A stretch of 27,293 nucleotides of DNA from a virus: IMG/VR virus record IMGVR_UViG_3300017991_000351, positions 1 to 27,293 of that record. One strand, 5' to 3'. The notes below the pieces were generated by a model that was not told the DNA's origin, made no database searches, and was given only the letters and a program-made list of their open reading frames with translations. The position numbers and the translations under genes are program-made. Of this stretch, positions 1-27,293 are shown in pieces. Positions within the stretch are counted from its first letter, which is position 1. Each line of letters begins with the position of its first letter.

Positions 1-112
1 AGGGTTGACCACGGCTGAGGAGGAGGTGGTCCCGGTGAGGTTCAAGACGGTGTGCTCCATATTTAGAGGCATGGCTTTGGCCAGATCCAGGACGGTGAGG
101 ATGGCCGATTAA
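1..112 (+). CDS. C-terminal end of an unknown upstream gene (partial)
   Basis: The only frame open from the left edge in the + direction ends with TAA at 110-112; the other two + frames stop within the first 20 bases. About 36 residues are visible, starting GLTTAEEEVV and ending in a basic stretch with SIFRGMALARSR before VRMAD. The residues give no recognisable family. Position two genes upstream of the large terminase makes a DNA-packaging or late-regulatory role possible, but nothing in the visible part shows it. It is followed by a 62-base gap and then the next gene on the same strand. Confidence 0.5.
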   Translation, partial: GLTTAEEEVVPVRFKTVCSIFRGMALARSRTVRMAD

Positions 113-174
113 GGTTATAGTAACTCGTACTTTGGATATAACGAGATTTTGACCTATTTTATCAGGAGGTTGTG

Positions 175-975
175 ATGGCGAAAAAAGGGGGTCCAGTGAG
201 GGCCGGTGTTTTGCGGGGGTCTTTGGTGAAGGCCGGGGTGATCAAGAGCAACGCTCAGGTCACGAAATCCAAGGGGTTGATCGGGAATACGTCCACTTAT
301 GCCCGGTTTGCGGAGGCCGGGAAGGCGTTTGGTAAGGGTATGAGTGCCGTGGGCTTCACCGTGAAGGAGTTGGAGGAGGCGTTTCGGAGGATGAACGGGG
401 TGTTGACGCCGGAGGGAACCGTGTGGGAGCGTGGAGCGGAGTATCACATTAAGAAGCTCATCAGCGTGGTGATGGATCTGGACGTAGATCCGAAAGCCAA
501 GATCGAATCGGTACAGAAGGCCGTCGAATTCGGACTCATCTCCCCTTCCGGCGTGGAGGTCTTGATGGAGAGGGTGGAGAAGCTCCATCCCAAAGCAGTG
601 GTGAAGGATCTTGGAGCCTCTCATGAGACGGCGGCGGAGTTGCTCAGGTCAGGGATCATCACGCCCAATGAAGCCCGTAAGATGCTTGGCTTGGGAGCGC
701 CCCATACCTCCGTACACACCGTCCCGGCGGCGGCTGACATGCTCCTTGACATCAAGCCTCTCAAGGGAGGGTTTGACCCTGCCATGATGGTCAATCCGGA
801 GCAGTTTCGGACCGCATGGGACCGTGACGGCAACCTCTTGGGGGTGATGCCCCTGGACGCCAAGGGAGCGGTGAGGTTGGCCAACGCTAAGGTGAAGGCT
901 CCTGATCCTGGAGGGGTACGGAGGGCTTATGCCAGCGTTATCAATAGGTTAAGACGCGCACATATGTGCAACTGA
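175..975 (+). CDS. Unknown 266-aa protein in the small-terminase position
   Basis: ATG at 175 is preferred because AGGAGG at 164-169 lies 5 bases upstream; the in-frame GTG at 172 is too close to it. The N-terminus is basic (MAKKGGPVRAG), and the centre (about residues 61-135) looks helical and charged. Residues 155-173 contain GIITPNEARKMLGL, a motif like that near the end of HK97-family portal proteins; the portal here has a related GVTPNDIRELLGF. I do not recognise the family. Small terminase subunits are often encoded just before the large subunit, so that role is an inference from position only. No helix-turn-helix could be confirmed by eye. The last codons overlap the first palindrome of the cluster at 958-1049. 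Confidence 0.8.
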   Translation: MAKKGGPVRAGVLRGSLVKAGVIKSNAQVTKSKGLIGNTSTYARFAEAGKAFGKGMSAVGFTVKELEEAFRRMNGVLTPEGTVWERGAEYHIKKLISVVMDLDVDPKAKIESVQKAVEFGLISPSGVEVLMERVEKLHPKAVVKDLGASHETAAELLRSGIITPNEARKMLGLGAPHTSVHTVPAAADMLLDIKPLKGGFDPAMMVNPEQFRTAWDRDGNLLGVMPLDAKGAVRLANAKVKAPDPGGVRRAYASVINRLRRAHMCN

Positions 976-1049
976 TTTTTGATGCACATATGTGCCTAAA
1001 AATAGGATGCACACGTGTGCATTTTTAGCTGATTGCACACGTGTGCAAT
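958..1049. promoter_or_regulatory. Cluster of four palindromic sites upstream of terminase
   Basis: Four perfect inverted repeats occur in a row: GCACATATGTGC at 958-969 and 984-995, then ATGCACACGTGTGCAT at 1007-1022 and ATTGCACACGTGTGCAAT at 1032-1049. Centres are spaced 26, 25 and 26 bp apart. The common core is GCACAYRTGTGC. They fill the gap between the preceding gene and the terminase ribosome binding site. Two further copies occur at 12415 and 22402. Dispersed identical palindromes in gaps point to a dimeric DNA-binding protein; which one cannot be told from this window. Confidence 0.75.
979..1008 (+). promoter_or_regulatory. Possible weak promoter inside the palindrome cluster
   Basis: TTGATG at 979-984 and TAGGAT at 1003-1008 each match four of six consensus bases, with an 18-base spacer. 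The second palindrome (984-995) lies in the spacer and the third (1007-1022) would cover the start region. This geometry fits a promoter blocked by a bound regulator. The matches are modest and could be chance. Confidence 0.3.
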
Positions 1050-1064
1050 GGATTTGGAGGGTGA

Positions 1065-4007
1065 ATGGCTGAGGCGGATGCCATTTTTGACGGGCTGACA
1101 CCGGAGGAGCAAGCCGTGGTGGTCCAGATTGCCACGGAGATGGAGGATGAGGGTCGTTCCGTGACTCTGGAGGCCATGTTGGGCATGGAGTATGACTACT
1201 TCCTACCTGATATGGAGACCTTCCTCACGGATGACTACTATATGGGACAGACTGGCCGGAGCCTCTACCCCAAGCTCCTGGATGACCTCATTGAAATCTT
1301 TGAGGGAGGCCCGTACATCGAAATCCACCTCACCGGAGGCATTGGGTGGGGTAAATCCACGGTGGCGGAGTTCATAATGGCCCGGATGATAGCCGAATGT
1401 TGGGTCCACAAAGACCCGGCGGCTGCTTTTGGACTCATGCCGGGGTCAACCATCTCGTTCGTGAACATCTCAGTGAGTGAATCTCAGGCCCGGAGGGTCA
1501 TTTTCAAGGGCCTCTACCAAAAAGTGGCCAGATCGCCGTTTTTCAAGGAGCATTGCCGGTCAGACCCCCGAGTGGTGACGGAATTGCGCTTCCCCAAGGA
1601 GCTTTGGATGGCCCCGGTGGCCTCTACGGACAGTTCAGTGCTCGGATTGGACCTTTGGGGAGGGATTATGGATGAGTGCGTGACTGGAGACTCCCTGATT
1701 TTGATGGGGGATGGTACGCAAAAACGGGCTGACGCCGTGAGGACCGGTGAATTGGTCCAGTCGGTGGATTTTAAGTCCGGAAGGTCCGTGAGCGGGGAGG
1801 TGGAGGTTCGTAAGTCTACGGTTCAGGAGTGTGTGGAGCTTGAGCTTGACAACGGGAGCGTTCTCAGGGGATCGTTGGACCATCCCATACTTGTGGTTCG
1901 TGATGGGAAGTTGACTTTTGAATTATTGGGCGCTATCATTGATGAGAGTGTGGTAGTATTAAAGGAGGCGTTCAATGAACAAGTCGGAGAAGATATCCAG
2001 AGCTATGAAAGCAAAGTGGGCGGACCCGGAATACCGGGAGAAGATGTCCAAGATGCGCCGGGAACGGAAAGACCTTGTGGCGATATCCAAGGAGAACCTT
2101 CCCAAAACCGGGAGGGGGGAGGACAACCCCTTTTATGGCCGGAACCATTCTCCCGAAGCCAAGAAAAAGGTGGGGGATGCCAACCGTGGGCGCAAGGCGT
2201 CCAAGGAAACCCGTGCCAAGATGAGTGCGGCTCGCAAGGGGAAGCCTTGCCATACGGAGGAGTTCAAGGAGAGACTCAGGGAGAGAAATCGGACACGTGT
2301 TTTTCGGCATACCCCGGAATCAAGGGCCAAGATATCAAAATCGAGCGCATGGGCCTTGAGGAAGGGAGATTTTCGTTACTTGGGCAAGGCGGAGACAGTG
2401 AAAGGCGGAGTTGTGGGGTTTCGGAGCCTCTACGAGTTGCGGGCGCTGGAGCTTTTGGAGGAGTTGCTCGTGGTTCAGTCATTCAATTACGAGAGCATTT
2501 CCGTTCCTTATCGTTGGGATGGGGTGGACCGTCACACCGTCCCGGATTTTGTGGCTCAAATGGGAGACAAGACCGTGGTGATCGAGGTAAAGCCCCTTGG
2601 CTACACCTATGCGAAGAAAGAAAAAGCAAAGTTGGCCGCTGTAATAGCGTATTGTCAGGCTCACGGGATGGAGTTTCAGGTCTGGACCGAAGATATACTT
2701 TGGCCCGCGTCAAATCCAAGAGGTTCTTGGGTGCCTTACCTACCTTTAGCCTATGTGTCAGACCTTGGCAAGTCTTTATTGCGAATGGAGTAGTCACTCA
2801 TAACACCAATTTCATGACCGTCGTGGAGAAGTCCAAGGCCGCTGGAAGGGGAAATAAGCGGTTTGATCTTGCGGAGAGCGTCTACTACTCCATCCAGAGG
2901 AGGATGAAATCGAGGTTCATGGACGCCGGGACCATCCCCGGTAAGCTGGTGATTGTCTCCTCCAAGAACTACCCGGACACCTTCATGGAAAGGAGGATCA
3001 AAGAGGTCCGTGACACCGGTGAGGAGGGGGTTTTCATCCGAGACTATGCCACTTGGGAGCCAAAACGGTCCGGAACGTACTCAGGGGTCACTTTTCCGGT
3101 TGAGGCCGGTAGTATTTCCCACACCTCCCGGATTTTGGATGAGGAACAGGCTAAAAATTCGGTGGGCACGATTGTATGGGTGCCAGAGGAGTTCCGAAAG
3201 GACTTTGAGAGGGACATTGATCAGGCCGTGAGGGACTTGGCTGGCATCGCCACGGCCACCATCAACCCCTATTTCAAGGATTTTCGGAGGGTTTTCAACT
3301 CCATTGATGACCGAATCCACCCATTCACGGCTGAGGCTACCAATCTCCTGGACGGGGCCGACTTTATCAAGGCCGCTCTCGTGGAGCAGGAACAGCGGAC
3401 CTTAAAATTCAAGCCCCGTTTGTTTCCAGAGGCTCCAAGGTGGGTCCACGTAGACCCGTCCGTCTCGGGGGACGCCACCGGCATTGCCATGGGGCATGTG
3501 GCTGGCCTCATCGAGATCGACAAGAGGGATGATGACACGGAGGAGTGGAAAAAAGAGGACGCTCCCCTCATTTGCATTGACTTTATGCTCAGGGTGGTGC
3601 CTCCTCCCGGCGGGGAGATCAGATTTGGGAGTGTACGCCAACTGGTGTATAATCTTACTGAGATGGGGTTCAACATACGTGGAGTATCCTATGACTCCTA
3701 CCAGAGCCGGGAATCCCTCCAGCATTATCGGGAACGCGGTTACCAAGCGGAGCAGTTTTCCGTGGAGAAGGAGGACGCCTACAAGCTCCTCAAGGATGCG
3801 TTTTATGAAGGGCGGATCAAGTTTTACAAATACGCTCCGGTCCTCAAGGAATTGCGGCAACTTGAGCACGATGGCAAAACCGGGAAGGTGGATCATCCTC
3901 CTGGAGGCTCCAAGGACGTTGCGGACGCCCTTTGCGGCGTTGTGGTGGGCCTCATGAGGGTAATGCAAGTCTCAAGCAAGGTAAAATACGGGGTTCAGGT
4001 GTTCTAA
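1065..4007 (+). CDS. terL: Large terminase subunit (ATPase/nuclease) interrupted by an intein
   Basis: This is the DNA-packaging motor, which translocates DNA into the prohead through the portal and cuts it. The 980-aa precursor contains a Walker A motif GGIGWGKST (residues 91-99) and a Walker B ending LWGGIMDE (residues 197-204). An intein follows immediately at Cys205 and ends at Asn580, with Thr581 as the +1 residue. The spliced protein would be 604 aa, normal for TerL. The RNase H-like nuclease domain follows: HVDPS with Asp797, SYDS with Asp877, and DVADAL with Asp951/Asp954 are the likely metal ligands. ATG at 1065 follows TTGGAGGG. The stop overlaps the next start as TAATG. Splicing is required to restore the ATPase site. 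Confidence 0.96.
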   Translation: MAEADAIFDGLTPEEQAVVVQIATEMEDEGRSVTLEAMLGMEYDYFLPDMETFLTDDYYMGQTGRSLYPKLLDDLIEIFEGGPYIEIHLTGGIGWGKSTVAEFIMARMIAECWVHKDPAAAFGLMPGSTISFVNISVSESQARRVIFKGLYQKVARSPFFKEHCRSDPRVVTELRFPKELWMAPVASTDSSVLGLDLWGGIMDECVTGDSLILMGDGTQKRADAVRTGELVQSVDFKSGRSVSGEVEVRKSTVQECVELELDNGSVLRGSLDHPILVVRDGKLTFELLGAIIDESVVVLKEAFNEQVGEDIQSYESKVGGPGIPGEDVQDAPGTERPCGDIQGEPSQNREGGGQPLLWPEPFSRSQEKGGGCQPWAQGVQGNPCQDECGSQGEALPYGGVQGETQGEKSDTCFSAYPGIKGQDIKIERMGLEEGRFSLLGQGGDSERRSCGVSEPLRVAGAGAFGGVARGSVIQLREHFRSLSLGWGGPSHRPGFCGSNGRQDRGDRGKAPWLHLCEERKSKVGRCNSVLSGSRDGVSGLDRRYTLARVKSKRFLGALPTFSLCVRPWQVFIANGVVTHNTNFMTVVEKSKAAGRGNKRFDLAESVYYSIQRRMKSRFMDAGTIPGKLVIVSSKNYPDTFMERRIKEVRDTGEEGVFIRDYATWEPKRSGTYSGVTFPVEAGSISHTSRILDEEQAKNSVGTIVWVPEEFRKDFERDIDQAVRDLAGIATATINPYFKDFRRVFNSIDDRIHPFTAEATNLLDGADFIKAALVEQEQRTLKFKPRLFPEAPRWVHVDPSVSGDATGIAMGHVAGLIEIDKRDDDTEEWKKEDAPLICIDFMLRVVPPPGGEIRFGSVRQLVYNLTEMGFNIRGVSYDSYQSRESLQHYRERGYQAEQFSVEKEDAYKLLKDAFYEGRIKFYKYAPVLKELRQLEHDGKTGKVDHPPGGSKDVADALCGVVVGLMRVMQVSSKVKYGVQVF
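1677..2804 (+). other. Intein in terminase, with an out-of-frame nuclease gene nested inside
   Basis: The 376-residue intein starts with Cys1 (CVTGDSLILMGDGT, block A). A block B-like segment, VLRGSLDHPIL, has Ser in place of the usual Thr of TxxH. It ends FIANGVVTHN followed by Thr, a textbook C-terminal splice junction with penultimate His and terminal Asn. The HINT N-part covers roughly intein residues 1-100 and the C-part roughly residues 340-376 (from about 2694). Between them lie some 240 in-frame codons that encode a Gly/Gln/Pro/Ser-rich sequence with no domain I recognise. The same DNA encodes a nuclease in the +1 frame. The insertion follows the Walker B Asp-Glu of TerL. Confidence 0.92.
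1975..2793 (+). CDS. Homing endonuclease candidate (NUMOD3 repeats + PD-(D/E)xK nuclease)
   Basis: This 272-aa gene lies wholly inside the terminase intein, in the +1 frame. ATG at 1975 has AAAGGAGG at 1961-1968, an ideal ribosome binding site, and the same frame has stops TAG at 1954 and TAA at 1960 just upstream. Residues about 48-92 (NPFYGRNHSPEAKKK, then KASKETRAKMSAARKGK) match NUMOD3 DNA-binding modules, known from homing nucleases; a partly similar segment follows at 112-123. The catalytic part resembles TnsA-like PD-(D/E)xK enzymes: FRSLYELRAL with Glu154, VPDF with Asp191, and IEVKP with Glu204/Lys206. Recognisable nuclease sequence ends near TEDIL (residue 242); the last 30 residues come from DNA that encodes the intein C-part in the other frame. 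The presumed role is cutting intein-free terL alleles. The fold assignment is by eye. Confidence 0.88.
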   Translation: MNKSEKISRAMKAKWADPEYREKMSKMRRERKDLVAISKENLPKTGRGEDNPFYGRNHSPEAKKKVGDANRGRKASKETRAKMSAARKGKPCHTEEFKERLRERNRTRVFRHTPESRAKISKSSAWALRKGDFRYLGKAETVKGGVVGFRSLYELRALELLEELLVVQSFNYESISVPYRWDGVDRHTVPDFVAQMGDKTVVIEVKPLGYTYAKKEKAKLAAVIAYCQAHGMEFQVWTEDILWPASNPRGSWVPYLPLAYVSDLGKSLLRME

Positions 4008-4309
4008 TGCCTACATGGGAGGAAGCGGTAAAAGCACGGAACTTGGCTCAACGTCTGAAGGCCAAGCAACAAGAGGATGCCACAAAGGAGGCCGACTCTC
4101 GCAAGTGCGGGAACTGTGGCAAACCCGTGAAAGCGGCTGACTCTTTTTGTTGGAATTGTGCCCACCCTTTGGAGGGTGACTGGATCAAGACGTGTAAAAT
4201 ATGTAAACGCCTTTTCAAGACCGTCAAGCCCAAGGAGCGGGACACGTGCAACCGGTGTGAGGGTAAGATGCGGAGAGAACAAGACGTGCCGGGGTTATTC
4301 CGGTATTAG
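4007..4309 (+). CDS. Small double zinc-ribbon protein
   Basis: A 100-aa protein whose ATG overlaps the terminase stop codon (TAATG), implying translational coupling. After a charged helical N-terminus (residues 1-33) come two four-cysteine knuckles: Cys34/37/48/51 (CGNCGKP, CWNCAHP) and Cys63/66/81/84 (CKICKRL, CNRCEGK). This spacing is that of a double zinc ribbon. Proteins of this kind are often nucleic-acid or protein adaptors. Sitting between terminase and portal, it could take part in packaging, but this is inference. It is followed directly by the portal ribosome binding site, which overlaps its stop codon. Confidence 0.85.
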   Translation: MPTWEEAVKARNLAQRLKAKQQEDATKEADSRKCGNCGKPVKAADSFCWNCAHPLEGDWIKTCKICKRLFKTVKPKERDTCNRCEGKMRREQDVPGLFRY

Positions 4310-4318
4310 GAGGACGCT

Positions 4319-7093
4319 ATGGGACAGACTGGAAATCGAGGGACCAAAACTCGTAGAGGCTCTCGTGGAGCTAAAAAGACCGGAAAGCCACTTGAGAGGG
4401 TGGTAAACGCTGAGGAAGGAGTGGTGGTCAAGGTCTTGGAGTTCGGCGGAGATACTCCAGCCCGTGGATCCTCAAAACAGCTACTCCCGGACCTCTTTGA
4501 ATCGGTGGTCCAGGAAGGGGAGGTGATCCGGCCTCTCTACGATCCCCTCCTTTGGGCCATGCTCCTGGAGCAAAACGTCCGCTTGAACCGGTGCATTGGG
4601 GCCATGGCTCTCAATACCGTTGGTTTGGGCTTTGAATTGGCTCCTCTCCGGGAAACCAAAGAGTTCAATGAGGAGAACGCCAAGAACATCGAGGATGAGA
4701 GGGCACGGTTGATGCCCTTGTTCAAGTACCCCAACCCCGAATACTCCTTTGAGGAGATGATGCAGTGGATCAAGACCGATGAGGAGGCTGAGGGGCAGTC
4801 CTACATGGAGGTTACCAGAGACGGGAAGGGGGAGATTGACGGGATGTACCATGCTCCCGGCCACACCATCCGCGTCATGGCCAAAGGAGAGGGCTTCCTC
4901 CAGATGAGGACGGGCATTGGGTCCGAATCATTCCTATTCTCTCCCGGAAAAACGTCCAAGGACTCCGTGGAGAAGGTCTATTTCAAGAATTTCGGGGACA
5001 AAAGGCTCATGGACAAGAACAATGGGGAGTTTGGTGAGGTGGTTCCACGGGAGGATCAGGCCAACGAGCTTATCATGTTCAAAATCTACTCTCCCCGGTC
5101 CTCCTACTACGGAGTGCCCCGTTTCGTGGCGGCTGCTCCGGCCATATCCGGTAACCGCCTAGCACAGTTGAGAAATGTGGCCTTCTTTGAGAACGACGCC
5201 ACCCCGAGACTGGCCGTTATCGTGTCCGGAGGGACGCTAGATTCCGGGTCCGTGAAGATGATCCAAAATTTCATCGAAGCCAAGGGCAAGGGAGTGGCCA
5301 ATTACGGACGGGTCATGGTCCTTCAGCCTGAAGCCAAGGAGGCCGTTCCAGGAGCGGAGGTAGGCAACGCCAAGATTGACCTCATGCCGCTCACCGTGGG
5401 GGTCACTGAGGACGCTTCCTTCACCCGTTACCTCATGCTCAACGATGAGATCATAAGGGAGGCGTTCGGCATCGGCAAGATTTTCTTGGGGACAGCGGAT
5501 GACGTGAACCGGGCGTGTTATTCGGAGGATACTGAGACGCTTACCAAGGGCGGCTGGAAAAAGTTTGAGGAGTTGACGGGAGATGAGGAGGTGCTTGCCG
5601 TAGACCCTAAAACTGGAAAGGGGGAGTACCTTCGGCCCGACAAACTTTGTGTTTACCCCTACCAAGGGAAAATGGTGGAGGTGGAAAATAGGGGAACGTC
5701 CTTTAAGGTGACCCCCGACCATAAGGTATTATTTAGGTCCGGAACTGATGACCGGAATGGGTGGGTACAAGGAGAGGCTCAAGAGATGGCAAAATACTCT
5801 CGCTTTAGGGTGAGAGTATCCCCTGAATTCCGGGACAATGACGTTGATCAAGCGTTTTTCTTGCTCCCTGGAGTGGAAGTGAGGCACGGAGCCAACGACG
5901 CATCTCGTGAACGGAATAAGGGACCGTGGAAAATACCTACGGAGGCGTGGAGCAAGTTTATAGGGTATTTTGTGACGGAAGGCTTCCTTGGGGACGTGGA
6001 AAAGACGGGGCGGTATGTTGTTGGATTATCTCAAAATGAGCGCATTTATCCAGACAAGGTGCGAGATATCAGGGAATTTCTAGACGAATTTCCGTTGGCT
6101 TTTTCGGAGTCCTCTTATGATGACGGGATGGTGAGGTGGACCATCTCGTGGAAGGCGCTTTGGATCTATTTGGAGGCAAATTGTGGTCGTGGGGCGGAAA
6201 ATAAACACCTTCCTCCTACTTTTAGGGGGTGGGGAAACCCCTCTCTTGAACGCCTTTTTTGGGCCATGGTAGATGGTGATGGCCATGTTTATCAAACAAA
6301 GGGTAAGGTGTCTGGATATTACTATTCCATATCGGGCAAATTGGTTGATGACTTTCAAGAGCTTTGCGTGTTGACTGGTAGACGGGGACAGGTTTGCTCC
6401 CTTCAAGATCCGCGTCCTAATCGCAAGCCGGGCTTCAAGGTGCATTGGGCTGAACGTGACAAAATTTCCGTCTATCAAGATTCTTGCATTGAGGTTGATT
6501 ATGACGGCAAGGTGTATTGTTTCGCGCTCCCCAAGCATCACTTTTATGTGACACGACGGAACGGAAAGTTGGCAGTTCAAGGGAACACGGCGTTCACCAT
6601 GAAGCAAATTACGATGGAGCAAGTCTTTGAGCCGGAGATCAAACGCTACGAGCATCGTCTCAACATCACCATCATGCGGGATCTTGGAGCCAAGTACACG
6701 AAGCTCCGGTTCAAGCGTCCCCGGATGACCGACGTGACTCAAGAGGCTCTGGCCTATGCCACGCTGGCGGCGGCTGGAGGCGTGACCCCCAATGACATCC
6801 GTGAACTTCTTGGCTTTGATGACTTTGCCGCTGATTGGGCCAACACCCCAATTTCAGTTCTCAAGATGGGTTACACGGAGGGTGACGTGGAGCAACCGCC
6901 CAACGTAGAGGAGGAGCCGGGGGCTGGCCGTCCTCCGGCGGGTCCAAAAACGGATGATCCTGAAGGGGACAGGAAACGAATTGAGAAGCTCTACGGGGAG
7001 GCTACCGGCTACCGTGGGGGACTTAATGTGATCGCTGATGGAGACCCTTTGGAGGTGTTGAAAACTCTCCGCAATATTGCGATAGAGGGGTGA
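4319..7093 (+). CDS. Portal protein interrupted by an intein
   Basis: Dodecameric head vertex protein through which DNA is packaged; it anchors terminase and later the neck. The precursor is 924 aa; removing the 357-residue intein leaves 567 aa. The portal core is recognisable from PLYDPLLWAMLLEQN (about residues 73-87), SSYYGVPRF (about 263-271) and the following FFENDATP. After the intein comes EPEIKRYEHRLN and, near residue 820, GVTPNDIRELLGF. The intein is inserted within VNRA/TAFTM, just after the segment GKIFLGTADD where the portal approaches its conserved helix. AGGAGG at 4308-4313 sets ATG 4319. The C-terminus is acidic and Pro-rich before a final helix. Confidence 0.93.
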   Translation: MGQTGNRGTKTRRGSRGAKKTGKPLERVVNAEEGVVVKVLEFGGDTPARGSSKQLLPDLFESVVQEGEVIRPLYDPLLWAMLLEQNVRLNRCIGAMALNTVGLGFELAPLRETKEFNEENAKNIEDERARLMPLFKYPNPEYSFEEMMQWIKTDEEAEGQSYMEVTRDGKGEIDGMYHAPGHTIRVMAKGEGFLQMRTGIGSESFLFSPGKTSKDSVEKVYFKNFGDKRLMDKNNGEFGEVVPREDQANELIMFKIYSPRSSYYGVPRFVAAAPAISGNRLAQLRNVAFFENDATPRLAVIVSGGTLDSGSVKMIQNFIEAKGKGVANYGRVMVLQPEAKEAVPGAEVGNAKIDLMPLTVGVTEDASFTRYLMLNDEIIREAFGIGKIFLGTADDVNRACYSEDTETLTKGGWKKFEELTGDEEVLAVDPKTGKGEYLRPDKLCVYPYQGKMVEVENRGTSFKVTPDHKVLFRSGTDDRNGWVQGEAQEMAKYSRFRVRVSPEFRDNDVDQAFFLLPGVEVRHGANDASRERNKGPWKIPTEAWSKFIGYFVTEGFLGDVEKTGRYVVGLSQNERIYPDKVRDIREFLDEFPLAFSESSYDDGMVRWTISWKALWIYLEANCGRGAENKHLPPTFRGWGNPSLERLFWAMVDGDGHVYQTKGKVSGYYYSISGKLVDDFQELCVLTGRRGQVCSLQDPRPNRKPGFKVHWAERDKISVYQDSCIEVDYDGKVYCFALPKHHFYVTRRNGKLAVQGNTAFTMKQITMEQVFEPEIKRYEHRLNITIMRDLGAKYTKLRFKRPRMTDVTQEALAYATLAAAGGVTPNDIRELLGFDDFAADWANTPISVLKMGYTEGDVEQPPNVEEEPGAGRPPAGPKTDDPEGDRKRIEKLYGEATGYRGGLNVIADGDPLEVLKTLRNIAIEG
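5516..6586 (+). other. Portal intein with in-frame LAGLIDADG homing endonuclease
   Basis: The 357-residue intein starts with Cys (CYSEDTETLTKGGW) at portal residue 400. Block B is KVTPDHKVLF with T66xxH69. The endonuclease domain has two dodecapeptide motifs, FIGYFVTEGFLG (acid Glu155) and LFWAMVDGDGH (acid Asp255), the expected pair of metal-binding acids. The C-part reads GKVYCFALPKHHFYV and ends LAVQGN followed by Thr. The penultimate residue is Gly instead of His, an atypical but known variant. The domain is in frame with the portal, in contrast to the terminase intein. Confidence 0.94.
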
Positions 7094-7094
7094 C

Positions 7095-7124
7095 TTGACA
7101 AACCCCTTGGAATGTGTTTTTATA
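7095..7124 (+). promoter_or_regulatory. Candidate sigma70-type promoter after the portal gene
   Basis: A perfect TTGACA at 7095-7100 begins two bases after the portal stop codon. It is followed at 17-18 bases by the T/A-rich TTTTATA at 7118-7124. The surrounding 86-base gap is visibly more A+T-rich than its neighbours. The -35 box is ideal; the -10 box is imperfect. It would drive the two small genes that follow, up to the terminator at 7606. Confidence 0.55.
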
Positions 7125-7179
7125 GGTAGTGTAAAAGAGGACCACAATATTTGGTGGTTACAAACAAGGAGGAAAAGTT

Positions 7180-7353
7180 ATGCCCAAGAATACCGCAGGA
7201 TTGACCGGACCCATCGGTGGAACCGCGAAGCGTACCGGTTCCGTCATCGACACTGGCAAGCAAAACAATGACGCCATGGCGTCGCCAGATTCCAAATCGA
7301 GCAACAAAACGCCGAACCTCACCGCCCGCAAGCAGAGCCGCATGGGCGGGTAG
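7180..7353 (+). CDS. Small basic protein of unknown function (57 aa)
   Basis: ATG at 7180 follows AAGGAGGAAAAG, a strong ribosome binding site (AGGAGG at 7167-7172). The 57-residue product starts MPKNTAGLTGPIGGT and ends KQSRMGG. It is rich in Thr, Gly, Ser, Lys and Asn, lacks hydrophobic segments, and is probably disordered. I do not recognise it. It is the first gene after the promoter-like sequence at 7095 and shares the short interval with the next small gene, ending before the terminator at 7606. The gene is supported by its ribosome binding site and exact fit in the gap, rather than by homology. Confidence 0.65.
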   Translation: MPKNTAGLTGPIGGTAKRTGSVIDTGKQNNDAMASPDSKSSNKTPNLTARKQSRMGG

Positions 7354-7368
7354 CAGGGCCATAGACGA

Positions 7369-7566
7369 ATGAGCCGGGGAAATGATAACCGTCTCCGGCA
7401 AGCCTCTGACAAAGTAAGATCGGAGGTCAAGCCGGGCTTCTACGGAGAAGTAGCCGTCCGGTTTAAGGTACAAGACGGTGTGATCCAAAGTGGTCAGGTT
7501 GAAAAATCCACAAGGGCGGACCGCATGGGCCGTACCATGATCGTGGAAAAGACCAAACTGGATTGA
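7369..7566 (+). CDS. Small 65-aa protein, possibly DUF2292/YezD-like
   Basis: ATG at 7369 lies 15 bases after the previous stop; no good ribosome binding site is visible, so translation may be coupled. The middle, GFYGEVAVRFKVQDGVIQ followed by VEKSTR, resembles small DUF2292-type proteins (a GxGxVxIxVxDGxVxxIExxxK pattern). This match is from memory of the pattern and is weak. The start is polar and basic, and the C-terminus ends MGRTMIVEKTKLD. Function unknown. Together with the 57-aa gene it sits between a promoter-like element and a strong terminator, as phage moron genes do. Confidence 0.65.
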   Translation: MSRGNDNRLRQASDKVRSEVKPGFYGEVAVRFKVQDGVIQSGQVEKSTRADRMGRTMIVEKTKLD

Positions 7567-7605
7567 TAATTAGTCGGTATTAGCCGAAGCAAATGTATTG
7601 CGGCG

Positions 7606-7647
7606 AGCCGCTAAGGGGACAACTGCCCCCTTGGCGGCTTTTCTTTT
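7606..7647 (+). terminator. Rho-independent terminator
   Basis: Left arm AGCCGCTAAGGGG (7606-7618) pairs with right arm CCCCTTGGCGGCT (7627-7639), giving 13 pairs including one G-U wobble and an 8-base loop. TTTCTTTT follows at 7640-7647. This is a strong intrinsic terminator. The ribosome binding site of the protease gene starts at the very next base, so late transcription must read through or restart within the hairpin region. Confidence 0.85.
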
Positions 7648-7657
7648 GGAGGTAAGG

Positions 7658-10600
7658 ATGGCGGAACTTGATAAGACCTTTGAATTCGGCTTGACCGTTT
7701 CAAAGGCAAGACGTGATGAGAATGGGCGGATGATCGTGACGGGTTACGCCTCTGACACCCTCAAGGACAGCCACAAGGAAAAGTTTGACGCTCATGCCAT
7801 GAAGGGGATGCTTGACGCCGTTCGGCGCGGAGTGCCCTTGATGACCTCTCACAAAGACTCATTCGGTTTCGGGGAATCCATTGATGGACGTGTCCTCCCG
7901 GTGGAGGAAGGTGATCTTGGCCTTGAGGTAGACTTTTTTCTCAAGGAGGAGTACCCACAATCCAAAGAACTCTTTGATGAGGTGGAAACCGGAGACTGCA
8001 AAAAGCAACTCTCCGTTGGCGGCAAGCTCCGAATGGAGAATCCCCGTTGTGCCTTCATGCTCCGGGACGGAACCAAGGTGCTCCATGATTTCGAGCTTGA
8101 CCACTTTTGCACCACCCGTCCCAAGAAGGCGGCAAACAACCGGACCCATTTTAAGACGGCCATCTTCAAGTCCTTGGAGGATAGTGGGATGACTGAGGAG
8201 GTCTGGAAATCGGTGGAGATTGATGACGCCGAAGCGGCCACTATCGCAAGGGAGAACGGGGACATCGAAAAGTTTTTCATGATGATGCCCGGCTCCATGG
8301 AAGGCCGTCCCCGCCAAGACGTGGATCGGGATGATGATATCCTGGAGGGCAAGGACCGCTCCTTTGATGACCTCCCCTCCTTCAAGGATATGAGTGACCA
8401 CGGCTTCAACTCCTACCAAGTTCCCCTCTATTGGGAAGGACATCCGGTGGTGACGGCGCTCCGTGACGTGAAGCAGGGGCGGAACAAGGTGGTCAAGCAA
8501 CTCGGGCGCTATCCCCTAGAGGACGTGTCCGAGATGATGAAGCGTTCCGGGGTCAAGAATCCTGGGGCTGTTGCCGATGAGGGAGGCAAGGTTGGACTCT
8601 TTGCCGCTTACACCGGAGCGGAGAATCTCGATGACCGGGCCGTGGGCAAAGACCCCACCGGGACCAGAGCCGTCCGCTACTACCGGGTGTTCCCCTCTCA
8701 GGTCAACAATGAGGGAGACTCGGAGTTTGATGACATCGGAAGGCTCCAGGGAGGCGGGTTCCTTTTCTCCAAGGAAGGACGGATGCTACCCGGAGAGGAG
8801 GGCTACTCCCCGTTTTGGAGAGTTCCCACCATGACGGAAGCTCAGTTGCTCATCCCGGACTCCGTGGCCAAGCTGGCGGAGACATCCAAGAACATAGAGG
8901 TGGACGCGGAGGTGGAAAAGAGCATCGAGTTGAAGCGTATCTCCTTGATGCCTCTCGGACTCCGCAAAATCAAGATTCGGACCAAACCGACTGACAACCA
9001 CTCCCATGAACTGAGGATTTTCCTCAACTCCGGGAGCAAGGTGGTGGATGGGTACACGGTGGATGGCGGGAGCGAGTTCGGCCACGGACGGCGGGCACAG
9101 TCTCCTCAGCCAGTGCAAGGTGACACGGAGACGTTCCGGTTGCGGCACGATCACGTTCACACAATCGTAAGGCAGGGAGGCAAGATGGTCCTCAGTGAGG
9201 CTCTTGGCCACACCCATGCTTTTGAATTGCCCGAGATGGCAAAGGAGGTAGGGGATATGGCGTTCAAGGAAAGCGTAAGGCAAAGGGCCGTGGCTGATGG
9301 AGGCTATTTTGCCGTTGGAGAGAAGGGATCCGGAGCGGAGGTTTATGAGGAGGCTCCCAAGACCTCTGATCTCACGCAGACCGGTCAGAGTTCATACGCC
9401 CTTCTCTTGACCCACGACGGCGGACAGCACGTTCGCCAACTCGGCAAGATCTCCAAGATGGAAGCCCACCGGGCGGCGGTTGGAGCGGCCCGTCCCGGAG
9501 CCGGAAAAATCATGGTGGGCCGATCCGTTGGCCGGTTGGGGAAGCGCAACCTCTACCGGGCCTTGACCGAATTCCAGGACGGTAGCGCGGAAGCCGATAA
9601 GGTGGTGGCCTACAAGGGCTATCCGCTGGCGGACACCCGTGCGTGGAGCTTCTCCTCCGGGGAAGGCAAGGCCATCCTGGAGAATTTTGGCGGAGAGGAA
9701 TCGGACCGGGCGTGGAAGGCATACGAAAACGCCCACGGTTGGGTCAATCCCGAAGCCGGAGACAACAACCCTCCCCGTGTCAGGGAAGCCTACTCCCTTC
9801 CCCATCACAAGTTGGCGGACGGGGAGATGAAAACCTTTCCCGGCGGAGTGATCGCGGCCACGGCGGCAATCAACGGGGCAAGGGGCGGAGTTACCAAAAT
9901 CCCTCCGGGAGAGCGGAGAGGGGTCTACAACCATTTGGCGCGGCACTATCGCCAGATGAACATGACTCCTCCCCCGTTCCGTGGGGTTAAGGAGGAAGGC
10001 AAGGAAATTCCGGTAGGATTCGTGGATGAAGCATACGTCACGGAGATGACCGAATTCCACAAAGAGCAGGGAGTGGACGTGAGTTGGCTCCTTGAGTATT
10101 TCAAAGACGAACCAAAAAAGGATGAGGAGGTAAACAAGATGGGCGGAGAACAAGAGGAAAAGAAAACGGAGACCTCTACTCCGGAGGAAGCGGAGACCAA
10201 ACCGGCGGATGCCCCCACGGACGGCAAAGAGGATGCCCCCAAAGAGGAGACCGCCAAGCCGGACGGCAAGGAGGAGGCCAGTGGTATCGCTGCCCGTCTT
10301 GGAAAAGCCGTCCTTGAAGGACTCGGCCTGAAGAAACCGGCCAACCCCAAGGTGGAGCGCACGGTATCGCTCATCGAATCAGCCAAGGAGACCTTGGCCG
10401 GCGTCGATTTGAGCGGAGACGATGCGGCCCCCTTGATCGGCCAGTTCGCGGCCCTCACTGAGACAGTGAAAGCCGCCGTGGAAGCCGGGAAAATCGACCT
10501 CGATGAGTTGCCGTCCAAGGACGCCAAGATCATCGAAGCGTTCCTCAGCGCCGGGACTCTCCCCAAAGTGGAGACCCCTTCGGAGGAGGAAAAAGAGGAA

Positions 10601-11065
10601 GCCCCCAAGGTGGAAACTCCCCCGGTGGAAGCTCCCAAGGAGGAAGGAGTGGACTATGACAAGCTGGCCGACGCGCTTGGCAAAAAGTTCAAACTCGTTC
10701 CCAAGGATGAAGCTCCCGAGGAGGAGGCCCCCAAAGAGGAAGGCGGAGAAGATCCTCCGGCTGACCCTCCCGCCGATGACGCTCCCACCGATGGTGGAGA
10801 CGCTCCGGAGGAAAAAGGGGACAAAGAGAAATCAGACGACCCGGAAGGCACGGTGGAGAAGGACAGTGACAAGCTGGACCAGATCCTTTCCACGCTCCAG
10901 GGCCTTGAGGGCCGTGTGGAGAAGGTGGAGAACGTCTCCGGAGTATCCAAGTCTCTTGGAGGTCAGGAGACCGAAACCACGCGCAAGAAGGGCATCTTCT
11001 CCGGCGTGATCCCTCACGTGGACAAGGCCCGTGCCATCGCGGCGTCCAAGAAAACCCAGGGCTAA
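7658..11065 (+). CDS. Prohead protease fused to a scaffold-like C-terminal region
   Basis: ATG at 7658 has GGAGGT at 7648-7653; an upstream in-frame TTG at 7598 would place the terminator inside the gene and is rejected. The 1135-aa product starts with an HK97-type (S78) maturation protease: RMIVTGYAS, TSHKD with His65, QLSVGGK with Ser119, and FELDHFCTTRP near 145-155. The middle contains three His-rich patches (DNHSH, HDHVH, GHTH, roughly residues 446-522). A segment near 711-776 (YSLPHH, INGARGG, YNHLARHYRQM) recalls a domain often found in phage protease or scaffold fusions. From residue 828 the protein is acidic and Glu/Pro/Lys-rich with a coiled coil (about 1073-1094), as in scaffolds. 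Assembly needs the scaffold; the protease then cleaves it and the capsid protein. Unusually long for the family. Confidence 0.88.
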   Translation: MAELDKTFEFGLTVSKARRDENGRMIVTGYASDTLKDSHKEKFDAHAMKGMLDAVRRGVPLMTSHKDSFGFGESIDGRVLPVEEGDLGLEVDFFLKEEYPQSKELFDEVETGDCKKQLSVGGKLRMENPRCAFMLRDGTKVLHDFELDHFCTTRPKKAANNRTHFKTAIFKSLEDSGMTEEVWKSVEIDDAEAATIARENGDIEKFFMMMPGSMEGRPRQDVDRDDDILEGKDRSFDDLPSFKDMSDHGFNSYQVPLYWEGHPVVTALRDVKQGRNKVVKQLGRYPLEDVSEMMKRSGVKNPGAVADEGGKVGLFAAYTGAENLDDRAVGKDPTGTRAVRYYRVFPSQVNNEGDSEFDDIGRLQGGGFLFSKEGRMLPGEEGYSPFWRVPTMTEAQLLIPDSVAKLAETSKNIEVDAEVEKSIELKRISLMPLGLRKIKIRTKPTDNHSHELRIFLNSGSKVVDGYTVDGGSEFGHGRRAQSPQPVQGDTETFRLRHDHVHTIVRQGGKMVLSEALGHTHAFELPEMAKEVGDMAFKESVRQRAVADGGYFAVGEKGSGAEVYEEAPKTSDLTQTGQSSYALLLTHDGGQHVRQLGKISKMEAHRAAVGAARPGAGKIMVGRSVGRLGKRNLYRALTEFQDGSAEADKVVAYKGYPLADTRAWSFSSGEGKAILENFGGEESDRAWKAYENAHGWVNPEAGDNNPPRVREAYSLPHHKLADGEMKTFPGGVIAATAAINGARGGVTKIPPGERRGVYNHLARHYRQMNMTPPPFRGVKEEGKEIPVGFVDEAYVTEMTEFHKEQGVDVSWLLEYFKDEPKKDEEVNKMGGEQEEKKTETSTPEEAETKPADAPTDGKEDAPKEETAKPDGKEEASGIAARLGKAVLEGLGLKKPANPKVERTVSLIESAKETLAGVDLSGDDAAPLIGQFAALTETVKAAVEAGKIDLDELPSKDAKIIEAFLSAGTLPKVETPSEEEKEEAPKVETPPVEAPKEEGVDYDKLADALGKKFKLVPKDEAPEEEAPKEEGGEDPPADPPADDAPTDGGDAPEEKGDKEKSDDPEGTVEKDSDKLDQILSTLQGLEGRVEKVENVSGVSKSLGGQETETTRKKGIFSGVIPHVDKARAIAASKKTQG
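10139..11065 (+). CDS. Probable separate scaffolding protein from an internal in-frame start
   Basis: ATG at 10139 is in frame with the protease gene and preceded by AGGAGGT at 10125-10131 with a 7-base spacer. It falls at the change from globular sequence to an acidic, Pro-rich tail. Initiation here would give a 308-aa protein starting MGGEQEEKKTETS and ending with the coiled coil LDQILSTLQGLEGRVEKV and a basic end. This mirrors lambda, where scaffold Nu3 is made from an internal start in protease gene C. The ribosome site is part of Asp-Glu-Glu-Val codons, so coincidence is possible. Confidence 0.5.
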   Translation: MGGEQEEKKTETSTPEEAETKPADAPTDGKEDAPKEETAKPDGKEEASGIAARLGKAVLEGLGLKKPANPKVERTVSLIESAKETLAGVDLSGDDAAPLIGQFAALTETVKAAVEAGKIDLDELPSKDAKIIEAFLSAGTLPKVETPSEEEKEEAPKVETPPVEAPKEEGVDYDKLADALGKKFKLVPKDEAPEEEAPKEEGGEDPPADPPADDAPTDGGDAPEEKGDKEKSDDPEGTVEKDSDKLDQILSTLQGLEGRVEKVENVSGVSKSLGGQETETTRKKGIFSGVIPHVDKARAIAASKKTQG

Positions 11066-11102
11066 ACTAGCCCCTTAACGAATTTTTCAGGAGGTAAGGA
11101 AA

Positions 11103-12410
11103 ATGAGCGGAGCGAATGAAGCGTTGATTGAAAAAACCCTTGAGAGTGGGGACTTTTTTGCCGGTGGGCAGATCAATCCCACTCAACAGGCGGAATTTGT
11201 CCGTCTGGTCAAGGACTTCTCGGTAATGTTGAGCATGGTCCGGTTCGTGGACATGCCCACCAAGCGTTACCTCATCGACAAGATCCATCTCGGTGAACCC
11301 ATCACCCGTGGCATTGCGGAGAACACCAATGCCATGACCAATCTGGCGCAGCCCAAAATGAACCAGATTGAGTTGACCACCGAAAAAATCAAAACGGCCT
11401 ACGCCATCACCACGGAGGCTCTCCAGGTCGCCCTCACCCAGGAGGACTTGGAGGACACGGTGCTGGAACTGGTGACCAAACGGTACTCCACCGACGTGGA
11501 AATCTTGGCCATCAGCGGCGACGACTCCATCACGGCCACCGATCCCATGTCCGAACTCCGCAAGGTGCTGGACGGTTGGGACAAACTCACCGACGACGCC
11601 CAAATCGTGGACGCCGGTGCGGCCACCATCTCCAAGAGCATCTTCACGGACATGCTCCGCAAGATGCCCCAACAGTTCCTCCAGGATCCGGACCTCCGGT
11701 GGCTCGTTTCCCGGATGACCAACATTGACTGGATGGACACCATCGCGGACCGCGAAACCGCCTTGGGTGACGCCGCCTACCGTGGCGACGCTCCCCCGGT
11801 GCTAGGAGTCCCGGCGTCCATCATCCCGCTGATCCCGGCGGACATGCCCGTGGCGGCTGGCGCGGTGGCCACTCCGGCCATCGTGGTCGGGGTACAGTAC
11901 GGTCCTTTCGAGATCCGTACCGGCGTCAATGACCTCATCGACATCGACGTGGACAACGCCGGAGCCTACGAGATGGCCCTTCCGGAAGGCGTATGGGAGG
12001 CCATTCGTATCGCGGCCTTCATCAACGCCGACGCCACCTTCATCGCCAACGGTCTCGTGGCCTCAGACGATGACGGGAGGCTCAGGTTGACCTCCTCCAC
12101 CACCGGTGCCGCGTCCGAGATCGACATTCAGGCCCCGTCCACCCCGGCACAGGCGGCTTACGCCACCTTGGGCCTCACCATCGCCGTCGTCACCGGAGCG
12201 GCGTCCGGAGCAGGGACCGTGTTGGAGGGCACTTTCATGTGGCTCGCCAACCCCATGAACTTCATCTTCGGAATGCTGGACCAGACCCGCGTGTTCAGCG
12301 AGTTCAACAAGGACTACGACCGCGTAGAGGTGGTCATGTACAATGAGGTGGCCGTCCAGATCGAGAATCTGGAGTCCATCGTCAAGGCCATCAACATCAA
12401 GCGCAAATAG
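11103..12410 (+). CDS. Major capsid protein (HK97 fold) with an inserted domain
   Basis: Main shell protein, 435 aa, right after the protease/scaffold gene with AGGAGGT upstream. The N-terminal part (residues about 30-110, including ITRGIAENTNA and KIKTAYAITTEAL) and the helix-rich centre (WLVSRMTNIDWMDTI near 200-214) match the usual capsid pattern of E-loop, spine helix and P-domain. The C-terminus (MNFIFGMLDQTRVFSEFNKD to the end) is the typical closing P-domain strand and A-domain. Between them, residues about 265-375 (GPFEIRTGVNDLIDIDV, GRLRLTSSTTGAASEI) look like a separate beta-rich surface domain similar to flagellin-hook-IN-type repeats. No clear N-terminal scaffold segment is seen. 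A palindrome follows the stop at 12415. Confidence 0.9.
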   Translation: MSGANEALIEKTLESGDFFAGGQINPTQQAEFVRLVKDFSVMLSMVRFVDMPTKRYLIDKIHLGEPITRGIAENTNAMTNLAQPKMNQIELTTEKIKTAYAITTEALQVALTQEDLEDTVLELVTKRYSTDVEILAISGDDSITATDPMSELRKVLDGWDKLTDDAQIVDAGAATISKSIFTDMLRKMPQQFLQDPDLRWLVSRMTNIDWMDTIADRETALGDAAYRGDAPPVLGVPASIIPLIPADMPVAAGAVATPAIVVGVQYGPFEIRTGVNDLIDIDVDNAGAYEMALPEGVWEAIRIAAFINADATFIANGLVASDDDGRLRLTSSTTGAASEIDIQAPSTPAQAAYATLGLTIAVVTGAASGAGTVLEGTFMWLANPMNFIFGMLDQTRVFSEFNKDYDRVEVVMYNEVAVQIENLESIVKAINIKRK

Positions 12411-12414
12411 TCCG

Positions 12415-12430
12415 TTGCACACGTGTGCAA
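12415..12430. promoter_or_regulatory. Palindromic site after the capsid gene
   Basis: TTGCACACGTGTGCAA is a perfect 16-base palindrome, identical over 16 bases to the fourth site before terminase (1033-1048). It starts five bases after the capsid stop and ends ten bases before the AGGAGGTG of the next gene. The gap is 39 bases, so there is little room for a separate promoter. It has no loop and no T-run and so is not a terminator. Confidence 0.7.
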
Positions 12431-12449
12431 TGAACTGAGGAGGTGAATT

Positions 12450-12953
12450 ATGGGCAAGGCTCACAGATTTGATTTGGTCATGGACCAAACAAAGTTCGTG
12501 AGAGGTTGTCCTTCCGGTAGGCGGTACTACTTCCAGGCGGGGACACCCCTGGAGGTGGCGGATGCGGACGTGGATTACTTCACGAAACAACCTGAGTTTT
12601 TCGTGGAGGTGGATGCTAAGAATCTCCCGGTCAAGCCGGATACTACCGAGGAGGGGGTTTCCCCGGCCCCCTCCTCACCCCCTATCACGTCCAAAACCGT
12701 GACGGCGGGTAGGGTAAAGGGACAGCCTAAAAAGAAACCGGCCAAGAAGGAAGCTGCTCCGGAGCCTGAAGGGTACGACCTTGACGCTCTGGACGCGGAC
12801 ACCATCATTGAAAATGACATCCTGGCCAAGAAGAAAAAAGGTCCGTGGACGTGTACCGTTTGCGGTAAGAAGGGGATTAAAACCTCCTCTGGCCTCCGCT
12901 CTCACGTCGGGTCCGCCAAGTGCGTGATCACGGCGCGGGAGAAGCAGGGGTAG
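12450..12953 (+). CDS. Unknown 167-aa protein with a C-terminal C2HC zinc finger
   Basis: ATG at 12450 follows GAGGAGGTGAATT. Residues 1-55 form a small compact part (GRRYYFQAGTPLEVADADVD) seen in short proteins near phage capsid genes. Residues 56-130 are a Pro/Lys/Ala linker. Residues 133-158, WTCTVCGKKG through SHVGSAKC, have Cys135, Cys138, His152 and Cys158, the ligand set of a C2HC finger. I do not know the function. Position between capsid and adaptor suggests a head or neck component, with the finger perhaps touching DNA; both are inferences. Confidence 0.8.
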   Translation: MGKAHRFDLVMDQTKFVRGCPSGRRYYFQAGTPLEVADADVDYFTKQPEFFVEVDAKNLPVKPDTTEEGVSPAPSSPPITSKTVTAGRVKGQPKKKPAKKEAAPEPEGYDLDALDADTIIENDILAKKKKGPWTCTVCGKKGIKTSSGLRSHVGSAKCVITAREKQG

Positions 12954-12956
12954 ACC

Positions 12957-13916
12957 TTGAGCAAGTACATCACATTGACCCGGCTTCGGGACGTGCTCGG
13001 TATCACCGTGGCGCAACTCTCGGATGCCGGGGCTTTGGATTTAATATCTAAGGTGTCGGCCTCCTTGGATCGTCTCACGGGGCAATTTTTCTCCCCCATG
13101 CTGGAGGTGCATCTTGCCTCTGGAGACGGTTCAAGGCTGGCCAGTCACCGGGATCTTGTCCCCATCCTGGAGGTAACGGGTCTCAGTGTGGACGTGAACG
13201 CCAATAGGACCAATTATTTCAGTGCGGCGGATAGGGTGTTTGGAAGGAACCTGAATGCCCAAAATCAGTACGATTTGACCCGGTTTGAAATTTCTTCCGA
13301 TCTCAACTACCGGCTCCTCTCCCTCCTCCGGGGGGACTTTCCCATTGGGGTAAACAACATCCTGATGACGGGAGCTTTTGGGTACTTGGAGAATCGGAAG
13401 GTATTTGAGACCACGTTGAAAACGGAGTTGGCGGCAGCGGCTACCACCATCGAGCTTGACGCGGTGAACAACGCCACGGGATGGATCGACGTTGGTGATT
13501 TCGTGGTCATTGAGGTTCAGGCGGCTACTCCTGGAGTTCCAGCTTTGATCTACGTGGATATCGTGAAGGACATTGCCGGAACTGATCTCACCGTTGATGC
13601 CGTGCAATCTCAGGCCGGACTCCCCATAGCCGCCGGAGCGACTGTGAGGTGCTTCGGGAAATTCCCGGTGGCGTTGGTGGAGGTCATGGACGCTCTCATA
13701 CTGAGGGCATGGGATGATGACCCACGTAACTCAAGCGGGAGTGGTGGTACGGATGACCGGATCACCTCTGAGCGTGTGGACAATTATAGCTATCAGTTGG
13801 AATCAAAGTCCGTGGTGGCCAGCCGGGCCAGTGGCTTCGGCCTCATCACGGGGAGCGTGAGGCTGGACAAGGTGCTCCAGGGCTATTGTCGGCCTCAGTA
13901 CGTGGGGTTTGTGTGA
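12957..13916 (+). CDS. Head-tail adaptor (connector) protein with an inserted beta domain
   Basis: The first usable start is TTG at 12957, with CAGGGG at 12945-12950 as ribosome site. The 319-aa protein begins ITLTRLRDVLGIT and contains ISKVSASLDRLTGQFF (residues 30-45). It ends with a helix, VALVEVMDALILRAWDDD, matching the helical core of HK97 gp6/SPP1 gp15-type adaptors that bind under the portal. It is longer than typical adaptors because residues about 153-235 form an extra beta-rich module (TTIELDAVNN, WIDVGDFVVIE, GATVRCFGK). A similar module occurs twice in the tail sheath here. The stop overlaps the next start as TGATG. Confidence 0.75.
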   Translation: MSKYITLTRLRDVLGITVAQLSDAGALDLISKVSASLDRLTGQFFSPMLEVHLASGDGSRLASHRDLVPILEVTGLSVDVNANRTNYFSAADRVFGRNLNAQNQYDLTRFEISSDLNYRLLSLLRGDFPIGVNNILMTGAFGYLENRKVFETTLKTELAAAATTIELDAVNNATGWIDVGDFVVIEVQAATPGVPALIYVDIVKDIAGTDLTVDAVQSQAGLPIAAGATVRCFGKFPVALVEVMDALILRAWDDDPRNSSGSGGTDDRITSERVDNYSYQLESKSVVASRASGFGLITGSVRLDKVLQGYCRPQYVGFV

Positions 13917-14383
13917 TGGCGCGGAGACCAATTAGATGGAATCCAATGCCAATCAAGATCAAAGTCCTCACGCCAATCGGTGGGACACCAGCCGCCGTTG
14001 GCAACACGGTGCTGGATGAAGATTTTGATGAGGTCATTGCCGGGGTGGACATCCCCTTTGCAAGTGACCTCCTGGAACTCCAAGCTCAGGTGGCGTACAA
14101 GAAGCATGATCGGAGAGAATCAGTCATAGGTGGAGACCTGGACCCCGGAGACGGGCACATTTGCTTCACCCTAGAGTATTTGGAAAGTGTGGGACTCAGC
14201 CCTTTGGTGGCTGGACCTAAAATTAAAAAGGGAGATCGAATCGTGGAGATCGCCAGCATAGAGACGGACTACCGGATCATCGAGCTACGACCTCAAGGCC
14301 ATATCCGGACCACGGCTCAGGTTCCGATGCTCTACTTGGCATTTTTCGAGTTCCCGGCTGATCAAAGAGCAAGGGTGGTGTAA
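13916..14383 (+). CDS. Probable head-closure / neck protein
   Basis: A 155-aa protein whose ATG overlaps the adaptor stop (TGATG). After a basic start (MARRPIRWNPMPIKIKV) it is mainly beta-strand: DGHICFTLEYLE, KKGDRIVEIASI, DYRIIELRPQGHI, MLYLAFFEF. Small beta-barrel head-closure proteins follow adaptors in many tailed phages, and the strand pattern GDRIVEIAS...YRIIELRPQGH fits such a barrel. The family assignment rests on position and general strand pattern, not on a recognised motif. Confidence 0.6.
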   Translation: MARRPIRWNPMPIKIKVLTPIGGTPAAVGNTVLDEDFDEVIAGVDIPFASDLLELQAQVAYKKHDRRESVIGGDLDPGDGHICFTLEYLESVGLSPLVAGPKIKKGDRIVEIASIETDYRIIELRPQGHIRTTAQVPMLYLAFFEFPADQRARVV

Positions 14384-14384
14384 T

Positions 14385-14702
14385 ATGGGTATGCAGAGAC
14401 AGCACGTGCCCGCCGGAGAGGACTTCGGTGACGCTAATAATCCGGGTATTTTTAATGTGGGCGGATCCTCGGACATGGTTGTCAAGAGGTTCTCTCTTGT
14501 CATGGGCAGTGAGTCTAAAGACGTAACCGTGACGGTGGTGAATGAGCACGGCCAAGAGTTCGGGAAGCTCTACGAGAAGCTGGCCATGACCAATCAAAAT
14601 GTGGACTTGGTAGGGATCATCCCTTTGGGTCCGGGAGAGTCCATCAAGGTGGTGACGGCATCGGCCACCGCTGAGATGTTTGCCACGGCGCTTTACGATT
14701 AA
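14385..14702 (+). CDS. Small beta-rich structural protein (105 aa)
   Basis: ATG at 14385 directly follows the previous stop (TAATATG), with a weak AGGGTGGTG upstream; a second in-frame ATG at 14391 is possible. After a short polar start the protein is beta-rich: MVVKRFSLVMGSESKDV, then GIIPLGPGESIKVVTAS and a final FATALYD. The PxGPGESIKV pattern occurs in small virion surface proteins of phages. I do not recognise a specific family. It sits between a neck protein and the fibre gene, so a head or fibre attachment role is possible. Confidence 0.65.
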   Translation: MGMQRQHVPAGEDFGDANNPGIFNVGGSSDMVVKRFSLVMGSESKDVTVTVVNEHGQEFGKLYEKLAMTNQNVDLVGIIPLGPGESIKVVTASATAEMFATALYD

Positions 14703-14712
14703 GGAGCGTACC

Positions 14713-16413
14713 ATGGAAGGCTTCTTTAATTATGTGATCATAGAGGATGGGGTGGTAGTTGCTCCCGGAGGCGGAGGGGGCGTTAGCACTCTTAACTTTG
14801 AGGATGAGGGGGTTTCCCAAGGGACAGCCCCGATTCTTGACGTTACCGGTGCGGGGGCGTCCATTGCCGTTGGAGGTGGGAAGGCTACCCTGAACGTCCC
14901 CGCTGGAAGCTCCACCATTGAGGTCCAGGATGACGGATCCAAGATCGGAGACGCTCTGATCCTCGATTTTGCCGGGACCGGAATTCAATCAGCGTTTGGG
15001 GCCACTAAGGCTACCCTGACGCTCCCGGAAATTTCCACTGAATTGCTTTACGTCCATCCCGATTTTATTGACAACGCCCTTTTCGGCCAATATTCGACGG
15101 TGGAAGCGGCCATCACGCGGGCCAAGTCCCTTCGGGGTGTGGGCAAGTTCATTCTTATTCGGGTGCGAGCCGCTATCTACCAGCCCACGGTGCAATGGGA
15201 CGTTCACGATGGCTACGGGATGATTTTTGACCCCGGCGTCTTGTTTGATTGGAGCCTATGGGTTGGGGGGACCACCTTCATCCAGTTGGCCGGGTTCACC
15301 TACATGAAAGCGGCCCCCCTTGCGTTCGGGATTGTAGGCCCCCACCCATTTACTGGCGGCAAGATCGTAGAAGCCCTTCGGGTTGACCCGGTGACTTCCG
15401 TGGTTTCACTTGTCCAGGTGGAAGGTGCGTTCCTTTGGGACGGACAAGGGGGCGCTGGTACTTACGGCGTCCACCTTAATCCGAGTGGGGGAGCCTTGGG
15501 TGCAACCCCAACCATGCTTTTCTCAAATTCCCTTTGTAGCGTGTCTTCCGGTATTGGATCGGTGGTGGTGGAAGGGGATTGGGCCTTCAGCGCCGGTGGT
15601 GCCACCAAGATCGCTTGCCTTTTTGCTTCAGCGTTGAAGCAAGTTGATTCGGGGACAGACTACCCGTCTTGTGACATTGACATTAGCCATTTGCAATCAT
15701 TCGGCGGTGTCGGGGTTTACGATTTCGAGAAAAGCCTCAACGGAACCGTGTCGATGAACGGGTCTATTTTGGAGTTGAAGCGTACCAACATGGACTGGTT
15801 CACTGATCTCGCTGGCCTTGCGGACGGCCCGATCAACGAGTTGAACGTCCTCCAGTTTAGCTACCCGGACGTTGCCAAGCCGGTGGAGGAAAGGTACTCC
15901 CTGGAAGCGGCGTTGCTTTTAATTAAACAGGATATGCACGATCTAACGGTAGGACACGACCACGATGGTTCGGATAGTAGAAAAGTAGCCTACTCAGATT
16001 TAACTGGACTACCAGTGTTTGGGACTGAAGATGATGCATCCGAAAGTGATGGAGAATCTACTACAACGTCTACGTCCTTCCAAAACAAGCTCACTTTGAC
16101 CACGGCGTCTTTGCCCATCGGGACGTACCGGATTGGGTGGTATGCTGAGATTAAGTCCAACGATGGTACTAACGATGGTTGCGAAGGCCAAGTTGACCTG
16201 GACGCCGGGACAATTCTTGCCCAAGTGGAATCTATGAACGCTGACCCCGGAGGTATCTCTGGAGGTGATGGACATTGGCTTCCGATGAGTGGAATGAAAA
16301 GGGTGGCCTTCGGTTCGGCGGCCACGCATACCATCGAAATTGATTTCAGGCAGACGAGTTCTAATACCGCTCGCATTCGTCGGGCGCGGATTGAAATTTG
16401 GAGGGTAGCATAA
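14713..16413 (+). CDS. Fibre-like virion protein
   Basis: ATG at 14713 with AAGGAG at 14701-14706. The 566-aa protein carries two N-terminal repeats: residues 27-63 and 69-105 both read roughly DxGxxxGxAxILDxxGxGxxxAxGxxKATLxxP, a repeat found in phage fibres. The centre (about 110-400) is Gly- and strand-rich, compatible with a beta-helix or lectin-type fold. Residues about 415-435 have GHDHDGSDSRKV followed by YSDLTGLP, a common linker in trimeric fibres. The C-terminus (FRQTSSNTARIRRARIEIWRV) is a jelly-roll-type tip end. It probably contacts the host surface or projects from the head/neck. The stop overlaps the next start (TAATG). Confidence 0.78.
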   Translation: MEGFFNYVIIEDGVVVAPGGGGGVSTLNFEDEGVSQGTAPILDVTGAGASIAVGGGKATLNVPAGSSTIEVQDDGSKIGDALILDFAGTGIQSAFGATKATLTLPEISTELLYVHPDFIDNALFGQYSTVEAAITRAKSLRGVGKFILIRVRAAIYQPTVQWDVHDGYGMIFDPGVLFDWSLWVGGTTFIQLAGFTYMKAAPLAFGIVGPHPFTGGKIVEALRVDPVTSVVSLVQVEGAFLWDGQGGAGTYGVHLNPSGGALGATPTMLFSNSLCSVSSGIGSVVVEGDWAFSAGGATKIACLFASALKQVDSGTDYPSCDIDISHLQSFGGVGVYDFEKSLNGTVSMNGSILELKRTNMDWFTDLAGLADGPINELNVLQFSYPDVAKPVEERYSLEAALLLIKQDMHDLTVGHDHDGSDSRKVAYSDLTGLPVFGTEDDASESDGESTTTSTSFQNKLTLTTASLPIGTYRIGWYAEIKSNDGTNDGCEGQVDLDAGTILAQVESMNADPGGISGGDGHWLPMSGMKRVAFGSAATHTIEIDFRQTSSNTARIRRARIEIWRVA

Positions 16414-16661
16414 TGTCCACGATTTACGATTATGACCGGCCAGTGGAGCCAGTTCTTTTTCACAAGGAATCAAACCCCGATCCTCCGCCAGATTATTTTG
16501 AAAGCGGTATTCAGCCCGACGTACTGGCGTCAGAAATGACCAACAAGACCATTGAATGGTGCCGTTGGGACGAGGACACGGAGTTGCTGGAAATCAGTTT
16601 TACGGATGCGTTGGACGCGGGGGACAAGACCATTCTTGATGGCATTGTAGCGTCTAATTAG
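16413..16661 (+). CDS. Small fibre-associated protein (82 aa)
   Basis: ATG at 16413 overlaps the fibre stop codon. The 82-aa product has an acidic, Pro-rich N-half (DPPPDYFESGIQ) and a C-terminal segment, LEISFTDALDAGDKTILDGIVASN. That segment resembles small phage proteins encoded next to fibres, with the pattern FxxALxxxDkxxLDxIV. Function unknown; it may cap or assist assembly of the fibre. The tight overlap suggests equal or coupled synthesis. Confidence 0.65.
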   Translation: MSTIYDYDRPVEPVLFHKESNPDPPPDYFESGIQPDVLASEMTNKTIEWCRWDEDTELLEISFTDALDAGDKTILDGIVASN

Positions 16662-16669
16662 GAGGGACC

Positions 16670-17035
16670 ATGACTGAGCAAGGATACTTTTTTCGGGGAT
16701 CAAAATTAATCCTGACCTCGCCTGACGGGTCCAAGAAGATGACGATGACCCTGGATAACGACGGAGCCTTGAAGTTGGCTGACGATGCCGGGGCGAAACA
16801 TCGTCTACTCGCCACAGGACTTAATAGCCAAAGCGGCGAGGTGGTGTTTAGCGATACTAAATCAATGCGGGTTGATTTTTCAAAAGAGTTTTCCAACTGG
16901 CCCGCGATTACGTTGACGATGTTGGATGAGAACAACACGCCGCCTTATCGTATTTGGCCGGGGAAAACCGGGTTTACGGTGCGGTTCAAAAACAAGTTTA
17001 CCGGGTCCGTTTCCTGGGTAGCGATGGAGGCATGA
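16670..17035 (+). CDS. Short fibre/tip-like protein with an H-type-lectin-like end
   Basis: ATG at 16670 follows AGGAGGGACC. The 121-aa protein has an N-part of short strands (KLILTSPDGSKKMTMTLDN). Its C-terminal half, MRVDFSKEFSNWPAITLT through PGKTGFTVRF and GSVSWVAMEA, follows the pattern of the small beta domain that ends many phage fibres and H-type lectins: VxFxxxFxxxPxVxLT...TGFxVxF...VxWxA. A likely role is receptor or capsid surface binding. The assignment is by pattern, not by alignment. Confidence 0.7.
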   Translation: MTEQGYFFRGSKLILTSPDGSKKMTMTLDNDGALKLADDAGAKHRLLATGLNSQSGEVVFSDTKSMRVDFSKEFSNWPAITLTMLDENNTPPYRIWPGKTGFTVRFKNKFTGSVSWVAMEA

Positions 17036-17036
17036 G

Positions 17037-17231
17037 ATGGCTCTGGTAATTACAATAACGGTGATTGATGATGAAGACTACGACGGTAATTCCGTCCAGA
17101 TAAAACGGGCGTCGGTTACGTTGGATGGGGATGACCTTCCCTTTACGTATTCCTATGATGGGTTAGTTCTTGACGCCGATATTGAGGCAGCGGTGGAAGC
17201 TGACCTGACGGCTCGTGGATATTCTTGGTAG
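17037..17231 (+). CDS. Small acidic protein (64 aa), unknown
   Basis: ATG at 17037 comes one base after the previous stop. The 64-aa product is acidic and strand-rich: MALVITITVIDDEDYDG, then RASVTLDGDDLPFTYSYDG. It ends in a helix, DIEAAVEADLTARGYSW. I do not recognise it. It ends the fibre block and might be an accessory of the preceding short fibre. Support is an intact, snugly fitting reading frame with AGGCATGAG upstream rather than a strong ribosome site. Confidence 0.6.
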   Translation: MALVITITVIDDEDYDGNSVQIKRASVTLDGDDLPFTYSYDGLVLDADIEAAVEADLTARGYSW

Positions 17232-17233
17232 TA

Positions 17234-17665
17234 ATGAGTAAAAAGGGGGTAGTTGAATTGGAAAAGTGGTATAGGTTTGTGCTGGTAGTAGCTCCCCTCA
17301 CGGTGATGGTGGCCGTTTATGGGTGCTCTCGTGGAGGAGGAGGCTCTCTGGAAAGCACAATCTTTGGTGACAACCTCCAGGTGCTCTTGGAGTACGGGGG
17401 AATCCCGGCGGTCATCTTGTTATTTGGGTACTTGTACCTCCGGAGTTTGATGAAGGAGTACGGACGGCAACTTGGGCAAATGCAAGAACAGTTGAATAAT
17501 CAACAAATTGCCATGAACGTCCTCATCCAAAATAACACTAAGGCTCTGACCCGGTTGGGCACGGCCATGATGATGGGGTGTCCCTACATTAGGGGCCACT
17601 TGGACGCCAAGGATGTTGGTTGCGGGGAGGATGATGAAGAAGGACCAACAAAAGCTCCAGACTGA
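17234..17665 (+). CDS. Membrane protein with two hydrophobic segments (holin-like candidate)
   Basis: ATG at 17234 lies two bases after the previous stop, without a clear ribosome site; an in-frame TTG at 17258 downstream of AAAAAGGGGG is an alternative. Using ATG the protein is 143 aa. Hydrophobic segments are YRFVLVVAPLTVMVAVYG (13-30) and GGIPAVILLFGYLYLR (55-70). A coiled-coil-like stretch follows (YGRQLGQMQEQLNNQ, about 76-90, continuing to about 110), then an acidic Cys-containing tail. This resembles small phage holins or membrane anchors. VYGC at 28-31 is also a poor lipobox, so a lipoprotein is possible. Lysis function is inferred only from topology. Confidence 0.6.
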   Translation: MSKKGVVELEKWYRFVLVVAPLTVMVAVYGCSRGGGGSLESTIFGDNLQVLLEYGGIPAVILLFGYLYLRSLMKEYGRQLGQMQEQLNNQQIAMNVLIQNNTKALTRLGTAMMMGCPYIRGHLDAKDVGCGEDDEEGPTKAPD

Positions 17666-17903
17666 GGAGGTCCAGCGGCAAACGCGGGATTTGCTTGGAG
17701 AGCACTCCGATGCTCTGGAGATTTTTGATAGCCTCCCGAAGGCCAAAGGGGAGGCGGCTGATTGGGAGGAGAGCATGAGCGGTCCGAATGCCCCCTTCCC
17801 TTCCACCATCGAGGAGATAGACCATACTGAGGTGGTGGCGCAATCGGAGAACGGAAGCAAGTTTGTGAAGGCCATAAAGGGCCTTCTTAAAGGTAAAAAA
17901 TGA
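17634..17903 (+). CDS. Small charged protein (unknown)
   Basis: The gene overlaps the end of the membrane protein gene. Starts at 17613, 17631 and 17634 are all possible in the same frame; 17634 is chosen because GGGAGG at 17625-17630 lies three bases before it. The product is about 89 aa, strongly charged and probably helical (KKDQQKLQTEEVQRQTRDLL). It has an acidic middle and a basic end (KAIKGLLKGKK). I see no known motif. It shares an ATGA overlap with the next gene, so all three genes here are coupled. It may act with the membrane protein or the neck. Confidence 0.6.
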   Translation: MKKDQQKLQTEEVQRQTRDLLGEHSDALEIFDSLPKAKGEAADWEESMSGPNAPFPSTIEEIDHTEVVAQSENGSKFVKAIKGLLKGKK

Positions 17904-18370
17904 CGGTAACGATGAAAGAGTACGGTCCTTGGGATAGGTTCATGAGGTTCCCGGCTAAGTTGGCAAAGGGTCTCCCTCCCATCGCGGAGAGGGCTATCAA
18001 CAACGAGACCAAAAAGATCGCCAACGCGCTGAAAAACACCATTGAATCTGGAGGGGCCGGAGGTCCGCCGCTCACGGCTGGTGTCACGGCTCGGAAGGGC
18101 CATGGGATCAAGCTGGTGGACTCTCACGCTCTGGCCAACTCCATCGAGATAGACCCGGTGGCCGTGGGCCGGGAAGGCTTCGTGGGGATCAAGAACGGGG
18201 TGGGGCATCCCACCGGCATCTCCATGACGGCTTTGGCCACGATCCACGAATTTGGGACAGCTACTATTCCCCCAAGACCTTTTCTCCGGCCTACACTCCA
18301 GAAGGCGGGACCGGCAATGGTCTTGGGGGTCATCAAGATTTGGAATAAAATGGCCGCGAGGATTTGGTGA
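17900..18370 (+). CDS. Neck / tail-completion protein, HK97 gp10-like
   Basis: A 156-aa protein overlapping the previous gene by four bases (ATGA). The C-terminal motif TIHEFGTATIPPRPFLRPTL (residues about 114-133) is characteristic of the HK97 gp10-like family of neck proteins, which bridge the connector and the tail. The N-terminal half is helical and basic (AERAINNETKKIANALKN), followed by a Gly/Pro loop. Position just before the tail genes agrees. The stop overlaps the next start as TGATG. Confidence 0.82.
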   Translation: MTVTMKEYGPWDRFMRFPAKLAKGLPPIAERAINNETKKIANALKNTIESGGAGGPPLTAGVTARKGHGIKLVDSHALANSIEIDPVAVGREGFVGIKNGVGHPTGISMTALATIHEFGTATIPPRPFLRPTLQKAGPAMVLGVIKIWNKMAARIW

Positions 18371-19611
18371 TGCCAGCTTTGGTTTTAACTCCAGGAGACC
18401 CCGGCAATGTGCTCGATGAGGTGTGCATTGTGAACGGGGCGGTGCGGTTGATGGGGTATGACCCCAACGGCAACGCTGATTTTCCTGAGCTTAACCCAGC
18501 GGCGGAGTTCGTGACATCCGGGTCCATCACCTTCCGGCCTCTGAACCTCCGTGCGGTCCTGGACATATTTTTCGGGTCAGAGGGTGCCTATAAGATGCCA
18601 GGAGATTCGGTCATGCGGTGGCATTTCTCTTTTGACGGCGGGGCCACTGAGGTGGGCTACACCACGGTGCCTCCTGAGTACGTGTTTAGCTGGTTCAACA
18701 ACATTGATGGGCCTCTCCCGGAGGTGCTCACGATCAGGCTGGAGTTGTTCGCCTCCACGGATCTGAGACAGACTCCGGAGTTGAGCCGCTTCCTCCTTTA
18801 TGCCGAGACTGACTATGACGTGGTGGAGGATGCGGTCAGGACACTCAAGCGGGCCATCAAGGATCACGTCCACCCGGAAGCTCGTTCGTGGTTCGTACAT
18901 GCTGGTGGGAACACCATCACTTTGAATTCTCGCATGGATACGGCTACACTAGGGGTATACAAAGAAAATGACCGTGGGTTGGCCTCCAACTTGGTTCAGA
19001 GCTACAATCCTACCACCCATGAGATCACCTTGACTCAATCGGTGACGGCTGGAACGCGGTTGGAGCTTCGGGGCAAAATGGCGTGGGCAACCACCCAAGA
19101 CGAAAAAGGGGCGTTGCAAGTTAGGATCAGGCCGGAACCTGATTATATCAAGTCCCACACGCCGATGTTCGTGATTCGGCATATTGAGAGCAACTACTAC
19201 ACGGACGGGGCGTTGGCTGGAGACGAAACGGAGAAGCGGTTTGGATTCACTCAGGATGATAGGAAGGGCCGGGTCATGGAGAGGCCCCTACCCGTGGATC
19301 TCCTGCTTGCCGTGGACGCTGTTGCCGAGAGGGAGGTGGAGGCTTACGCCATGTGCCGGGCAGTCAGGAACCTCCTCATGCGGGATGACAAGGAAGGCAT
19401 TTGGCAATCGTATGGAATGGGGTACTTTTTTGACATCGTGGACGTTACGCCTCTCACGGACGTGTCTATTCCGGAGGATGAGTTCCATGATTTGCAAGTG
19501 AGGGCTATCTTTGGCGGCAAGGAGTACCAGTCCAGCGTGGATGAGGCTCCCTTGGCCGAAACCATTGAAATTCAAGTAGGCAACGATGAAATTGTGGAGG
19601 TGGAAGGATGA
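18370..19611 (+). CDS. Structural protein, neck or tail-completion candidate (413 aa)
   Basis: ATG at 18370 overlaps the preceding stop; upstream TTG/GTG codons (18364, 18367) are less likely. The protein is mixed alpha/beta. It starts with an Ig-like or jelly-roll-like part (MRWHFSFDGGATEVGY) and ends with an alpha/beta part (VDAVAEREVEAYAMCRAVRN, then FFDIVDVTPLTDVSIPED). Its place between the gp10-like neck gene and the tail sheath is where tail terminator or neck whisker genes usually lie. I do not recognise a definite family. Stop and next start overlap as ATGA. Confidence 0.7.
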   Translation: MPALVLTPGDPGNVLDEVCIVNGAVRLMGYDPNGNADFPELNPAAEFVTSGSITFRPLNLRAVLDIFFGSEGAYKMPGDSVMRWHFSFDGGATEVGYTTVPPEYVFSWFNNIDGPLPEVLTIRLELFASTDLRQTPELSRFLLYAETDYDVVEDAVRTLKRAIKDHVHPEARSWFVHAGGNTITLNSRMDTATLGVYKENDRGLASNLVQSYNPTTHEITLTQSVTAGTRLELRGKMAWATTQDEKGALQVRIRPEPDYIKSHTPMFVIRHIESNYYTDGALAGDETEKRFGFTQDDRKGRVMERPLPVDLLLAVDAVAEREVEAYAMCRAVRNLLMRDDKEGIWQSYGMGYFFDIVDVTPLTDVSIPEDEFHDLQVRAIFGGKEYQSSVDEAPLAETIEIQVGNDEIVEVEG

Positions 19612-19883
19612 AGGTAATTAAGAACAGGTCAAAGATGCTTTTGACCGTCAATCTTGGGGGCGGTAAGTCAGTGCATCTCCGGCCCAAGGACGTGACGGAA
19701 ATTTCGGATGTCCAAGTTGGACATTCGGAGGTGGTAAAGCACTTGGCCAGAGGACGGCTGGTGCTGGTGGACGCTCCCAAGAAGGCGGATCCCAAACCAG
19801 TCAAGGCAAAAGCGGATCCGCCTCCGGCAAAAGCGGAAACCAAACCGGATCCCAAAGCGGATTCCAAAAAAGACGATAAATAA
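19608..19883 (+). CDS. Small structural-cluster protein with Lys/Pro-rich tail (91 aa)
   Basis: ATG at 19608 overlaps the previous stop by four bases. Residues 1-55 are a compact beta part (MLLTVNLGGGKSVHLRPKD), as in small proteins often encoded before the tail sheath gene. Residues 56-91 are a low-complexity tail of Asp, Pro, Lys and Ala (KADPKPVKAKADPPPAKAE), probably disordered. Function unknown. The stop codon is followed by AGGAGGTGG, the ribosome site of the sheath gene. Confidence 0.65.
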   Translation: MKVIKNRSKMLLTVNLGGGKSVHLRPKDVTEISDVQVGHSEVVKHLARGRLVLVDAPKKADPKPVKAKADPPPAKAETKPDPKADSKKDDK

Positions 19884-19894
19884 GGAGGTGGATC

Positions 19895-21862
19895 ATGGCT
19901 CAGGCTCCGGGCGTACACATCCGTGAAACGGACGTGCTAAGGACAATCGAGGGTGTCCCCGTAGACATCGCGGCGGCTTTTGGAGTCGCTCAAAGGGGAC
20001 CGGACAATGAACTTCGGTTGGTCATCTCGTTTGATGACTTTCAGGGGAAATATGGGAGCTTTTATCAAGGCTCTTACCTCCCGCATTTGGTCCGGGGCTT
20101 TTTCCGGCAAGGCGGGACGGCTCTCTACATCGGGCGCACGGTTGGCTCCGGTGCGGCCAAATCCGCTGGAGCGGCTGATGCCGTTGGCGGCGTGGCGGAC
20201 ACCGTGGACATCCAGGGCCGCGACGTGGGAGAGTACGGAAACTCCATCCTCTCCGATTTCACCAAAGCGGAAACTACCCTCACGGCGGCTTCGGCGGCGA
20301 TTGACACGGAGATCACCGTGGCCTCCATCGGACAGTTTGAGTTGGGTGACTGCATTGTGATGAACGATGGCTCCAACAAGTACACCGGGATCGTGGTTGG
20401 CGTGGACGTGCCCACCAAAAAGCTCAAATTGAGCGTGGCGGTAGGCTTCATCTTTGCCATCGGGGTGGAGGTCAAGACCTCAACCTCTCATCGAGCCAAC
20501 ACCAAAATCGTGACCGGTTTCGCGGTGGGAGCATCCACCGTCCAGTTCACCGTGACCAACTCCTTCAACATCCGGGTGGGAGACCTCCTGATGATCATGA
20601 CGGGAGACATCTCCACGGACTATATGTTCACGGAGGTCCGCGTCACCGGCGTGAACGGGTCCACGATTTTCGCGGACGTTCTCAATGAGGACAACAGCGT
20701 CATCACCACGATGCCAGCCGACGCTCACGTGACCGTCCAGGGGTTCAACGTCACCACCACCTACAACGGGGTGGGACAGACCTACTCCTTCATCTCACTG
20801 GAGTCCGAGAACGCCATCGACTACGTGGATGAACGTCTTGGCGGAGAGCGCAACGAGTCCGATCTTGTTGAGTTGCTCGACGCCGGGAACGTGGAGGTCA
20901 CCAACTGGCGGATCGAGCAATATCCCGCTCCCTACCAGTGGGCAATGTCCGGGGGCTTGGACGGTGCCGCTCCGGCGGACATCGACTATCTCGGGACCAA
21001 CCCGGCCAAGGCGTACAAGCACGGCATCCGTCTGATGGATGAAAATTACCAGATCAGCACCTTTGCCATCCCCGGTGTCACGTCGGCGGGCGTCATCGGC
21101 GGGGCCGATTCTTACGCTCAGGGAAAGCGTTTGGATTTCGTGGGAGACTGCCCTTTGGCGGCGGACACCCTGGATGAGCTTCTGGAGTACCGGAATTTCA
21201 CCTTGGGACTGGACACCTCCTACACGGCCATCTATGCGCCGTGGTTCCGGGAGGAGAATCCCCAAATCCCCGGCGCTCTCTTGGAGCTTCCTCCCTCATG
21301 CCGTCAATTAGGAGTCAACTCCTCCACGGCGGCAAGAGAAGGCGTCCACAAGGCTCCGGCCAACGTGGAATACTACGATACGGTCAATCTGGTGGCGGAT
21401 TTCTCCGAGACTGAGCACGGCATTCTCAACGAAGCCGGGATCAACCTCATTCGGATCTTCCCTGGACGCGGTATCAGGGTGTTCGGAGCGCGGACCCTCT
21501 ACTCCGGCAGAGACGGCAGACAGTTCGTGCCCGTCCGGAGGCTGGCAAACTACGTGGAGAGGTCCGTGGCCAACTTGGCCTTTGAGTTCACGTTTGACGT
21601 TATCACGGAGGTCTTGTGGGCACGTATCGCCGGGGCCATTGACCGGTTCCTCCGCAACCTCTGGAAGGCGGGGATGCTCTATCCGCGTAACGACGCCACC
21701 CGCGCCTTCTTTGTCCTCATCAATGAGGGCCTCAACCCCACGGAGGTGGTCCGAGAAGGCCGCGTCCGGGGCAAGGTAGCGTTCTCTCCGGCCCCTCCGG
21801 CGGAGCAGATTGAGTTGGACATTGCACTTTGGGCGGGTAATTCCGAGATCGCTGAAGGCTAA
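19895..21862 (+). CDS. Contractile tail sheath protein
   Basis: ATG at 19895 with AAGGAGGTGG upstream. The 655-aa protein forms the contractile outer tail. It begins APGVHIRETDVLRTIEGVP, the usual sheath N-terminus, followed by FGVAQRGPDNE and GYF-like segments (HLVRGFFRQGGTALYIGR). The C-terminal domain is recognisable: EAGINLIRIFPGRGIRVFGA, VPVRRLANYVERSVA, and LYPRNDATRAFFVLINEGLN. Between these, residues about 125-195 and 205-283 are two similar beta modules that would face outward; the same type occurs in the adaptor at 12957. Presence of sheath defines the particle as a myovirus. Confidence 0.93.
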   Translation: MAQAPGVHIRETDVLRTIEGVPVDIAAAFGVAQRGPDNELRLVISFDDFQGKYGSFYQGSYLPHLVRGFFRQGGTALYIGRTVGSGAAKSAGAADAVGGVADTVDIQGRDVGEYGNSILSDFTKAETTLTAASAAIDTEITVASIGQFELGDCIVMNDGSNKYTGIVVGVDVPTKKLKLSVAVGFIFAIGVEVKTSTSHRANTKIVTGFAVGASTVQFTVTNSFNIRVGDLLMIMTGDISTDYMFTEVRVTGVNGSTIFADVLNEDNSVITTMPADAHVTVQGFNVTTTYNGVGQTYSFISLESENAIDYVDERLGGERNESDLVELLDAGNVEVTNWRIEQYPAPYQWAMSGGLDGAAPADIDYLGTNPAKAYKHGIRLMDENYQISTFAIPGVTSAGVIGGADSYAQGKRLDFVGDCPLAADTLDELLEYRNFTLGLDTSYTAIYAPWFREENPQIPGALLELPPSCRQLGVNSSTAAREGVHKAPANVEYYDTVNLVADFSETEHGILNEAGINLIRIFPGRGIRVFGARTLYSGRDGRQFVPVRRLANYVERSVANLAFEFTFDVITEVLWARIAGAIDRFLRNLWKAGMLYPRNDATRAFFVLINEGLNPTEVVREGRVRGKVAFSPAPPAEQIELDIALWAGNSEIAEG

Positions 21863-21887
21863 CGCTGGAAGCTGAGGAGGTAAGACC

Positions 21888-22400
21888 ATGGCCGATTTCC
21901 TTTTTGGAAAACGAGTGGATCCGTATCGTGGGTTCAGGTTCCGGGTGCTGGACGTATCCGGCGTTGAGCTTGGCGGGTTTACCACGGTCAGTGGCCTCAG
22001 AGACGAGACAGAGGTAGTTGAATACCGTGAAGGAGTGGATGGGATCACCGCCCGGAAGCTCCCCGGTTTCACGACCTCTGACAACATCGTCTTAGAGAGA
22101 GGTCTTTCCGTGGATGAAACCCTCCAAGAATGGCGGAATGAGGTATGGAGCGCCGAGCAGGACAACACCGTCCTACCGGACTCCGAGTTCCGCCGCGACA
22201 TCATCATCCAGCTTCTCGATCAGAGAGGTCAGGTGGTGAAACAATGGAAGATCCTGGAGGCATGGCCCACCATCTATGAGGTTGACACCTTGGATGCCAT
22301 GTCCTCAGACGTTCTTCTTGAACGGGTTGAGTTGGCAAATGAAGGCCACTACCTTATCCCGACCGCAACGGGATTGGGTGGGGCCACACCGCAAGGCTAA
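21888..22400 (+). CDS. Tail tube protein
   Basis: ATG at 21888 follows GAGGAGGTAAGACC. The 170-aa protein forms the inner tube enclosed by the sheath. RVDPYRGFRFRVLDVSG, FTTVSGLRDETEVVEYREG and NIVLERGLS match the T4 gp19-like tail tube family. The C-terminal part (WKILEAWPTIYEVDTLDAM) carries the conserved strand-turn. Its place directly after the sheath gene is standard. The stop codon is followed at once by another copy of the palindrome. Confidence 0.93.
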   Translation: MADFLFGKRVDPYRGFRFRVLDVSGVELGGFTTVSGLRDETEVVEYREGVDGITARKLPGFTTSDNIVLERGLSVDETLQEWRNEVWSAEQDNTVLPDSEFRRDIIIQLLDQRGQVVKQWKILEAWPTIYEVDTLDAMSSDVLLERVELANEGHYLIPTATGLGGATPQG

Positions 22401-22401
22401 T

Positions 22402-22415
22402 TGCACACGTGTGCA
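22402..22415. promoter_or_regulatory. Palindromic site after the tail tube gene
   Basis: TGCACACGTGTGCA is a perfect 14-base palindrome starting one base after the tube stop. It is identical over these bases to the sites at 1008-1021, 1034-1047 and 12416-12429. It opens an 82-base gap, longer than most in the cluster, before the chaperone gene. No clear -35/-10 pair was found in the remainder of the gap. Confidence 0.68.
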
Positions 22416-22482
22416 TCATCCTTGGTTATCAGTCACCGTCTGACCTACGGTTGGGCGGCTGGCAGTAAATGAGGAGGCTAGA

Positions 22483-23316
22483 ATGGAACAGGAAACGAAG
22501 CAGGGACCGCCCAAAGCGGCTCCCAATGTAGACCCGTCTGGAGTGCAACTTTTCAGGAAGCCCGTAGGGGAGGTGGAAATTGACCTTCCTTGCGGGCTTC
22601 TAATTGATGGAGAGGTCTACAAGAAGGCCGTCATCACCCCGCTCACTGGCCGGGACCGGAAGGCCATGGTGGACCAAAAATCCCGGAGCAACCCATCCAA
22701 GGTAGTCACCAAACTACTCACCAACCGGCTCCTCAGTCTCGGACCTTACAAGCATCCGGTGGCTGATGTCCGGATCAAGGCTCTCCTCTCAGGGGACAGG
22801 GAATACATCGTCTACAAGCTCTACGAGATCACCGACCCCACCAGGAAGGATCTGGAGGCCACCCTTCAGTGCCAAAACCGGGCGTGTGGTTCTAACTTCG
22901 AGTTCAACGTGCCCTTTGATGAGGTCAAGGTCATCCGAATGACCGACGCCGATCAGGAACGCATCCATGATGGCAAAAAGACCCGGTATTGGGAGTTCGA
23001 GGATGAGGAGTGGGCGGTCAAGGCCAAGTTCCGCTACGTGGACGGAAAAATCCAGGAGCAAGTGTCTCCCCGGCTGGCGTCAAACCCGGTGGAGGGAGAG
23101 TACATGCTCTTTTCCAAGATGATCCTGGAGTGGAACGGCCTCACCAGCCTTACCATGGATCAAATCGAAACGCTCCCGGAGCCTCTCATTCGCAAGGTGG
23201 AGAAGGCTCTGGCGGACCATAAACTCGGGCCGGATATGGACCTCAACATCGTATGCCCGGAATGTGGCGTGGCCACCAGAGGAGGGCTGGATTTCACAAC
23301 TTTTTTGTTCAGATAG
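22483..23316 (+). CDS. Tail assembly chaperone (upstream, short form)
   Basis: ATG at 22483 follows GAGGAGGCTAGA. The 277-aa protein contains AVITPLTGRDRKAMVD (49-64) and LLSGDREYIVYKLYEIT (101-117), a pattern of tail assembly chaperones and T4 gp26-like proteins of contractile-tailed phages. It has Cys130/Cys135 (CQNRACG) and Cys258/Cys261 (CPECG), which may together bind zinc. Chaperones of this type bind the tape measure protein before the tube assembles around it. The gene ends at a slippery heptamer, and a second frame continues. The position between tube and tape measure genes is diagnostic. Confidence 0.82.
   Translation: MEQETKQGPPKAAPNVDPSGVQLFRKPVGEVEIDLPCGLLIDGEVYKKAVITPLTGRDRKAMVDQKSRSNPSKVVTKLLTNRLLSLGPYKHPVADVRIKALLSGDREYIVYKLYEITDPTRKDLEATLQCQNRACGSNFEFNVPFDEVKVIRMTDADQERIHDGKKTRYWEFEDEEWAVKAKFRYVDGKIQEQVSPRLASNPVEGEYMLFSKMILEWNGLTSLTMDQIETLPEPLIRKVEKALADHKLGPDMDLNIVCPECGVATRGGLDFTTFLFR
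23301..23307 (+). other. Programmed -1 ribosomal frameshift site (TTTTTTG)
   Basis: In the reading frame of the chaperone gene the bases read T TTT TTG, the XXXYYYZ heptamer pattern for -1 slippage. The original frame stops at 23314-23316, two codons after the heptamer. A one-base back-slip enters an open frame that ends at 23559-23561. The conserved frameshift of tail assembly chaperone genes at this genomic position supports it. A downstream stimulatory RNA structure was not identified by eye. Confidence 0.8.
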
Positions 23317-23561
23317 TGACCAATGACAAGCTCACCGATATGTATGACAAGGTGATGTTTGCTCTGGCGTGTGAGCTTCATTGGTCATGGCATGAAATGT
23401 TGGATATGCCGATCCCGGAGTTGATGAAATTTTTTACCCTCCTCAAGGAAAAGAAGGAAGCGGAGAAGGCGCATATGGACAAAGTGAACGCCAAGAGTAG
23501 GACAGGAGGGTCTAAACCGGCCCGGCGGTCCAGCGCCCGTCCAAGCAGAGGGAGAAGATAA
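23307..23561 (+). CDS. Tail assembly chaperone, -1 frame extension (GT-like)
   Basis: After slipping at 23301-23307, translation would continue VQIVTNDKLTDMYDKVM for 84 residues and give a fusion of about 359 aa with the upstream chaperone. The extension is helical (FALACELHWSWHEMLDMP, FTLLKEKKEAEKAHMD) with a basic tail (SARPSRGRR), typical of the T part that contacts the tape measure protein. Independent initiation is less likely: no ribosome binding site precedes the first candidate starts GTG 23316 or ATG 23341. The stop lies one base from the tape measure start (TAAATG). Confidence 0.8.
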   Translation, partial: VQIVTNDKLTDMYDKVMFALACELHWSWHEMLDMPIPELMKFFTLLKEKKEAEKAHMDKVNAKSRTGGSKPARRSSARPSRGRR

Positions 23562-26500
23562 ATGGCTTTTGGTGGCGGAGGAATGTCAAGCTCAGTAGGG
23601 CTTGGGTTCGTGATGGGACTCACTGATAACGTGTCCGGCACGGCGGGCAAGATTGGTGCGGCCATCGTGACTCTACGGACCCGAATTCAGGCCCTCCAGA
23701 CCGGCTTCCTTGTCCTTGGAGGCGCTCTGGCCGGGATGGGTGCCGCTCTTGGAGGGGTGCTCATGAAGGGGGTGAAGGACGCCGCTCAGTTTGAGGTACA
23801 GATGCGGATGCTCCAGTCCATCACCGGTCTCACGTGGCAAGAGACCAAACAACTTGGGGATGAGTTTGACCGTATCACTGCCACCCTTCCAATGTCCTCC
23901 TCCGAATTGGCCACCATGGCCATTGCCGCCGGTAAGCTCGGCTTGGCCTCCAAGGCGGGTGTAGAAGGTCTGAAGGAGGTGGCCATCCAAGCCACCTACA
24001 TGGGCAAGGCCCTTGGCTTCTCGGGAGAGGAATCCATCAACATGATTGGACGGTTGGGGACCGTCTTTGGGATGCTCGATGCCGGGAACATCTACAATAG
24101 CTGGGAAAAAAGCGCACAAGATTTTTATGATGTGGCGGCTATGGGGGCTGAAAAGAACAATTTGGTTCAAGCTCAGATGATGCACAACGTCAAGGGGTTG
24201 GCGGCTTCGCTGACTCAGATGTCCTTTTCCTCCTCTCAAAGCGCGGATTTCCTTTCGGATATGTCCGTCCGTGCCGCTCAGGGTGCCAAGGTAATGCAAA
24301 AGACGGCGGCTGAAACCGTGGCCTTGGCCGGTATCTTGGCTGACGTTGGTGTGAGGGCTGAGGCTGGAGGAACAGCCTTAAACAAGTTCTTCACGGGTTT
24401 CCGTAAGAATATGGGCGGCTACGAGATGATGATAAAGGAGTTCGGGGCTGACAAGCTAGGGTTGGGATTCCAAGAGTTGAAGGATCTTACGCGGGACAAG
24501 CCACACGAAGCGGTCAATCGTCTCCTGGAGGCCATGGGCAAGGCTAAGTTCCTCGATCCAGTCAAGTTTGAGGCCATGGCGGACGCCATGGGCATGAAAA
24601 ACGTGAGGATCGCAAACGTGGTCAAGGGGTTGGCCGATGCCGGAAACACCATGGTGACGGTCAACGCGGGTATGTATGAAAGTTTCCTCAAGCTCAGTCC
24701 CGAATTGGCCTCCGTTGCTATAGACGCGGGGAACGGGGCAAAGAAAATCTCCAAGTTGCGTTGGATGCAGTTAATGTCTACCAAAGCATTTGATGAGGCT
24801 TCCGTCGCCGCCTCTGCGTACAATAACGTGGCTCAGACCACTGCAATGAACTGGAAAATTATGACGGGATCCATCACCAACGTCTCCAAGAAATTGGGAG
24901 GGATGCTTTTACCATCTATTCAAAATCTTCTCCAGACCGCCGTTAATTTGATGGGCAAACTTTTTGGCATGAATGACACCTTCTTCAAGATCACGGCGGC
25001 GGTGGTGGGGACCACGGCGGCTATCCTCGCGCTCTCGGGTGCGGTCCTTTTGGGTGCCTCAGCGTGGTCCATGTTCGGGAGCGCCATGATGGCGGCACTA
25101 TTACCAGCTCTGGTTATCGTCGGAGCCATTTCGGCGGCAGTTGCGGGATTCGTGGTGGTGATGAAGCTCTTGGGCAAGGAAGGTGAAGGTATATTTGGGA
25201 CGTTTGCCCGACTCGTGGAGGGGGCGTTTACTCAGTTCTTAAATTTTGCTCAGGGATTCACGGAAGCGTGGGCGGCGATGAGCAAGCACTTTTTGAAGCC
25301 GTGGAATGAGGCCATGAGCCTCTTTAGGCAGGGCATTGATAATATCAAGGGAGTCCTTCCTCCATTGAAAGGCGCAAAAGATATGTTCCAAGCCCTTGGG
25401 GTGGTGCTGGCCACGGTTTTTGGATCTGCTCTCCGCAGGGTGGGGAAACAGGTAGAGTGGCTTTCGGTCATGTTCTCAGGGTTCTCCTTGGGATTCAGGA
25501 TGCAAGTCGGAGACCGCTTAGTTGCTCCCATCAAAAGCATATTGAAGTCCCTTGAGCAAATTGGCGCGGCTTTTTTCAAAATTTTTGTGGGTCTCATGCC
25601 ATCCGGAGTGAGGGATTTGACAAAGGATTTCCTCAAGTTTCGGGATAAGGGTAAGTCGGTGGCCGACAAGGTAGTGGCTGCCTTTGAGGCCATTGCGGGA
25701 TCTTTGGAAGTTGTTGTGGGCCTATTGAATGGAGAAGGGCCTAAAGCCTTTAAGGCATTTGGTAAGGACGGGAAATATGCCGCAAACTCATATGCAGAAG
25801 CCATTCTAAGGTTATCCAAGGCTTATGATGGCCTCTTTAAGAAAACCAAGATGCTCGATGCCTTCAGACAACTATGGGCGGATTTTTTGGGGGGCATGAA
25901 GGCACGGGCCATTCCTACGTTGCGGGGAGTTCTCCTCCTTGTTGCCGGGATTATGGAGGGCTTGGGTAAATCAGGACCGGCTTTAGAGTCCGGGATGGCC
26001 GGAATTGTCAGCATCATGGGGAGCATCGGAAAGGCGTTCTTGGGCGTCTCCAAATTGACCGGTAAGTTGACGGGGGTTCTCGGAGCCTTCTTGGGCGGAG
26101 CCGTCTCGTACCTCCTTCCTGGATTTTTGGATCTATGGGCGAGGGTGACTACGGTGATCGCCGGGATTTTGGCCCCCGTGGGGACGCTTTTGCAAGCCTT
26201 GGGGGAGATGCCCATTCAGCTTGAGGCGTTTACCGCTTTGGGGGAGGGTGTAGGCAAGTTCCTGAGCGGCATTGGCAATGTTTTTGGGGTGCTAATTGAG
26301 CGGACGGGTAAGCAGACCAAAGCCTTTTTGGAGGGGTTTGTCCAAGGATTTGCGGCTTTTATAGTCCCCATTGGAGCGGCTTTGAACGAGATTGCGGTCA
26401 TGGCCGGATGGGTTTTTGGGATGATCGGAGATGCCCTCAACTCAGTAACAGGGGATTCGGAGAGTACCGGAGCGATGCTTAGAACCATTGGCACAATAAT

Positions 26501-27293
26501 AGGGGTCGTAATCGGAGGTGCGATTCAAATAATGCTGCTCGGGGTGGTGACGGTGATCTACGCTCTTGGGAACATGATCAACCTTTGGATGCTTTTCATT
26601 AATCTGGCCAAGGCAGGAACAACGGTTTTCACCAACGGTCCTCGAATTTTCATGGCAACTATAGACTTGTTGAAGGCCAAGTTGACCAACGTGTTTGCCT
26701 CCTTGCAAGTTATGATGATCACGCTGGCGGCGGGCTTGGCCAAGGCTGTTTTGGTGGCCTTGAAAAGTATCCCTGGAATAGGGATGCTCCTGGATCTAAA
26801 GGGAGCTTCAAAGCAGATCGACGCCATGAAGGCCGCCGGTATCGAGTCGGCGCAAGGCGGAAAAGTTGGGAGAAGCGAGATGGCCGGGTTGGAGGAGACC
26901 TTCAGAGGAGCGACGGCGGAGACACGTAATGCCGTTGGAGAAGCTCTAGGGACTTTTACGGAGGCAAGTTCAGTTGGATTCGACAAATGGCTTACCGCCG
27001 GGGACAACATTTTGAACGCTCAGGATCGGAGTGCGGATTCCACGGATAGGATTGCATCAATACTGGCGGCTGGACAAACCAATGTGGGGGAGCCTAAAGT
27101 GGTGGCAAGCCCTTCTCCTATAATCTCACCCACCCTCACGGCGGCTCCTACGGCGGCAGCGGCTCCGGTGATGGACCCGGCTCCGATTGCGGCGGCAATT
27201 TCTAACGTGACGGTTGACCCCACGATTGAGAACACGGTGAATTTCACGGCGCAACAGAGCTACGTGCTTCATGCCACGGCGGTGTTCCCTGGA
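23562..27293 (+). CDS. Tail tape measure protein (partial, runs off the right edge)
   Basis: ATG at 23562 follows the chaperone stop, with GAGGGAG upstream. The frame stays open for all 1244 codons to the edge, so the real protein is longer. This protein sets tail length and is ejected ahead of the DNA. Residues about 80-400 (FEVQMRMLQSITGL, SSELATMAIAAGKLGLAS, AEAGGTALNKFF) match the TP901-type tape measure core. MTGSITNVSKKLGGMLLPSI near 437-456 is its usual end. Hydrophobic segments follow at about 477-538 and further on, as expected for a protein that may form a channel in the host membrane. The visible end is Ala/Pro/Thr-rich. Confidence 0.9.
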   Translation, partial: MAFGGGGMSSSVGLGFVMGLTDNVSGTAGKIGAAIVTLRTRIQALQTGFLVLGGALAGMGAALGGVLMKGVKDAAQFEVQMRMLQSITGLTWQETKQLGDEFDRITATLPMSSSELATMAIAAGKLGLASKAGVEGLKEVAIQATYMGKALGFSGEESINMIGRLGTVFGMLDAGNIYNSWEKSAQDFYDVAAMGAEKNNLVQAQMMHNVKGLAASLTQMSFSSSQSADFLSDMSVRAAQGAKVMQKTAAETVALAGILADVGVRAEAGGTALNKFFTGFRKNMGGYEMMIKEFGADKLGLGFQELKDLTRDKPHEAVNRLLEAMGKAKFLDPVKFEAMADAMGMKNVRIANVVKGLADAGNTMVTVNAGMYESFLKLSPELASVAIDAGNGAKKISKLRWMQLMSTKAFDEASVAASAYNNVAQTTAMNWKIMTGSITNVSKKLGGMLLPSIQNLLQTAVNLMGKLFGMNDTFFKITAAVVGTTAAILALSGAVLLGASAWSMFGSAMMAALLPALVIVGAISAAVAGFVVVMKLLGKEGEGIFGTFARLVEGAFTQFLNFAQGFTEAWAAMSKHFLKPWNEAMSLFRQGIDNIKGVLPPLKGAKDMFQALGVVLATVFGSALRRVGKQVEWLSVMFSGFSLGFRMQVGDRLVAPIKSILKSLEQIGAAFFKIFVGLMPSGVRDLTKDFLKFRDKGKSVADKVVAAFEAIAGSLEVVVGLLNGEGPKAFKAFGKDGKYAANSYAEAILRLSKAYDGLFKKTKMLDAFRQLWADFLGGMKARAIPTLRGVLLLVAGIMEGLGKSGPALESGMAGIVSIMGSIGKAFLGVSKLTGKLTGVLGAFLGGAVSYLLPGFLDLWARVTTVIAGILAPVGTLLQALGEMPIQLEAFTALGEGVGKFLSGIGNVFGVLIERTGKQTKAFLEGFVQGFAAFIVPIGAALNEIAVMAGWVFGMIGDALNSVTGDSESTGAMLRTIGTIIGVVIGGAIQIMLLGVVTVIYALGNMINLWMLFINLAKAGTTVFTNGPRIFMATIDLLKAKLTNVFASLQVMMITLAAGLAKAVLVALKSIPGIGMLLDLKGASKQIDAMKAAGIESAQGGKVGRSEMAGLEETFRGATAETRNAVGEALGTFTEASSVGFDKWLTAGDNILNAQDRSADSTDRIASILAAGQTNVGEPKVVASPSPIISPTLTAAPTAAAAPVMDPAPIAAAISNVTVDPTIENTVNFTAQQSYVLHATAVFPG

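What the first reader, a model, noticed from the sequence alone, without database searches (positions are those of the whole stretch)
1677..2804. Homing nuclease gene nested out of frame inside an intein whose own frame stays open
Seen: the terminase intein has ordinary N- and C-terminal splicing segments in frame with TerL, but the roughly 240 codons between them encode no recognisable domain. The same DNA read in the +1 frame encodes a 272-aa NUMOD3 + PD-(D/E)xK protein with its own AAAGGAGG and ATG, and with two stops just upstream in its frame. Known: intein endonucleases are normally in-frame domains; in fractured-gene systems split intein halves flank a free-standing endonuclease gene. 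Inference: here a free-standing gene appears to have entered a continuous intein. A stop in the terminase frame would destroy TerL, so that frame has had to stay open, which could make this an intermediate on the way to a split intein.
Basis: partly seen in the sequence, partly recalled or inferred. Interest (0 to 1): 0.92.

Follow-up and report, generated by a model that had tools for sequence, protein, structure and literature searches.

The report
Nuclease gene hidden inside an intein
In this uncultured virus the DNA of a self-splicing protein insert (intein) in the DNA-packaging motor gene also carries, in another reading frame, a complete DNA-cutting-enzyme gene, a real and evolutionarily stable overlap that relatives share and that closely parallels recently described hidden nucleases in other phages.

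Summary
TerL (1065-4007) stays open through an intein (1677-2804) whose middle ~235 codons fold to nothing, while the +1 frame encodes a 272-aa NUMOD3 + TnsA-like PD-(D/E)xK nuclease with AAAGGAGG-N6-ATG. The open TerL frame is not chance: 0 stops against 12-14 expected, with stop-making codon pairs absent (p = 1e-9). A divergent phage (L150; TerL 41% identical) has the same intein site, the same nested frame and a 50% identical nuclease. In the overlap, identity is 51% in the nuclease frame and 27% in the TerL frame, which is what the nuclease alone predicts. Two same-site mini-inteins keep nuclease remnants in that frame (L035 clear, L145 weaker). The nested state is therefore old and maintained, not clearly an intermediate towards a split intein. 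T4-like phages carry a fractured gp17 with a related nuclease at the same TerL site, but split elsewhere in the intein. Independently, mycobacteriophage and Gordonia TerL inteins hide an Endonuclease-VII HNH out of frame; one (Chandler) was published as splicing. Prior art exists for out-of-frame HNH insertions (PMC11855218), and an unreadable 2025 preprint may cover inteins. This is a new variant of a recently recognised kind.

The parts
1065..4007 (+). terL, one continuous 980-codon ORF; exteins 1065-1676 and 2805-4004
   Evidence: intein-free homologue L003 reads GGIMDE|SNFM through the junction
1677..2804 (+). continuous intein, 376 aa, inserted directly after the Walker B Asp-Glu (GGIMDE|C...THN|TNF)
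   Evidence: Cys1, block-B His69, penultimate His375 and Asn376 invariant in 4 same-site inteins; Hint fold matches inteins and hedgehog autoprocessing domain
1677..1970 (+). N-terminal splicing segment (intein residues 1-98)
   Evidence: block pLDDT 74-93
1961..1968 (+). Shine-Dalgarno AAAGGAGG, 6 nt before the nested ATG
   Evidence: L150 has CAGGAGG-9 nt-ATG
1975..2793 (+). nested nuclease gene in the +1 frame, 272 aa: NUMOD3 repeats plus TnsA-like PD-(D/E)xK (PD191, E204-x-K206)
1971..2672 (+). TerL-frame intein linker (residues 99-332), predicted disordered, stop codons purged
2673..2804 (+). C-terminal splicing segment of the intein
   Evidence: block pLDDT 86-92 over its last ~35 residues
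2694..2793 (+). overlap in which intein C-domain (ARVKSKRFLG...) and nuclease tail (WPASNPRGSW...) are read in two frames
   Evidence: both readings are similar in L150 (ARVVSKR / WPASCPR)

Best explanation
A mobile intein carries its homing nuclease as an independently initiated gene nested in the +1 frame of its own linker. Ribosomes that translate TerL read straight through and make a precursor whose Hint domain (about 98 + 44 residues) folds around a roughly 235-residue disordered linker and splices it out, restoring TerL. Ribosomes that start at the internal AAAGGAGG/ATG make the free NUMOD3-TnsA-like nuclease. The nuclease would cut intein-free terL alleles such as that of L003, so that repair copies intein and nested gene together. 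Amino acids of the TerL-frame linker are unconstrained except that stops are removed, because a stop would destroy TerL. When homing is no longer selected, in-frame deletions leave mini-inteins (L035, L145). Shown by sequence: both frames, the fold predictions, stop purging, conservation of the nuclease frame, an intein-free relative, a remnant in L035. Inferred: splicing of this intein, internal initiation, nuclease cutting, homing, and the L145 remnant.
For: Open TerL frame with stops avoided. Divergent relative L150 has the same site, frame and nuclease; nested-region identity is 51% in the nuclease frame, 27% in the TerL frame (expected 25 +/- 2% from the nuclease alone) and 22% in the third; nt identity by nuclease codon position .58/.63/.38; stop avoidance also there (0/54 vs 19/122, p = 0.001). 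The frame-specific coding signal switches at the boundaries. AF2 models of the TerL-frame intein fold only at 1-98 and about 333-376, so the disordered part coincides with the nested gene, with intein matches; the nuclease model matches TnsA. Intein-free empty site in L003. L035 remnant in the same frame hits TnsA-like N at 2.2e-4; L145 remnant. Independent actinophage TerL inteins with hidden HNH; the Chandler one splices in a published reporter assay (PMC5050341).
Against: No experiment shows splicing, internal initiation or cleavage for this phage. Only two intact nested copies (window/L002 and L149/L150) were found, so synonymous change at nuclease third positions is near saturation and no formal dN/dS was fitted. 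The L145 remnant has an internal stop and is short. The nuclease model has moderate confidence (mean pLDDT 61) from two sequences.
Confidence: 0.88

Rival explanations
1. Transitional state: a free-standing nuclease gene recently entered the intein and the locus is on its way to a fractured gene with a split intein.
For: Fractured gp17 with a TnsA-like nuclease exists at the same Walker B site in T4-like phages; nuclease start and stop signals are those of a free gene.
Against: Same nested state in a TerL 41% identical; stops actively avoided in both; mini-inteins with remnants; the T4-like split point is after about 40 intein residues, not after block B.
Confidence: 0.12
2. Reverse direction: the continuous nested intein arose from a fractured gene when stops between the halves were lost and the two TerL pieces were rejoined. 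This concerns origin and is compatible with the best explanation of how it works now.
For: A nuclease inserted with its present codon usage would put about 12 stops (window) or 5 (L150) in the TerL frame, so TerL would have needed trans-splicing at first; fractured forms exist.
Against: No same-clade fractured TerL found; a more GC-rich ancestor could have entered with few stops (Angelicage-type HNH: 0.28 expected in its own codon set).
Confidence: 0.25
3. Programmed frameshifting makes an intein-N/nuclease fusion instead of a separate nuclease.
For: The +1 frame is open for 4 codons before the ATG in the window and 12 in L150; TB34 fuses the nuclease to TerL-N/Int-N, in frame, and JK32 has the same layout.
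Against: Strong Shine-Dalgarno and ATG at sensible spacing in both phages, at different places relative to the intein blocks; the +1-open stretch before the ATG is short.
Confidence: 0.05
4. Artefact: assembly indels displaced an ordinary in-frame endonuclease domain.
For: In-frame endonuclease domains are the usual intein form.
Against: Independent contigs without indels; the same frame relation in a 50% divergent homologue; stop avoidance in the TerL frame would not exist.
Confidence: 0.01

Closest known systems
Out-of-frame 'hidden' HNH endonuclease insertions of mycobacteriophage methylases (ShiLan domain, Pacc40 gp60; PMC11855218)
   Same: Nuclease encoded in another frame of an insertion whose host frame stays open; inferred to home
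   Different: ShiLan insertion has no splicing domain and no detectable ribosome-binding site; here a bona fide Hint intein surrounds a NUMOD3/TnsA-like nuclease with a strong Shine-Dalgarno
Actinobacteriophage TerL inteins with Endonuclease-VII HNH out of frame (Athena, Chandler, Vincenzo, phi1_186018, Fosterous, Angelicage; seen here)
   Same: Continuous TerL intein, nuclease nested in another frame, nuclease frame the conserved one
   Different: Frame offset 2 instead of 1, unrelated nuclease family, different insertion site in TerL (the mycobacteriophage TerL6-f site is reported at the C-motif); may be covered by the bioRxiv preprint 10.1101/2025.01.02.630785, which was not readable
Fractured gp17 of T4-like phages (phiR1-RT, TG1, BYEP01; TB34 and JK32 with fused nuclease)
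   Same: Same TerL site after Walker B DE; TnsA-like nuclease between intein parts
   Different: TerL in two ORFs, intein split after about 40 residues, nuclease in its own non-nested gene or fused in frame
Fractured genes of Dassa et al. 2009 (from memory; paper not held)
   Same: Free-standing nuclease gene associated with an intein in an essential phage gene
   Different: There the intein is split; here it is continuous and overlapped

Membership tests
Intein (Hint-type protein-splicing element) | N-terminal Cys/Ser, block-B His, penultimate His and C-terminal Asn, +1 nucleophile (Cys/Ser/Thr) | tested here: met
   C1, H69, H375, N376 invariant; +1 Thr
Intein (Hint-type protein-splicing element) | Hint fold | tested here: met
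   AF2 + Foldseek: hedgehog Hint 2.3e-6, inteins 1e-5 to 1e-3; Pfam alone weak
Intein (Hint-type protein-splicing element) | Insertion absent from homologues at a precise site | tested here: met
   L003 and other TerL homologues
Intein (Hint-type protein-splicing element) | Protein splicing | not testable with these tools
   Only by analogy: Chandler TerL6-f intein splices (PMC5050341)
Homing endonuclease (NUMOD3 + PD-(D/E)xK, TnsA-like) | DNA-binding NUMOD repeats plus catalytic core with PD...ExK | tested here: met
   Pfam, motif conserved, TnsA fold match
Homing endonuclease (NUMOD3 + PD-(D/E)xK, TnsA-like) | Cuts the intein-free allele and promotes homing | not testable with these tools
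   Empty site exists in L003; no assay
Canonical intein endonuclease | Endonuclease is an in-frame domain of the intein | tested here: not met
   Nuclease is in +1 frame
Fractured gene / split intein | Host gene and intein encoded in two separate ORFs | tested here: not met
   terL frame open 1065-4007, also in L150
Hidden out-of-frame endonuclease insertion (ShiLan type) | Endonuclease ORF in alternate frame of an insertion without host-frame stops | tested here: met
Hidden out-of-frame endonuclease insertion (ShiLan type) | Insertion lacks a splicing domain | tested here: not met
   Hint domain present

The most novel reading that the evidence does not exclude
Continuous inteins with an independently translated, out-of-frame nuclease are a stable third architecture beside in-frame and fractured inteins. 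It has arisen at least twice with unrelated nucleases and frames, persists through purging of stop codons, and decays to mini-inteins by deletion.
Probability: 0.65. Interest if true: 0.75.

Novelty: new variant of a known kind. Interest (0 to 1): 0.68.

Why it matters
It shows that an intein and its homing nuclease need not be one polypeptide or one frame to travel together, so searches that look only for in-frame domains will count such inteins as nuclease-free mini-inteins. The overlap forces one sequence to satisfy a nuclease in one frame and stop-free read-through in the other, a clean natural test of how overlapping genes are kept. It also gives a plausible bridge between continuous and fractured inteins at one TerL site, where intein-free, nested, mini and fractured (T4-like) states are now all documented.

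Tried and rejected
Assembly artefact: rejected by independent contigs. Group I/II intron or other RNA: no Rfam match at E up to 1 over 1400-3100. In-frame endonuclease or other domain in the linker: no PHROG hit for the linker, no Pfam endonuclease hit in the TerL frame, disordered model. Single-domain nuclease search in viral contigs found only L004. The genome contigs junction-pattern scan gave 12 loci; none looks like an intein-bearing TerL. Other inteins in this TerL clade are at other sites and carry in-frame endonucleases (L067 P-loop, L082 and L125 in the C-terminal domain), so they do not bear on the nested state. Formal dN/dS was not fitted because third positions are saturated between window and L150 and L002 differs by one base in the region (2507, silent in the TerL frame, Pro to His in the nuclease). 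Papers on fractured genes (Dassa 2009), non-canonical inteins (Gorbalenya 1998) and the 2025 actinobacteriophage intein preprint could not be read.

Full report
What is there. The window is a 27,293-bp IMG/VR virus record; a tail sheath gene at 19895-21862 marks it as a contractile-tailed phage. terL is one ORF, 1065-4007. An intein lies at 1677-2804, directly after the Walker B Asp-Glu. The homologue in L003 (74% identical in protein) lacks it and gives the empty site GGIMDE|SNFM. Intein residues 1-98 and roughly 333-376 are modelled as a confident Hint fold; residues 99-332 have pLDDT below 50. Foldseek matches are hedgehog autoprocessing domains and inteins. The disordered stretch (1971-2672) coincides with the nested ORF.

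The nested gene. The +1 frame encodes 272 aa from 1975 to 2793, preceded by AAAGGAGG with 6-nt spacing and by two in-frame stops. It has three NUMOD3 stretches and a TnsA-like PD-(D/E)xK domain, and the model's best PDB matches are TnsA. Codon-usage likelihood prefers frame 0 up to about 2000, frame +1 from about 2060 to 2720 (one window near 2300 is ambiguous), then frame 0 again.

Is the open TerL frame more than chance? Recoding the nuclease with synonymous codons gives 12-14 stops on average in the TerL frame over 1975-2693 and never zero in 20,000 trials of each kind; zero are seen. The third frame shows 9, as expected by chance. The cause is visible. A stop arises when a T-ending codon precedes AA, AG or GA. 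In this nuclease that never happens (0/56), although T-ending codons are common elsewhere in it (44/116), p = 1.2e-9; none of 12 control gene stretches shows the bias. So selection has kept the TerL frame open.

Relatives. A junction-pattern scan found L150 and L149 (identical over 7,784 bp), a TerL 41% identical to this one, with an intein at the same site and a 50% identical nuclease in the same +1 frame behind CAGGAGG and ATG. Over the nested part, identity is 51% in the nuclease frame, 27% in the TerL frame and 22% in the third. Shuffling synonymous codons predicts 25 +/- 2% for the TerL frame from the nuclease sequence alone, so the TerL-frame amino acids carry no detectable extra constraint. 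Nucleotide identity by nuclease codon position is .58/.63/.38, the mark of a protein kept in the nuclease frame. Stops are avoided there too (0/54 vs 19/122, p = 0.001; 0 observed vs 5.3 expected). At 2694-2793 both readings look conserved (ARVKSKR/ARVVSKR and WPASNPR/WPASCPR).

Decay. Two same-site inteins are short: L035 (180 aa) and L145 (151 aa). In the same +1 frame L035 keeps a nuclease C-terminus that hits TnsA-like N at 2.2e-4. L145 keeps a shorter, interrupted remnant sharing RFIVPAPKDP with L035. They are best read as deletion descendants of nested inteins; for L145 this is tentative.

Split forms at the same TerL site. T4-like phages phiR1-RT, TG1 and BYEP01 have TerL-N with about 40 intein residues, a TnsA-like nuclease gene, then TerL-C. 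In TB34 the nuclease is fused in frame to the first piece, and JK32 has the same two-ORF layout. The split point in the intein differs from the nested insertion point, so these do not show that the nested state leads to the split one.

Independent cases. TerL inteins of mycobacteriophages Athena, Phlyer, Vincenzo and phi1_186018 and of Gordonia phages Fosterous and Angelicage hide an Endonuclease-VII HNH (PF02945, 2.8e-21 for Fosterous) in the frame offset by 2, inside a continuous intein. Among five of them the HNH frame is 49-77% identical and the TerL frame 24-42%. In these GC-rich phages the absence of stops alone is only weakly unusual (P of zero 0.08-0.72 by permutation), so their frame conservation, not stop counts, carries the argument. 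The Chandler TerL intein, which matches at the same position with the same frame offset, spliced in an E. coli reporter (PMC5050341). That paper linked cleavage activity to identifiable LAGLIDADG domains in two other TerL inteins.

Mechanism. Most likely one mRNA gives two products: TerL precursor by read-through and splicing, and free nuclease by internal initiation. The nuclease then drives homing into intein-free terL. The sequence facts above are shown; splicing, initiation, cutting and homing of this element are inferred.

Known or new. Out-of-frame HNH insertions in phage methylases were published in 2025 (PMC11855218), without a splicing domain and without a detectable ribosome-binding site. 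That paper cites a preprint on non-canonical actinobacteriophage intein architecture that was not readable; it may already describe out-of-frame nucleases in inteins. What appears new here is a NUMOD3/TnsA-like nuclease in this role, outside the known actinophage examples, with a clear ribosome-binding site, a quantified signature of stop purging, a divergent homologue, and remnant-bearing mini-inteins.

Noticed in passing
window 958-1046, 12417-12428, 22403-22414: Palindrome GCACAYRTGTGC occurs six times (0 expected in shuffles), four of them in a ladder of about 26 bp just upstream of terL, one each after 12410 and 22400; looks like operator or packaging-site repeats.
   Followed up: partly
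window 4319-7093: The portal gene has its own continuous intein with a weak LAGLIDADG_3 match; the relative L003 has neither this nor the TerL intein.
   Followed up: partly
L067, L082, L125: Other TerLs of this clade carry inteins at the P-loop (LAGLIDADG-like, in frame) or in the C-terminal domain before SKD (HNH-like, in frame).
   Followed up: partly
L041 1967-2740; L039 1320-3753; L040 4156-6123: Fractured genes with nucleases between split intein parts: TerL of Lactobacillus phage CL2 (its C-terminal piece unannotated), UvsX-like gene of Vibrio phage EniLVp02 (NUMOD3 nuclease) and RecA-like gene of Vibrio phage vB_VmeM-32.
   Followed up: partly
L042, L048-L052, L156: Deposited annotations of these actinophage TerL genes show one continuous CDS and do not list the out-of-frame HNH gene.
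   Followed up: yes
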